Translations under genes and position numbers: made by a program
In this document: positions 1-63,806 of the stretch, one piece after another
How the letters are laid out: the number at the start of each line of letters is the position of its first letter
Numbering within the stretch: the stretch's first letter is position 1
Notes under the pieces: model-generated
Database searches by the model: none
The model's input: the letters and a program-made list of their open reading frames with translations, nothing else
Told to the model about the DNA's origin: nothing
NCBI GenBank assembly: GCA_945878585.1
Contig: CAMDXQ010000002.1
Location: 1-63,806 of the forward strand
Reading direction: 5' to 3'
DNA: 63,806 nucleotides
Source: Akkermansia muciniphila
Lineage (GTDB): Bacteria; Verrucomicrobiota; Verrucomicrobiia; Methylacidiphilales; Verrucolacustridaceae

Positions 1-723
1 ATGCCCGGTTTTGTGTATGTTCCCTACAACGATTTGGCGGCGGTGGAGACAGCGATCGGGCCTAAGACGGCAGCCGTGATGATTGAGGGGATCCAGGGCG
101 AGGGTGGGGTGATTCCCGCCACTCCGGAATACCTATTGGGATTACGGAAGTTGACGAGGGAAAACGGCATCTATCTCCTGATGGACTCGGTACAGTGCGG
201 GCACTATCGGACGGGCCGGTTTCAGAGCTATGAAAAAATTTTAGAAAAAGCGGGTGAAAAAGGAGCGTTCATTCCGGATGCGGTTTCGATGGCAAAAAGC
301 TTGGGTGGTGGATTTCCGATCGGGGCGGTCTGGCTGGGGGAGAGGTTGGCCGATGTCCTAGGTCCAGGGACGCATGCAACCACCTATGGGGGAACGGCGC
401 TGGCTTGTGCGGTGGCCTTGGAGGTTTTGAAAATTATCGATGAAGAGGGGCTGGCAAAAAACATAGAGCGGATGGGGGAAGAGCTGAAGAAAGGATTGGG
501 AAAGTTGTCGGGTCGGGGATGGGTGGGCGAGGTGAGGGGCTTTGGGGGAATGGTAGGGGTAACGGTGAAGGGGAGGAGTCACGCGGAGGTGGCAGAGGCT
601 TTGGCGAAGGTGGGGTTATTGGTCGTTCCTGCAGGTTCGGATGTTCTGCGGTTTTTGGCTCCGTATTCTGTATCGATGGATGAAGTGCAGGAGGCGGTGA
701 AGAAAGTGGAATCGACCCTATGA
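1..723 (+). CDS. argD: Acetylornithine/class-III aminotransferase, C-terminal part (5' truncated by window)
   Basis: Class-III aminotransferase motifs EGIQGEGGVIPA, LLMDSVQCG, SMAKSLGGGFPIGA, THATTYGGTALACAVAL. It overlaps argF by ATGA. Confidence 0.9.
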   Translation: MPGFVYVPYNDLAAVETAIGPKTAAVMIEGIQGEGGVIPATPEYLLGLRKLTRENGIYLLMDSVQCGHYRTGRFQSYEKILEKAGEKGAFIPDAVSMAKSLGGGFPIGAVWLGERLADVLGPGTHATTYGGTALACAVALEVLKIIDEEGLAKNIERMGEELKKGLGKLSGRGWVGEVRGFGGMVGVTVKGRSHAEVAEALAKVGLLVVPAGSDVLRFLAPYSVSMDEVQEAVKKVESTL

Positions 724-1628
724 GGCATCTGCTGAAGCTCGAAGGAGTGAAGGAGTCGGAGGCGAGGGAGATTCTTCGGTTGGCTCGGCTCGCAAAAAAG
801 GGGCGGGGGAAGAAAAGTTCAGCCAAAGGGCCTTTAACGGCGCAGATCTGGGCTCTTATTTTTACGAAAGCATCCACACGGACCCGAGTATCTTTTGAAG
901 TGGCGATTCGGGAGTTGGGCGGGGTGCCTAGCTTCCTAAGTGCGGCTGAAATTCAATTGGGAAGGGGGGAGTTGGTGCGAGATACGGCCCGAGTTATGGG
1001 GCGGATGGTGCATGGCGCGGTCATTCGGACTTTTGCGCAGTCGGACGTTGAAGAGTTTGCCGAGTTTGCAAAAATTCCTACGATCAATGCCCTCACAGAC
1101 GACGAGCATCCTTGTCAAATTCTGAGCGACATTTTCACTATTGAGGAGAAGCGGGGATCCATCCGGGGTAAGAGAATAGCTTTCATCGGCGATGCAGCGT
1201 GCAACGTGCCGAGATCTTGGGCGGAAGCAGCGAAAATATTCGATTTTCAACTGGTCTGCGGGGCTCCGAAAGAGTTTCGGCCTCCTTCGGTCGGAAAACA
1301 TGTGAGTTGGACTGAGGATCCGATGGAGGCCGCGAAGGGGGCAGATGTACTGTACACGGATGTGTGGGTTTCGATGGGGAAGGAGTCGGAGACAGTGCAG
1401 CGGGAGAGAATCTTTGCTCCATACCGAATTGATCGAAAGATGGTGGGATTGGCCAAGAAGGATGTGCTGGTTCTGCACTGTCTCCCCGCCTACCGGGGGA
1501 AGGAGATTAGTGCTGAGATTTTGGAGGAGCGATCGCAGGATATTTTCGATCAGGCGGAAAACCGACTCCATACCCAAAAAGGAATTTTGGAATGGATCGT
1601 CGCCAAGTCATTGAAGGTCAAGAAGTAG
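720..1628 (+). CDS. argF: Ornithine carbamoyltransferase
   Basis: Motifs FTKASTRTRVSFEVA, DDEHPCQILSD, LHCLPAYRGKEI. Confidence 0.95.
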   Translation: MRHLLKLEGVKESEAREILRLARLAKKGRGKKSSAKGPLTAQIWALIFTKASTRTRVSFEVAIRELGGVPSFLSAAEIQLGRGELVRDTARVMGRMVHGAVIRTFAQSDVEEFAEFAKIPTINALTDDEHPCQILSDIFTIEEKRGSIRGKRIAFIGDAACNVPRSWAEAAKIFDFQLVCGAPKEFRPPSVGKHVSWTEDPMEAAKGADVLYTDVWVSMGKESETVQRERIFAPYRIDRKMVGLAKKDVLVLHCLPAYRGKEISAEILEERSQDIFDQAENRLHTQKGILEWIVAKSLKVKK

Positions 1629-1681
1629 TCTGTTGGGTGGTCTGGACTCGACCCGTTGCTTTGGGTTGGTAAGTTAATCTT

Positions 1682-2917
1682 ATGAGTGCAGTAACAACCC
1701 CAGCTCCAAAAAAAGTAAATTTACGAACCCCCGAGGTTATGGAAGCCGTCGCGGCTGAAGTGCAGAAGCATTATCGCAGCTTGGCGGTGGAATACGTGAG
1801 GGCGACAGGGCGGGCGTTGGAAGCCGAGGATATGACCGTGGTTTTGGCTAAAGCGTTCGGATTTTGTTATGGGGTGGAGCGTGCAATCGATTTGGCTTAT
1901 GCGGCGGCAAAAGTGTTCAAGGACAAACGAATCTTTTTGTTGGGGGAGATTATTCATAATCCCGAGGTCAATGAACAGTTGAGGGAAATGAAGATTCAGT
2001 CCTTAAAGCGACACAAGGAAGGATATGATCTGAAGGGGTTAACGGCGGAAGATGTGGTGATCGTTCCCGCGTTTGGCGCAGAAGTAGGGACGATGGATGA
2101 GCTGAAGAAAATCGGATGTCAGACAGTGGATACGACCTGTGGAGACGTGATGAGCGTGTGGAAACGTGTCCGGCAGTACAATAAGGAGCGTGTGACGTCG
2201 ATCATCCACGGAAAATCCTCGCATGAGGAGACGATGGCAACCAGTTCTCGGGCCTTGAGCACCGACGGATTGGGGCACTATCTGGTCGTCTATAATCTCG
2301 AAGAGACCGATTACGTTTGTAACTACATCCGCAATGGAGGGAGCAAAGCCGAGTTTCTGAAAAAATTCGAAGGCGCTCACTCGCCTGGGTTTGATCCGGA
2401 AAAGCATTTACAGGCGGTGGGGGTGGCGAATCAGACGACCATGATGCGTGGGGAGACGGAGGAAGTACAAAGGCGGATCAAGAAGGCGATTGAGGATCGG
2501 TTCGGTGAAAAAAAGATGGGGGAGCACTTTCGTTTCTTCGACACGATTTGCGGAGCGACCCAGGAGCGTCAGGATGCGTTGCGGGATCTTTTGGTGGTCC
2601 CGTTGGATCTGTTGCTGGTGGTTGGCGGCTATAATAGCAGTAACACGAGCCATTTGGCCGAGATGGGAGAAGCCAAGTTGCCCACCTATTTTATCCGAAA
2701 CTGTACCAAGATGATTTCAACGGATGAGATCGAGCATTACGATCAACATGCCCAGAAGGAGAAGAGAACGAAGGGGTGGTTGCCCAAGGGGAAGGTGAAG
2801 ATCGGGGTAACGGCCGGGGCCTCCTGTCCCAACAACGTGATTGAGGAAACAATTGCCAAGTTATTTCAGTTTCGGGGTGTCGATGTGAAAACGTTGATAC
2901 CCGAACCGACCGTCTAG
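1682..2917 (+). CDS. ispH: 4-hydroxy-3-methylbut-2-enyl diphosphate reductase, long (cyanobacterial/plant-like) form
   Basis: AFGFCYGVERAI, SIIHGKSSHEETMATSS, VVGGYNSSNTSHLAEM, GVTAGASCPNNVIEE. 411 aa with an N-terminal extension. Confidence 0.93.
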   Translation: MSAVTTPAPKKVNLRTPEVMEAVAAEVQKHYRSLAVEYVRATGRALEAEDMTVVLAKAFGFCYGVERAIDLAYAAAKVFKDKRIFLLGEIIHNPEVNEQLREMKIQSLKRHKEGYDLKGLTAEDVVIVPAFGAEVGTMDELKKIGCQTVDTTCGDVMSVWKRVRQYNKERVTSIIHGKSSHEETMATSSRALSTDGLGHYLVVYNLEETDYVCNYIRNGGSKAEFLKKFEGAHSPGFDPEKHLQAVGVANQTTMMRGETEEVQRRIKKAIEDRFGEKKMGEHFRFFDTICGATQERQDALRDLLVVPLDLLLVVGGYNSSNTSHLAEMGEAKLPTYFIRNCTKMISTDEIEHYDQHAQKEKRTKGWLPKGKVKIGVTAGASCPNNVIEETIAKLFQFRGVDVKTLIPEPTV

Positions 2918-2918
2918 A

Positions 2919-4316
2919 CTACTTAGACAAAGTGTCCGCAAGTTTAGCGACAAGTCCGCCAAAACTTCCGTTGGTAAATACGGCCACGACATCTCCGGAT
3001 TTGAGGCGGGGAAGGATGTCCTTCAAGATTTCCTCTGGACCGGGAAGGTAGAAGGATTCGCGTCCCGCTTTGCGAATGTCGTCGGCGATTTTCTTTGGAT
3101 CGAGGCGCATTTGCGGATCGATCTGATCCTTGCGGGCGATTTCGGTGATGTAGACACCGTCAGCGGCTGAAAGGGACTCGGCGAGTTCATTCTGAAAGAT
3201 GCCCCGGCGAGTTGTGTTCGAGCGGGGTTCAAAAAGAGCCCAAAGGCGGCGTCCGGGATATTTCGCCCGAAGTGCGGCGATCGACTCCCTCAAGGCGGAA
3301 GGGTGATGGCCAAAGTCATCGACAACTGTAATGCCTTTGGCTTCAGCTCGTACCTCTAGACGACGTCTGACTCCGCGGAACTGGGGCAGGATCGAAGCGA
3401 GTTTTTCAAGAGAGACGCCCAGGGTGTGGGCTGCGCAGAGCGCCATCGAGGCGTTGTGGACGTTGTGACGTCCTGGAATCTTTAAGTGAAACTCTTGGCT
3501 ATGGAGGGTGAAGATTGATCCGGAAGCGTCCTCCTTAAGAATCTGATATCGGGCGGCGGCTTGGGGCCCTGAACCGACTTCCAGGATCTCGCATGGGGCG
3601 TCCTTAGCGACTGCCAGGGCGTTGGGGTCGTCGGCATTGATCAGAGCCAGACCATTCTGCGGAACTTGCTGAAGAAGCTGGCGAAAGGATTTCTGAATGG
3701 CGGCGAGGTCGGTGTAGATGTCGGCATGGTCGAATTCTACGTTGTTCAGAATGACTAGCTCGGGAAGGTATTGGAGGAACTTGCTACGTTTGTCGGCGAA
3801 GGAGGTGTCGTACTCATCTCCTTCCAAGACCCAGAAAGGCCCGGTTCCGTGGTGGCAGCCGGCGGGCAGGTCGAGGGGGACTCCGCCGATGAACCAGCTG
3901 GGGTGAAGTCCTGCCTTTTCCAGAAGGAAGGCAAGCATGGTAGAGGTGGTGGTTTTTCCGTGGGTACCTGAGACAACGAGATTACGAGTTTTGTAGAGGA
4001 ACCAACCCCGAAGGAGTTCGGGTAGGGAGACAAAGGGAATGCGGTGGGTGAGGACGGCTTCTAGTTCGGGGTTCCCGCGGGAGAGGGCATTTCCGACGAT
4101 CGCGAGGTCGGGTTTGGGGTTGAGATTCTTTTCCGAGTAGCCTTCGTGAAAGACGATGCCTTGATCGCGAAGAAAATCGGACATGGGGGGGTACACGGCT
4201 TGGTCGGAGCCGGTGACCTGAAGTCCAATTTTTCGGAACATAGCCGCGACGGTACCCATCCCGGTCCCAGCGATGCCCAGGAAGTGGAGGTGTTTAAGAT
4301 GGGCACGATCGAGCAT
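2919..4316 (-). CDS. mpl: UDP-N-acetylmuramate:L-alanyl-gamma-D-glutamyl-meso-diaminopimelate ligase (Mur ligase family)
   Basis: HFLGIAGTGMGTVAAMFR, GTHGKTTTSTMLA, LEGDEYDTSFADKRSKF (Mpl-type), DDFGHHPSALRE. Confidence 0.92.
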   Translation of the reverse strand: MLDRAHLKHLHFLGIAGTGMGTVAAMFRKIGLQVTGSDQAVYPPMSDFLRDQGIVFHEGYSEKNLNPKPDLAIVGNALSRGNPELEAVLTHRIPFVSLPELLRGWFLYKTRNLVVSGTHGKTTTSTMLAFLLEKAGLHPSWFIGGVPLDLPAGCHHGTGPFWVLEGDEYDTSFADKRSKFLQYLPELVILNNVEFDHADIYTDLAAIQKSFRQLLQQVPQNGLALINADDPNALAVAKDAPCEILEVGSGPQAAARYQILKEDASGSIFTLHSQEFHLKIPGRHNVHNASMALCAAHTLGVSLEKLASILPQFRGVRRRLEVRAEAKGITVVDDFGHHPSALRESIAALRAKYPGRRLWALFEPRSNTTRRGIFQNELAESLSAADGVYITEIARKDQIDPQMRLDPKKIADDIRKAGRESFYLPGPEEILKDILPRLKSGDVVAVFTNGSFGGLVAKLADTLSK

Positions 4317-4366
4317 GGGATCCCTCTTCGGATGGCGCAGAGAAAGGATGGAGTCGAGAGAAAACC

Positions 4367-4684
4367 TTAAAATCGCAGGATGAGGTCGGCTCCAGAGGCT
4401 GCTTTTTCGAGTTCTCCTTCGGGGATGTAGCTCACGGGCGGGGTGGAAGGAAGAGGGGTTCCAGAGGGGATAAGGATGCGGGTTTGGGGGGAGATGATCG
4501 AGTCCCAGGATCCGATGGGTCCTCCCATTTCAGGTTGGAGGAGTAGTAGAGCGGAGGATGTGAGGATGAGATCGACGCGCAATCTTCCGGTGGCGGTAAG
4601 GCCGGCGGCGAGACGCAGGGCTTCTTCGGCGAGGCGGCGTTTCCCCTCAGGAGCAGTCTGGCAAAGGATGGCGACTCTTTTCAT
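4367..4684 (-). CDS. DsrE/DsrF (TusC-like) family small protein
   Basis: 105 aa ORF that overlaps the next DsrE-like ORF. N-terminal VAILCQTAPEGKRRLAEEALRLAAGL resembles a DsrF/TusC-type fold start. Weak family call. Confidence 0.5.
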   Translation of the reverse strand: MKRVAILCQTAPEGKRRLAEEALRLAAGLTATGRLRVDLILTSSALLLLQPEMGGPIGSWDSIISPQTRILIPSGTPLPSTPPVSYIPEGELEKAASGADLILRF

Positions 4685-5007
4685 GACGGATTATAGGATT
4701 GGCTGGAGGGGCATCGTTCAATCAGCTCAGCGAGGAGTCCAGGGCCGCCGAGGACGATCTCGATCGAGTGGTTGGGGGCGAAAGAATCCACCGCGCGGGG
4801 ACAGGCGAAGAGTCGGAGTCCCTGAGCGACCAGCTTGGGCAGGCGGGAATCGAGAAGAGCGGAGGCCCCCTCATGGAGGAGGTATGCCGAGACGGTTTTC
4901 CCGGACGACAACGCCTCCTGAGCATCCTTCCAAAAGGCTGTGTTCGATGGGGTGCGTGGGGGTGCAGCTAGAAGATGCAGAACACTCAAGCCCGACCTCG
5001 CCGCCAA
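4681..5007 (-). CDS. DsrE family (TusD-like) small protein
   Basis: VLHLLAAPPRTPSNTAFWKDAQEALSSGKTVSAYLLHEGA...LVAQGLRLFACPRAV carries the single conserved-type Cys of DsrE/TusD proteins. Confidence 0.55.
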   Translation of the reverse strand: MAARSGLSVLHLLAAPPRTPSNTAFWKDAQEALSSGKTVSAYLLHEGASALLDSRLPKLVAQGLRLFACPRAVDSFAPNHSIEIVLGGPGLLAELIERCPSSQSYNPS

Positions 5008-5020
5008 ACCCGACGCCAGG

Positions 5021-5284
5021 TTATACCAAACCGGCGCGTTTCAGGGTCGAGTATGCGCCGTTCTTGTCGATCGTCTTCATGGCGCGGGCGGTGAGCTTCA
5101 CCGTGATATGGCGCCCGAGTTCGGTGACATAGATCCGTTTTGTGCGCAAATTCGGACGGAAACGACGTGCGGTGTTCGCGGTGACGTGGGTACCGATACC
5201 ACCCGATTTCTTGGATTTACCACTCCGAATGATCTTACGACCGAGGGAGGGCACAGCCCCTGTGACTTGGCAACGGCGGCTCAT
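5021..5284 (-). CDS. rpmB: 50S ribosomal protein bL28
   Basis: [15 protein letters not shown]...[14 protein letters not shown]...[17 protein letters not shown]. Confidence 0.93.
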
Positions 5285-5511
5285 TTGAGGAGGAGGACGT
5301 TACGAGCCCTCTTGATTGCGGTGTTGAGTTGGCGGTGAAGGTGAGCAGGCATGCCGGTGACCTTGCGGGGGAGGATTTTTCCGGTTTCGGTGATAAATTT
5401 GCGGAGTAGCTCCACATTCCGGAAGTCGATGGCTTCGCCGTTGATGTCGATCCGGCGACGGGGCGCGGAGCGGTTCATACGGCGTGGGCGGCGGGCTTTT
5501 TTAACGATCAT
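5281..5511 (-). CDS. rpsR: 30S ribosomal protein bS18
   Basis: [48 protein letters not shown]. Internal Met (MIVKKARRP) chosen as start because the listed ORF overlaps the upstream gene. Confidence 0.92.
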
Positions 5512-5515
5512 ACGA

Positions 5516-6214
5516 TTACTCCTTGGACTTGGTTTTTTCTTCTTCGTCGGACTCTTCCCCACCCTCATCGTCGGAGGTTTCGTTGGAGTCCATCAAAGGT
5601 TGGGCAGGTTCCCAACGATTCTTACCTTTGTTTTCCTGCTCAAAGCGAGATTGGCATTCGACGGTGAAACGCGCAAAGGGAATCGCCTCAAGACGGGCAA
5701 CGGGAATCGGTTGTCCCGACATCTCGCACACACCGTAGGCGTGGGCTTCGATCCGTTTCAGGGCAGATTCGATCTCATAAAGTGCATCTTGCTCTTGGCT
5801 GAGAAGGCTGAGGGCGAAATCCTTTTCGTAAGCGTCACTGCCTGCATCGGCCTGGTGCATTCCGAAGGCAGAACCGCCACCTTCTCCCCGCTCGCGGAGA
5901 CTGTCCTTCGTGACTCCCTGCATCTGGTCGACGATATGATCGCGGAGTTCGGATAGTTTGAGTTTCTGTCTTTCCAAAAAGGCGGAGGAGAACTTCGGCG
6001 GTTTGGCCGGTTTCGTGTTTTCTTCTAGAGGGCGGAGGAATTTCGCAGGGGTTTTGATCGGGAAAGGGGGTCCAGAAGGCTTCTTAGGGGCGACGACCTT
6101 GGTCGGTGCCTTATTCTTGGCCTTGGAGGCGGGACGAGCCTGGGCTTTTTTCTTCGAAACCTTCTTCTTGGAGGAGGATTTCGTAGCTTTTTTGGATTTA
6201 GACTTCTTCGCCAT
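5516..6214 (-). CDS. TraR/DksA-like protein with Lys/Ala/Ser-rich N-terminal tail and degenerate zinc finger
   Basis: [49 protein letters not shown] matches the DksA C-terminal region, but only 2 of the 4 Cys are present. Basic low-complexity N-terminus ([18 protein letters not shown]...). Confidence 0.8.
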
Positions 6215-6270
6215 GAAATTTCAAACCTAGCTTAGCGCCAAGGGCTTGCCAACCGTAAAAGGGGGGTGTT

Positions 6271-8250
6271 TTAAGGTGTTTCGAGGCTGAGGTAGGTGGG
6301 GTGGGAGAGCCCTTTTTCGTAATTATCCAGGAGATCCATGCCTTCGGTCGCCTTCATTTTGTCCTGTTTGATCGCTTCGTCGATCTGGGCCTTGATCATG
6401 CGGGAAAGCTGGTTGGTTTCGTACTGAACATTGCCCAAGACCCTTCCGATCGAGAAGCCAGGGATAGTTTCTTCGATGTAAAATCCGTCCGGTTCATCCG
6501 GGTCAAGGTACACGTGGGCCTCGTTCACCGACCCGAACAGGTTGTGTAGATCTCCCATGACATCTTGGTAAGCCCCGAGCAGGAAGAACCCGAGAAGATA
6601 GGGCTGACCGTTTAACACGTGCAGGGGAAGACTGGAACGAATGCCCGAGCCGTCCACGAAATGGTCGATTTTTCCGTCCGAATCACAGGTAATGTCGACG
6701 AGACGGCCTTGCTGGGTAGGGGCTTCGTGAAGCCGATGGATCGGGACGATGGGGAAAAGCTGTTTGAGTGCCCAGTGATCGATGAGGGATTGGAAAACAC
6801 TGAAGTTACAGAGGTACTGGCAACCGAGCTGTTCCTGAAGTTTTCGAATTTCTTCGGGTGGGGGGCGACCATTTTGGTACAGCGCAGAAATTTTGGAGAT
6901 CAGATGCCAAAAGGAGTCTTCAACGCGGGCTTTGGTGGCGAGGTCGAGCAGACCAAGATCGAATCGGGCTGCGGCCTCTTCCTTGACGGTCAGGCCGTCG
7001 TGAAGAGATTCGCGACGATTTTTGCGGGTAAGATTGACGACAAGCTCGGAAAGCTGGCGGACAAATTCGGGATCTTCCTCCTTGGCCTGAACGAAGGGGC
7101 GGGGAGTTTTCTCGATCGTTCCAAAGACTTCCACGAGGAGGACGGAATGGTGGGCAACCGTGGCTCGACCGCTTTCACTGACCAGTGTCGGATGGGGGAC
7201 TTTTTCCTGTCGGCAAACTTCGGCCACGGATCGGACAACATCCCGGGCGTATTCGGCCAAGGTGTAGTTCATGGAGCTTTCCGAGTCGCTGCGGGAGCCG
7301 TCGTAATCGATCGCCAATCCGCCTCCGACGTCCAGGTAAGCGGGTTTGAGGCCGAGATGGTGGAGTTGGGCGTAAAAGCGGGTGGCTTCGCGGACGGCTC
7401 GGCGAAGGGCCAGAATATCGGGGATTTGGGATCCCACGTGGAAGTGGAGCATTTGCAAGGCTTCGGGACAGCCCTCTTTTCTGAGGTATTCGATCGCTTC
7501 GAGTAGTTCGCTGGTGGAGAGACCAAACTTAGCGTCATCGCCGCCGGAGAGGGCCCATTTGCCGACTCCACGAGCGGAGAGACGTACGCGTACGCCGACG
7601 AGGAGTTGAACCTGCATCGCACGGGCGGTTTCGACAGCAAGGCGGAGCTCTTCGGGCTTTTCGATCACTAGAATCACTTTTTTGCCGAGTTTTCTTCCGA
7701 GAAGGGCAGTTCGGATGAATTCGGCGTCCTTGTATCCGTTGCAGACGAGAAGGCTTTCCGGATCGCGGTGGTGTGCGAGGCCAGCAAAGAGTTCAGGTTT
7801 GCTGCCGACTTCGAGCCCGAAGTGGAAGGGTTCGCCTGCATCGAGGATCTCTTCCACAACCTCGCGCATCTGGTTGACCTTGATCGGAAAAACCCCTCGA
7901 TAGGAGCCTTTGTAGCGGGTGGATTTGATTGCTTCGGCAAAAGCTTCGTTGATAGCGCGGACGCGGTGACGAAGGAGATCGTGAAAGCGAATGAGGAGAG
8001 GGTAGTTGAGGCCGCGTTCCCGAGCCCGGGTGGCAACTTTCACAAGATCGATTTCGGCTCCCTCGGTATTCAAGGGGCGAACGGTCATGTTCCCGGAGGT
8101 GTTTACGCCAAAGTAGCCACTGCCCCAGCGCGCGATTCCATAGGTTTGGAGAGCACGATCGATCGACCACGATTCGGGAAGGTCAGCCACAGGATGATTG
8201 ATATACGGCTTCAGCGGAAGAATGCAACGATTCCCACTCTTTTTCAGCAT
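6271..8250 (-). CDS. speA: Biosynthetic arginine decarboxylase
   Basis: SWSIDRALQTYGIARWGSGYFGVN, GVFPIKVNQMREVVEEI, LHFHVGSQIPDI, LDVGGGLAIDYDG. Start trimmed to an internal Met (MLKKSGNRC) to avoid overlap with the divergent gene. Confidence 0.93.
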   Translation of the reverse strand: MLKKSGNRCILPLKPYINHPVADLPESWSIDRALQTYGIARWGSGYFGVNTSGNMTVRPLNTEGAEIDLVKVATRARERGLNYPLLIRFHDLLRHRVRAINEAFAEAIKSTRYKGSYRGVFPIKVNQMREVVEEILDAGEPFHFGLEVGSKPELFAGLAHHRDPESLLVCNGYKDAEFIRTALLGRKLGKKVILVIEKPEELRLAVETARAMQVQLLVGVRVRLSARGVGKWALSGGDDAKFGLSTSELLEAIEYLRKEGCPEALQMLHFHVGSQIPDILALRRAVREATRFYAQLHHLGLKPAYLDVGGGLAIDYDGSRSDSESSMNYTLAEYARDVVRSVAEVCRQEKVPHPTLVSESGRATVAHHSVLLVEVFGTIEKTPRPFVQAKEEDPEFVRQLSELVVNLTRKNRRESLHDGLTVKEEAAARFDLGLLDLATKARVEDSFWHLISKISALYQNGRPPPEEIRKLQEQLGCQYLCNFSVFQSLIDHWALKQLFPIVPIHRLHEAPTQQGRLVDITCDSDGKIDHFVDGSGIRSSLPLHVLNGQPYLLGFFLLGAYQDVMGDLHNLFGSVNEAHVYLDPDEPDGFYIEETIPGFSIGRVLGNVQYETNQLSRMIKAQIDEAIKQDKMKATEGMDLLDNYEKGLSHPTYLSLETP

Positions 8251-8285
8251 CTTGCGACCAAGGAGGTAGTCGGTAAGGTGAGAGT

Positions 8286-8828
8286 ATGACGGATGCCATC
8301 CAAGTTCAGATACTCGGCTTAATGCCGGCGGCAAACGGAATGGCTGTTTTTTTGGGGAACGAAACGAAAACATTCAGCATCCACGTGGATCACGGGGTCG
8401 GGACTTCGATTGCTCTTTTATTGAAAGGGGAGAAAAGGGAGCGCCCTTTGACGCATGACCTGATTCATCTGATTTTGCAGGGTTTTTCGATCAGCGTCGA
8501 CCGGGTGATTATCAACGACCTTCGGAACGACACCTATTTTGCCCGTTTGACGCTACGGCAGGTGGGGCCAGGAGGAACCTCGATCACGGAGATCGATGCC
8601 AGGCCGAGTGATTGCGTGGCGGTGGCGCTAGAAACGCAAAAGCCGATTTTCGTGGCAAAAAGTGTTTGGGATAAAGTTTCCGACATGACTCCTTTTTTGC
8701 AGGAGTTAAAAAAGAAGTTTGAGACGGGGGAAGGAATGGAAGAGGAGGGTGGAGAAGAGGGGGATGGAGAATCGAAAGGGGAAAAACCGCGGGATGGAGG
8801 GAAGGGGCCAGGGAAAAAGGGTTTGTGA
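8286..8828 (+). CDS. Bifunctional nuclease (BFN/DUF151) family protein
   Basis: VQILGLMPAANGMAVFLGN...FSIHVDHGVGTSIA...RPLTHDLIHLIL...ARPSDCVAVALETQKPIFV. Confidence 0.8.
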   Translation: MTDAIQVQILGLMPAANGMAVFLGNETKTFSIHVDHGVGTSIALLLKGEKRERPLTHDLIHLILQGFSISVDRVIINDLRNDTYFARLTLRQVGPGGTSITEIDARPSDCVAVALETQKPIFVAKSVWDKVSDMTPFLQELKKKFETGEGMEEEGGEEGDGESKGEKPRDGGKGPGKKGL

Positions 8829-8842
8829 CCTCCTAGATAGAA

Positions 8843-9205
8843 TTAACTATTTTCTTCCGAAGGCGGCTCGATTTCGGACATGATCTGAAGAATCCGATCA
8901 CCGCGGCGTTGGGCTTCATCCACGTGAAAATGGAGGCGAGGGGTGTATTTGATATGGAGGGTTTTATTGAGTTCCCCTTGCCACCCTTCCTTCAACATAT
9001 TCAAGGTGTGGATGACGTCGGCGTCAGGGGATGATCCGTCGAGATGGGTTACATAAACCTGAGCGTGGCGCAGATCAGGGCTGACCTCCACACCCGTGAT
9101 CGTGATCAATTTCCCATCCAATGTGCGTTCCCGCGTGACAAGCCGAGCCAAGACGGAGCGGATCGATTCGGAAACACGAAAGAGGCGACGGCTGGCCATG
9201 CCCAT
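8843..9205 (-). CDS. rbfA: 30S ribosome-binding factor
   Basis: SRRLFRVSESIRSVLARLV...ITGVEVSPDLRHAQVYVT...LHIKYTPRLHFHVDEAQRRGDRI, located downstream of infB. Confidence 0.9.
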   Translation of the reverse strand: MGMASRRLFRVSESIRSVLARLVTRERTLDGKLITITGVEVSPDLRHAQVYVTHLDGSSPDADVIHTLNMLKEGWQGELNKTLHIKYTPRLHFHVDEAQRRGDRILQIMSEIEPPSEENS

Positions 9206-9247
9206 AGCCTAGCCGAACTTTTCGTTGAAGAAAGGGAAAGAGGCGGA

Positions 9248-11317
9248 TTAGAGGGTCTGGGGGACTTTTTCGAGCTGGTAGCACTCGATGATGTCGCCCT
9301 CTTCGTACTCGTCGAAATTGCCCAAACGGATACCGCACTCGAGCCCCTGGCGGACTTCTGGAACGTCTTCCTGGAATCGTTTGAGGGTGACAACGGCCCC
9401 GTCGTAAATCGGCTGTTTTTTGCGGATAACGCGGGCTCGACCACTCTTGGTGATGCGGCCGCTCTGCACTTGGGAGCCTGCGACCATAAATTTGGAAAGC
9501 TCGAACACTTTTTTGACGAGGGCGGTGCCGAGGGGGCTTTCGCGCAGCTCGGGGTCGAGGAGCCCGGTCATGGCCTCTTTCACCTGATCCACCAGTTCGT
9601 AAATGATGCTGAACAGCTTGATTTGGATTCCTTCCCGTTTCGCGGCGTTGGCAGCGGAATTATCGGTTTTCGTATTGAAGCCGATCACGACGGCACCCGA
9701 GGCTTTTGCGAGAAGGATGTCCGACTCGCTGATCGGTCCAATCGTGGAGAGAATGATTTCAAGAGTGACCTTCTGACTGGTGATTTTCTTGAGTGATTCG
9801 ACGATCGCTTCCACGGAGCCTTGGACGTCTCCCTTCAGAACCACTCGCAGACACTTCTTTTGGCCTTCGGCGATGCTGGCAAAAAGATTTTCCAAGGTAA
9901 CCCCGCTTGGGGCGGCTGGGCCGGCGGCGAGTCGTGTCACCCGCTGGGCTTCCTGCCGTTCCTCGACGATCGAACGGGCCTCGCGCTCGGAACCAACCAC
10001 AACGACTTCTTCCCCAGGGGAGGGGGCGCCACTTAGCCCGATGATGCGAGCCGGAACCGAGGGACCCGCATTTTTGATCGAGTTTCCGGCGTCATCGAAG
10101 AGAGCTTTCACTTTTCCTTGGTGGGGTCCGCAAACAAAGGAGTCTCCCACCTTGAGGCAACCTTGCTGAACCAAGACGGTAGCTGTTGGTCCGCGGCCCG
10201 TTTCGATCTGGGTCTCGATCACGCGGGCACGGGCATGGCCGGTGGGATCGGCCCGGAGTTCCAAAACTTCGGATTGGAGGGCGATCATTTCCAGTAATTT
10301 TTCGATTCCCGTGCCTTTGGTGGCGGAGACTTCGCAGACGACGGTTTGGCCACCCCACTCTTCTGGGGCGAGGCCAAGTTCCTGAAGTTGGCCTTTGACC
10401 TTGTCGAGATTGGCGCTTGGAAGATCCACTTTGTTGATCGCGACCATAATTGTGACTTTGGCGGCTTGCGCATGCCGGAGGGCTTCTAGGGTCTGGGGTT
10501 TGATGCCGTCATCTGCAGCGACGACGAGAACAACGATATCGGTCACATTCGCTCCGCGAGCCCGCATGGCGGTGAACGCTTCGTGACCCGGAGTGTCGAG
10601 GAAGGTGATCGTGGTCTCACCCCGTTTGACGGTGTATGCACCAATGTGCTGGGTGATCCCTCCCGCTTCGCCGGCCGCCACTTTGGCACGGCGGATGGCA
10701 TCCAGAAGAGAGGTTTTTCCGTGATCGACGTGACCCATGAAAGTCACGATGGGTGGACGAGGTTTGAGATTGGCGGAGGGGACGGGTTTGGCTTTGGGGG
10801 GTTCCACCACGGGGGCGACTTTGTGAACTCCGCCGCCTTCCTTGCGTTTCTCGGCCATGAAAGTGAAGCCGCGTTTTTCACAGATCTTTTTTGCGACCGC
10901 TTCTTCGATGTTTTGATTCAGCGTGGCGAAAACGTTCATCTCCATGAGTTCATGGATCAGTTGGAACGGTTTTAGATTGAGCCGGGTCGCCAAGTCTCGG
11001 ACTTGGATCGGGGGCTTCATCTGGATGATTTTCGATTCGTCCACAACTTCCTCAATGGCGGTCTCACTCACGGGGGCTGCCACGGGTGGAGGGGTAGGTT
11101 CAGAAACGGGCTTTTCGGCGACGGGAACAGGAGTGGCGGTGGGGAGCTCTGCAGGTGCAGGCTCCAACTTTTTTGCCTTCTCTTTTGCGAGACTTTTCTT
11201 CGGAGCTGGTTTCTCCGTGGGATCTTTGGCTGCGGTTGATTTTACCGCACGGGGTTTTTTAATCGGGGCGGCTTCCCCCTCGGGTTTGGCCGTCTTTTTA
11301 GTGGACGAGGTGGCCAT
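9248..11317 (-). CDS. infB: Translation initiation factor IF-2
   Basis: [61 protein letters not shown]. Low-complexity N-terminus. Confidence 0.97.
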
Positions 11318-11337
11318 GCCGGGCGAGGGAAGGGGCT

Positions 11338-12600
11338 TCAGGTCTTGGCGGCTGTGAGGGCCGCCTGGGCCTTGGTGCGGATCTCCGTTGCTTGTTCCGG
11401 TGTAAGATCGGGTACGGCTTCTGCGAGATCGGCTTCGGTGGCCTCAGCGATGGCTTCCGCAGTGCTAAATCCAACCGAGGCAATCTTCTGCGCGAGGGGA
11501 AGTTCGATTCCCAAAATCGTGGCCAGACCTTGCACGGCAGCTTCGAGTTTCTGCTCAAAGCCCTGAACTTCGGTCTTATCTTCCTCGACGTCGATATTCC
11601 AGCCGGTGAGGCGGCTGGCGAGGCGAGCGTTGTGTCCCTTCCGGCCGATCGCGAGGGAAAGATTTTCTGCATCCACGAGAGCACGAACGCGACGGTTCGT
11701 TTCATCGATTTCAATCTTGCGGAGTTTCGCGGGCTTGAGAGCTTCGATGACCAGCTCATGGATGTTGGGGGACCAGCGGAAGAGATCCACCTTCTCATTG
11801 TTTAACTCACGAACGATATTTTTGACTCGGGATCCGCGGATGCCAACACAAGCTCCGACCGGATCTACTTTTTCTACATCGGACCAGACGGCGATCTTCG
11901 TGCGGAAACCAGGTTCGCGGGCGAGGGACTTGATCTGTACCGTGCCGTCGTTGAGTTCGTTGACTTCAAGCGAAAGGAGACGGCGAACAAAATCCGGGCT
12001 GGAGCGGGAGAGGATGATTTCCGGTCCGCGCTGGCCATTTTGAACGGCGAGCACGAGGGCGCGGATCCGTTCTCCGGGGGTGTATTCTTCCGTCGGGACG
12101 CGCTCACGGGAAGGCATGATGCCTTCGAATTTTCCGAGATCGATGACGACGTCGGCCCGTTCAAAACGACGAACTGTCCCGGCCACAATATCGCCGACTC
12201 GGCCTTGGAATTCTTCCAAAATCATCGTTTTTTCGATCGAGCGAAGATTTTGGTTCATCGCCTGTTTGAAGACTTGGGCGGCAATCCGGCCGAACTGGCT
12301 GGCATCGAGTTCGATCTCCACGAGTTCTCCAACGTGGGCAGTGGGCTTCACCGAGCGTGCTTTGACGATCGAAATTTCGTCCGCATTGGGCCGTGCACGG
12401 TCGCTGGCCTTCAATTTGGCGAACATTTGGATTTTGCCGGACTTTTGGTCGAGATTGACGCGGATTTCGGTTTCGAGAGGGTAGGTCTTGTGGGCGGCGG
12501 TAATCAGGGCATTCTCGATGACCGTGGCCATCACCTTGCGGCTTATGCCCTTCTCCTTTTCCATGTAATCGAGTACTGTGAGGAAGTCTTGTGTGTTCAT
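11338..12600 (-). CDS. nusA: Transcription termination/antitermination protein NusA
   Basis: S1 and KH region: VDPVGACVGIRGSRVKNIVRELNNEKVDLFRWS, LSLAIGRKGHNARLASRLTGWNIDV. Start taken at MNTQDFLTVLDYMEKEKGI. Confidence 0.95.
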   Translation of the reverse strand: MNTQDFLTVLDYMEKEKGISRKVMATVIENALITAAHKTYPLETEIRVNLDQKSGKIQMFAKLKASDRARPNADEISIVKARSVKPTAHVGELVEIELDASQFGRIAAQVFKQAMNQNLRSIEKTMILEEFQGRVGDIVAGTVRRFERADVVIDLGKFEGIMPSRERVPTEEYTPGERIRALVLAVQNGQRGPEIILSRSSPDFVRRLLSLEVNELNDGTVQIKSLAREPGFRTKIAVWSDVEKVDPVGACVGIRGSRVKNIVRELNNEKVDLFRWSPNIHELVIEALKPAKLRKIEIDETNRRVRALVDAENLSLAIGRKGHNARLASRLTGWNIDVEEDKTEVQGFEQKLEAAVQGLATILGIELPLAQKIASVGFSTAEAIAEATEADLAEAVPDLTPEQATEIRTKAQAALTAAKT

Positions 12601-12769
12601 GTGCTTATATTTTCTGGTTGTTGGAGAAGGCTTTTGGCGAAAAAAAGGGTGGAAACCTTCGAGTTCCCACCCAACTTCCGCCGCGAGACGACTCCTGCAA
12701 AATCGTATCAAAACCCTTGAATCGGTCAACCCATGAAATTCACCCCCTCCCGATAGGTGTAACCCCTTG

Positions 12770-13588
12770 ATGAAGGCCAAGATTGGTTTGGTTGCTGGGC
12801 GCGGAGTTTACCCTCGTCTGGTATTGGATGGGGCTAAGGCTCAGGGGGTTCCTTTGGCGGTCGCGGCATTTCTGGGCGAGACGGAGGCGCGGGTGGCGGC
12901 TCGGGGTCAACCGACCGAGTGGTTAAGAGTCGGGCAGTTGGGCAAGCTGATCTCCTTTTTTAAGAAAGTGGGTGTTCAGGAGGTGATTTTTGCTGGGCAG
13001 ATCACGCCAAAGAGACTTTTCGATTTGCGGCCTGATTGGAAAGCCCTTTGGATTTTGGCGAAGTTGAAGGAGCGGAATGCGGCGACCCTTTTTGGGGCGG
13101 TGGCGTCAGAGTTGGGGAAGGCGGGGATCAAAGTTTTGCCTGCGACCACTTTTGTGGAGCAGCATTTGGCGGGTCGAGGGATTTTAGCCGGTCCAAATCC
13201 TCCCAAGAATCTCTCCATGGAGATTGCCTTTGGCTGGCCTTTGGCAAAAGCGGTGGCGCGATTGAATATTGGTCAAAGTCTAGTGGTGAAAAAGGGGACG
13301 GTAATGGCGGTAGAGGGATTTGAGGGCACGGATGAGACCCTACGGCGGGGCGGGGAGTTGGCAGGATGCGAAGCGGTCGCGATCAAAGTGACTGCCCCTG
13401 GGCAGGATATGCGTTTCGATGTGCCGGTGATCGGACCTCGAACATTGCAGGCTGCGGCCCAGGGGAAAGTGAGCGCACTGGTTGTTGAATCACACAGAAC
13501 CCTAATTTTGGAAATGGAAGAGGTGAAGAAGTTGGCGGTGCGGAATAAAATCACCGTATGGGGTCATGCGGGGAAGGCGATCAAATGA
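12770..13588 (+). CDS. lpxI: UDP-2,3-diacylglucosamine diphosphatase LpxI (DUF1009)
   Basis: KIGLVAGRGVYPRLVLDGAK, EVIFAGQITPKRLFDLRPDW, GPRTLQAAAQGKVSALVVES. Next to lpxB. Confidence 0.88.
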   Translation: MKAKIGLVAGRGVYPRLVLDGAKAQGVPLAVAAFLGETEARVAARGQPTEWLRVGQLGKLISFFKKVGVQEVIFAGQITPKRLFDLRPDWKALWILAKLKERNAATLFGAVASELGKAGIKVLPATTFVEQHLAGRGILAGPNPPKNLSMEIAFGWPLAKAVARLNIGQSLVVKKGTVMAVEGFEGTDETLRRGGELAGCEAVAIKVTAPGQDMRFDVPVIGPRTLQAAAQGKVSALVVESHRTLILEMEEVKKLAVRNKITVWGHAGKAIK

Positions 13589-14511
13589 GTCGGAAGATTC
13601 GCGTGGGGGTGGCTGGAGTGGGGCATATGGGTAAGGAGCATGCACGGATTTATGCGGAACTTCCGGAAGCGGAACTGGTCGGAGTGCATGATTCGGATCC
13701 GGAGACGGCCCGCAAGATTGCCGGCAAGTGCAAAACTCGGGCCTTTTCTTCCTTGGAGGAGATGGTGGAAGCGGTCGAAGCGGCCAGCATTGTCACTCCG
13801 ACGACAACTCATCTGGCGATTGCCGAGCCATTCCTGAAAAAAGGAAAACATGTTCTGGTGGAGAAACCGATTGCGATGGATACGGCGGAGGCCCGAAAAC
13901 TGGTTGAGTTGGCGGACCAGCATGGTGCGAAGTTAGCCGTTGGCCATGTGGAGCGCTTTAATCCGGTTCTGGCGGCTCTGGAGGAGAGGCTGGGGCGGCC
14001 TCGATTCATTGAGGCTCATCGGTTGTCCCCTTATCCGGGTCGCAGCACCGACATCGGAGTTGTGATGGATCTAATGATCCATGATTTGGAAATTATTTTA
14101 CATCTGGTGCGATCTCCCGTGACGTCCGTGGATGCGGTGGGGGTGCCGGTGTTGAGTAAGGGGGAGGATATTGCGAATGCACGGATTCGTTTTGCGAACG
14201 GCTGTGTGGCGAATCTGACGACCAGTCGGATCAGTCCCGAAAAGTTGCGAAAGATCCGGGTCTTTCAGGACGACGCGTATCTCTCCCTCGACTACATGAA
14301 GCAGGAGGGGGAAATCTACAAACGCTTGGATGGTAAAATCACGCGGGACAAGATTCCAGTGATGAAAGGGGAGCCCCTAAAAAACCAGTTGGCGGAATTT
14401 CTGCAGAACGTCCGGGAGGGCACCGATCCGCGGGTAGGTGGGTCGCACGGTTTTGAGGCTTTGAAATTAGCGTCCCAGATCTGCGGTCAAATGACCTCGG
14501 TGGGTTCATGA
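13585..14511 (+). CDS. Gfo/Idh/MocA family oxidoreductase
   Basis: RVGVAGVGHMGKEHARIY, VEKPIAMDTAEARKLVE, VGHVERFNPVL. ATGA overlaps on both sides in an lpxI-oxidoreductase-lpxB unit. Confidence 0.9.
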   Translation: MSRKIRVGVAGVGHMGKEHARIYAELPEAELVGVHDSDPETARKIAGKCKTRAFSSLEEMVEAVEAASIVTPTTTHLAIAEPFLKKGKHVLVEKPIAMDTAEARKLVELADQHGAKLAVGHVERFNPVLAALEERLGRPRFIEAHRLSPYPGRSTDIGVVMDLMIHDLEIILHLVRSPVTSVDAVGVPVLSKGEDIANARIRFANGCVANLTTSRISPEKLRKIRVFQDDAYLSLDYMKQEGEIYKRLDGKITRDKIPVMKGEPLKNQLAEFLQNVREGTDPRVGGSHGFEALKLASQICGQMTSVGS

Positions 14512-15734
14512 GTGGGATCGAAGAGAGGGAGCCCCGGGTTTATCTGGTGGCGGGGGAGGCGAGCGGAGATCGTCTAGCGGCAGATCTTCTGCGGGAGTTG
14601 AAGAAGAACCCGAAGTTACGGGCGTTTGGAGTGGGAGGACCGATGTTGAAGGCGGCAGGGCAGGAGCAGAGCTTGGATCTGGCGAGACATGCGGTGGTCG
14701 GATTGACCGACGTTCTGAAAAATCTACCGAAATTCTTGAAAATATTCAGGGAGGTGAAACACGAGATCGCGGAGGTGAATCCGGATGTGGTGGTTCTTGT
14801 GGATTATCCCGGTTTCAATTTGCGATTGGCCAAAGCACTGCATGGGGAGAGGAACGGGCCTGCCGTTGTGTATTATGTGAGTCCGCAGGTTTGGGCGTGG
14901 AAGGCGGGACGGGCCAAGACGATGGAGCGAATATTGGAGCGGTTGCTGGTGATCTTTCCTTTCGAGGTGGATTGGTTTGCCCGGCATGCGCCGAAGTTGA
15001 AAACGAAGTGGGTCGGGCATCCGTTGGCCGATCGTTGGATCGAGCAGGCTCACGCCCGGCGGGATGAGGTTCCCTGTGTGGCGTTATTGCCAGGAAGTCG
15101 GATGAAGGAGATTGAAAAGCATTGGCCTGTTTTATTGAAAACGGCGCAACGCATCGTGCAGGAACAGAGAAATGTCCGCTTCATCTCCATGGCAACTAAT
15201 CATGAGATGAGACAAAAGCTGGAAGAGATTTGGGCCAAGTATCCGATGAGTGGTGTGAGTCTCGATATTCTGTCGGGACAGTCGCTGACCCAACTTACCC
15301 GCTGCTCCTTGGCCATCGTGGCATCTGGAACCGCGACGTTGGAGTGCGCGATGGCGGGGTTGCCGATGTTGGTGGTTTATCAGGCTTCTTGGCTGACATA
15401 CTGGATTGGTCGGATGCTGGTGAAACTGCCTTATCTCTCGATGGTGAATGTTTTGGCGGGCGAAAAAGTGGTTCCTGAGTTTTTGCAGGGGGCGGCCGAA
15501 CCGGAACGATTGGCGCGAGCTGCGCTTCAGATTCTACGAAATCCAAAAGGGGCGGAGACGATGTCGATTCGGATTCGGGAAGTGGCGAAAAAGTTAGGCG
15601 GTCCAGGGGCGGCTGCCCGAGCTGCGGAGGAAGTGGAGGATGCGATCCGGACGAGGCAAAAATTAATGGTCGCGGCGGAGAAGAGTGTCGGCGATCGCGA
15701 GCAGGGGAGCGGCGGAGGATCCGAGGGGGCGTAG
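14508..15734 (+). CDS. lpxB: Lipid-A-disaccharide synthase
   Basis: YLVAGEASGDRLAADLLRELK, VDYPGFNLRLAKAL, YYVSPQVWAWKAGRAKTM, LLPGSRMKEIEKHWP, ASGTATLECAMAGLPMLVVYQ. Confidence 0.96.
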   Translation: MSGIEEREPRVYLVAGEASGDRLAADLLRELKKNPKLRAFGVGGPMLKAAGQEQSLDLARHAVVGLTDVLKNLPKFLKIFREVKHEIAEVNPDVVVLVDYPGFNLRLAKALHGERNGPAVVYYVSPQVWAWKAGRAKTMERILERLLVIFPFEVDWFARHAPKLKTKWVGHPLADRWIEQAHARRDEVPCVALLPGSRMKEIEKHWPVLLKTAQRIVQEQRNVRFISMATNHEMRQKLEEIWAKYPMSGVSLDILSGQSLTQLTRCSLAIVASGTATLECAMAGLPMLVVYQASWLTYWIGRMLVKLPYLSMVNVLAGEKVVPEFLQGAAEPERLARAALQILRNPKGAETMSIRIREVAKKLGGPGAAARAAEEVEDAIRTRQKLMVAAEKSVGDREQGSGGGSEGA

Positions 15735-16541
15735 GGCGGCTCGGGCGGTGGCAGTCAGACGATCCGCCTCTTTCTGAGCTCCGGCGAGTCCGAGGAGGCG
15801 GGGGTAGGTTGCTTTCCCGGAGGATTGATCCTTTCCAATGCTCTTGCCGAGCTTTTCCTTGGTTGAGGTGATATCCAAAATATCGTCGATGACTTGAAAG
15901 GCTAACCCGAGAGCTTGCCCAAAGCGGGTGAGGTGGCGGAGCGATTGGGGGGAGGCTCCGGCAGACATTGCACCGAGCCGGAGAGAAGTGGTGATGAGAG
16001 CACCGGTTTTAGCCCGGTGAATTTCGACAAGTTTTTTGAGCGGGATCCGTTTTTTTTCCGAATCGAGATCGAGAACCTGGCCGGCGATGAGGCCGAGACT
16101 TCCTGATGCGTGTGCAAGTTCGGACACCAGATGCGCGGGGGAGTAGCGGCGGTTAGTTTGGGTTCTGGCGACGGAGGCGAACGCTTCCGTGAGAAGAGCG
16201 TCTCCGGCAAGAACGGCAACGGCTTCCCCGTAGACGCGGTGGCTGGTGGGGCGACCGCGGCGGAAGTTGTCGTCATCCATACAGGGAAGATCGTCATGAA
16301 TGAGAGAGTAGGTGTGAATGCATTCGACAGCACAGGCGGCGGGTAGGGCGAGGGATTCTTTTCCTCCCACCGTGCGTGCGGCGGCGAGACAGAGAATGGG
16401 GCGGAGGCGTTTTCCTCCTGCCAGGAGGCTATAACGCATGGCTTTGTGGATGAGAGGCGGGTTCGCTTTCGAAGAGATTAAGCGATCGAGAGCTTTTTCG
16501 ACGACGGGAAGTCGGGATTTCCAGAAGGCTTGCGGATTCAC
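15663..16541 (-). CDS. ispA: Polyprenyl (farnesyl/geranylgeranyl) diphosphate synthase
   Basis: GGKRLRPILCLAAAR, HTYSLIHDDLPCMDDDNFRRGRPTSH, QVIDDILDIT. GTG start inferred at VNPQAFWKSRL, because the listed upstream ORF extension is antisense to thiG. Confidence 0.9.
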   Translation of the reverse strand: MNPQAFWKSRLPVVEKALDRLISSKANPPLIHKAMRYSLLAGGKRLRPILCLAAARTVGGKESLALPAACAVECIHTYSLIHDDLPCMDDDNFRRGRPTSHRVYGEAVAVLAGDALLTEAFASVARTQTNRRYSPAHLVSELAHASGSLGLIAGQVLDLDSEKKRIPLKKLVEIHRAKTGALITTSLRLGAMSAGASPQSLRHLTRFGQALGLAFQVIDDILDITSTKEKLGKSIGKDQSSGKATYPRLLGLAGAQKEADRLTATARAALRPLGSSAAPLLAIADTLLRRDH

Positions 16542-16668
16542 TAGGGGAAGATATGACGAAGTTTGGGTGAAGAAGGCAAGCGTATCATTTGATTCTCCTT
16601 GTTGTTTTTTTGGGAAAGAGGATGGGAGGAGGCTGGAATGGTAGATTGGGTTAGCGTAAGGTTTAGGG

Positions 16669-17469
16669 ATGTCTACGAAGGTGGAGACTTTCGAAAAGTG
16701 GAAGATTGGCGATCGGGAGTTTCGTTCCCGATTACTGATTGGGACGGGTAAATTTTCATCGGTTGGGGCAATGCGATCGGCTTTGGAGGCGAGCGGGGCG
16801 GAAATCGTAACCGTGGCGTTGCGTCGGGTGGATCTGACGGGGTTGAAAGATCCGCAGTCGAACATGTTGGAGGAGATCGATCAACAAAAGTATTTGGTTT
16901 TGGCCAACACGAGCGGGGCGATGAATGCGGAGGAGGCAGTGCGTTTGGCGCGGTTGGCGGTGGCGGCTGGGTTGCCGAAGTGGGTGAAGTTGGAAATTCA
17001 TCCGGATCCTCGATATCTCCTGCCGGATCCAATCGAGACATTGAAAGCGACGGAGATTCTGGTGAAGGAAGGATTTACGATTCTGCCCTATATCAATGCG
17101 GATCCGGTTCTGGCGAAGAGGTTGGAGGAGGCGGGTGCGGCGACGGTGATGCCATTGGGCGCGCCCATTGGATCGAATCGGGGGATCGAGACGCGTGCCC
17201 AGATCGAGATCATTATTGAGCAGTCTAGAGTTCCGGTGATCGTGGATGCGGGATTAGGGGCTCCATCTCATGCGGCGGAGGCGTTGGAGATGGGTGCGGA
17301 TGCAGTTTTGATCAACACTGCGATTGCTGTGGCGGAAGATCCGGCCGCGATGGCCAAGGCGTTCCGGTTGGGGGTAGAGGCGGGAAGAATGGGATATGAA
17401 GCGGGATTAGGGCCGACTTGTCGGACGGCGTTGGCGACAAGTCCTCTGACGGGTTTTCTCGACGAATGA
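16669..17469 (+). CDS. thiG: Thiazole synthase
   Basis: [97 protein letters not shown]. Confidence 0.97.
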
Positions 17470-18587
17470 GTGGAACTCCGGGAGATCCGCTTGAGGGGTT
17501 GCCCTTTTCTAGGTCGAGGGCGGTGGCGCGGTTTGAGGAATTGATGTTCGGGCCGATTCGTCTCGAGGAGTTAGCCGAGCAAGCCAGAGCGGAAACTCGG
17601 AAAAACTTTGGGCGAACCATGCGCTTGTTTGCCCCTCTTTATCTTTCGAATGAGTGTGTGAACACGTGTCAGTACTGTGGATTTTCGAAAGATAATCCGA
17701 TTCGGAGGGTGACCTTAACTCCGGAGGAGGTGGAAGTGGAGGCGAAGCATCTAGCGGGACTTGGGTTTCGCAATGTTCTTTTGGTGAGTGGGGAGCATCC
17801 CCGGGAGGTACCGGTTCCTTATTTGGCGGAGACGGTGAGAAGGACAGTTGGGCTTTTCCCTTCCGTTGCGATTGAGGTCGCACCGTTGGAGACGGCGGAG
17901 TATCGGGATATTGTGGAGGCGGGGGCGGAGGGTTTGGTGCTGTATCAGGAGAGTTATGATCGTGCAGCATATGCGGAGATGCATGTCTCGGGGCCGAAAC
18001 GGAATTTCGATGAAAGGTTAGGTGGACCCGAGCGGGGGTATCAGGCGGGATTTCGCAGAATTGGATTAGGGGTACTGGTGGGATTGGCGGACTGGAGGAG
18101 GGAGTTGGTGGCGTTGGCGGCTCATGTTTGCCATTTGATGAAGGTGGGTTGGAAAGCACAGGTGACGTTGGCTTTACCCCGATTGCGGCCGGCCGCCGGC
18201 GGATTTCAGCCTCGGGTTGCGATGTCGGATCGGGATTTTGTCCGGGCGATCTGTGCGTTCCGTGTAGCATTTCCGCAGGCAGGAATTGTTTTGTCCACGA
18301 GAGAACCGGCGAAGTTGCGGGATGGTTTAATGGATTTGGGAGTGACGATGATGAGTGCGGGTTCGGAGACCGATCCAGGCGGTTATACGGGAGTGGGGAA
18401 GAAGAGGTTGCACCGAACGGTGAGGGGTCGGGAAGTGGCGTTGGAAGCGAAGGAGTGGGAAGGGGCGGAAGCGACAGAACAGTTTGAAGTATCGGATGAG
18501 AGAAGTGCGGAGGAGCTGAGTCAGGAACTGCGGCGGCGGGGTTTCGATCCTGTTTGGAAGGATTGGGACCGGGCTTTGGCGGGCTAG
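17466..18587 (+). CDS. thiH: 2-iminoacetate synthase (radical SAM)
   Basis: [24 protein letters not shown] (radical-SAM CxxxCxxC), [27 protein letters not shown]. Start at ATGA overlap with thiG. Confidence 0.95.
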
Positions 18588-18591
18588 AAGG

Positions 18592-18804
18592 ATGGCGATC
18601 ATGGTGACGATATTTGCAAATGGGAAAGCTCGGCAAGTGCGTCCGAGTCAAACTGTGGCGGAGATGATCCGGGAAATGAATATTGAGCCGTCGAGCGTCC
18701 TGGTGGAGCGGAATGGGGAGGCTCTTTTACGGCAGGAGTGGGCTGAAAAGAAAGTGGAGCATGGGGATCGTCTGGAATTTGTACGGGTGGTGGCGGGGGG
18801 ATAA
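18592..18804 (+). CDS. thiS: Sulfur carrier protein ThiS
   Basis: Short ubiquitin-like protein ending VVAGG, directly after thiH. Confidence 0.92.
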   Translation: MAIMVTIFANGKARQVRPSQTVAEMIREMNIEPSSVLVERNGEALLRQEWAEKKVEHGDRLEFVRVVAGG

Positions 18805-18807
18805 TCG

Positions 18808-19407
18808 ATGGCGGAGGATCGGGAGAGCAAGATCGATGATGCATTGGTGCGGCGGATGGCGGAGGGGGACGAGGAGGCGTTGCGAGAGCTGATTGTGAGG
18901 CATGAGGACCGGGTGTATGGAACAGTGGCTCGGATGATTGGGGGTGCGGGACCGGATGCAGAGGATTTAGCGCAGCAGATTTTTTTGCGGATTTGGAAGG
19001 CGGCACCGAAGTACCGAGCCGAAGCGAAGTTTACCACTTGGCTGATGACCGTGACACGAAATCTGGTGTTCACCTTTTGTGAAGCCCGTGCGAGGCGATT
19101 AGAAGTATCAGAGGAGATTGTGGATGAAGAGGCGGAAGAGACGATTCAGCGAAAGGAGTCGGTCGCGGCAAGGACTCCGAGAGAGGATTTATCTGGAAAG
19201 GAGTTGATCGAGGCTGTGGAGGAGGCTTGTGCTCAGCTACCGATGAAGCAGAGGTTGGTGGTACACCTACGGGAGCATGAGGACATGGATTTTTCTGAGA
19301 TTGGAGAAATATTGGGAATCAGCGAGCTTGGGGCTAAGTCGTTGATGTTCAGGGCACGTGAAAATTTAAAAATAAAGCTATCTGCTTTTTTGACCGAACC
19401 TAGTTAG
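18808..19407 (+). CDS. RNA polymerase sigma-70 factor, ECF subfamily
   Basis: Region 2 GPDAEDLAQQIFLRIWKAAPKYRAEAKFTTWLMTVTRNLVF. Region 4 QLPMKQRLVVHLREHEDMDFSEIGEILGISELGAKSLMFRARENLK. Confidence 0.93.
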   Translation: MAEDRESKIDDALVRRMAEGDEEALRELIVRHEDRVYGTVARMIGGAGPDAEDLAQQIFLRIWKAAPKYRAEAKFTTWLMTVTRNLVFTFCEARARRLEVSEEIVDEEAEETIQRKESVAARTPREDLSGKELIEAVEEACAQLPMKQRLVVHLREHEDMDFSEIGEILGISELGAKSLMFRARENLKIKLSAFLTEPS

Positions 19408-19429
19408 AAGAAAGGGAGTCTAATACTAT

Positions 19430-19753
19430 ATGAGGAAGAAGAGAGATGAGATTGGGGATGGGGCGGAGGGGTTGGGACCGGAGTTAGGTAGGCTTTGGGC
19501 CTCGGCTCCTGTTCCCAAGGCACCATCGTGGTTTGCGGCGAGGACGATGGCTCGGTTGCGACGAGAAGAAGATAGTAGGAAAAGTTGGTTCGGAATGCCG
19601 AAGTGGGTTTTGATTGGGACGGGGTTGGCGTTATTGGCGTTGGGTTGGTTTCGCTGGGAAAGTCAGCCTACGATTCGGGATGCGGAGGTTTATGCGGCTT
19701 TGAATGCTCTGGTTGAAGAGGATCGGGAGAGTCGTTGGTGGGCAGGATTATGA
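19430..19753 (+). CDS. Single-pass membrane protein, candidate anti-sigma factor
   Basis: 107 aa. Cytosolic N-terminus followed by a TM segment (WVLIGTGLALLALGWF). Immediately downstream of the ECF sigma gene. No family motif recognised. Confidence 0.6.
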   Translation: MRKKRDEIGDGAEGLGPELGRLWASAPVPKAPSWFAARTMARLRREEDSRKSWFGMPKWVLIGTGLALLALGWFRWESQPTIRDAEVYAALNALVEEDRESRWWAGL

Positions 19754-20292
19754 TTAGGACAATTACTTATTTTCTCACGGGGTTCGTTTTATGTGGCATG
19801 CCTCTGGAGGCACAGGAGGTGGATGGGTCGACGAAATCAGTGAAGTCTCGCCCTCCCCGTGTTCCGGACGGACCCTTTGTGCCAAAGCGGGATATGATTC
19901 AGCGGGAGAAGGGGCAGTTTTGGGCTGGGCCGCAGGATGAGGGGCGTTTTGTTCAGATCATGACGCTGGCACTGGTTCCGAAAGAGCAGTTGGAGAAACA
20001 ACTGCAGGCTTGGCCGATGTACGAGAAGTTAACTCAGGAACAGAAGGCTAGGTTGGTGGAGAGGATTGATGAATTTAGGATGAAGTCGACCAAGGAGGCA
20101 TTGGGTGTGGCGCAGGAGTTCCAGTTCGATGTGCGTCCGGAAAATGAGCAGGCCTTTGTTCGAGCCTATTGGATGGAGAAGATCGCCACGGAAAAGGCGA
20201 TTCGGGAGGAGTTATCCCCACTGAGGAAGAGGCTTGAGGGTGAGGCGAGGAGGAGGTTGGAAACGACATTCAAAAGTGGTGTAAAGCAGTAA
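19735..20292 (+). CDS. Conserved-looking secreted/periplasmic protein of unknown function
   Basis: N-terminal signal-like sequence (ITYFLTGFVLCGMPLEAQ), helix-rich charged body. Overlaps the upstream membrane-protein gene by 19 nt. Confidence 0.65.
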   Translation: MVGRIMIRTITYFLTGFVLCGMPLEAQEVDGSTKSVKSRPPRVPDGPFVPKRDMIQREKGQFWAGPQDEGRFVQIMTLALVPKEQLEKQLQAWPMYEKLTQEQKARLVERIDEFRMKSTKEALGVAQEFQFDVRPENEQAFVRAYWMEKIATEKAIREELSPLRKRLEGEARRRLETTFKSGVKQ

Positions 20293-20395
20293 TTTGGAAT
20301 GAGAAAGAATCGGAACGCAAACTAATCTTTTTGGCATCAAATTGTAACTTTGTCAGACTTGCCCTGTCTTTTCCCCAACTTATTCACATTAGGGC

Positions 20396-22333
20396 GTGAA
20401 AGACGTACTGATCCTTACGGGGGGGCAAGAAGAGCACCATTATGTGGCTCGTGCGGTACGTGATCTTTTAGAGGAGGAGTCTGGGACGGAGATACGGGTG
20501 GAGGTTCGTGAGGTTGGTCAGGGTGGGATTGAGGGGTGGTTGGGATGGATTACGGGAAAGATGGGCAGGGGGAAGGCTAAGGGGGAAACCTTTGGAAAGT
20601 GGATTCGGAGGGCTGGAATCGATGTGTTGGGTAGTTCGGGTTGGCCCCAGTTGCGTCGGATGGTGGCTTTGACTTTGGAAGAGGCTCGGCCTGAGGTGGT
20701 GGTGTTTTTTCATCCGGCGGTAGGATTGGCACTGCAAGAGAGAGTTCAGGATCGGTCAGAGGCGGGATTTCAGCGGGTTGGCGTGGTTCTGGAGGCGGAG
20801 GATTTGCCTGGATGGGATGGAGTGACAGCGGATCTTTTGTGGGTTGCGGATGAGGGATCAGCCAAGGAGTTGAGGGAGAAAAATCCAAAGGCGCGGGAGG
20901 TAGTGGCGGGCGGGTGGCCTGTGCGGCCGACCTTTGATCCTGGAGATGATGTGAAGAGGGTCGGAGGAAAGAAAGGGGAGCCGTTCCGGGTTTTGTATCT
21001 CATCAATTCCCGTCGCCGAAAAGCGATTCGGACGGTGGAGAAAATCCTTCGTAGTGCGGAGGTGGAGGTGACAGCAGTGGTGGGTAAGGAGGAGGAGTTG
21101 AAAAAGGATTTGCGAAAGGCATTTCCTGAGTCTCAAGGGAAGTTGGAGATCCATGGTTGGGTGAAAAATCTTCCCGGGATGATTCGGGCTCATGATTTGG
21201 TGGTGACGAAACCAGGGACGATCAGTGTGCGGGAGATCTTGGCCACGGGTCGTCCTGCAGTGTTAGTGGAGGGAGGGAGGGATTCGGAGAAGCGTAAGGG
21301 GATTTGTCGGCTCATCACGCGTTTGGGGGCGGGCGCTTTGGCTGATTCGCCAGGGGAAATTGCTGCTCGGATCCGGCAGGCTTTGGAAGGGGGTGGGGTG
21401 GGTCTGCGGGAGTGGGGACGACGTTCGAGACAGGAAGCGGTTCGTTCCTTGGGGGCAACGGAGAGATTGGCCAATCGGATTGCCCAGATGGCACAAGCCG
21501 CGACCGAAATCGAAAGAGTGCCCGAGTTGCGGTTGATGCATCATGGGCATCTTGGCAAGAAGGGGTTGCGGATGGTGGATTTGCACACGCATACGATATT
21601 TTCGGATGGGCGATTAACCTTGCGGGAGGTTGTTGATTTTTACGGACGGAGAGGTTTCGATGCCTTGGCGGTGACAGATCATCTGGTGGATCGACGCCGG
21701 TTGCTGGGACGGTTGGCGAACATGTCGGGCCTGGTTCTCACGGCAGATGATCTACCGGATTATTTTCGGGCCTTGGCAGAGGAGAGGAACCGGGCGTGGA
21801 CGAAATACAGGATGATCTTATTTCCGGGCTTGGAGTTTAACCATGATGGGCTGACTGCCAAAGGTTCGGCTCACTTATTGGGTGTGGATCTGCAGAAGCC
21901 GATCGATCCGGCCTTATCTCTCAAGGAGATCTGCCTCGAAATCCGAGAGCAGGGGGGATTGACGATTGCGGCTCATCCACACCACATGAGCTCAGCTTGG
22001 GGAAAGGATACTCTTTATCTGTGGGAGAGGCAGGAAGAGTTTCGTCCGTTGATCGACGCGTGGGAGATTGGAAACCGAGATGATCTATTTAATCCGGTCG
22101 GTTTGAAAAAGTTGCCTCTGATTGCGGGAAGTGATTTTCACAAGCCGAAGCATCTCACGAGTTGGAAGACTTTGCTCTGGTGTGAAAAGGAGCCCGAGGC
22201 GATCAAGGAATGTATTCGTCGCAACAAGGATGTCTCGATCACCCTGTATCGGGATCACCGGTTCGGTGGGGAAAGTGAGGAGCGGGAAGAGAAAAAAGGA
22301 GTCGGACGAGCGGCAAGGGAATCGAATCAGTAG
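20396..22333 (+). CDS. Fusion protein: MGDG-synthase/MurG-like (GT28-type) glycosyltransferase + PHP-domain phosphoesterase
   Basis: N-terminal half: VLILTGGQEEHHYVARAVRDLL, IHGWVKNLPGMIRAHDLVVTKPGTISVREILATGRPAVLV. C-terminal half: MVDLHTHTIFSDGRLTLREVVDFYGRRGFDALAVTDHL, IAAHPHHMSS, IAGSDFHKPKHL. Uninterrupted 645-aa frame, GTG start. Confidence 0.82.
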   Translation: MKDVLILTGGQEEHHYVARAVRDLLEEESGTEIRVEVREVGQGGIEGWLGWITGKMGRGKAKGETFGKWIRRAGIDVLGSSGWPQLRRMVALTLEEARPEVVVFFHPAVGLALQERVQDRSEAGFQRVGVVLEAEDLPGWDGVTADLLWVADEGSAKELREKNPKAREVVAGGWPVRPTFDPGDDVKRVGGKKGEPFRVLYLINSRRRKAIRTVEKILRSAEVEVTAVVGKEEELKKDLRKAFPESQGKLEIHGWVKNLPGMIRAHDLVVTKPGTISVREILATGRPAVLVEGGRDSEKRKGICRLITRLGAGALADSPGEIAARIRQALEGGGVGLREWGRRSRQEAVRSLGATERLANRIAQMAQAATEIERVPELRLMHHGHLGKKGLRMVDLHTHTIFSDGRLTLREVVDFYGRRGFDALAVTDHLVDRRRLLGRLANMSGLVLTADDLPDYFRALAEERNRAWTKYRMILFPGLEFNHDGLTAKGSAHLLGVDLQKPIDPALSLKEICLEIREQGGLTIAAHPHHMSSAWGKDTLYLWERQEEFRPLIDAWEIGNRDDLFNPVGLKKLPLIAGSDFHKPKHLTSWKTLLWCEKEPEAIKECIRRNKDVSITLYRDHRFGGESEEREEKKGVGRAARESNQ

Positions 22334-23949
22334 AGGAGTTGAAGGCGGGTAATAAACCCGAGTTCATTATTTTCCACCACAGTTCCCTGAGCACCTCCTC
22401 CGGTAAAGGCGTTGTACTCCATCGTCAATCCAAGGCGCACAATTCGGTTGATGTACCAGTTGAGAGCGATGGAGGCCCCGTTGACTCCCGTTGCGCTCTC
22501 CGTCTGGGAGATGCCCAACCCTCCTTGCTCGATCGGTCGAAACATATTGGCCCCCGCGGCTAGGCCATCATAGCGCAGGGAGAGCTCCCACGCACCGATA
22601 TCCCCTTTGGTAAAATCGAGAGGCTTATCCGGAACGATGCCGCCGAGAGTTGCGACTTCGCCGGTGATGACCCAATCGACTTGGACATTCCATGCGGTGG
22701 TTTGGTAGTTGGTGAAGCCACCACCGGAGGATCCATACACGCCCGCCGTATTGACTCCTTGCTGTTCGGCTGTGAATTCGGCCCAGCATTCGAATGGTCC
22801 GTAGTTGTAGTAGACTTGAGGACTGATTCGCCATACTTCGCCTTGAACACCTAAGCCATTTGGGAAACTGAGGAACGTATTTCCTCCATCCGTACTGTAG
22901 TTTTGGAATAGATTCGAGGAGCTAATGGAGCTGTTCTGAGACTGCCAACCGATGCTGCCACCCACACCTAAGTGAAGACCTCGAAGTTCCTCTGGGACCC
23001 CCATCTCTCCACGAAAGGGTTGGCTGTAAAGGCGGAAGTAGCCCACGGGTCCGCTTCCGTAATCGAGTCCACTTTGAACAGTGTCGTTGCGGGCTCCTGC
23101 TCCTACCATGGCGGCCCAAGATAGTTTATATGAAAAAAGGGAGCCGTGGGCCATGACCCCTAGATCCCGGTTTGGGATCAGATTGGAGGTAAGAGATCGC
23201 TCGGAAAAAGGAAGAAAGGCGGCGGGAGTCAGCATTTCCAGTCCGACGGGAACAGTGAACTTCCCAGCCTGAACCTGAATTTCATCGACCGTATCATAAT
23301 TGATATATGCGTCGGCAATCGTGGTTTGGTAGGAGGTTGCATTGGGTGATGAGAGGGCAAACTCGGGAGCAAAGCGGTACTCCCAATCATCATAAAAGTA
23401 GCCAGAGACGTAGGGTCGGGCTCGCCGAATGAGAAACTTGGACATATCGGTCGTTCCTGCATCAACGAACTCCCGGTCATCCAACTGAAGCAAGCCCCCA
23501 AGCCGAACCATGTGATGATTGTCCTCTGATCGGAAAATCAGGCCGTTTTCCGAGACATCAACCATGGGAAGGTTCATTTGCCCTTGCTGTTCGGGCTTAG
23601 GGGCAAATTCGGTGGTTCCCTCGATTGCCTCCTCCATGGAAGTTTGCTCTCTGACTTGTGGGGTGAGAAAGGGGGTATATCCGATGGGATGGGGGTTGAG
23701 GGGGGGCGCTTCTGTTTTCTTTTTTTCTTGGTCATCGGAGGGAGGGCGTAATCGGGCAGTAGGAGAGTCGACATTTTGTTGACTCTTCAGCTTCTTAACT
23801 TCGTCCATCAGGGACTGCATCTGGGCTTTTAGATCAGCAATTGTTTTGGCGGTCTCCTCGTCCATCGCGCGGAGGGGAAGGGAGCCTGCCAGGAGTAAAA
23901 AAGCCCCAGACACAACCCAGCTGTATGATTTTGGAAATCCCGCGATCAT
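22327..23949 (-). CDS. Outer-membrane porin (phosphate-selective OprP/OprO-like) with N-terminal coiled coil
   Basis: Signal peptide, heptad-like KTIADLKAQMQSLMDEVKKLKSQ, then alternating aromatic beta-strands ending in ...ITRLQLLY. Confidence 0.8.
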   Translation of the reverse strand: MIAGFPKSYSWVVSGAFLLLAGSLPLRAMDEETAKTIADLKAQMQSLMDEVKKLKSQQNVDSPTARLRPPSDDQEKKKTEAPPLNPHPIGYTPFLTPQVREQTSMEEAIEGTTEFAPKPEQQGQMNLPMVDVSENGLIFRSEDNHHMVRLGGLLQLDDREFVDAGTTDMSKFLIRRARPYVSGYFYDDWEYRFAPEFALSSPNATSYQTTIADAYINYDTVDEIQVQAGKFTVPVGLEMLTPAAFLPFSERSLTSNLIPNRDLGVMAHGSLFSYKLSWAAMVGAGARNDTVQSGLDYGSGPVGYFRLYSQPFRGEMGVPEELRGLHLGVGGSIGWQSQNSSISSSNLFQNYSTDGGNTFLSFPNGLGVQGEVWRISPQVYYNYGPFECWAEFTAEQQGVNTAGVYGSSGGGFTNYQTTAWNVQVDWVITGEVATLGGIVPDKPLDFTKGDIGAWELSLRYDGLAAGANMFRPIEQGGLGISQTESATGVNGASIALNWYINRIVRLGLTMEYNAFTGGGAQGTVVENNELGFITRLQLLY

Positions 23950-24035
23950 TCACGAGAAGGATCATCTGAAATTGGGTGAATCCCAAGATTTCAGGGTGTC
24001 ATAGGGAAATGATTCGTGAACAAACGAGAATAAAG

Positions 24036-24117
24036 TGGGCCTGAGAGGACTTGAACCTCCATGGGTTACCCCAACAGATCCTAAGTCTGTCGCGTCTGCC
24101 AGTTTCGCCACAGGCCC
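24036..24117 (-). tRNA. tRNA-Leu (anticodon UAG)
   Basis: Minus strand GGGCCTG/CAGGCCC acceptor stem, D-loop TGGCGAAACTGGCAGACGCG, anticodon loop CTTAGGA, long variable arm, T-loop GGTTCAAGTCC, discriminator A. 82 nt. Confidence 0.92.
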
Positions 24118-24240
24118 ATACCCAAAACTTTACTCAAAAATAGCCGACCGACGAGCGTAAGAAGTGGTGAATTCTTCTATTGCTTTAAGGCTTTATTATG
24201 TCAAAGGGTATATCTGACACAAATGACTGACTAATAATAT

Positions 24241-24513
24241 ATGCTAAAAGTACTAAAATACAAAAAGGGTTTTACCTTGCGTCATCATCTGGATGAAAAG
24301 TGGGACCGATTGGATTATGGATTTAAGATTAAGCTTCAGGGGTTCATTTTACTCATCGCATTGGGGGTTGTTGTTTCAGGTTTGGTATGGGCAAATCAGA
24401 AAAATGAAAAAAACGAGTGGCTAGAAAGCCGAAATCATAGTGAAACGCCCAAAGAATTGAGTAAGTTCAATCCTGTGATTTCCGATCCCTCATTACGAAC
24501 AGACAAAGAGTAA
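24241..24513 (+). CDS. Small single-pass membrane protein, unknown function
   Basis: 90 aa ORF with one TM segment (LQGFILLIALGVVVSGLVWA) in an AT-rich gap. No obvious Shine-Dalgarno. Confidence 0.4.
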   Translation: MLKVLKYKKGFTLRHHLDEKWDRLDYGFKIKLQGFILLIALGVVVSGLVWANQKNEKNEWLESRNHSETPKELSKFNPVISDPSLRTDKE

Positions 24514-24572
24514 GTATCTCGTCGGTGTAAATTTCACCGAATCTTTTTTCGTTTTGTGAAGTCTTATCCTTT

Positions 24573-25535
24573 ATGTGGATATGGCTTTCTTTCGGGGTTT
24601 GGTTTTCAACATTGGGGTACTCTTCTGGCGGCTTGCCACTTCCTGCCCCTGAGTGGGTTGAGCCTGAGATTTCTTGCCCGCTCGAGGCACCTCTACCAGA
24701 GACTCTCCCAAAGAGGTGGATCACTTGGAATCTTCAATGGTTTCCAGGTCAAATTCCCAGTGCCAATCGAGATGGAAGGTCGAAGCATGAGGCTGAGGTG
24801 AAGAAGTGGTTGGGGCGGTTGAAACCCGACGTGGGTATCTTTCAGGAGGTTTTGGACGCTGATGCTTTAAAGAGGAGTGCTTCCGACTTTCCTTGGCAAG
24901 CTGTCACCCGTTTTTCCCGGGCGGCGGATGAGGAGAAAAAACTTCCTCCTCAAAACCTTGCGATCTGTAGCCGGGTCCCTTGGGTAGAGGCGTGGGAGGT
25001 GGATTTCGATAGGCTGCCTTTAACTCCTGATCGTCCCGTCCGAGGTTTTTTAGGAGTGATGTGGAGATCGCAAAAGGGGAGAACATGGACGGCCTATGCG
25101 GTTCATCTGAAGAGCAACCGTGGCGGGAGAGAGGGAATGGCAAAGCGTCGGGAAAAAGCGATCGAGTATCTTCGGATGGATTGGCGCAGGCGAGGGTTGA
25201 AACCAGAACAGGATGCTATTCTGATCACTGGAGACTTTAACTGTTCGTTGAAAAATCCTGAGTTTCGCAAGGAAAAGACGATTCGGAGTTTATTGGGGGA
25301 GGGTTGGGTATCGGTGACAGAGCAGTTGGATTGGCCCGAGGGTGCGACGGTTCGGCCGGATCCCGCACAAAAGTATCCGCCGACGGATTTCGACCATATT
25401 CTACTTTCTCATGGTTGGGTTGACCAAATGGGAAGTCAGAATTGGAAAGCGGGAGTGATGCAGAGTACGAATATTCCGAGTGACCATTGGCCGGTTTGGA
25501 TGAAGTTGGGAAATCAGGCTGCACCCCAGCCTTGA
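24573..25535 (+). CDS. Endonuclease/exonuclease/phosphatase family protein
   Basis: WNLQW...KPDVGIFQEV, ITGDFNC, TDFDHILLSHGW, IPSDHWPVWMKL are EEP catalytic motifs. Signal-like N-terminus. Confidence 0.82.
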   Translation: MWIWLSFGVWFSTLGYSSGGLPLPAPEWVEPEISCPLEAPLPETLPKRWITWNLQWFPGQIPSANRDGRSKHEAEVKKWLGRLKPDVGIFQEVLDADALKRSASDFPWQAVTRFSRAADEEKKLPPQNLAICSRVPWVEAWEVDFDRLPLTPDRPVRGFLGVMWRSQKGRTWTAYAVHLKSNRGGREGMAKRREKAIEYLRMDWRRRGLKPEQDAILITGDFNCSLKNPEFRKEKTIRSLLGEGWVSVTEQLDWPEGATVRPDPAQKYPPTDFDHILLSHGWVDQMGSQNWKAGVMQSTNIPSDHWPVWMKLGNQAAPQP

Positions 25536-25549
25536 TTGGTGAAGGATTC

Positions 25550-26446
25550 TTAAGGAACGACTTCGACGGGGACACCGGGCCGGACAGCACGGACTAGTTT
25601 CGTGGCGTTCCAGTTGGCTAAACGGAAGCAACCATGGGATCCAGTTCTGGAAATATCTTCAGGTTCAGGAGTTCCGTGAATGCCGTATCCTTGGAGAGAC
25701 AGACCGATCCAAGCGGTACCGACAGGGTTATTTGGACCGGGCGGCAACACCAGCTTGTTGGTAATGCCCTCCTGTTGGGCGGCTAGGGCCAGAACTTTGG
25801 GGTCGAAAGTGTAGTTGGGGTTGGGGGCGATATTCGCAACCGTGAGAGGTTGATTAGGGACTTTGGCTTTATCTGCTGCGATAGAGCAAGGAAAACAGGC
25901 CACTACCTTGTTGTTGGTGTCGAAGGCAAGGAGGGTTGTTTCGGAAATCATGATCACGATCCTAGAAACGGGTGGCAGCTTCCGTGTTCCCTCCAGGTTG
26001 GGGAGGGTGAGTTGAGTGCCTGCGACGAGATTCGTCACCCCTGGATTCAGCTCCTTCAAAAAGGACGGTGTGGAATGTGTTTTTTCCGAAAGTATTTCCC
26101 AGGGGTCATTATAATCGAGGATTGGGACTTTGCTCATCGCCAAGAATCCTTTGGGTTTGGGGATGACGTGAAGAAGGTCCTCGCCAGTCACGGTGTAGTC
26201 CGCATACGCGTCCCCAGGTTTTCCGAGGTTGATACGGGTTTCGATATCGATCTCTCCTGTAGTGGCGAGCCCCCGATGGATTTGGAACTGGGTGATGGCA
26301 CGTCGACTCCGTTTCGCGAAATGGCCATCGACTGTACCGCAGGAAAAATTCAGCCGGTCGAGAAGAGTTTGCCATCCTGCCATCTCAATCGTATCGCGAG
26401 GTTTATCGGTGGCGATGGGTTCAGCCCGACGAACCTCTTTGCCCAT
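25550..26446 (-). CDS. L,D-transpeptidase (YkuD/ErfK) catalytic part with peptidoglycan-binding-like and LysM-like region
   Basis: GTAWIGLSLQGYGIHGTPEPEDISRTGSHGCFRLANWNATKLV contains the HGT...SHGCxR YkuD motif. MAGWQTLLDRLNFSCGTVDGHFAKRSRRAITQFQ is PG-binding-like. No export signal in this frame. Confidence 0.85.
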   Translation of the reverse strand: MGKEVRRAEPIATDKPRDTIEMAGWQTLLDRLNFSCGTVDGHFAKRSRRAITQFQIHRGLATTGEIDIETRINLGKPGDAYADYTVTGEDLLHVIPKPKGFLAMSKVPILDYNDPWEILSEKTHSTPSFLKELNPGVTNLVAGTQLTLPNLEGTRKLPPVSRIVIMISETTLLAFDTNNKVVACFPCSIAADKAKVPNQPLTVANIAPNPNYTFDPKVLALAAQQEGITNKLVLPPGPNNPVGTAWIGLSLQGYGIHGTPEPEDISRTGSHGCFRLANWNATKLVRAVRPGVPVEVVP

Positions 26447-26520
26447 GGAGGGGGCGGGGGGGCCAACAATCGCGGGTGGAGAAACAGGGGTGGGTGGGGA
26501 GGGAGGGAGAGGAGTCGGAG

Positions 26521-26763
26521 TTACGGGTGCAAGGTCTTCACTTTTTTTTTATCAACGGGCTGGGTGCTTTCGGGCCCGGAAAAGACTTCGGCGCTCGGGT
26601 ACTTCTTGGCGAGATCTTCGGCCCTTTGGGCGGGGGCTTTTTGGGTGGGTTCTGGCAGGCGTAGGAGTCCTCGATCACGCAGGTAAAGTGCAGCTCCCAC
26701 CAAAACCAAAGAACCCGCCACGAGACCTACGAATAGATTTCCCGATTTGGAGCGACGAGCCAT
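26521..26763 (-). CDS. N-terminal membrane anchor ORF, likely 5' part of the L,D-transpeptidase gene (joined by -1 shift at A9)
   Basis: MARRSKSGNLFVGLVAGSLVLVGAALYLRDRG is a TM anchor. The frame ends VDKKKVKTLHP*. A -1 shift on AAA AAA AAA reads SEDLAPVTPTPLPPSPPTPVSPPAIVGPPAPSMGKEVRRAEP... straight into the transpeptidase frame. Confidence 0.7.
   Translation of the reverse strand: MARRSKSGNLFVGLVAGSLVLVGAALYLRDRGLLRLPEPTQKAPAQRAEDLAKKYPSAEVFSGPESTQPVDKKKVKTLHP
26541..26550 (-). promoter_or_regulatory. A9 homopolymer slip site (candidate -1 ribosomal frameshift / transcriptional slippage)
   Basis: Minus strand GTT GAT AAA AAA AAA GTG. An A-AAA-AAA heptamer lies in the correct phase. Confidence 0.5.
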
Positions 26764-26768
26764 AGGTC

Positions 26769-27899
26769 TTAGTAAACGTCTTTCAGGTACCGTTTTTCTG
26801 TTTTGGCAAAGGTGACTGAGACCCACTCTTCCGCTTGTTCGGGGGTTTTACCGCCGTGTTGGGACACGATTTTAAGCAGAGAGGCATGAACATCTTTCGC
26901 CATTCGTTTCGCATCACCACAAACGTAGAAGTAGGCTCCTTTTTCAAGCCAACGCCAGAGTTCCGCACCTTCTTCCTCCATGCGGTGCTGGACATAAATC
27001 TTGTCCGCCTGATCTCGGGAGAATGCAGTGGAAAGTTTGTGAAGGTGTCCTGATTTTTGGGCGGCTGCAAATTCTTCGCTATAAAGGAAGTCGGTCTTTG
27101 CGTGTTGGTCTCCAAAAAAGAGCCAGTTGCGACCCGAGTGGCCATGTTTGGCCCGGTGTTGCAGGAAGGCACGAAACGGGGCAATGCCCGTTCCCGGACC
27201 GACCATAATCACGTCCCGATCAGGCGCAGGTAGATGAAAGTGGCGGGTGGGTTGAACGTACACAGGGACAGAAGCATGTTCGGCCAGATTTGCCAGGTAG
27301 CCTGAGGCAAGACCCTGTTTAGTCCGCCCATGGGACGAGTATTGGACAAGGGCGACAGTCAGGTGAACCTCGCCGGTGCGGTGATCGGGAGAGGAAGCGA
27401 TCGAATAAAGCCGAGGGGCGATCTTATTTAAGAGTCCGGGAATTTCGGAGGGCTCAAGATGGACACCCGGGGCATCGTGGAGGACGTCGACGACGTCCCT
27501 GTCGAAAACGTACTCATCAAGGTTTTTCTCGTCGGAACAAATGGCCTGTAATTTATCCTTGGCTGCCCCTGTGGCTTTTTCCGCCACGGCTTTAACAAAC
27601 TTTTTTCCGACTCGGTTGAGGATGGCGGAGGTTGCAAGGGTTTCGTGCAAGGCTTCATCGTCATGAAGACCCAACTTTTGGGTGAACTCACGAACCAGGG
27701 TTTCGGGATTCCGCGGGAGGACGCCGAGGGAGTCTCCGCACTGGTAGGTCGGGCCAGAGGAACCCAATTCGATAACGATGTGGCGGGTGTCTTTGCTTGA
27801 GCCCTGTTGATTGAGGTGCCGATTTTCCCGAAGCTTGGAGGCGAAGGGATTGTTACGACCAAAAGCGGGAGGGGTGCCGGGAGTGGGAGATGCGGACAT
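26769..27899 (-). CDS. Sulfite-reductase-flavoprotein-like / ferredoxin-NADP reductase family protein (FAD/NADPH domains only)
   Basis: YQCGDSLGVLPRNP, RLYSIASSP, VHLTVALVQY, GLASGYLANL, MVGPGTGIAPFRAFLQHR, YVCGDAKRMAKDVH. No flavodoxin domain. Confidence 0.9.
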   Translation of the reverse strand: MSASPTPGTPPAFGRNNPFASKLRENRHLNQQGSSKDTRHIVIELGSSGPTYQCGDSLGVLPRNPETLVREFTQKLGLHDDEALHETLATSAILNRVGKKFVKAVAEKATGAAKDKLQAICSDEKNLDEYVFDRDVVDVLHDAPGVHLEPSEIPGLLNKIAPRLYSIASSPDHRTGEVHLTVALVQYSSHGRTKQGLASGYLANLAEHASVPVYVQPTRHFHLPAPDRDVIMVGPGTGIAPFRAFLQHRAKHGHSGRNWLFFGDQHAKTDFLYSEEFAAAQKSGHLHKLSTAFSRDQADKIYVQHRMEEEGAELWRWLEKGAYFYVCGDAKRMAKDVHASLLKIVSQHGGKTPEQAEEWVSVTFAKTEKRYLKDVY

Positions 27900-27901
27900 G
27901 A

Positions 27902-28132
27902 TCAATTATCGTTGCCGATGGAACCGGTGGGGCAGATATCTAGGGCTCGTTGGGCAGAGTCTAACTCTTCCGGTGTCTCGGGTTGCTTGAAGAAATAAAC
28001 GTAGGTTTGATCCTCGTTATATTTCAAAAGCTTTGGGGCTTCTTCGAGGCATACGTGGCACGGAGTGCAGCTATCGTCGACGTACCATTTGCCGGGGACG
28101 TTTTCTTTGAGGATGCGGGTCTTGTCAGCCAT
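27902..28132 (-). CDS. Single [4Fe-4S] ferredoxin
   Basis: VDDSCTPCHVCLEEAPKLL...ALDICPTGSI (CxxCxxC...CP). Stop is a few nt from the reductase ATG. Confidence 0.88.
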   Translation of the reverse strand: MADKTRILKENVPGKWYVDDSCTPCHVCLEEAPKLLKYNEDQTYVYFFKQPETPEELDSAQRALDICPTGSIGNDN

Positions 28133-28199
28133 TGGGTTAGGAAAATACACACGTCATGGGGTGGAGCAACACCGGAACGAATCAGAAGGAGAGAAAATG

Positions 28200-28284
28200 T
28201 GCCCGGGGCGGGGGTCGAACCCGCACGGGGATTTCTCCCCAAGGGATTTTAAGTCCCTTGTGTCTGCCATTCCACCACCCGGGC
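28200..28284 (-). tRNA. tRNA-Leu (anticodon UAA)
   Basis: Minus strand GCCCGGG/CCCGGGC acceptor stem, anticodon loop CTTAAAA, long variable arm, T-loop GGGTTCGACCC, discriminator A. 85 nt. Confidence 0.93.
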
Positions 28285-28350
28285 AGAAATTGACTCTACG
28301 ATGGAAGAGGGGTAGCGGGCGAGAAAAGGAGAGGAGCTGAAGGGGTGGTT

Positions 28351-29244
28351 TTAGGTTTTCGAAAAAAGGCGGGTGAGGCCGCAATCCAACGTAGTTTGGG
28401 GAGACCATCCTGTGGTGCGGAGGCGTTCGATTGAGGCGGATGAAAAGCGAACGTCCGCAACCCTCGCCGTGGTGTGGGTAATTGGGGACGACGAACCGCT
28501 TAGGGAAAGAATCTTTTTTGCGAGTTGTAGAATCGAACTGGATTGACCGGAGGCCACATTATAGACCCCGCGCAGATCAGGTTGGAGTGCGACGTGGATC
28601 AGGGCGGCGGTCACATCCTCGACAAATACGAAGTCGCGGGTTTGCTGGCCATCCCCGTGGATGGTGATGGGGGTTCCTGCGAGGGCGGCTTGAAGAAATC
28701 GTGGGACAGCAGCAGCGTAGGGGCCGTTCGGATCTTGATGGGGCCCATACACATTAAAAAAGCGTAAGGCTACAGCAGGGAGGGTCGATTCAGTGCACAG
28801 GCGCTCTCCTGCCAGCTTTGATTCCGCGTAAGGGCTGGCAGGTGCGGGGGGGAGGGATTCGGTTTTTGGCATCGCGGGATCGTTCCCGTAAACGGCGCAG
28901 GAGCTGGCTAGGACACATCGCTTCGCACCGGCTTCGGCGGCAACATCAAGAACTCGGCGGGTACCTTCGACGTTGATTTGTTGGCAATCGGTAGGATTGG
29001 CTACCGATTCAGCAACACTGACCATGGCGGCGAGATGAAAGACGTGGGTGACATCCCGCATGGCCTCGGACAGGAGTTTTCGATCGAGAATCGAGCCCTC
29101 GAAAAAATGGCAGGGCAAGCCGGCGAGTCGATTCCGGTGTCCGGTGGTGAGATTATCAAGAACATTGACTGGAGCATGGGTTTGGAGGAGTCGAACAAGG
29201 TGGCTTCCAATGAATCCTGCTCCCCCCGTGACGAGAAATTTCAT
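28351..29244 (-). CDS. NAD-dependent epimerase/dehydratase (UDP-glucose 4-epimerase-like)
   Basis: MKFLVTGGAGFIGSHLVRLL, VFHLAAMVSV, SSCAVYG, SPYAESKLAGE, RFFNVYGPHQDP. Confidence 0.92.
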   Translation of the reverse strand: MKFLVTGGAGFIGSHLVRLLQTHAPVNVLDNLTTGHRNRLAGLPCHFFEGSILDRKLLSEAMRDVTHVFHLAAMVSVAESVANPTDCQQINVEGTRRVLDVAAEAGAKRCVLASSCAVYGNDPAMPKTESLPPAPASPYAESKLAGERLCTESTLPAVALRFFNVYGPHQDPNGPYAAAVPRFLQAALAGTPITIHGDGQQTRDFVFVEDVTAALIHVALQPDLRGVYNVASGQSSSILQLAKKILSLSGSSSPITHTTARVADVRFSSASIERLRTTGWSPQTTLDCGLTRLFSKT

Positions 29245-29332
29245 AGAAGAAGAATTGTGCCGAACTCCCGAACCCTTGCAAATAGGGAGAAATTTGGTTT
29301 GAGCCTCTTGCGATGACCTGCAAAGTTTAGGT

Positions 29333-30142
29333 ATGCAGTTCCCTCTCTTACTCCTTGCTCTCGTGTTGACCCTTGGAGTGGGGGCTTGTGGAAAGAAGAA
29401 GGAGGAGTCCCTGTCGAACACGACTACCCCTTCTCATGCAAAGGTGGGGGAGTCGCTGCCCGACGATCCAGAAGAACGTTATCGCATGACTTATGTGAAG
29501 GCCGCGCAATCTTTCTCCCGAAATGATCTGGAAGGGGCCTTGGCGGCTTTGGATTTATCGGATCAGGTCAAACCGGATCAGGCGGGCAATGCCAACCTGA
29601 GGGGGGCGATTTACACAAGGAAGAGGGATTGGGCCAAAGCCGAGGAGGCCTTCCGCCGAGCGCTAAAATTGCAGCCCGATTTGCCCATGGCTCAGTTTAA
29701 CTTGGGAGAGGTGCTTTTTTTAAATAACAAATACTCGGACGCCCGGGAAAAGTTTCAAATTTTCCTTAATAGCCAGCCCAGTAACGACCTTGGCATTTAC
29801 AAAATCTACCTTTGCGATTTGTTGGGTGGAAACGATGCTAAAGCCAACAGCTTTTTGAACTCGCTCCAACCCAGTCCCAATAGTCCTATCTACTATTTTT
29901 CGAAAGCCGCAGATGCGTTCCATCGGGGAGACAAGGCTGCAGCAACGGAATTTGTTACCTCTGCATACCGGATCTACCCTCCAGACGCGAACTCCACCTT
30001 TGCCGATTCCTTGGTCGAAAAAGGGTACTTGAGCGGAGAGCAGAGTGCTGCTCCCCAGCCAGATGAAAATAAGGCAAAAGTGGATGAGCTGAAAACCCTC
30101 CTCCCGCCGGTGGAAAAACCTTCGAACCAGTCCAAGCCCTAA
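29333..30142 (+). CDS. TPR-repeat lipoprotein
   Basis: Lipobox-like LTLGVGACGKKK. Tandem TPR-type helices (RGAIYTRKRDWAKAEEAFRRALKLQPDLPMAQFNLGEVLF). Confidence 0.82.
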   Translation: MQFPLLLLALVLTLGVGACGKKKEESLSNTTTPSHAKVGESLPDDPEERYRMTYVKAAQSFSRNDLEGALAALDLSDQVKPDQAGNANLRGAIYTRKRDWAKAEEAFRRALKLQPDLPMAQFNLGEVLFLNNKYSDAREKFQIFLNSQPSNDLGIYKIYLCDLLGGNDAKANSFLNSLQPSPNSPIYYFSKAADAFHRGDKAAATEFVTSAYRIYPPDANSTFADSLVEKGYLSGEQSAAPQPDENKAKVDELKTLLPPVEKPSNQSKP

Positions 30143-31158
30143 TCTTTTTTGATATTCAGTCGTTTCAGTATTTGATTTTTTCCCCATCTGGCGTGTTCTT
30201 GAACCAAGGGGTCGCTGTCTTGGGTCGCTTTTTCGAGGCTGGGTAGGTCGTTTTCAGTTCCGATATTTCCGAGAACGGTACAAATATTGCGAAGCCAGCG
30301 GGCGCGTTTGAGGCGAAAGATCGGAGTACCACGAAACTCTTTCCGAAAGCGGGTCTCGTCCCAATCGAGCATCTCGGCGAGATCTGCTCTCGGAATCGGA
30401 GAAAGGCTAAGTTCACGGGACTGTTGGGCGTGATGGTTCCAAGGACAGACTTCGAGGCATTCATCGCATCCAAAAAGACGGTCTCCAAGTAGTGGGCGAA
30501 ACTCCTCCGGAATCGGGCCAGGGTGTTCAATAGTTAGATAAGCGAGGCAACGGCGGGCATCGAGGACGTAGGGTTGGGGAAAGGCCTGAGTGGGGCAGGC
30601 ATCGAGGCAGCGCGTACAGGTTCCGCAGTGATCGTTGCTTGGATTATCGTGAGGAATTTCAAGGTCGGTGAGAATCGACCCGAGCATGAGCCAGGGACCG
30701 TGTTGCGTATGAATGAGAAGGGTATTTTTTCCCTGCCATCCCAAACCAGCCATGGCCGCAATTGGTTTTTCCATCAGGGGGGAGGAGTCGACACAGATCC
30801 GAAAGTGCCCCCCCCAAGGAACTAGGGTCAATTGTGCTAGTTTCTCCAATTTTTCGCGGAGGATTTCGTGATAGTCGAGGCCTTGGGCATAGGCGGCAAT
30901 TCTCCCTCGGCGGGTTGGGGATTTGGTTTGGTGGCTATTGACGGCAGCTACGATGATGGTTTTGGCTTGGGGATCGTATTGACGTGGATCTGATCGGATT
31001 TCTGGCCGACGCGCCATCCAGTTCATCTCTCCCTGATAGGAGAGGGAAAGCCAATCCTGAAGATGGTCCGCTCCTGGCGGGACGACAGCGGGAGCGACTC
31101 CGACTGCATCGAGACCCAAAGATTGAGCGGCATCTTTGAGCTGATCCGCCCGGCTCAT
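30139..31158 (-). CDS. queG: Epoxyqueuosine reductase
   Basis: KDAAQSLGLDAVGVAPA, CGTCTRCLDACPTQAF, CLAYLTIEHPGPIPEEFRPLLGDRLFGCDECLEVCPWN. Confidence 0.95.
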   Translation of the reverse strand: MSRADQLKDAAQSLGLDAVGVAPAVVPPGADHLQDWLSLSYQGEMNWMARRPEIRSDPRQYDPQAKTIIVAAVNSHQTKSPTRRGRIAAYAQGLDYHEILREKLEKLAQLTLVPWGGHFRICVDSSPLMEKPIAAMAGLGWQGKNTLLIHTQHGPWLMLGSILTDLEIPHDNPSNDHCGTCTRCLDACPTQAFPQPYVLDARRCLAYLTIEHPGPIPEEFRPLLGDRLFGCDECLEVCPWNHHAQQSRELSLSPIPRADLAEMLDWDETRFRKEFRGTPIFRLKRARWLRNICTVLGNIGTENDLPSLEKATQDSDPLVQEHARWGKNQILKRLNIKKD

Positions 31159-31161
31159 GGA

Positions 31162-31677
31162 TTAGGGAATGGGGAGAGAGGCCAGAATTTTGCCGCAAAT
31201 GAGTTCCGGCGATTCAGATCCGATGGGGATTTGAATATCGCTTTCCTCATACCACTCTTTTCGTGCCGCCAACTGTTCGACGAGCTTGGGGTGGATCTGA
31301 TCGGCAGGAAGAAGCGGTCGGTCGGATGAGCAAGCAAGTCGTTGGGCCAAGATGGGAAGTTCGGCTTGGAGGTAGATCCGAAGGCCGGATCGGGAAAGCG
31401 CGATTCGATTTTGCGGGTCGAGGATGACCCCGCCTCCACAAGCGATGACCGAGGCGGGGCATTGAACCAGTTGGGCAATGATTTTGGATTCCCATTTACG
31501 AAACTCTTTTTCTCCGCCTTGGGCAAAGATCTCCGGAATGGAATTTTTTGTGGCCTGGACGATTCTTTCATCGGTATCCACGAAGGGCATGGCGAGTTTT
31601 TGCGCGAGGAGGGGGCCGACCGTGCTCTTGCCTGATCCGCTGAGGCCGAGGAGCCAGAGATGGGATGGGGTTACCAT
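31162..31677 (-). CDS. aroK: Shikimate kinase
   Basis: [54 protein letters not shown]. Confidence 0.92.
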
Positions 31678-31770
31678 GGGGAAGAGGCTGGCAGGGAACG
31701 GGGTTTTGGGCGAGTGCGGGAGTCAATTCCAAGGCTTGGGGAAAAGGCTTTTTTCGGGCAGGATAGGGGT

Positions 31771-32865
31771 ATGGCAAATACGTTCGGCCATTTGTATCGG
31801 GTGACCACTTGGGGAGAATCCCATGGGGGCGGGGTAGGTGCGGTGGTGGATGGTTGTCCGCCCCAAATCCCTTTAACGGAAAAAGACCTTCAGCCGGATC
31901 TAGATCGTCGTCGTCCCGGTCAGAGCAAGATCGTGACTCCTCGGAAGGAAGCGGATCGGTGTGAAATTCTTTCGGGGGTTTTCGGGGGAAAAACCTTGGG
32001 CACGCCCATTTCTGTCTGGGTGCGAAATCAGGATGCGCGACCGGAAGCCTATCGGGAGATGGAGACGATGTTTCGGCCTAGCCATGCCGACTACACCTAT
32101 CAAGCGAAGTATGGAATCAGGAACTGGCAAGGTGGCGGTCGGACTTCGGCCCGAGAGACGATCGGACGAGTGATTGGCGGATCGATTGCCAAGAGGATGT
32201 TCGGTCAGCTAGTTCCCCGTTTGTCGGTCACGACCTTTGTTCGGCAGGTGGGGACTGTCGTGGCCAGGATGGATTCGGGACGTGTGGATATGCGGGAGGT
32301 GGAATCGAATCCTGTTCGCTGGCCCGACGCAAAGGAGGCAGGTCAGGTGGTGAAGCTGATCGAGAGGGTGCGTTCGGAGGGAGACTCTCTCGGCGGGGTG
32401 GTTGAGTGTGTGGTCCGGGGGTGTCCGGTTGGGCTGGGAGAGCCGGTTTTTGACAGGTTGGAGGCTGATTTGGCCAAGGGAATGATGAGTTTGCCAGCAA
32501 GCAAGGGATTTGAGATCGGATCCGGCTTTGCGGGGGTGAGAATGCGCGGTTCGGAACATAACGATGAGTTTTTCATTCAGGGAAAGAAGGTCCGTACCCG
32601 TACAAATCGAAGTGGCGGAGTTCAGGGTGGAATTAGCAACGGAGAGGAGATTATTTTTCGAGTGGCGTTTAAGCCGGTTGCTACGATTTCCCAGGCTCAG
32701 AAGACCGTGAACACAAAAGGTAAGTTGGTAGAGTTGAAGGCAAGGGGACGGCACGATCCGTGCGTTTTACCTCGGGCGGTTCCGATGGTGGAAGCGATGG
32801 CTTTACTAGTGTTGGCGGATCACTATTTGCGGGATCAAGCCCAGATGGGGGTATCCCGAAAGTAG
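31771..32865 (+). CDS. aroC: Chorismate synthase
   Basis: [74 protein letters not shown]. Start moved to ATG 31771. Confidence 0.96.
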
Positions 32866-32872
32866 GACGGGA

Positions 32873-34180
32873 TTAAAACGAGAAGTTGCCGCCCAACTCG
32901 ATAGAGTTGGTGACGGGGGAACCGAACGTGACCTGCTGATCATCCGACATGTCGACTGTGGGTTGGCTGGTTCCGTAAAACTTGTAAGCCAAGGTAAGAC
33001 CCAACTCCTCCCAAATCCGCCAACGAACCCCTGCCGCGATCTGGTAGGCGTTGTTCATATCGTTTCCGGCGCCAGACAGAGTCGAGCCATTGCCTGCGGC
33101 CGGGTAGGCGATGCTGCCTATATCAAAATAGTTCCATCCTCCTCCAAACCCGAAGTTGAGGTAAGGCACGAATCCGGTTTCGTTCGGATACTGGAAGCAG
33201 AGTTGAGCCATGATGGGCACGCTCCAGTAGGTGCTACTGGAAACGGTCATTCCCTCTGTGTTGCCGCGGATGGCATTGAGAGCAAATCCGGTTTCAATGG
33301 CAAGTCCGAACCATGGTGTAAGCCAGACTCCGATATCAAGGTCTTGGCGGTAGCCTGTGCTAAAGGCGATCTCCTTTTGGATGAGTTTATTTGTTGGACC
33401 GAGGGGGCCGACGATATTGACTAAATTCATCGAGCTGACAAAGCGGGCACCACCTTCCGTGCGTACGTAAAAATAATCTTCCTCCTGTTGGGATTCGCTC
33501 AAGGGGGACTGAAGTAGCTTTCCGGGCCATCCGATTTCCAAGGGCGGAGCCGAAAGTGGACTAACTTGTCCAGCCATGGGGTCGGTGGAGGTGGATGATG
33601 GAGTGGCTAAAGCTGGAGCTTGGCTAGAGATCGATTCGGCAGGTTGAGGATTTAGAGAGGGGGTGGGAGCCACGACTTGGGTAGGGGAAGGAATGGGTTT
33701 TGTGGTTTGGGGAGTAAGATTTGGAGCGGGTGGCTCGGGTTGTGGCGGACTCATGGAGGAGGATGATATTTTTTGGAACCGAACGGTGCCTGCGGGGGCG
33801 CCGTCCATTTTCTCGATCATGTGAGATTCGTTTAAGGTGATTCGAAGTCCAGATTTTGGTGGAATCGTGACCTCTGATTCGCCCAAGAGGAAGACAACGG
33901 GCGAGGTGGCACTATTGGGTAAGCTAACAAGGATTGTTTGTTTGCCTGCTGAATTGAATCCGAAGCTTACGTTGCACGATTGTCCGTCCAACTGAATCGA
34001 TTGGCGCGGAGTTCCCTGTTTTACAAATTCCGCAACGCCACCTTTCGCATCAAATACGACAAGAGAACCATCATCCTGCAGAGAGAGATGAGTGGGAGCT
34101 GAACTCGAACTCCAACCTAACGAGGAGAGAAAAAGGAGCGTGGCTAGGATACAATATGTTGTGCCGTGCCCTGTGCGCAT
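32873..34180 (-). CDS. Secreted outer-membrane beta-barrel protein with Pro/Ser/Thr-rich linker
   Basis: Signal peptide, P/S/T-rich middle, C-terminal beta-barrel pattern with repeated aromatic strands ending SIELGGNFSF. Confidence 0.72.
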   Translation of the reverse strand: MRTGHGTTYCILATLLFLSSLGWSSSSAPTHLSLQDDGSLVVFDAKGGVAEFVKQGTPRQSIQLDGQSCNVSFGFNSAGKQTILVSLPNSATSPVVFLLGESEVTIPPKSGLRITLNESHMIEKMDGAPAGTVRFQKISSSSMSPPQPEPPAPNLTPQTTKPIPSPTQVVAPTPSLNPQPAESISSQAPALATPSSTSTDPMAGQVSPLSAPPLEIGWPGKLLQSPLSESQQEEDYFYVRTEGGARFVSSMNLVNIVGPLGPTNKLIQKEIAFSTGYRQDLDIGVWLTPWFGLAIETGFALNAIRGNTEGMTVSSSTYWSVPIMAQLCFQYPNETGFVPYLNFGFGGGWNYFDIGSIAYPAAGNGSTLSGAGNDMNNAYQIAAGVRWRIWEELGLTLAYKFYGTSQPTVDMSDDQQVTFGSPVTNSIELGGNFSF

Positions 34181-34287
34181 CCCTATATAAAGGGGTCATA
34201 AATACCGAAAGTCTACTCAAGGGCTTTTTGATTGGGAGCAATTTTAGCTTTTTAAAAAAGTTTGTAAGATGTTGATAGATAAGTGAA

Positions 34288-35097
34288 TCAGATAATTTGG
34301 ATGAAGTTATTAGAAAGATATTTTGCAACAAGATTCACTCCCCCTAGCAGCCATAGTAGTGCAGCCAACGCCAGATATGGGCCATAAGGCACTTTAACTC
34401 CTAACTTCTGTTTTCTCTGTTTGAGAATTCCGATTCCGACCACGGTCCCGATCATGGAGGAAACTGCTAAAATGAAAGGCAAACTTGGCCAGCCCAAAAA
34501 TGCGCCCAAGGCGGCAAGTAACTTTGCATCTCCGATACCCATGGCCTCTTTTTGTAGGAACCAAGAGGCAGTGCGGGCGACCAGCCATAGGGAGCCGCCA
34601 GCGATCGCAGCAGATAGGGAGGATCGAATCATTGCATCCACCGGATCGCTTTTTCCCTGAAGTTCGGGAAACAGATAGCTGAGGCAGATTCCAACAACGA
34701 CTCCTCCCAGGGTCAGGAAATCGGGGATAACCAGATAATCGAGATCGATTCCTGATGCCACGATGAGACCAGCAACCAAAAGGGCGTAGATGGCAAAAAG
34801 TTCAGGCGGATAGAGCATCCAGAGGGCGGCAAGAACGGAAGCGGTTCCAGCCTCAACGATCGGGTAGCGGGGATCTAGATGGGCTCCGCAGCAGCGGGCC
34901 CGACCTTGCAACATGAAGTAACCCAAAATAGGCAGATTCAGAAAACCGGGAAGTTGTACTCCACAAGCGGCACAGCGGGAGGGTGGACGTATAATTGATT
35001 GTCCGAGCGGAATCCGAAGGATGCAGACGTTAAGAAAAGAGCCAAGAATTGCACCAAAAACAAAAACAAAAAAAGTGAGAAGGACGGGTGGAATCAT
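34288..35097 (-). CDS. Type IV prepilin peptidase / A24 leader peptidase
   Basis: FGAILGSFLNVCILRIPLGQSIIRPPSRCAACG, SGIDLDYLVIPDFLTLGG, GIGDAKLLAALGAFLGW. ATGA overlap with aroE. Confidence 0.92.
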   Translation of the reverse strand: MIPPVLLTFFVFVFGAILGSFLNVCILRIPLGQSIIRPPSRCAACGVQLPGFLNLPILGYFMLQGRARCCGAHLDPRYPIVEAGTASVLAALWMLYPPELFAIYALLVAGLIVASGIDLDYLVIPDFLTLGGVVVGICLSYLFPELQGKSDPVDAMIRSSLSAAIAGGSLWLVARTASWFLQKEAMGIGDAKLLAALGAFLGWPSLPFILAVSSMIGTVVGIGILKQRKQKLGVKVPYGPYLALAALLWLLGGVNLVAKYLSNNFIQII

Positions 35098-36062
35098 AAG
35101 GTTCGGCCGGCGGCCTGGGATAGAGCTTGGCGCATCGCGTTGATGGGTGCGGTTTTTTTTGACCAGATTTCGAAAGACAGGGCGCCTTGGTGGAGAAGCA
35201 TGCCCAACCCATCCTCTACTTGGCATCCACTCTTTCGGGCGGTTCGGACCAAGGGAGTCAAATCTGTCCGATAGATTGCGTCGTAAACCCGTAAAGGGGG
35301 CTTTAAAAATTCTTCTGGAACAGGCAGAGGATCTTCTTTTTTAAGACCAAGACTGGTGCCGTGAATCAGAAGATCAGTTTGGGTCAGGGCTTTTTCTAAA
35401 GAGGGTAGGTCCCAGTCGATCTGGCGGATGGGGAATCGACCGGCGACAAGAGGAGTAAGTTCCTGTAGGAGTTCTTGAGCCCGTAACGGGTCGCGGTTGA
35501 CCAAGGTAAGGGAAGTACAACCTGTGGGAACCAAAGATCGGGCAATTGATTGTCCCACACCCCCACATCCTAAAAGGAGAGTTCGACCGGGTGGAATGGA
35601 GTTGGGCCAAACCTCGCACATCGCGCGGGCCCAACCCGCCGCATCGGTGCTCGATCCATGAATACGATCTTCAACCACATGCACGGTGTTGACCGACTGT
35701 GCTTGGACAGCGGAGGAGTCTCGAACCTGAGAAAGGCGGAACATTTCCGTTTTGTGGGGAAGGGTGCAGTTCCATCCGGCCAATCCGGCCTGTAGAAGTT
35801 GGGGTAGGGCTTTCTGCAATGCTCCATATGGTACTTCAATACGGAAATATTCGGCGGGGATACCAAGGCTTGCCCAAGCTGCCAAATGCATGGGGGGAGA
35901 AAGGGAGTGGGCAACGGGGGAGCCAATCACTCCATAGCGAAGCCTCCCCGGTTGGGGCGGGGGAAGGGTGGTGGGGGTAAAAACTTCATGTGTCACCCCT
36001 CCATTGAGCCATCGGAAGGCTTTCCCGCCCAACAAAAACGCATGTCGCCCAAGTTGCTCCAA
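35094..36062 (-). CDS. aroE: Shikimate dehydrogenase (start uncertain, TTG possible)
   Basis: YGVIGSPVAHSLSPPMHLAAW, GWNCTLPHKTEM, LLLGCGGVGQSIARSL, VYDAIYRTDLTPLV, GLGMLLHQGALSFEIW. Confidence 0.92.
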   Translation of the reverse strand: MEQLGRHAFLLGGKAFRWLNGGVTHEVFTPTTLPPPQPGRLRYGVIGSPVAHSLSPPMHLAAWASLGIPAEYFRIEVPYGALQKALPQLLQAGLAGWNCTLPHKTEMFRLSQVRDSSAVQAQSVNTVHVVEDRIHGSSTDAAGWARAMCEVWPNSIPPGRTLLLGCGGVGQSIARSLVPTGCTSLTLVNRDPLRAQELLQELTPLVAGRFPIRQIDWDLPSLEKALTQTDLLIHGTSLGLKKEDPLPVPEEFLKPPLRVYDAIYRTDLTPLVRTARKSGCQVEDGLGMLLHQGALSFEIWSKKTAPINAMRQALSQAAGRTL

Positions 36063-36088
36063 GAGACGGTTTCCCCTAGGATTTCCCC

Positions 36089-36982
36089 TTGAGCACGCAT
36101 CACCCTCTGACGGATGAGATGGTTCGTTCCTATGCCGAACTGGCGGCGATCAACCATCTCGGCGGGGCACAGCTTCCTTCCAAGGCAGCGGTAGCCGCGA
36201 TTACCCAAGATCTACTCCATCTCCTCTTCCCAGGTTTTTATGATGAGGATCATTTGGAGGGGAAGGAGTTGGGGCCGGCGATCACGTCCCTTCTTCGCTC
36301 CGTTGAAAAGTCGCTCACAAAAGAAATCGCAAAGAGCATGCCCGCACAAGTGGTGGCGGGAGAGACGGCGGCTGGCAAGGTGCAAGCTTTCCTTATTCGT
36401 CTTCCAAGGGTTCGAAAAATTCTCAAAACCGATGTGGAGGCTGTGTTGGCTGGGGATCCTGCCGCGCGGAATGTGGAAGAGATTCTGTTGGCGTATCCGG
36501 GGGTGGAAGCAATTGCCGTGCAGAGAATGGCTCATGAGCTACACCTTCTCGGAGTTCCCCTTTTTCCGAGAATGATGACCGAGTGGGCTCACAGCCGAAC
36601 AGGAATCGATATTCATCCCGGAGCGGTAATCGGGCCTTCTTTTTTCATCGATCACGGAACGGGCGTAGTGATCGGAGAAACCACGGAGATTGGTCAGGAA
36701 GTGAGGATTTATCACGGAGTGACACTGGGGGCGCGGTCGGTCACGGGGGCCCAAAGTCTGCGAGGCCGAAAGCGGCATCCGACGATTGAAGATCGAGTGA
36801 CGATCTACCCTGGAGCAACGATTTTGGGGGGTGAAACGGTCGTGGGGGAGGGAAGCACAATCGGGGGAGGAGTTTTTCTGACGAAAAGTGTTCCGCCTCA
36901 TCATTTGGTATTCGCCGAGCACGCCACATTAAAAATCATACCCAAATCGGAGCGCCCGCAAGGGAGCGAATATACAATATGA
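36089..36982 (+). CDS. cysE: Serine O-acetyltransferase (TTG start as listed; start uncertain)
   Basis: GIDIHPGAVIGPSFFIDHGTGVVIGETTEIGQEVRIYHGVTLGA, RHPTIEDRVTIYPGATILGG are left-handed beta-helix hexapeptides. Confidence 0.92.
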   Translation: MSTHHPLTDEMVRSYAELAAINHLGGAQLPSKAAVAAITQDLLHLLFPGFYDEDHLEGKELGPAITSLLRSVEKSLTKEIAKSMPAQVVAGETAAGKVQAFLIRLPRVRKILKTDVEAVLAGDPAARNVEEILLAYPGVEAIAVQRMAHELHLLGVPLFPRMMTEWAHSRTGIDIHPGAVIGPSFFIDHGTGVVIGETTEIGQEVRIYHGVTLGARSVTGAQSLRGRKRHPTIEDRVTIYPGATILGGETVVGEGSTIGGGVFLTKSVPPHHLVFAEHATLKIIPKSERPQGSEYTI

Positions 36983-37001
36983 ATAACTTCTCTTTTTCGG
37001 G

Positions 37002-38123
37002 TTGGCCTCCGACCCCCTTTTCTCCGTATTATTCCCTGTGAGTTTGCCCCCCCTTATCGTCGAACGGGAGAGTCTCCCGGGGCTTCTAGAGCAGGAGATG
37101 CAGGGCTTTTTCCATCGGCAGAAAGAGCGGTATGAGTTCGGAGATCTTTTTGAGCCTGTTTTTTTCGACATGTGCGAGTTTGTTGGCCGAAAGGGCAAAC
37201 GGATCCGGCCCTTGCTTTTTCTTCTGACTTACCGGGCTTTGGGCGGGAAAAAAGGCTGGGCAGACAAGTCGCTCATCCAGGCAGCACTCTCACTCGAGCT
37301 CCTGCATGCCTTTGTTTTGGTGCACGATGACTTGATCGATCGCTCCGAGAAGCGTCGGGGTTTGCCCACCTTCCATAAGCTGGTCGAGCAGAGACAAGGT
37401 CGGATGAGTCACGCGGAACGGACAGGTCAAGGAGTGGCCCTGGTGGTGGGAGATCTTCTTTTCGCCCTATCAGTTGAAACCCTTCAGCAGAGTGCCTTTG
37501 ACCCGGTTCCTCGCCAGCAGGCGTTGGCAAAACTTTTATCCTATGTCACCGACACGGGGGTAGGGGAGATTTTCGATATTCTATTAGGCTCGCGAGATAT
37601 CGGGCGGGTGACTCGTGACGAGATCGAGTTGACCTATCTCCTGAAGACGACGCGGTACACCTTTGAGGCACCCTGCGTGATCGGAGCATTGCTGGCGGGG
37701 GCGTCTTCTGAAAAAGCGGATGATCTGGCCCGGGTGATGGAGCCCCTGGGTTTGGCATTCCAGATTCAAAACGACCTGCTCGAGATTTCCCATTTGGACG
37801 GAAAGGATCAGCTCTTGCCGACCGATCTTTTGGAGGGAAAGAAAACCCTGTTGATGCACGAAGCGTACCAACGATTGGGTGAAGTGGATCGCTCGTTCCT
37901 CCAGATGTGTTTTCATTCGGCAGCCCGGAACGAGGCCTCGATTTCGAAGGTGCAGGATCTTTTGCGAAAATCGGGGGCGATCCAAGCCATGCAGGAGCGT
38001 TGCCGCAGTTTGTTTGAGCAAGCAAATCAGGTCTTGGCTCAATCCCATTTGACGGAAGCGGAGCAGGCCTCGATTGCCGAGGCGATTGCGTGGGTACGCC
38101 AAACCGTTCGTTTGGGGAGCTAG
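37002..38123 (+). CDS. Polyprenyl diphosphate synthase family protein (second prenyl synthase in the window)
   Basis: KRIRPLLFLLTYRALGG, LLHAFVLVHDDLIDRSEKRRGLPTFH, GLAFQIQNDLLEI. Confidence 0.88.
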   Translation: MASDPLFSVLFPVSLPPLIVERESLPGLLEQEMQGFFHRQKERYEFGDLFEPVFFDMCEFVGRKGKRIRPLLFLLTYRALGGKKGWADKSLIQAALSLELLHAFVLVHDDLIDRSEKRRGLPTFHKLVEQRQGRMSHAERTGQGVALVVGDLLFALSVETLQQSAFDPVPRQQALAKLLSYVTDTGVGEIFDILLGSRDIGRVTRDEIELTYLLKTTRYTFEAPCVIGALLAGASSEKADDLARVMEPLGLAFQIQNDLLEISHLDGKDQLLPTDLLEGKKTLLMHEAYQRLGEVDRSFLQMCFHSAARNEASISKVQDLLRKSGAIQAMQERCRSLFEQANQVLAQSHLTEAEQASIAEAIAWVRQTVRLGS

Positions 38124-39006
38124 TCGGTTGGGCGCGTCTACGTCGCCAACTTTGGCCGATTCATTTCGAGCTGCGCGGGCGATTACCCGGGAGCACGCCA
38201 AAACCTTCTATTTTGCATCCCACGTCCTGTCCGAATCTGTTCGGCAGGATGCCTATGCGGTGTATGCGTGTTGTCGTTCGATCGACGACGTAGTGGATCA
38301 GGGGGTCGCTCGGGGGGAAACAGTTCGACCGGAGGTGGCTGGAGAGCTGTTGTTAAGGGCTTTTGAATCCGGAGGAAACCAACCTGGGGAGGAGTGGATG
38401 CCGGCTTTTCGAGACACGATCAGCCGAAAAAAAATCCGCCGGCGATGGTTTGAGGATTTGGCGATCGGGGTGGCTGGAGATGCCGGTCCTGTGAATCTGC
38501 AGACTTGGGAGGATTTGGATCTGTACTGTTATCGGGTGGCCGGAACCGTCGGACTGATGATGATGAGGGTCTTTGGCTCGGAGGATCCTGCGGCCGAACC
38601 CAGGGCAATGGATTTGGGGCGGGGAATGCAGTTAACCAATATTTTGCGGGACGTGGCGGAAGATGCAAAGGCAGGTCGGATTTATCTGCCTGCCCGGGAG
38701 CGGGAGCAGTATGGGATTCGTGCGGAAGATCTTTTCATGGGTCGAGCCTCCGGGCACTGGGCCGAGTTTATGCAGTTTCAGGTGGAACGGGCCCGCGAAC
38801 AGTATCGTCTGGCTGAGCCGGGAATCGCCCTTCTCCCTGCAGGCGGAGCTCAGATGTCCGTCTGGTTGATGCGAGATCTGTATGCGGGGATTTTGGATCC
38901 GATCGAGGCGTCGGGTTACGATGTGTTTCGGAAACGACACAGCCTGTCGATGGGGCAGAAAGTAGTTCGTGGATTGGGAGTGTGGTGGAAAAAACAGAAA
39001 CGCTGA
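38074..39006 (+). CDS. crtB: Phytoene/squalene synthase family protein, phytoene-synthase-like (start uncertain)
   Basis: KTFYFASHVLSESVRQDAYAVYACCRSIDDVVDQ, YCYRVAGTVGLMMMRVFG, GRGMQLTNILRDVAEDAKAGRIYLPARE. Confidence 0.87.
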   Translation: MPRRLRGYAKPFVWGASRLGASTSPTLADSFRAARAITREHAKTFYFASHVLSESVRQDAYAVYACCRSIDDVVDQGVARGETVRPEVAGELLLRAFESGGNQPGEEWMPAFRDTISRKKIRRRWFEDLAIGVAGDAGPVNLQTWEDLDLYCYRVAGTVGLMMMRVFGSEDPAAEPRAMDLGRGMQLTNILRDVAEDAKAGRIYLPAREREQYGIRAEDLFMGRASGHWAEFMQFQVERAREQYRLAEPGIALLPAGGAQMSVWLMRDLYAGILDPIEASGYDVFRKRHSLSMGQKVVRGLGVWWKKQKR

Positions 39007-39015
39007 ATTCAGGAT

Positions 39016-39816
39016 CTAAATTCCGTGCGAAATCCGGGCGGCGAGAAACAGGCCCAACATAATCCCCAGAGTGATGGCGGGGCGGGGGTCGGCTTGTCGG
39101 GCAGGTTCCGCGTACACAGGGGTGACCCAAGCTAAAAGGGCGCTAAAGATGAACCACGAGAAAAAGTTTTGTGGTGGAACCACGTTTCCGGCCCAGTGCC
39201 AGTATCCGCGGATGGCGTACGCAAAAGGTTCCATTAAAAAATCGAAAAGCATGGCAAAGGCTCCTGTGGCAATCGCAATCGGGGCGCGGGAACCCCCCAG
39301 CCAGTACTGACTCAAACTAAGATTCGCGCCTGCGACCACAGCAAACCAAGCGAGGGGGATGGCCAAAGGCAGAATGCCCCCCATTCGTGGACCAAAGGCA
39401 TCGGTGTACTGATATGATCCAAAAGGAATTCCACTGAGAGTGCCCACGGTCTCGAGCAGGGCGGAAGAAAGTAGGATGGCGGCTGCTGTGATTCTCGCGC
39501 GGCGCAGACCCAACCGATCCACCGCCGAGAAGTAGACATGGGTGGCGGCCAGAAGCATGGAAATAAAATCCCCATTTTGGAGGCAAAGAGTAATGAATTG
39601 AGTTAACCCAAGCGGAAGGGGGAGGGTCGCAGCCCACGCCGGGGTAAGGCGGAAAGTTACCGCAAGTAGTCCAATCCCCGCCCAGATGAGGAAAAATTTC
39701 CAGAGCCATTCGCGGAGTCGAGCCGGGATCACCCTACGAGGTAAGAGCAGGGGCGGTCTCGCGACAAGCTTCCGCCGACGTTGACTCAGGGGCTTCCGGG
39801 GACGAAAAAAGAACAT
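39016..39816 (-). CDS. Carotenoid biosynthesis protein, CruF/DUF422-like integral membrane hydratase
   Basis: Multi-TM. GTLSGIPFGSYQYTDAFGPRMGGILPLAIPLAWFAVV is a CruF-type signature. Next to crtB. Confidence 0.75.
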   Translation of the reverse strand: MFFFRPRKPLSQRRRKLVARPPLLLPRRVIPARLREWLWKFFLIWAGIGLLAVTFRLTPAWAATLPLPLGLTQFITLCLQNGDFISMLLAATHVYFSAVDRLGLRRARITAAAILLSSALLETVGTLSGIPFGSYQYTDAFGPRMGGILPLAIPLAWFAVVAGANLSLSQYWLGGSRAPIAIATGAFAMLFDFLMEPFAYAIRGYWHWAGNVVPPQNFFSWFIFSALLAWVTPVYAEPARQADPRPAITLGIMLGLFLAARISHGI

Positions 39817-41368
39817 GTTCGGGATTCCTACGGTAGGTTTGCTTTGCGCCGGATTGACCGGTCTCGCGTTGACGTTGGGGTTTGCCCCTTTTAGTCAGCC
39901 TCTGGCTGGATGGCTCGCATTGATCCCTTTGGCCTACTATGGGGTGCGGGAGAGGCCGAATATTCAACAAAGCTTTTCCTTGGGTTGGTTTGCAGGAGCG
40001 ACCCATTTTCTGACCACTTTCAGCTGGCTGACATCGGTCACGACGGCGGGTTGGTTCGTGCTGTGTCTTTATATGGCGATCTATCCTGCGCTTTGGTTTG
40101 TCCTGTGGGTTCGGTTTGCAGGTGCCGATGTGGAGCGAATGACGAGCGTAGGAAATATCCGGCATGTGGCTCTCGGCGCCTCGGCTTGGGTTCTGACCGA
40201 ATGGCTTCGGGGGATCGTTTTCAGCGGATTTGGTTGGAACGAACTGGGAGTATCGCAAGGAAATCTGCTCCTTTTGGCCCAGATTGCGGATTTGGGGGGA
40301 GTTCCATTCGTCACCTGGGTGGTGGCGTTTGGCGGGTTAACCCTAACCCTAACCGCACGGCGTTTTGAATTGGAAATACGGGGTACCCAAAAATGGAAGC
40401 CGAGGTGGGATTTTACGGCTGGAGTTTTTGTTCTTGGGATGACGATGGTGTACGGCGCGAGGGCGGTTCTTCATCCGAATGACAAAGCGGTTCACACCCT
40501 GAGCTATGCGGCGATTCAGCCTGCGGTTCCGCAGGATCCTTGGAGGTCGGCGGGAATAGCAAAAGTGGTGGAGGAGCTAACGAAGGGGTCGAGAGTCGCC
40601 CTCACGCAAAGTGGCCCGATCGATCTTATGGTTTGGCCTGAGAGTTTGGCGGGGACGGGTTGGAGGGAGGAACCGGAATTTCAAAAAGCGGTGCAAAAGG
40701 TACGAAGAGAAGGAGCCCGTTCGCTGTTAACGGGCTCATTGGATATCCGTGGTGCCAACACCTTCAATAGTGCGGTTCTGTTTACCGGTGGGGAGGGAAG
40801 ACCTCCCCAAGTATACGATAAATCCCATCTTGTGATTATGGGGGAGTATGTGCCCTTGGCCGGAATTTTTCCATGGTTGCGAAAACTGGTTCCTCCTGGA
40901 GGGGATCTGACAGCAGGTGAAATCTCTGGGGTTTTCGAATTGGCCGAGAGTGGGGTCAGGATTGCCCCCCTGATCTGCTTTGAGGATTCGGTGGCTAGGG
41001 TGGTCAGGAGAGCGGCGCAAAAACTCCCACATCTTCTGGTGAATTTGACAAATGATGCCTGGTTTGGGAGGTCGGCTGAAGCGGAACAACATCTGGAAAA
41101 TGCGCGTTTTCGGGCCATCGAAACACGGCTGCCTTTATTGCGAGCCACAAACGACGGGGTAACTGCGCTGATCAGTCCGCGGGGTGTAGTTATTGGGCAG
41201 GTTTGGGATTCAGAGTTTCAATCGTATCAGAGGCCCGGCTTCATCTCCGGGGAGTTGGATTTAACTCGTCCCAAGGTCACCATATATACCCAGTGGGGGA
41301 ATTGGATCGTCGGGGTATCCATGGGGTTGGTTTTCTTGGGGTTGATTCGTTTAACGAACAAGCTTTAA
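39815..41368 (+). CDS. lnt: Apolipoprotein N-acyltransferase
   Basis: Multi-TM N-terminus plus nitrilase domain: VWPESLAGTG, YDKSHLVIMGEYVPLAGIFPWL, APLICFEDSVARVVR, LVNLTNDAWFGRSAEAEQHL. Confidence 0.93.
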   Translation: MFGIPTVGLLCAGLTGLALTLGFAPFSQPLAGWLALIPLAYYGVRERPNIQQSFSLGWFAGATHFLTTFSWLTSVTTAGWFVLCLYMAIYPALWFVLWVRFAGADVERMTSVGNIRHVALGASAWVLTEWLRGIVFSGFGWNELGVSQGNLLLLAQIADLGGVPFVTWVVAFGGLTLTLTARRFELEIRGTQKWKPRWDFTAGVFVLGMTMVYGARAVLHPNDKAVHTLSYAAIQPAVPQDPWRSAGIAKVVEELTKGSRVALTQSGPIDLMVWPESLAGTGWREEPEFQKAVQKVRREGARSLLTGSLDIRGANTFNSAVLFTGGEGRPPQVYDKSHLVIMGEYVPLAGIFPWLRKLVPPGGDLTAGEISGVFELAESGVRIAPLICFEDSVARVVRRAAQKLPHLLVNLTNDAWFGRSAEAEQHLENARFRAIETRLPLLRATNDGVTALISPRGVVIGQVWDSEFQSYQRPGFISGELDLTRPKVTIYTQWGNWIVGVSMGLVFLGLIRLTNKL

Positions 41369-41473
41369 ACCATTCGGTCTTATTCCAAAGTAAGAGATTA
41401 AAATATATTGATTCGATCGTCATCCGTGTGATCAACTTGAAAAGCAACACAAACCAAAGGAGATACAAATAAA

Positions 41474-42817
41474 ATGATCAAAAACATCGCAGCGATTCTT
41501 AGCGTGCTTGCCGCCATGGCCAGCTTATCCCTCGCAGACAGCGCTCCGGAAGCCTCTGCTCAAGACACCAAAAAAATGTTTCAGAACAACTTCGTTGAGA
41601 CCGCCCAGAAGGGGATCAAGCTCAGCGGATACGTCGACACCGGCTATAGCTACAATTTTACAGGCACAAGCCAAGGGTCCTCAACTGTGAATGGACGTCT
41701 CGGAAGCGATACAGCCCAACGAGGTGATTTTAATCTTTATGCGGTCAAGATTGCTTTGGAAAAAGCTTTGAGTTCAGAGAATAAGGCCCAAGCCGGTTTC
41801 CGAGCGGATGTCATGATCGGTGAAGATGCGACTTACTTTATTAATCGAACTTCTGCCCAGACGACCGTGAACGGGGGCCCCACGAACACAGATATGAATT
41901 CGAACTCTCTTTTTTTGGAGCAGGCCTATGCTTCGATCCGAGCTCCTGTTGGGAACGGGTGGGACTTCAAGGTGGGTAAGTTTGTTTCGATTTTGGGCTA
42001 CGAAGTGATGGAACGACCTGCAAATATGAATACCACTTTTGGTCTTATCTTCAATCAACTGCCTCTTTATTACACTGGCGTCCTTTCGTCTTACAACTTT
42101 GATGAATATATCGACGGCAAGATCGGGGTGGTCAACGGATCAAATTCCGACAATAACACCACAACAAACCCGAACGACGGAGACGGGTGTGCCGTACTCG
42201 CTGCACTTAATTTTACTGCTCCCAGCGGGAACGCGAACTGGAGTAATAATTTTCAATACAGCACTGGGTACGATAACAACACGGCTACGGGGTCTGGAAA
42301 CTCCAGCCAAGGGTATAACAACAACGGGGGATCCGTATCTGCTTACACTTGGTATTACAACTCATGGGGAAATTGGGCGCCAAAGTTCGCAGAAGATAAA
42401 CTTCTTTTGGCGTTCAATACCGTTTGGTTTGTGAAAAGTGGTAATACAACAGGACCGACCACGGTGAATTCAAGCGTGTATGGTGTTGGGGCTTATGCCA
42501 AGTATCAGTTCAATGACTGGTTTAGTTTGGCCAGCCGAGGGGAATATCTGGGAAGTAACAATGACTTGAAGTTTGGAACTCAAGGGAATCCTTCTACCAG
42601 CGTGCAAAATGGTGGCCACGTCACCGGCACTAATCTGTGGGAATACACCCTGACTGCTGGTTTCAACGTGATTGATAATCTGCTTCTCCGTGCTGAATAT
42701 AGAATGGACTGGGGCAGTAATATCGTCAGCAATGGCCACGTCGCCGGAGAAAATAGTGGGGCGGTTTCCGGTGGGCCCGCCTATTACGCGGGTGCCGAGG
42801 TGGTCTACAGCTTCTAA
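41474..42817 (+). CDS. Outer-membrane porin (beta-barrel, beta-proteobacterial-porin-like/DUF1597-type)
   Basis: Signal peptide MIKNIAAILSVLAAMASLSLADS. SGYVDTGYSYNF, repeated amphipathic beta-strands, terminal ...AYYAGAEVVYSF. Clear AAAGGAG Shine-Dalgarno. Confidence 0.8.
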   Translation: MIKNIAAILSVLAAMASLSLADSAPEASAQDTKKMFQNNFVETAQKGIKLSGYVDTGYSYNFTGTSQGSSTVNGRLGSDTAQRGDFNLYAVKIALEKALSSENKAQAGFRADVMIGEDATYFINRTSAQTTVNGGPTNTDMNSNSLFLEQAYASIRAPVGNGWDFKVGKFVSILGYEVMERPANMNTTFGLIFNQLPLYYTGVLSSYNFDEYIDGKIGVVNGSNSDNNTTTNPNDGDGCAVLAALNFTAPSGNANWSNNFQYSTGYDNNTATGSGNSSQGYNNNGGSVSAYTWYYNSWGNWAPKFAEDKLLLAFNTVWFVKSGNTTGPTTVNSSVYGVGAYAKYQFNDWFSLASRGEYLGSNNDLKFGTQGNPSTSVQNGGHVTGTNLWEYTLTAGFNVIDNLLLRAEYRMDWGSNIVSNGHVAGENSGAVSGGPAYYAGAEVVYSF

Positions 42818-42845
42818 AGATGATTTAGAAAACAGTTAGTTTAGG

Positions 42846-42889
42846 AACCCCCGAGTAGCTGGGATGAGCTACTCGGGGGTTTTCTTTTT
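42846..42889 (+). terminator. Rho-independent terminator downstream of porin
   Basis: AACCCCCGAGTAGCT-GGGATG-AGCTACTCGGGGGTT followed by TTCTTTTT. 15-bp perfect arms. Confidence 0.93.
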
Positions 42890-42944
42890 GCGAAAACCAG
42901 CAGGAGCTTGAGGTGGTATATATTTTCGGGCATTTTATGCCCTT

Positions 42945-44076
42945 ATGGCACTGCCTGCTGAAACGATCGACCTCGCCTCCGTGAACTCCCGCTTGCGGGA
43001 GTTACGGAGGTTTCTTTGACCCGGCAAAATTAGAAGGGCAGTTAAAAGAGTTTGAGGGGCGGATGTCGGCCCCGGACTTTTGGAACGATTCAACGAAAGC
43101 CCAAAAGATCGCCGCGGAAGCCAATGCTTTGCGGAAGAAATTGGATCAGATGAAAGAGTTGGAGCGAAAGGTTGCTGATTTGCCAGTTCATCAGGAGTTG
43201 GCCGAGGAAGATGGAAGTCCGACTGCCCAAGCCGATTATGCACGGGAACTGCGGGAGGGGGTCGCGATGTTGGAACAGACCGAGGTTCAGTTCATTCTCT
43301 CTCAACCGGATGATCGTCGAAACGCGATTTTGAGCCTGAATGCCGGGGCGGGTGGGACGGAGGCGTGTGACTGGGCCAATATATTGATGCGGATGTATCA
43401 AAGGTGGGCCGAACGGCGAGGCTTTAAGGTCGAGGTGTTAGATATTTTATTGGGGGAAGAGGCGGGGATCAAAAATGCCATGCTTCGGGTCTCCGGGGAA
43501 AATGCATATGGATATTTGAAGGCGGATCGAGGGGTTCATCGGCTGGTGCGGATATCTCCCTTCAATTCTCAGGGGAAGCGCCAGACATCCTTTGCATCGG
43601 CGGAAATCGTTCCTGAACCTGATGAGGAAGTGGAGCTGGAGATTCCAGATAAGGATATCCGGGTCGATGTGTTTCGAGCAGGGGGACATGGCGGGCAAGG
43701 GGTGAATACGACCGATTCAGCAGTCCGAATCACCCACTTTCCCACGGGCTTGGTAGTGACCTGTCAGAACGAGAGATCGCAGATCAAGAATCGGGCCACG
43801 GCGATGAAGGTTCTCGCAGCCAGGATCAAACAAGCTGAACTGGACAAAAAAATGGCGGAGCAGGAGCAGAACTATGCGGCGAAGGGTCAAATCGGTTGGG
43901 GTCACCAGATTCGGTCTTATGTTCTACAACCGTATCAGATGGTGAAGGATTTAAGGACGGGTGAGCAGACGAGTGATGTTCAGGCAGTGTTGGACGGAGA
44001 GATCGACCCGTTTCTGAATGCTTTCTTGAAGGGAAAAAAGAGAACAGGTCCGATTGAGGACGAGGACGAAGAATGA
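42945..44076 (+). CDS. prfB: Peptide chain release factor 2, expressed via programmed +1 frameshift
   Basis: ATG 42945 encodes MALPAETIDLASVNSRLRELRRFL then in-frame TGA at 43017-43019 (GGAGG TTT CTT TGA C). +1 shift continues DPAKLEGQLKEFEGRMSAPDFWND...GGQGVNTTDSAVRITH (GGQ motif). Confidence 0.95.
43006..43020 (+). promoter_or_regulatory. RF2 autoregulatory +1 frameshift site
   Basis: GGAGG-TTT-CTT-TGA-C. Internal SD-like element 3 nt before the CTT slip codon, followed by a UGA C context. Confidence 0.93.
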
Positions 44077-44855
44077 GCAGTGGTAAAGATCGTCTGGCAG
44101 CGATTCTGAGCAACAAGCGGAAAGAAGCGGAAGCCATCGAAGGAAATAAGGCCGAATTCCGAAGGCAGGCTCTCCTTCGAAATGATTTCCGTGGTTTTCG
44201 GTCGAATCTCTTCCAACCCGGAATCGTTACAGTGATTGCGGAGTGTAAAGCGGCCTCGCCCTCAGCAGGTGCGATCGTCGGAAAATACGATCCGGTGGCT
44301 CAGGCGAAGCTGTATGAGAAAGGTGGTGCGGGGGCGGTTTCCGTTCTGACTGATCAGGAGTTCTTTAAAGGGTGTCTAGCGGATATGAAAAAAGTGAGAG
44401 AGGAGATCTCCCTGCCTGTCTTGCGGAAGGACTTCATTCTTACCGAGGCTCAGGTTTATGAAAGCGTGGCTGCTGGTGCGGATGCTTTCCTGTTGATTGT
44501 AGCAGCGTTGACGGATGATGAGTTGAAGCGGCTGTATGATCTGGGGCGTACTCTGCAGTCGGATGTTTTGGTGGAGGTGCACGATTTGGCGGAGATGGAT
44601 CGGGCTTTGGAAATTGATGCGGACATCATTGGAATCAATAATCGCAACTTGCACACCTTTGTGGTGGATCTGAAGACAACGGAGGAGCTGGCTTCCGAAA
44701 TTCCGTCCGACTGTCTAGGGATCAGTGAGAGCGGGATTCGGACAAAGGAAGATGTAAAAATCGTGACGGCACAGGGAATCCACTGCCTGCTGGTGGGGGA
44801 AACGCTGATGAAGGATGGGGATCCTGCGAACGCCCTGAGGCAGTTGAAAGAATAG
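44073..44855 (+). CDS. trpC: Indole-3-glycerol phosphate synthase
   Basis: VIAECKAASPSAGAIV, LPVLRKDFILTEAQVYESVAAGADAFLLIVAAL, IGINNRNLHTFVVDL, SESGIRTKEDV. Confidence 0.95.
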   Translation: MSSGKDRLAAILSNKRKEAEAIEGNKAEFRRQALLRNDFRGFRSNLFQPGIVTVIAECKAASPSAGAIVGKYDPVAQAKLYEKGGAGAVSVLTDQEFFKGCLADMKKVREEISLPVLRKDFILTEAQVYESVAAGADAFLLIVAALTDDELKRLYDLGRTLQSDVLVEVHDLAEMDRALEIDADIIGINNRNLHTFVVDLKTTEELASEIPSDCLGISESGIRTKEDVKIVTAQGIHCLLVGETLMKDGDPANALRQLKE

Positions 44856-44912
44856 CCTTCTTAGTTAAGTAGGAGGGTTTCTTCGGGGGCGTTTTTGAGG
44901 TAGAGTTCTCTT

Positions 44913-46121
44913 GTGAAGGCAAAAACTGAATATCTGCCCGTGCCGGATGCCTCAGGACATTTTGGGGCATATGGGGGGAGGTATGTTCCTGAGACCTTAG
45001 TGGCACCCTTGGAGGAGTTGGGTGCAGAGTTTGCCAAAGCCCAAAAAGATCCGGCCTTTCTGCATGAACTCAAAGAAATGCGCCGTGATTTTACGGGTCG
45101 TCCGACTCCCCTCTATTTTGCCGAACGACTGACTCAACATTGCGGAGGAGCAAAGATCTATTTGAAGCGGGAGGACTTGCTTCATACGGGGGCGCACAAG
45201 ATCAATAACGCCCTGGGCCAAGTGATTCTGGCCAGACGGATGGGAAAAAAGAGGATTATTGCCGAGACGGGCGCGGGCCAGCACGGAGTGGCGACCGCGA
45301 CGATGGCGGCCCGGTATGGAATGGAGTGCATTATTTACATGGGGGAAGAGGATATGCGTCGCCAAGCCTTGAATGTGACCCGGATGCGGCTTTTGGGTGC
45401 GAAAGTGGTAGGGGTGACAGCAGGTCAAAAGACGTTGAAGGAGGCTGTGAACGAGGCGATGCGGGATTGGGTGACGAATGTGAGGACAACTCATTATGTG
45501 CTCGGCACGGCTTACGGGGCGCACCCGTATCCTTATATGGTTCGGGAGTTTCATAAAGTGATCGGGGAAGAGGCAAGGGCGCAGATGATGGAGAGGGAGG
45601 AAGGATTGCCTGACGTGATCTGTGCCTGTGTCGGAGGAGGAAGCAATGCGATCGGCATCTTTTACGCCTTTCTGAATGATGAAAAAGTTCGTCTGGTCGG
45701 AGTGGAGGCGGGAGGGGAAGGGATCAAGCCCGGTAAACATGCCGCTCGTTTCCAAGGCGGAAAATTAGGAGTATTGCAGGGTTCGAAATCGTTTTTGTTG
45801 CAGAATGCGGATGGGCAGATCGAGTCGACCCATTCGGTTTCGGCGGGTTTGGATTATGCCGCAGTAGGGCCGGAGCATTGTCATTTAAGGGAGATCGGAA
45901 GGGCCGAATACACCTATGCGACCGATGACGAAGCTTTGGATGCCTTTTCAACCTTGGGAAAGGTTGAGGGAATTCTTCCCGCACTTGAAACAGCGCATGG
46001 GGTGGCCTTTGCCATGAAGGAAGCTCCAAAGTTAAAAAAGGATCAGATCATCCTCGTGAATCTTTCGGGACGGGGAGACAAGGACGTCAACGAAGCCGCC
46101 CGATTTTTATTGAAGAGTTGA
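44913..46121 (+). CDS. trpB: Tryptophan synthase beta chain (GTG start)
   Basis: [87 protein letters not shown]. Confidence 0.97.
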
Positions 46122-46158
46122 GGCCTGATGGTGCCCATGAAGGGCACACGATGGGAAA

Positions 46159-47109
46159 TTATATCCCGAGTACGATCTCTGCGTTCTGGAAAAAACGGCG
46201 AACCATCAAACGGGCAATCTTGCGGCCGCGTGTTGAAAGTTGGACGAGGGTGGGGCCATTGGTGATGGGGATGGATAGAGTAAGGGCCACCCCAATCTGA
46301 TAATCACGCCATGCATCTGTGAGATTGTATCCACGGACTCCCCCTTGCCTCAGCGTTTTCTGCCAGATGCAGATGAGTTTATGCTGATCCCGAAGTGTGA
46401 GGGGACGAGAAGAGCTTCCTCCGATCACCCGAGCTAGATCGAAGGCCCCCAAGCCGCGGGCAGCGATCTGCCAATCGACGATAAAAACCTTGGATCCAGC
46501 GAGAAGAAGGTTGTCGGCGCGTAGATCACCGTGGACAAGGGTGATGGGCCGCTTTTCGGCCTGATGAAGCGCTTGAGTAATCGTGGGAAGAAAATGCTGC
46601 ATTCGTTTCACATCCTTTTTCGTTAAAAGGGATCTGCAGTTCCTAAGAAATGTCTGGGTATGTTTACCAGCCTCATGGGCTCGGTTATAGTGGTGAAGTG
46701 GAAGAGCCTTGATCTTGCGTATTTGATTGGAATTCCAAAATCTTGCATGAACAGACCCGATCGATCGCGCCACGGAGGAAAGCTCCCTAAATGATAGACC
46801 TTGAATCTGGTCTCCAGTGCGACAAGGAAAGATTTCTTGAAGCAGAATGAGGCCATCCGACCCATCGGGAACGGAGGCTGAAGCTATGCAGCGCGGAACA
46901 TGTTTTCCTCCCAGCGGCTTGAGGAGTTGATAGGCGAGGAGTTCACGTTGGAAGGCGCGGATGTGTCGGGAGAACTTTTGAGCCACAGGTCGGTCGGCCC
47001 CAACTTTTAGAATGTATTTGCGGGGGTCGCCAGGTCGGGCGGCATGAAAGGTCTGACTCAGGAATCCGGTGGTTCGGGTTGGATGGAGAAGAAAACGGGA
47101 GGTCTTCAA
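46159..47109 (-). CDS. Phosphotransferase (aminoglycoside phosphotransferase/kinase-like fold) of unknown substrate
   Basis: ITLVHGDLRADNLLLAGSKVFIVDWQIAARGLGAFDLARVIGG is an APH/choline-kinase-type catalytic loop (HGDxxxxN...DW). Confidence 0.75.
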   Translation of the reverse strand: MKTSRFLLHPTRTTGFLSQTFHAARPGDPRKYILKVGADRPVAQKFSRHIRAFQRELLAYQLLKPLGGKHVPRCIASASVPDGSDGLILLQEIFPCRTGDQIQGLSFRELSSVARSIGSVHARFWNSNQIRKIKALPLHHYNRAHEAGKHTQTFLRNCRSLLTKKDVKRMQHFLPTITQALHQAEKRPITLVHGDLRADNLLLAGSKVFIVDWQIAARGLGAFDLARVIGGSSSRPLTLRDQHKLICIWQKTLRQGGVRGYNLTDAWRDYQIGVALTLSIPITNGPTLVQLSTRGRKIARLMVRRFFQNAEIVLGI

Positions 47110-47199
47110 AGGTTTGATTCAGTAAAGAGGAAGTTGTGAAAGAGGCGAGTCCTTGTCGGGGGTTGCGGGTGGGGGGCAAGGTGAGGCATGATCTCGTGA

Positions 47200-50100
47200 A
47201 TGACATTCGGGGGTGTTGCTAAGTTTGGACTGACATCATTGGCCGCTTTTTTTGGGGTGATCGCCACTTTACTGTTTCAACCGGAAGTTTTTCGGGGAAT
47301 CACCCTTCCTTTGACAGCACGGGCGGTTGGGTGGAAGGCACGTGCCGTATCCGCGAGCCTCAGCCCTTTGGGGAAACTGCAGATTGAGGGTTTGGAGGCT
47401 GTGAACCCAGAAAAGTCGCGGGTCGATCTGGATTCGGCCTTGGTTGTATTGGATCTGAAAAGTCTGCTCACGGGGCAACCGGAAATTCTTCTGGCGCAAA
47501 TAAAACTCGGGTTGCTCGATCTCGAGTGGAAACCGACTCCTGGGAGTGGAATCAGTTTAGTACTACCTTTCCGGCTGCGAGAAGCAGACCTGGAGATCAC
47601 GGAGGGGAGGGTTCGAATCGGGCACGGTGCGTTAATTCTGGGTGACGTCAAAGTCCAAGCGAAGGGTTGGGATGGAAAATCCCCGCGGGAGATTCAGGGA
47701 AAGATAGGAAAACTTTCATGGAATGGGCCTGGAAAAGAGGAGCTGAGCGGGGTCGTTGAGTTGCAAATTGCGAAAAATGCAACCGGATTGGGAATCGACC
47801 AGTGGAAGGGGAAACTGGCAGTGGATATTGGCACGGTGGTGGATCTTTCCCCATTGGAGTTGGTGGCACCATGTCGATTGGTCGTTCAGGGGGATGGAAG
47901 CGGTTTCCTTGGAGACGAATGGAAAATCGAAAAAATGCATGGATCTTGGGAAGGAGTGGGCGGTGTCAAATTATCGACTTTGGCGTCGGGCCAGCGGAAC
48001 AAATCGGGAGACTGGGAGTTGGATCTCAATCTGGATCCAGTCGATCTAGCGGTGGTTGGGGTGCTGTTTCAAGCGCGGGGGGTAAAATCGGTGGAAGGAA
48101 ATCTGGGTGGGGAGTTCCATCTGGAAGGGGGAACGAAAAAGGCGGTCCTGGGAAGTGCCAAGTTGCAGGGGCATGGGGTGCAAATTGTTTCTGGAGTCGG
48201 GCTTGTCTGGCCTGCGCGACCAGCAGAACTTCTTGGGGTAACCCAAGGGGCTTGGAGTGCGGACAGCAAAACCTTGCGAATCGAGAATCTTCAATTGGAG
48301 CTAGGGCAGAAGGGGGGGGTGAAAGATTTGCAGGCCAGTTTGGATCGGCCTGCAGAGTTTTATCTGCAGGGTGGACTACCGACTTCGACAGAGACAGCGA
48401 CTCTGCAGTGGGCTTTTCAGGGAATGGAGTTGGCAGCGGTGGCGCCCCTCGTCCTTTCGCCTGAGCAGTTCAAAGTTCGGGGAGGTCAGTTGTCTGCTCA
48501 GGGAGAAGGAAAGATTCAAGGCGGAACTGTGCAGTTGACGGGTCGTATCGAAAGCCGAGCGATGCGGGCGAGTGGCTCTTGGCTGAAGGGAGATCTGCAG
48601 GTGGATTCCGCCGGGGTCCAATTTCGGACTGTTTTCGAGGGGGCCAAAAAAGTCCGTCTTGAGGAGGGAGTTGTCCAAGCGAGTTGGGCTGGAGGAGAAG
48701 CGGAGGATCTGAAGGCAAAGGTCCAGGCGGAGTGGGATTGGTCAAAGGGAGAGGGGTGGATAATGGGGGATGGGCAGGCCGGACTGGTTGGATTGGGAAA
48801 TGCGTGGTCGGGAGCCAAGCTTTGGCCGGATTCTGGGCTTGCGAAGTTGCATCTCGAATTTTCCGGAAATCTCCAGGAGAAGGGAAAAGGTTTGGCGTCC
48901 CTGACTTTGGATAAGATGCATTGGGTAGGAGAAACGGCAGCTCCATGGAGGGCCAGGGCTTCTTCTGAGCTGATTTATCAGGCGGGGTGTTGGAGTTTTC
49001 CGGAATTCATCGGGCAGGCTGATCGAGGGGGGCAGATGTTGTTAGATAGCCGCGGGATGGGGGAGTGGGCTCCTTCGCGAAATGAGGGCAAGGCTACTTT
49101 GGATCTGACGCGAATGGAGTCTTCTTGTTTGGTGCCCATTCTAGGATTGATCACTCCGAATTGGAAATGGCAGGCGGCGACCGGGTCGGGTTCTTTTCAG
49201 TTTGAAAGAAAAGGAAGTCAGGATCGGGTGAAGGCCAATCTGGACGGTTCGATTACCGTTGAAACAGGAACTCCGGACCATTCCCGTTTGGTGGACTTTT
49301 CATCGATTCAGGGTGGAGTTCAGGCGACTTGGCCCTCCGGCAATGTGGGAAAACTGTCGATCGAACAGCTCGCCCTGACCGCTCGTCATCGGGACGGCTC
49401 CGACGCAATTCGAGCTTCGTTGGATCAAGTGCTCACTTTGGAGAAAATCGGAAAGGGAGAGTGGCGACCGAGTGGGCAGGGTGTGGCGACCGGTTCGATT
49501 CAGTACACAAGTTGGCCCGTTGGACTATTTGGCCCCCTCATTTTTCCGGAAGCGAAGGAAACTTCTCTTTTGGGAACGGCGTCAGGATTTATTCAGGTTC
49601 GCAGTGATCCGAAAAAAGGGATTTTCCAAGGCGAAGTGAATCTCCAGATGCCTGATTTCACCATCGACCTGCCCGAGGTTCAGTTGAAAGACCACCAGGT
49701 GAGTTTGACGGCTGGAATCGCGCTGGGGGAAAATGGAGATCTCGAAATTCCGAGGGTGAGTTTGGTGGTGAAAAAGGAAGGGCAATCTTGGTTGGATTTC
49801 AAAGTTGAAAAGGAGTCTCGTCCTGCCTTATCGGCCAAGGGCACTTTGGATTTGGCAGTCGTGAAGGATGTTTTGACCGGTTGGTCGGATTACATGTCGG
49901 ACGGGGATTTGACCCTGCAAGCTGAAGTGGGGGATCCAAAAGACGTGGGGAGAACGATTGGGTATAGTGCGGTTATATCCGGTTTCTCGGGAGGTCATAC
50001 CAGCCTAGGTACGATCACGGGAGCTGAGGTGCGGAGTCAGGGAATTGTTCAGTGGAAGAACGGAGTCCAATCGATCAAGGATGTGCAGTTGAGTGCAAAG

Positions 50101-51507
50101 AGCGGGGTGGGAAATCTCTCAGTGAACCAAGTGAATTGGGCAAAGAATGGTGCATGGGCATGGGACGGGGGGCGTTTTTCGGAGGGTTGGGTTGCTTGGC
50201 TGATGAATCGGTGGCTTACCCCTGCCCGATGGGTGGATGGGGATGTTGTTTTAGGCGCTGGATTTTTCGAACCTGGGGAGTACGGGGGAAGCGGGGAGAT
50301 CGATTTGAGTTTAGTGGAGGCTCGTTTGGTGGAGGACACAAAAAAGGCAGGTGTTTCGGTTCGGTTGAATGGGGATTTCGACTTTGAAAAGAGGACGGAA
50401 AGCTTTGCGTTTAAGGATGGCTCTTTGATCTTTTCTGGATTTCCAAACGATCCTGTCATCATTCCCTCGTTGCTGGTGAGTAACCATTCGGTGAAGGCCC
50501 AGGTGAAGGGTGGAGTTCTTGATCTTCGGGGAATCTTAGCGCAGACGGAGCAGATCCGAAATGCGAAGCCGGTAGCGGGAGCGGCGCCGATTTCGAATGA
50601 ACCTTGGAGAATCGATTTATCCGCCGCCTTAGAGCAGATCATTGTGGAGGAGGCGACAGTAGGGCCTGTGCAGGTTCCCCGTTTTCGTTGGGGTCCGGAG
50701 GGGATTTTGCTGGAGCCTTCGGTGGTTCAGGTTAAGGGCGGAGTCGTCCGGGCTTCGGTTGTGCAGTCCGGGGGTGTTGATCAACCGGTTCAGGCCAAGG
50801 TGGTGATGAGCAAATTTCCCTTGGGGGCAATTTTGGGAAATCTGATCACAGATGCGAAAGGGCCGATCGGCGGATGGGTGGACCTGCAACTTGCGGCACA
50901 GGCCGGGAAACCGACTTTGGATGAGTTACGGCGCTCGTTGAGTGGACAAGGAAGCTTTCGTCTCTATCAGGCTCATCTCGAGCGATTGCCATCTTTGGCA
51001 AAGGCGTTGCGAGCTGCAGGTGCCTTTTTGGGATCCAGTTTTATTGCAGGGAGCGAGATTAATGATTTGGGATCGAACTTCACGCTTCAAGGAAAGCGAA
51101 TCAGCGTGCCGGATCTGAAGGTGAGCGGGACTGCTTTGTCGGCGGATTTGGATGGATGGTTGGACTGGTGGGATCAGACCTTGGATTTTAAAGTTCAGTT
51201 GGCTTTAACCAAAGAGGCGATGCAGAGCAGCGGGCAACTGCAGGGCGTGATGACCGAGCTGGTTGGATCAAGCAACGATTACTATACGAAAATTCCTGGT
51301 TCGGCCACGATCACGGGAACGATTCAAGATCCTAAGGTGAATATGGATGTTTCGAGGATGTTGGCAGAGGCTGGAATTAATCTACTGATCAATGCACCTG
51401 TAGGTATTTTACAAGGGGCTGGGGGTGCGGCTGGGAGTGCAGCTGGGGCCGCGACTCAGCCTGCGGGGGCAATCTTGCAGGGGGTGGGGAATTTATTAAA
51501 GTGGTGA
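47200..51507 (+). CDS. Very large AsmA/YdbH-type (intermembrane transport-like) protein
   Basis: 1435 aa. N-terminal TM segment, long beta-repeat body. C-terminal part (LSGQGSFRLYQAHLERLPSLAKALRAAGAF...GSATITGTIQDPKVNMDVSRML) resembles the AsmA-like C-terminal region. Confidence 0.7.
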   Translation: MTFGGVAKFGLTSLAAFFGVIATLLFQPEVFRGITLPLTARAVGWKARAVSASLSPLGKLQIEGLEAVNPEKSRVDLDSALVVLDLKSLLTGQPEILLAQIKLGLLDLEWKPTPGSGISLVLPFRLREADLEITEGRVRIGHGALILGDVKVQAKGWDGKSPREIQGKIGKLSWNGPGKEELSGVVELQIAKNATGLGIDQWKGKLAVDIGTVVDLSPLELVAPCRLVVQGDGSGFLGDEWKIEKMHGSWEGVGGVKLSTLASGQRNKSGDWELDLNLDPVDLAVVGVLFQARGVKSVEGNLGGEFHLEGGTKKAVLGSAKLQGHGVQIVSGVGLVWPARPAELLGVTQGAWSADSKTLRIENLQLELGQKGGVKDLQASLDRPAEFYLQGGLPTSTETATLQWAFQGMELAAVAPLVLSPEQFKVRGGQLSAQGEGKIQGGTVQLTGRIESRAMRASGSWLKGDLQVDSAGVQFRTVFEGAKKVRLEEGVVQASWAGGEAEDLKAKVQAEWDWSKGEGWIMGDGQAGLVGLGNAWSGAKLWPDSGLAKLHLEFSGNLQEKGKGLASLTLDKMHWVGETAAPWRARASSELIYQAGCWSFPEFIGQADRGGQMLLDSRGMGEWAPSRNEGKATLDLTRMESSCLVPILGLITPNWKWQAATGSGSFQFERKGSQDRVKANLDGSITVETGTPDHSRLVDFSSIQGGVQATWPSGNVGKLSIEQLALTARHRDGSDAIRASLDQVLTLEKIGKGEWRPSGQGVATGSIQYTSWPVGLFGPLIFPEAKETSLLGTASGFIQVRSDPKKGIFQGEVNLQMPDFTIDLPEVQLKDHQVSLTAGIALGENGDLEIPRVSLVVKKEGQSWLDFKVEKESRPALSAKGTLDLAVVKDVLTGWSDYMSDGDLTLQAEVGDPKDVGRTIGYSAVISGFSGGHTSLGTITGAEVRSQGIVQWKNGVQSIKDVQLSAKSGVGNLSVNQVNWAKNGAWAWDGGRFSEGWVAWLMNRWLTPARWVDGDVVLGAGFFEPGEYGGSGEIDLSLVEARLVEDTKKAGVSVRLNGDFDFEKRTESFAFKDGSLIFSGFPNDPVIIPSLLVSNHSVKAQVKGGVLDLRGILAQTEQIRNAKPVAGAAPISNEPWRIDLSAALEQIIVEEATVGPVQVPRFRWGPEGILLEPSVVQVKGGVVRASVVQSGGVDQPVQAKVVMSKFPLGAILGNLITDAKGPIGGWVDLQLAAQAGKPTLDELRRSLSGQGSFRLYQAHLERLPSLAKALRAAGAFLGSSFIAGSEINDLGSNFTLQGKRISVPDLKVSGTALSADLDGWLDWWDQTLDFKVQLALTKEAMQSSGQLQGVMTELVGSSNDYYTKIPGSATITGTIQDPKVNMDVSRMLAEAGINLLINAPVGILQGAGGAAGSAAGAATQPAGAILQGVGNLLKW

Positions 51508-51557
51508 GGCGGTTGAAAAGGGTTTCAGTCGCGGGGCGTTCCCTTTAGGATTTCAAG

Positions 51558-52433
51558 ATGCGTAGCATGACCGGTTTTGGTTCAGTGGAGGTGCCGACGC
51601 GGCATGCTCGCATTCGGATCGAAGTCTCGTCCGTGAATAAACGGGGATTGGAGGTCATCGTTTTCACTCCAGGGGATCTGGCACGATTGGAGCGCCAGAT
51701 TCGCGAGGATGTGGCTGAAGCGGTTTCCCGAGGAAAGGTAACGGTTGCCCTGCATCTGGAAGCGGGAATGGATCGGAATGGACGTACTTTGGATTTGGGC
51801 AGGGCGTCGGCGTATGCGGCAGAGCTTAAGAGGGCGGGGAAAAGGTTGGGCGTGGAAGGGGGACCGTCTTGGTCGGATCTTTTAGGGTTACCTGGGGTGG
51901 TGGTGAGCACGGGTCGGACGGTTGTCCCGGCTGAGGATCGAAAAATTCTAGAAGGGGTACGTCGTGCAGTGAAGAAGATGGTGGAATCGCGTGAGAGGGA
52001 GGGTGTCAGGATGGTGGGGGGGCTGCGTGTTCATTTGCGCAAGATGGAGGAAATTCGAAAAAAAATGGACAAGGCGGCGGGTGAGATGCGCCGGAAGCAG
52101 GGACAGAGAATTTGTGCGAGAATTCAGGAGCTGGCTGGCGAGGCGGGTGTTGTGTTGGATCCGGAGCGGGTCGCGCGTGAAGTGGCTTCGGCAGCCGATC
52201 GTGGGGACGTGACGGAGGAGCTGGGTCGGATTCGGGCTCACCTTCTGGAAGCACAAGGGTTGGCATCGACGCGGGCTCCGGGAGGTCGAACCTTGGAGTT
52301 CTTGATTCAGGAATTGCAACGGGAGGTCAACACGGTCGGTTCGAAGTCGGGAGATTTGGGTTTAACGCGACTGGCGATCGGATTTAAATCCGAGCTGGAG
52401 AAGCTCAGAGAACAGGCGGCCAATCTTGAATAA
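51558..52433 (+). CDS. yicC: YicC family endoribonuclease-like protein
   Basis: MRSMTGFGSVEV...SVNKRGLEV...EVASAADRGDVTEELGRIRAHL...GRTLEFLIQELQREVNTVGSKSGD. Confidence 0.93.
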   Translation: MRSMTGFGSVEVPTRHARIRIEVSSVNKRGLEVIVFTPGDLARLERQIREDVAEAVSRGKVTVALHLEAGMDRNGRTLDLGRASAYAAELKRAGKRLGVEGGPSWSDLLGLPGVVVSTGRTVVPAEDRKILEGVRRAVKKMVESREREGVRMVGGLRVHLRKMEEIRKKMDKAAGEMRRKQGQRICARIQELAGEAGVVLDPERVAREVASAADRGDVTEELGRIRAHLLEAQGLASTRAPGGRTLEFLIQELQREVNTVGSKSGDLGLTRLAIGFKSELEKLREQAANLE

Positions 52434-53040
52434 CTTCAACCGATCCGGGATTCTGTTTGTCGTTTCGGCGCCGTCCGGAACGGGGAAAACCACTTTGTGT
52501 ACGAGTGTTCGCCAGACTCCGGATCTTGTGTATTCGATCAGCTGCACGACGCGGCCGATCCGGACGGGGGAAAAAGACGGGGTTGACTACTTTTTCCTCA
52601 CCCAATCAGAATTTCAAAAGAAAATGAAGGAAGGGGAGATGTTGGAAACGGCGGATGTGTATGGGCATTTGTATGGAACTCCAAAGGAGCCGGTCCTGGA
52701 GCATTTGGCGGCGGGTCGGGATGTGTTGCTGGATATCGATGTGCAGGGGGCGCGCCAGGTCCGATCAACGCAGGATCCGAAAATCAAAGAGGCCTTGGCG
52801 GATATTTTCATCATGCCTCCAGATCTTGAGGAATTGAAGCGAAGGTTGCAGGGGCGAGGGACGGAAGATGACCAACAGATTGCGAAACGGATCCAAGCAG
52901 CTGATGCTGAGATGGCGGATTGGAAAAGTTATCGCTATACGATTTTGAGTAGTTCGATGGAGGAAGATCTGATCAAGTTCCGTGCGATCATTCGGGCGGA
53001 GCGTTATCTCAGTCGGAGGCTGGATCTACAACATGGCTGA
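52426..53040 (+). CDS. gmk: Guanylate kinase (TTG start)
   Basis: GILFVVSAPSGTGKTTLCTSV, YSISCTTRPIRTGEKDGVDYFFLT, VLLDIDVQGARQVR. Confidence 0.95.
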   Translation: MNNFNRSGILFVVSAPSGTGKTTLCTSVRQTPDLVYSISCTTRPIRTGEKDGVDYFFLTQSEFQKKMKEGEMLETADVYGHLYGTPKEPVLEHLAAGRDVLLDIDVQGARQVRSTQDPKIKEALADIFIMPPDLEELKRRLQGRGTEDDQQIAKRIQAADAEMADWKSYRYTILSSSMEEDLIKFRAIIRAERYLSRRLDLQHG

Positions 53041-53596
53041 GAAGCGTTCTCCTTGCGTTGTTCTTGGGGTGACAGGCTCGATCGCAGCATTCCGTGCGGC
53101 AGATCTGGCGAGTGCAATGGTGCAAAAAGGCTGGGAAGTGCATGCCATTCTGACGGGGGATGGTGCACGTTTTATCACTCCGCTGACGTTGGCAGCTTTA
53201 ACTCATCGGCCCGTGCACACCTCTCTTTGGGAAGAGGGGGAAGGGGGGAGGATGAGTCATCTGGATCTGGCACGGTTGGCCGATGTGGTAGTGGTGGCAC
53301 CTGCGACGGCGGATTGTCTGGCAAGAACGGCCCATGGAATGGCGGGGGATGTTTTGGGGGCTGTTTTACTAGCCTCTCAGGCTCCGTTAGTCCTCGTTCC
53401 TGCGATGAACACCCAGATGTGGAAACATCCTGCAACCCAAGCCAACGTGAAGGTTCTCACCCAGCGCGGGGCGAATTGGGTCGGTCCGGCGGAGGGACGA
53501 TTGGCGTGCGGGGAAGAGGGCCCTGGACGTATGGCACCCGTGGAGCAGATTATTGCAGGTGTGGAGAGACTTGTTAGGACAAGGTCTGCCAAATGA
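53033..53596 (+). CDS. coaC: Phosphopantothenoylcysteine decarboxylase-type flavoprotein (CoaC domain only)
   Basis: [76 protein letters not shown]. 187 aa with no CoaB domain. Confidence 0.85.
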
Positions 53597-55536
53597 GTCA
53601 TTCGATGAAGCACCCCGAAAAATACAAGCCTTCGGTTCATTTCGTAAAAAAAGCAGTATTTCCGAGTCTCTCCCAATATCAGTCGATGCATCGGGAGTCG
53701 TTGAGGAGTCCTGACAAGTTTTGGGGTCGGATTGGAAAGGGAGAGTTGGCTTGGTTCACGCAACCAAAAAAGACTTTGGATTGGAAGTCCCCCTTTGCGA
53801 AGTGGTTTGTCGGTGGGAAGTTGAATGTGAGCTTTAATTGCATCGATCGCCATCTCGAAGGAGGAAAACGGCACAAGGCAGCGATCCTCTTTGAAGGGGA
53901 ACCGGGAGATGTTCGGGTACTGACGTATCAGCAGTTGCATGATGAGGTCTGCCGTTTTGCCAATGCGCTGAAAGGAGAGGGGGTGAAAAAGGGGGATCGG
54001 GTGATGATTTATCTTCCGATGGTGCCAGAGGCTGCGATTGCCATGTTGGCTTGTGCGAGAATCGGGGCAGTCCACAGCGTGGTATTTGGAGGATTCAGTT
54101 CAGAGTCGTTAAAAGATCGAATTCAGGATTGTGGTGCAAAATTGGTCATCACGGCGGACGGAGGGTATCGGAGAGGTCAGGTGGGAGGATTGAAGCAGAA
54201 TGTGGATGCTGCGGTAGCGGTGTGTCCTGGAGTGCGAAGAGTGATTGTCTTGAAGCGTACGGGGCATCTCGAAAAGCTAAATCCTATCGATCGGTGGTGG
54301 CACGAACTGGTGGCGCATCAGCCCTCGACCTGTCCGCCTGAAAAAATGGATAGTGAGGATCCACTCTTTATTCTTTATACGAGCGGTAGCACGGGAAAGC
54401 CGAAGGGAATTTTACACACCACGGCGGGATACCTCCTGGGGGCACATTTAACGACAAAGTGGGTGTTTGATTTGAAGGAAACCGATCTGTTTTGGTGCAC
54501 GGCCGATGTGGGGTGGGTGACGGGCCACAGTTATACGGTGTACGGAGCTCTGAGTAATGGAACGACTACCTTGATGTATGAAGGGGTGCCGAATCAGCCC
54601 GAACCGGATCGTTTCTGGCAGATCATTGAAAAGCATCGTGTGAATATTTTTTATACGGCACCGACGGCGATCCGCTCCTTCATTCGTTGGGGAGATCATT
54701 GGGTGAAGAAGCATGACTTATCTTCCCTGAGATTACTTGGATCCGTGGGGGAGCCGATCAATCCGGAGGCGTGGCGTTGGTATCACCAAGTGATCGGCGG
54801 GGGGCGTTGTCCGATCGTTGATACGTGGTGGCAGACGGAAACGGGAAGTCATCTGATCACCACGTTGCCTGGAGTCCACGCAACGAAGCCAGGATCGGCC
54901 GGGTTGCCTTTCTTTGGGGTGGATATGGCGGTGGTGGATGATCAGGGCAAGGAAGTGAAGGCCGGAGTTCAGGGGAAGTTGGTGGTGCGGAAACCTTGGC
55001 CGTCAATGTTGCGAACGATCCATGGGGATTCGGAACGCTATGCGAAAACGTATTGGAGTGATGTTCCGAACTGTTATTTCACTGGGGACGGGGCAAAAAA
55101 AGATGCCGATGGCTATTTCTGGATTTCAGGAAGGATTGACGACGTATTGAATGTTTCAGGCCACCGATTGGGAACGGCAGAGGTGGAGAGTGCACTGGTG
55201 ACCCATCCTGCCGTGGCGGAAGCTGCCGTGGTCGGTCGACCGGACGATCTGAAAGGTCAAGCGGTGGTAGCATTCGTAACGTTAAAGGCGGGTCATAAGT
55301 CGGGTTCCGAGCTGGTCGCGGCATTGCGGGAGCGGGTGAGCAAGGAGATTGGTCCGATTGCAAAACCGGACCAGATCCGTTTTGCCGAGGCGCTACCCAA
55401 GACTCGTAGCGGGAAGATTATGCGTCGTTTACTGAAAGAGGTGGCGGCAGGTGGTGCGGTGAAGGGAGATGTGACCACACTCGAGGATCTGAATGTGATT
55501 GCTTCGTTACAAGCTAGCTCTGGGGAGGAATCCTAA
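53593..55536 (+). CDS. acs: Acetyl-CoA synthetase
   Basis: [117 protein letters not shown]. Confidence 0.97.
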
Positions 55537-56070
55537 GTGTCTTGGCGTTTATCTGCTTCGGAAGCGGCTTTGCTCGTCGTTGATGCCCAGGAAAAGCTGG
55601 TGGCTGCGGTGAAGGAGCCTAGTGATTGGCTTGAGCGGTTGGAAATCCTGGTGAAAGGGGCGAGTTTGTTGGGTGTTCCGATTGCGATCACCGAGCAGGT
55701 TCCAGCCAAATTAGGGAAGACGGTTCCTGCCATTCTCCGTGCTGCGGGTCGAGGATGTAAACCAATCGAAAAAACCCAGTTCTCGGCGGTGGAGCAGGGG
55801 AAGATATTTGCAAAAAAGCGGATTCTGGTTGCGGGATGTGAGGCTCACGTCTGCATTCGGCAGACGGTCTATGACTTAAGGTTAAAGGAGTTGACCCCGA
55901 TCGTTGTTGCGGACGCAATCGGTTCACGAAGGGAAAGTGATCGAGAAATTGCACTGGCAGAGATGAGAGCCGATCGGGTGGTGGTGAGCACGGTTGAAGC
56001 GGTTCTTTTTGAAATGATGGGTAGTTCCGATCATAAGAACTTCAAAGAAGTTCAGGCTCTCGTGAAGTAA
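55537..56070 (+). CDS. Isochorismatase family hydrolase (GTG start)
   Basis: ALLVVDAQEKLVAAV, ITEQVPAKLGKTVPAI, ILVAGCEAHVCIRQTVYDL, VVADAIGSR. Confidence 0.88.
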   Translation: MSWRLSASEAALLVVDAQEKLVAAVKEPSDWLERLEILVKGASLLGVPIAITEQVPAKLGKTVPAILRAAGRGCKPIEKTQFSAVEQGKIFAKKRILVAGCEAHVCIRQTVYDLRLKELTPIVVADAIGSRRESDREIALAEMRADRVVVSTVEAVLFEMMGSSDHKNFKEVQALVK

Positions 56071-56131
56071 TCGGATCGATATATATTTTTCTAGCCTGAA
56101 ACGCGACTCGAGCCCAACCTCACAACCTTTC

Positions 56132-58723
56132 ATGGAAACAACAGACTATCAAGTACCTGCGTGGCCTGTTCATGTATCCGTGGTTCCTCGTGTGCCAGAG
56201 GGTTTGGAGGGGTTGCGGAATTTGGCATTCAATCTGTGGTGGAGTTGGAATGATGAAGCTTTGGATCTTTTTCGAGAGCTGGATCCACAGCTTTGGGAGA
56301 CATGCGGGCATAGCCCGGTGAAGATGTTGCGGCTGGTAAAACAAAACCGATTGGAAGCGGCCACCAAAGACAAAAACTATCGCGAGCGGGTAGAAAAAAT
56401 CCACGCTCGGTTAGAGGCTTATCTTCATCGCAAGGAGACCTGGTTCACCCGGAACCTTCCAAAGGAAAAGAAGGGGGCTCCGTTCGTTGCCTACTTCTCA
56501 GCCGAATTTGGTTTTCATGAGTCTCTCCCCAACTACTCGGGGGGTTTGGGGATTTTGGCGGGAGACCATTGCAAATCGGCCAGTGATCTCGGGTTGCCCT
56601 TTGTCGCGGTGGGTTTGCTGTATCGGTTTGGTTATTTTTCGCAACGAATCAATCGGGATGGATGGCAGGAAGCCTCGGCCATCGACAACGTGTTTCAGGA
56701 CTTGCCGATCCGGGAAGCTCTCGCCGCAGATGGAAAGACCCCGGTGGTGGTCGAGTTGGCGATGCCTGGCCGAACCGTGCACGCCAAGGCATGGGAGGTG
56801 CGGATTGGACTGACCCGACTCTTTTTGATGGATACGGATTTGCCGCAGAATGAGCCGGAGGATCGAAGGATCACTTATCAGCTATACGGAGGGGATCATG
56901 AGATGCGGGTGCAGCAGGAAATCGTGCTGGGCATCGGCGGGGTGAGGGCCCTGGCCGCGATGGGGTTGGAACCGGGTGTTTTCCATATGAACGAAGGTCA
57001 TGCGGCCTTTCTTGGGTTGGAGAGAATCCGGCGCCTAGTCAAGGAGGCGAAGCTGACCTTTATCGAGGCACTCCAATCGGTCGCCGCGAGTAGCGTGTTC
57101 ACTACCCATACTCCTGTGCCGGCCGGAAACGACGCTTTTTCCCCTCAGCTGATGGAGAAGTATTTCGTGGAATTTGTAGCAGACTGTCAGATCCGGTTTG
57201 AAGACCTTCTAAAATTGGGTCGCCCGTGGACTTATTCCGCCGAGGAGCCGTTTAGTATGACGATTCTGGCGTTACGCCTTTCCCGACAGGCGAATGGAGT
57301 CAGCGCCATTCACGGCAAGGTCTCGCGAGGAATGTGGCAGAGTGTTTGGCCGGGAGTTCCGAAAGAGGAGATTCCGATCCGGCATGTGACGAATGGCATT
57401 CATACCTTCACCTGGATGGCTCCAGAAATTCGGGCCCTTCTCGAAAAGCAGGGAGGTGCTTTAACGGAGGAGGAGCTGGCAAAAGTCGACGAGTGGAAAA
57501 AAAGGGTGGATTTCAAGGACAAGGATTACTGGAAGGTTCACCAGAAGCTGAAGTTGAAACTTCTTCAATTTGTACGGGCGAATGTGCGGACCCAAAGGTT
57601 GCGGAATGGAGCTAAGCCTGCGGAGATTCGGGAAACGGATCAGATCCTAGACCCTAAGGCTCTCACGATCGGTTTTGCACGTCGTTTTGCAACGTATAAG
57701 AGGGCGGCGCTCCTTTTCCGAGATTTGGATAAGCTGGCCCAGATCGTCAACGATCCGGATCGTCCCGTGCAGTTTCTTTTTGCGGGTAAGGCTCACCCGG
57801 CCGATGAGGGCGGAAAGAGGTTGATCCAGCAGATCGTGAAAATCTCTGCACTCCCTCAGTTTAAGGATCGGATCGTCTTTGTGGAAAATTATGACTTCAA
57901 CGTGGCCCGGTTTCTTTACCACGGCTGTGATGTCTGGCTCAATAATCCGACTCGTCCGCTGGAAGCGAGCGGAACCAGCGGCGAGAAGGTCATTACCAAT
58001 GGGTGCCTTAACTTCAGTGTCCGGGATGGTTGGTGGGATGAGGCTTATGACGGAACGAATGGATGGGCGATTGGAGATGACACCTTCCGTCTCGAGCCTG
58101 AAGTGCAGGACGAATTCGACTCCTTCTCGATGTACGAAATTCTGAAGCACGAGATTGTTCCCCTATATTATGATCAGGATGGGGAAGGGGTCCCGAAGCG
58201 TTGGATCGATCGGGTTCGTCGGAGCTTGGTGACGATCGGTCCAGTCTACAATACCTCACGAATGGTGGCGGATTATGCAGGCGAATTTTATCGTCGTGCG
58301 GCCGAGAAGGGGCGGATGTTTGCGGAGAACTGTTGGGAAAAGTCGCGCGAGTTGGCGGTATGGAAGGATAAGGTTCGGAAGGCTTGGCCCCAAGTTCGGG
58401 CTAATGCGGTTACTTGGAATGGTCCGGCTCGAACTACGGTAAGTGTTGGGGACACCGTGCCTGTGAGCGTGAATGTTTTCCTCGGGAGTTTGCAGGGAGG
58501 GGAGGTGGCGGTGGAGGCCTATTTGAAGGCTTTGGAACCAGATGGAACATCGAAAGTGGTTCGTTTGGAGCCTCAAGGGGAAATGAGGGATGGTTGGCAG
58601 GGGTACAGGGGCCGGGTTCCTGTCGAAGATTCTGGGAATTTCAACTTCAACGTTAGGGTTCGGCCTTCCCACCCATCTTTAACTCAAGCTCACGAGTTAA
58701 GACTGATCACTTGGGCTGAGTAG
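56132..58723 (+). CDS. glgP: Alpha-glucan (glycogen) phosphorylase, DUF3417-containing type
   Basis: LEGLRNLAFNLWWSWNDEALDLFRELDPQLWE, YFSAEFGFHESLPNYSGGLGILAGDHCKSASDLGLP, FHMNEGHAAFLGLERIR, LTIGFARRFATYKRAALLFRD, NPTRPLEASGTSGEKVITNGCLNFSV. Confidence 0.95.
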   Translation: METTDYQVPAWPVHVSVVPRVPEGLEGLRNLAFNLWWSWNDEALDLFRELDPQLWETCGHSPVKMLRLVKQNRLEAATKDKNYRERVEKIHARLEAYLHRKETWFTRNLPKEKKGAPFVAYFSAEFGFHESLPNYSGGLGILAGDHCKSASDLGLPFVAVGLLYRFGYFSQRINRDGWQEASAIDNVFQDLPIREALAADGKTPVVVELAMPGRTVHAKAWEVRIGLTRLFLMDTDLPQNEPEDRRITYQLYGGDHEMRVQQEIVLGIGGVRALAAMGLEPGVFHMNEGHAAFLGLERIRRLVKEAKLTFIEALQSVAASSVFTTHTPVPAGNDAFSPQLMEKYFVEFVADCQIRFEDLLKLGRPWTYSAEEPFSMTILALRLSRQANGVSAIHGKVSRGMWQSVWPGVPKEEIPIRHVTNGIHTFTWMAPEIRALLEKQGGALTEEELAKVDEWKKRVDFKDKDYWKVHQKLKLKLLQFVRANVRTQRLRNGAKPAEIRETDQILDPKALTIGFARRFATYKRAALLFRDLDKLAQIVNDPDRPVQFLFAGKAHPADEGGKRLIQQIVKISALPQFKDRIVFVENYDFNVARFLYHGCDVWLNNPTRPLEASGTSGEKVITNGCLNFSVRDGWWDEAYDGTNGWAIGDDTFRLEPEVQDEFDSFSMYEILKHEIVPLYYDQDGEGVPKRWIDRVRRSLVTIGPVYNTSRMVADYAGEFYRRAAEKGRMFAENCWEKSRELAVWKDKVRKAWPQVRANAVTWNGPARTTVSVGDTVPVSVNVFLGSLQGGEVAVEAYLKALEPDGTSKVVRLEPQGEMRDGWQGYRGRVPVEDSGNFNFNVRVRPSHPSLTQAHELRLITWAE

Positions 58724-58802
58724 ATAAACCTCTCCTCAGCAAGGGTTTGAATCGAGAGGTTGCGGTTTGACCCTCGATTTACGGACGTTAGGATCATCCC
58801 CC

Positions 58803-60791
58803 ATGTCAGCCAATTTAGAGTCTCCCTCCTCGGTTCGTTCTCCCAGTCCCGAACTGGTGGGAATGGATCCTGCCGACGTGGATTTGGGAGCTTTACGGAA
58901 GACGGTCGAGGCTTGCAGGGATTATCTGTTGGGATTGCAGAAAGAGGATGGTCACTGGGTGGGGGAGCTGTTTGTGGATTCCACCGTTGCGTGTGATTAC
59001 CACCTTTTGATGTATTTGAGGGGAAAGGTGGACCGGGCAAAAGAAGCCAAGATTGTTCGGCACATTTTGCAGCGGCAGTTACCTGACGGAGGTTGGCCGA
59101 TTTACCCAGGGGGCCCAAGCAATGTCACTGCCACGGTGAAATGTTATTTCAGTCTAAAACTGGCGGGGTTCACTCCAGAGGAACCGGAGATGAAGAAGGC
59201 GCGGTCCGCGGCACTACGCTTGGGAGGCATTCCGCGGACCAACACGTATTGTAAACTCTATCTGGCAATGTTGGGTCAGTACCCTTGGAAGTATTTGCCG
59301 AATATTCCTCCTGAAATTCTCCTCCTGCCAAACTGGGCTCCGTTCAACATGTTTGAGATGAGCTCGTGGACGCGGGCAATCGTGGTGACCCTGTCCGTGA
59401 TTCGAAGCTTCCGCCCCACCACCCATCTTCCGCCTGAAAAGCAGTTACATGAGCTTTATCCGTACGGGGTGGAGGGGGGGCCGTTCTTTCATCCTGTCGA
59501 GAGACGTTTCTTATCGATGAAGAACTTTTTTGTCCGGGTGAACGAACTGTTGGGCTTTTTGGAAGGACTTTCGTGGAAGCCGTTCCGAAAGCACGCGTTG
59601 AAAGTTGCGGAGAAGTGGATTTTGGATCGGACTGGGCCTGAGTCGGAGGGACTGGCTGCGATTTTTCCGTCGATGATGAATACAATACTCGCATTTCAGT
59701 GTCTGGGTTATTCGGATGACCATCCCAGAATGCGCAAAGCAGCTAAAGATTTGGAGGGATTGGAGGTGGATGACGTGGCGAATGGGGATTTCCGGGTTCA
59801 GCCTTGCTTAAGTCCCGTTTGGGATACGGCGATTACGTTGACCGCACTCGGTGCAACTGGGGTGAAGCCCGATGCTCCAGCCATGCAAAAAGGGGCGGAT
59901 TGGCTTCTCGCGAAAGAGGTCAAGATGCGTGGGGATTGGGTGGTGAAAAATCCAACCCGCGTCACGGGAGGCTGGGCCTTTGAGTATTTTAATGATTGGT
60001 ATCCCGATGTGGATGACACGGCGAAGGTTCTGCTGGGATTGCGAATGGCCCGGGCGAGTGATCCTGCAGGACAAAAGGCAGCGACCGAGAGGGGTTTGGC
60101 ATGGGCAAAAAGTTTTCAGTGCGACAACGGTGGCTATGGGGCGTTTGACAAGAACGTGAATAAGAAGTGGCTGGAGGATGTGCCCTTTGCAGACCATAAC
60201 GCGATTTTGGATCCACCTTGTGCCGATATCACGGGTCGGATGCTGGAGGTGATGGGAAAGTGTGGAGTTCCCAAGAATGACTCCCAAATTCATCGGGCGA
60301 TCCGATTCCTAAAGGAGATTCAGGAGGAGGACGGCTCTTGGTATGGTCGGTGGGGCGTGAACTATATTTATGGAACATGGCAGGTGTTACGGGGACTTCA
60401 GGGAATCAGTTACGATATGAATGAGCACTGGGTGATTCGCGGGCGGGATTGGCTCGAGTGCGCTCAGAATCCTGACGGAGGATGGGGGGAGAGCTGCGGT
60501 TCCTATGATGATCCACGTTTCAAGGGAAGAGGGATCAGTACGGCATCGCAAACGGGGTGGGGTTTGATGGGGCTTTTAGCGTGTGGTGACATTCAGCGGC
60601 CGAGTGTCCGTCGTGCGGTTCGCTATCTGATTGAGACTCAGCAGCCGGACGGAAGCTGGGAGGAGAAACTGATCACAGGAACAGGTTTCCCATGCGTCTT
60701 TTACCTGCGGTATGACATGTACCGGCTAAATTGGCCCCTCTTGGCGCTTGGGGAGTATCAGCAGATGGTCCAAAGTGTCGGGGCTCACTAA
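58803..60791 (+). CDS. shc: Squalene-hopene cyclase
   Basis: QW repeats (QLPDGGWPIYPGGPS, QEEDGSWYGRWGVNYIYGTW, QNPDGGWGESCGSYDDP, QQPDGSWEEKLITGTGFPCVFYLRY) and YPDVDDTAKVLLGL (DxDDTA). Confidence 0.97.
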   Translation: MSANLESPSSVRSPSPELVGMDPADVDLGALRKTVEACRDYLLGLQKEDGHWVGELFVDSTVACDYHLLMYLRGKVDRAKEAKIVRHILQRQLPDGGWPIYPGGPSNVTATVKCYFSLKLAGFTPEEPEMKKARSAALRLGGIPRTNTYCKLYLAMLGQYPWKYLPNIPPEILLLPNWAPFNMFEMSSWTRAIVVTLSVIRSFRPTTHLPPEKQLHELYPYGVEGGPFFHPVERRFLSMKNFFVRVNELLGFLEGLSWKPFRKHALKVAEKWILDRTGPESEGLAAIFPSMMNTILAFQCLGYSDDHPRMRKAAKDLEGLEVDDVANGDFRVQPCLSPVWDTAITLTALGATGVKPDAPAMQKGADWLLAKEVKMRGDWVVKNPTRVTGGWAFEYFNDWYPDVDDTAKVLLGLRMARASDPAGQKAATERGLAWAKSFQCDNGGYGAFDKNVNKKWLEDVPFADHNAILDPPCADITGRMLEVMGKCGVPKNDSQIHRAIRFLKEIQEEDGSWYGRWGVNYIYGTWQVLRGLQGISYDMNEHWVIRGRDWLECAQNPDGGWGESCGSYDDPRFKGRGISTASQTGWGLMGLLACGDIQRPSVRRAVRYLIETQQPDGSWEEKLITGTGFPCVFYLRYDMYRLNWPLLALGEYQQMVQSVGAH

Positions 60792-60820
60792 GAGAACTTA
60801 GATTTGGTCCTTTTTTCCTA

Positions 60821-61549
60821 ATGGCTGGATCTGCAAATGATGGGCCAGTCGGAATTCTTTTTCCGATGGAGTTTGAGGCAGAGCCCACTTGGAGAAAGTT
60901 GGCCAGATCAAGTTATGTGGAGAGTGGATTGGAAACAATTCGAGGATCTTGGGAAGGAACATCCGTAGTCTCAGCCCGAATCGGCATGGGACATGCGGGA
61001 TTAGAAAAAAAGATTTCTGTTTGGCTGAAAGATCATCCTTGTCGGGCGGTAATTTTGGGGGGGTTGGCTGGAGCCTTGGATCCTGCTTGGGACGAAGGGG
61101 ATCTTACCTCGTTCCATTCTGAGGATTGGGAGCCTTTTCATCGCTGGTGCCAGAATGACAAGTCTGTGCGGGCGGGTAAGTGGCATACGGCACACGAGAT
61201 CATCGATACTGGAAAGGCAAAGCTGGCCTTAGGCCAAAGGACTGGCTGTGGAATTGTTGAAATGGAGTGGGACTATGTGGCGCAGGCATGCCAGGAGCAT
61301 CAGATTCCTCTGGTCGGACTCCGGGCCGTTAGCGATCACGCAGACAAGCTGCTCCCAGCAGATCTGTTTTTATTGGGTTGTGATCGGGAAACAGGAAAAA
61401 GCACTCCATTTAAAATTGGAATTCACCTCGCTCTTCGGCCATGGAGGTTGATTGAACTTTTACCTGCGGTGGCTGGTTGTACTCATGCCAGGAATACGAT
61501 GAGTCGGGCCTTAGGTAATTTCTTGGATGGACTAAAAGAAATTAGCTGA
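60821..61549 (+). CDS. hpnG: Nucleoside-phosphorylase-family hopanoid-associated protein, HpnG-like
   Basis: GILFPMEFEAEPTWRKL...SARIGMGHAGLEKKI...AVILGGLAGALDPAWDEGDL...GIVEMEWDYVAQAC...LVGLRAVSDHADKLLP. Directly after shc. Confidence 0.82.
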   Translation: MAGSANDGPVGILFPMEFEAEPTWRKLARSSYVESGLETIRGSWEGTSVVSARIGMGHAGLEKKISVWLKDHPCRAVILGGLAGALDPAWDEGDLTSFHSEDWEPFHRWCQNDKSVRAGKWHTAHEIIDTGKAKLALGQRTGCGIVEMEWDYVAQACQEHQIPLVGLRAVSDHADKLLPADLFLLGCDRETGKSTPFKIGIHLALRPWRLIELLPAVAGCTHARNTMSRALGNFLDGLKEIS

Positions 61550-63728
61550 TTGCAGTCGCTGAGTTGAGGCCTGAAACAACGGCACCTTCAATTGTGGCTG
61601 GGAGCCCCGTCTCCGTCCAATCTCCTGCCAGGAACAGATTTTCAACTGAGGTGAGGGGGCTGGGACGAGCCAGCGGTTTCCCTAGAGCTCCCGAGAAGGT
61701 GGCGTCGCGGGACTTGTAGACAACGTGGTGGGTGACTTTGCTGTTTCGGCTGGAGGGAATGAGTCTGTGAATTTCCGATAATACCAGATCGACCAGCTCT
61801 TTTCCCGATTGATCGATACGGTCGGTAATCGCACTGATCACTGCAGCATAAAGGTGACCTCCGTTACCACTAGGTAGGGTCGCTGTTCGATCGAAAAGCC
61901 AATGAAGAGGGGAGTCGAGGAAACCGGTAATCAGGTCAGGAGCTAGTGGCAGATCGGTCCAAAGGTGGATCCCGAGAATCGGTCCAGGAACAAGTGTGGT
62001 AGCCAACTGTTGCGCCCGATCCCCCTCCGGTAAAAGTTTCGCGGCCGCAGTCCACGGAACGGCGAGAACGTACTGATCGAAAACCGGTTTTTCCCCGTTC
62101 TTAAGAACGAGGGAGGTGATCTTCCGTTTTGAATCGTCGAGCACAAGGGATTCAATCGGAGTCGCGAGATGTAGACTGCCACCCGTTGCCTGAAGGAAAG
62201 CGCCCAATTCGGGTTGGAGAAGATGAGAAAGTCCGCTTCGGTCAAAATAGATTGCGGCATCTCGGGTGGAGCCGAAGAGAGCCCTTCGGGTGACTTCCCA
62301 GAAAAGACCGGCATCCGCAGTGGCGATAGGAACATTTAAGGCGGCCAGACAGAAGGGTTCCCATAGGGCGCGGATCGATCCGGGAGTCTGACCCAATCTT
62401 TCTAGCCAATTTTGGTTGCTTTCTCCGGTTTTGGCCGGCTGTGACTTTGCTCGGGCAGGAAAGTTGAGGATCGCCCAGCGATCCATCCAGGAAAGTTCAG
62501 CAAAACCAAAAAGCCCGGCCAAAAGATGAAAGGGGGGTGGTAAACAGGACGAGCGGAGTACGGTGCGACCGTGTTTTTGGCTCACGAAAGCGAGATCCAA
62601 CCGGTCATGCTTTTCTAAGCGATCCCCGTTCCCTAGCGATTCCACCAATTGAAGGGCTTGGTGGTAGCAGCCCATAAGGATGTGTTGTCCATTGTCGAGA
62701 GTCGTGCCTGTTTTGGATTCGCGATAACTATGGGCGCGACCTCCGAGTTGAGGTTTAGCTTCGAACAGTTCGACCTGGTGGCCCGCTTGGGCGAGGGCAA
62801 AAGCTGCAGCGCTGCCTGCGAAACCACCTCCGATCACGGCGATGCGGGATGGGGAGCGGCGTTTTTCATGGGTTTGGCCTAGCTGGGTTCTGCCCCGTCG
62901 AAGGGCTTTCAGTTTTTCCCATCGGGTGAGTTTGATGGGGCCACGGAGAACCTCGAAGTTATTGCGGTGAATCTTTTCGAGAAGATCCCGATATACCCCC
63001 GTCATAAGGAGAGCGGCAGAAAGATGGGGGCGATCGGTTTCGGGGATGAGTCGGTCCGCTTTTTCAAAATAGTGTCTGGCTCGGAAATATTGAAGGCGGA
63101 GAAGGCGAGCCATACCCGGAGTGAGGGTTGTTTTCTGAAAATCTTCTTCTGATACGCCGAAAGTCCGACATTCCTGCTGAGGAAGATAGATACGACCAAA
63201 CTTCTGGAGATCGTAGGCGACATCCCGAAGGATGTTGGTCAGCTGAAAGGCCATTCCCAAAGCGATGGCATAATCCTGGGCAGCACGGGTCTGGCAGCAG
63301 AAAATATTGATGGAAACGAGGCCCACGGCAGAAGCAACGCCGTAACAATATTTTTCTAACTCGGCGAAGGTTTCGTATCTTGTTTTGGTTAAATCCATTT
63401 CTACGCCAGCAAGAATTTCAAGAAGAGGTTCTGGGGGGATGAGATATTGCCGAACGACAGGGGCGAGTTCTTGGGCGAGAGGTTGGATGGGGTTGCCGCG
63501 ATAAATCGCCTGGATATCTTCCCGCCAGGCCAAGAGTTTTGCTTCGCGCTCCGAGAGTGGCAGGCTGGTTTCGTCGACAATGTCATCGACCGTCCTGCAA
63601 AAAGCGTAAAAGGTGGACATTCCCTGACGCTGTTCCTTCGGCAGGCAAATGAAGGAGAGGGCCAAATTTGAGCCACTCTTGCGGGTGATTCGTTCTCCTG
63701 TGCCTCCGGGGGCTGGGGAAGAATTCAT
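61542..63728 (-). CDS. hpnDE: Fused presqualene-diphosphate synthase-like (HpnD) + squalene-associated FAD-dependent desaturase (HpnE)
   Basis: N-terminal: SFICLPKEQRQGMSTFYAFCRTVDDIVDE, YCYGVASAVGLVSINIF, GMAFQLTNILRDVAYDLQKFGRIYLPQQE. C-terminal: RIAVIGGGFAGSAAAFALAQAGHQVELFEAKPQLGGRAHSY...NGQHILMGCYHQ...LFLAGDWTETGLPATIEGAVVSG. Single 728-aa frame. Confidence 0.9.
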   Translation of the reverse strand: MNSSPAPGGTGERITRKSGSNLALSFICLPKEQRQGMSTFYAFCRTVDDIVDETSLPLSEREAKLLAWREDIQAIYRGNPIQPLAQELAPVVRQYLIPPEPLLEILAGVEMDLTKTRYETFAELEKYCYGVASAVGLVSINIFCCQTRAAQDYAIALGMAFQLTNILRDVAYDLQKFGRIYLPQQECRTFGVSEEDFQKTTLTPGMARLLRLQYFRARHYFEKADRLIPETDRPHLSAALLMTGVYRDLLEKIHRNNFEVLRGPIKLTRWEKLKALRRGRTQLGQTHEKRRSPSRIAVIGGGFAGSAAAFALAQAGHQVELFEAKPQLGGRAHSYRESKTGTTLDNGQHILMGCYHQALQLVESLGNGDRLEKHDRLDLAFVSQKHGRTVLRSSCLPPPFHLLAGLFGFAELSWMDRWAILNFPARAKSQPAKTGESNQNWLERLGQTPGSIRALWEPFCLAALNVPIATADAGLFWEVTRRALFGSTRDAAIYFDRSGLSHLLQPELGAFLQATGGSLHLATPIESLVLDDSKRKITSLVLKNGEKPVFDQYVLAVPWTAAAKLLPEGDRAQQLATTLVPGPILGIHLWTDLPLAPDLITGFLDSPLHWLFDRTATLPSGNGGHLYAAVISAITDRIDQSGKELVDLVLSEIHRLIPSSRNSKVTHHVVYKSRDATFSGALGKPLARPSPLTSVENLFLAGDWTETGLPATIEGAVVSGLNSATAIS

Positions 63729-63806
63729 TGGCCGAAAAAGGCTTGGAGACCGAGCCGGAGAAAATCAAACTTCGAAACTTTCGGCCTCTGGCTTAGCGTG
63801 TCGTAG
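63725..63806 (-). CDS. hpnC: C-terminal 26 aa of HpnC-like squalene/phytoene synthase family protein (truncated by window edge)
   Basis: Minus-strand frame YDTLSQRPKVSKFDFLRLGLQAFFGQ* resembles the synthase C-terminus (YDxLxxRPxxSxxD). TGA overlaps the hpnDE ATG (ATGA). Confidence 0.65.
   Translation of the reverse strand, partial: YDTLSQRPKVSKFDFLRLGLQAFFGQ

Follow-up and report, generated by a model that had tools for sequence, protein, structure and literature searches.

A split L,D-transpeptidase gene, conserved across an order of Verrucomicrobia, appears to be recoded at a run of adenines

An L,D-transpeptidase (LDT) gene from an uncultured freshwater bacterium is split between two reading frames at a run of nine A's, and comparison with its homologues indicates that the gene is genuinely recoded, in a manner that appears deeply conserved and order-wide. 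We favor RNA polymerase slippage over the ribosome as the source of the shift, with a probability of about two in three. To our knowledge, few cellular (nonmobile) bacterial genes depend on slippage; here, such dependence appears to extend from the only LDT detected in the host to its orthologues throughout an order. Automated annotation will tend to label such a gene a pseudogene or an enzyme that lacks a signal.

RESULTS

Two reading frames joined by a -1 shift

The window, by which we mean the whole stretch of 63,806 nucleotides analyzed, carries the gene on its minus strand at positions 25550 to 26763. The 0 frame (26524 to 26763) opens with an ATG at 26763 and encodes an 80-amino-acid anchor peptide that has a transmembrane (TM) helix at about residues 10 to 28, the motif YPSAEVF, and the C-terminal end DKKKVKTLHP. 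Its TAA stop (26521 to 26523) lies 18 nucleotides 3' of the slip site, a run of nine A's (A9; 26542 to 26550) read as AAA AAA AAA after GAT, in the context GTT GAT AAA AAA AAA GTG. The -1 frame (25550 to 26548, including its stop at 25550 to 25552) encodes a proline-rich linker, a PG_binding_1 domain, and a YkuD L,D-transpeptidase domain with the signature HGT...SHGCFRL. Only a net -1 shift joins the anchor to these domains. The resulting trans-frame product has 404 amino acids, 74 from the 0 frame and 330 from the -1 frame, and reads MARRSKSGN...DKKK-SEDLAPVTPTPLPPS...MGKEVRRAEP.... The first-pass annotation of this DNA had described the ATG, the TM anchor, the TAA end, and the -1 shift needed at the A9 run, and all were rederived with exact agreement in frame and position. 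It had also called a TM anchor, proline-rich linker, and transpeptidase the normal layout of such an enzyme, and intact relatives in genus g10 of family f5 indeed show these three parts in one frame.

The upstream neighbor, an FAD/NAD-binding reductase gene (26769 to 27905, minus strand), ends 5 nucleotides before the ATG of the LDT gene, and the two are probably cotranscribed. The same kind of reductase precedes 25 of 36 split loci, compared with none of 63 intact loci. Two minus-strand tRNA genes, tRNA-Leu (TAA) at 28200 to 28284 and tRNA-Leu (TAG) at 24036 to 24117, flank the region.

Conservation of the split within and beyond the genus

Within the genus of the window (g1), a contig scan gave 18 close relatives at 80 to 94% identity, and a search of the family returned 20 genomes, not counting that of the window, with heavy overlap between the two sets. 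Counting as informative those genomes whose contig reaches the slip site (n = 19, including the window), we found GAT followed by exactly nine A's in every one, always out of frame. Not one of the 19 held an intact or length-variant copy. Each has a 0-frame stop 3 to 24 nucleotides 3' of the run and a -1 frame that stays open as far as the LDT. The linkers diverge widely in both length and sequence, and the run is unchanged.

Of 384 genomes searched across the class, 146 contained the LDT, and 80 upstream regions were added to the named loci. Split genes outside g1 were found in families of the order (f3, genus g4; f4, genera g6, g9, and g14; f5, genera g7 and g12; f6, genus g8; f9, genus g15) and in one family of the class (f21, genera g28 and g39). 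They represent 18 genomes, namely 17 together with the g14 genome G246, in which the contig ends before the LDT domain and the LDT sits on another contig. The runs in these genes are A9 or A10 and stand in three codon phases, mostly other than that of g1 (e.g., GTA AAA AAA AAG TAG and GAA AAA AAA AAG TAA), and wherever the two frames allow a comparison, the same -1 step is required. In these genomes, the 0-frame stop lies 1 to 24 nucleotides 3' of the run, directly after it in g9, g4, g7, g15, and g14. A run of at least nine A's marks the frame break in 36 of 36 split genes and is found in none of the 63 intact LDT genes of the class, where no run exceeds A8. On a quick tree of the LDT domain with some long branches, the split and intact states require four changes, against a mean of 28 in shuffles. 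This pattern would fit a single ancient gain in the clade of the order, followed by loss in f7, f8, and f5 g10, but the tree does not separate gains from losses. No homologue was found at an E value of 1e-3 in eight genomes of family f2 of the order, in a search run without a positive control.

In L043, a Pedosphaera-type LDT has a -1 frame break at an A8 run (around position 4000) with no 0-frame stop nearby; it was seen only once and could reflect either an indel or a site of independent origin. Locus L132 (G036) has A9 and A10 runs about 50 nucleotides apart upstream of the LDT, and only the second is at the frame junction.

Selection on both frames and on the run

Both frames are under purifying selection: across the 19 g1 members, dN/dS is 0.13 for the anchor and 0.058 for the LDT, at a median dS of about 1.5. 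The three lysine codons of the run are AAA in all 19 genomes. Every one of the 10 other invariant lysine columns mixes AAA and AAG, including a KK pair 18 codons upstream of the run. Homopolymers in the g1 loci number 124, 27, and 6 at lengths of 6, 7, and 8, followed by 16 at length 9, all of which are the slip site. Likewise, the window and g1 loci together contain 17 runs of exactly nine A's or T's, and every one is the slip site, which is more than chance would give. Selection acts on the A's themselves. The 0-frame stop is nearer than synonymous reshuffling predicts when lineages within g1 are taken separately (combined P of 1.5e-4) but not with one value per genus (P of 0.13), so that its closeness is no more than suggestive.

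Slippage by RNA polymerase or by the ribosome

The first-pass annotation had proposed programmed frameshifting or transcriptional slippage with two products, a short anchor peptide and the enzyme in anchored form, and the comparison of 37 genomes backs that proposal. With slippage during transcription, RNA polymerase passing through A9, a length of about one RNA:DNA hybrid, would generate a mixed mRNA population. Messages with the templated A9 would give the 80-amino-acid membrane peptide, and those with one extra A, a net -1 change of frame, would give the 404-amino-acid enzyme, in which the TM anchor and proline-rich linker would hold the peptidoglycan-binding domain and the YkuD LDT outside the membrane. 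The A run would then determine how much anchor stays free relative to the anchored enzyme, and it would limit the amount of LDT. We infer that both products are made. In transcriptome-wide data, slippage of RNA polymerase on A/T runs mostly adds one matching base and rises with run length (PMC5574713), and in many bacteria selection against A/T runs is evident at nine (PMC1088944). As would be looked for in a slippage gene, a homopolymer of at least nine A's, conserved among relatives, stands at the frame junction in 37 genomes.

A programmed -1 ribosomal frameshift would give the same two products, through a tandem tRNA-Lys slip on A_AAA_AAA, or on A_AAA_AAG beside the stop in other genera. 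Several features would suit it. An in-phase heptamer, A_AAA_AAA or A_AAA_AAG/C, precedes the 0-frame stop in all genomes, the run abuts that stop in the five genera named above, the step is always -1, and the host has tRNA-Lys(UUU), with both tRNA-Lys species present. In the codon phase of the gene in the window, a ribosomal site would already take up seven of the nine A's. Few motifs in Escherichia coli are as prone to shifting as A_AA.A_AA.G when a stimulator is present (PMC4066793). In 33 of 36 genes, moreover, the TM helix ends 34 to 51 residues ahead of the slip site, a position from which it could exert a pull on the emerging peptide, as happens in alphaviruses (PMC8682741). However, no conserved Shine-Dalgarno sequence lies at the usual distance upstream of the slip site across the loci, and there is no excess of 3' RNA hairpins (mean z of -0.13 in g1 and -0.53 in the others); in the gene of the window, the segment 3' of the run is less stably folded than every one of its shuffled versions, and neither the sequence nor the length of the 3' segment is conserved. 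The run is also never shorter than nine, although seven A's would suffice for the ribosome, and the first A's and the first lysine never vary. We therefore give a ribosomal shift a clearly smaller chance, although the ribosome may contribute a share. Three features favor transcriptional slippage: the lack of a conserved Shine-Dalgarno sequence or hairpin, a run that never falls below A9, and a change that always corresponds to one added A.

The L,D-transpeptidase and the need for the long product

The -1 frame matches Pfam YkuD (E value of 3.6e-13; PF03734, 50.8 bits against a curated cutoff of 23.4) and PG_binding_1 (E value of 5.7e-8). It aligns with the LDT family protein of PDB 8da2 over residues 27 to 295 (E value of 2e-46), and the catalytic motif is intact, SHGCFRL aligning with SHGCIRL of that protein. 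The match to the LdtE family, NCBIfam NF047955, scores 54, far below its cutoff of 480. The gene shares with the 8da2 protein and LdtE the combination of PG-binding and YkuD domains with the HGT...SHGC motif; we know of no frame break in either. No other YkuD gene was detected in the host genome, an 88% complete metagenome-assembled genome (MAG) from which a second LDT could be missing. As the first-pass annotation had noted, the LDT frame 3' of the run carries no export signal; only the trans-frame product provides the export or membrane anchoring expected of a YkuD LDT.

These observations bear on a reading in which the locus is not one gene but two, the first for a small membrane protein and the second for an LDT translated by reinitiation at a start codon of its own. 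Family f7 does have a standalone homologue of the small protein (see below), and many g1 copies have an ATG (MGKE) 3' of the linker. However, the start is absent or moved in several genes: L128 has no start codon between the run and the LDT domain, L106 has none for 390 nucleotides of the LDT frame, and L094 and L096 have lost the common ATG. No conserved Shine-Dalgarno sequence was found at LDT-frame start codons across the loci. An LDT made alone would lack an export signal, and two genes would leave unexplained both the frozen A run and a linker that is open in the -1 frame from the run to the ATG in all copies. We consider two genes improbable. The long product appears to be needed, since the LDT frame has no export signal, its start codons are missing or unconserved, and no conserved Shine-Dalgarno sequence precedes them.

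The first-pass annotation had also raised a phase-variable homopolymer, toggled by replication slippage between on (A10) and off (A9), and homopolymers of this length do mutate, but a frame-restoring run length occurs in none of 37 genomes, all being in the off state, and the A10 runs stand in a different codon phase that still leaves the gene split, so we reject this reading. An assembly or sequencing error, also suggested earlier, or a decaying pseudogene is likewise rejected, for although the data are a homopolymer in a MAG, independent assemblies, including the one-contig genome G061, show the same state, and the LDT frame has a low dN/dS and an intact catalytic motif. An uninterrupted frame without an A run in relatives had been named as the sign of an assembly error; such genes do occur, with anchor, linker, and LDT in a single frame or with a signal peptide, but only in the distant f5 g10, f7, f8, and the rest of the class, and the upstream regions of the close relatives all keep the split and the A run.

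The short product and its homologue in family f7

The motif xP[DEGSNR]AE[VA][FLW] precedes the run in 36 of 36 split genes, usually by 6 to 12 residues, and in full form is found in none of 63 intact LDTs. Partial forms occur in two intact LDTs, KPPAEI in L112 and AEVL without the proline in L183. A profile of the anchor segment matched a standalone 82-amino-acid TM protein with the sequence ENPDAEVF and a normal stop in two f7 genomes of one genus (E values of 2.5e-11 and 3e-11), at positions 1490 to 1738 of L272 (G171:C30) and 244 to 492 of L273 (G202:C62), both on the minus strand. The protein has no NCBIfam match. Its gene is flanked by genes whose products, named from sequence, are GspF/PilC-like (a type II secretion/pilus inner-membrane protein) and TolC-like, and the LDT of f7 is encoded elsewhere with its own signal-like N terminus. 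A third f7 genome, G145, has no anchor homologue. Standalone anchor peptides were not found in f5 g10 or f8, the weak f8 match overlapping another gene. In a phylum-wide search with the profile, only weak matches appeared outside the order; most of these lie in long frames, and, judged collectively, they are taken as probable chance TM similarity.

We read the f7 arrangement as a recoded gene that may have resolved into two genes, which would mean that the short form is functional. The short product probably has a role of its own, given a motif present in all split genes and absent from intact ones and the standalone f7 gene. More tentatively, and at somewhat less than even odds, one gene may encode two products that both function, with the A run setting their ratio: a conserved small TM protein bearing the xPxAEVF motif, and an LDT for which that same segment serves as the tether. 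Selection would maintain this arrangement in the order, and in f7 it would have been divided into the 82-amino-acid homologue and an LDT with a signal peptide. On this reading, the shift might also be modulated as the nascent anchor inserts into the membrane, about 40 residues ahead of the slip site.

DISCUSSION

The closest parallel is tssM1 of Citrobacter rodentium, in which a transcriptional frameshift at A11 was proved by experiment, with an efficiency of 20 to 25% (PMC4256274). As in that gene, a poly-A run lies just ahead of a premature stop, an added A restores the frame, the predicted forms are short membrane anchored and full length, and no Shine-Dalgarno sequence or hairpin is near. 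The authors of that study argued from the same profile before they proved slippage, and they report it for only two tssM genes, C. rodentium tssM1 and Yersinia pseudotuberculosis tssM3 (PMC4256274). Unlike tssM, the present gene encodes a cell wall enzyme, uses A9 or A10, is conserved over an order, and is known from sequence alone. In Thermus thermophilus dnaX, A9 suffices for transcriptional slippage (PMC1088944); both are A9 runs in bacterial housekeeping genes with two products from one gene, as predicted for the LDT, although the unslipped dnaX mRNA gives the long product and the unslipped LDT mRNA would give the short one. The need for an extra base to make the long product is shared with Shigella mxiE (PMC1088944, PMC4256274), but mxiE uses a U run and, like the other slippage genes of type III secretion, belongs to a different gene family. 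The LDT gene has available the A_AAA_AA(A/G) heptamer of -1 ribosomal frameshifting in E. coli dnaX and IS elements (PMC1088944, PMC4066793), but the Shine-Dalgarno sequence and stem-loop of those systems were not found.

Neither a frameshifted LDT nor slippage in Verrucomicrobia was described in the literature searched. The recoded LDT would join the programmed slippage genes dnaX, mxiE, and tssM in what is, by that literature, a new gene family and phylum. The intact relatives and the split-gene family f7 are natural controls that make the purpose of the recoding directly testable.

The host genome has only four A9 runs in 1.48 Mb, and these sites gave no general set of slippage-rescued genes. 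The three sites other than the LDT slip site are L104 and L105, which fall outside genes, and L103 (G000:C9:15581-15589), an in-frame A9 (GGKKKS) inside an FAD/NAD-dependent oxidoreductase gene. If RNA polymerase slips at A9 in the host, part of the transcripts of this oxidoreductase would also be frameshifted.
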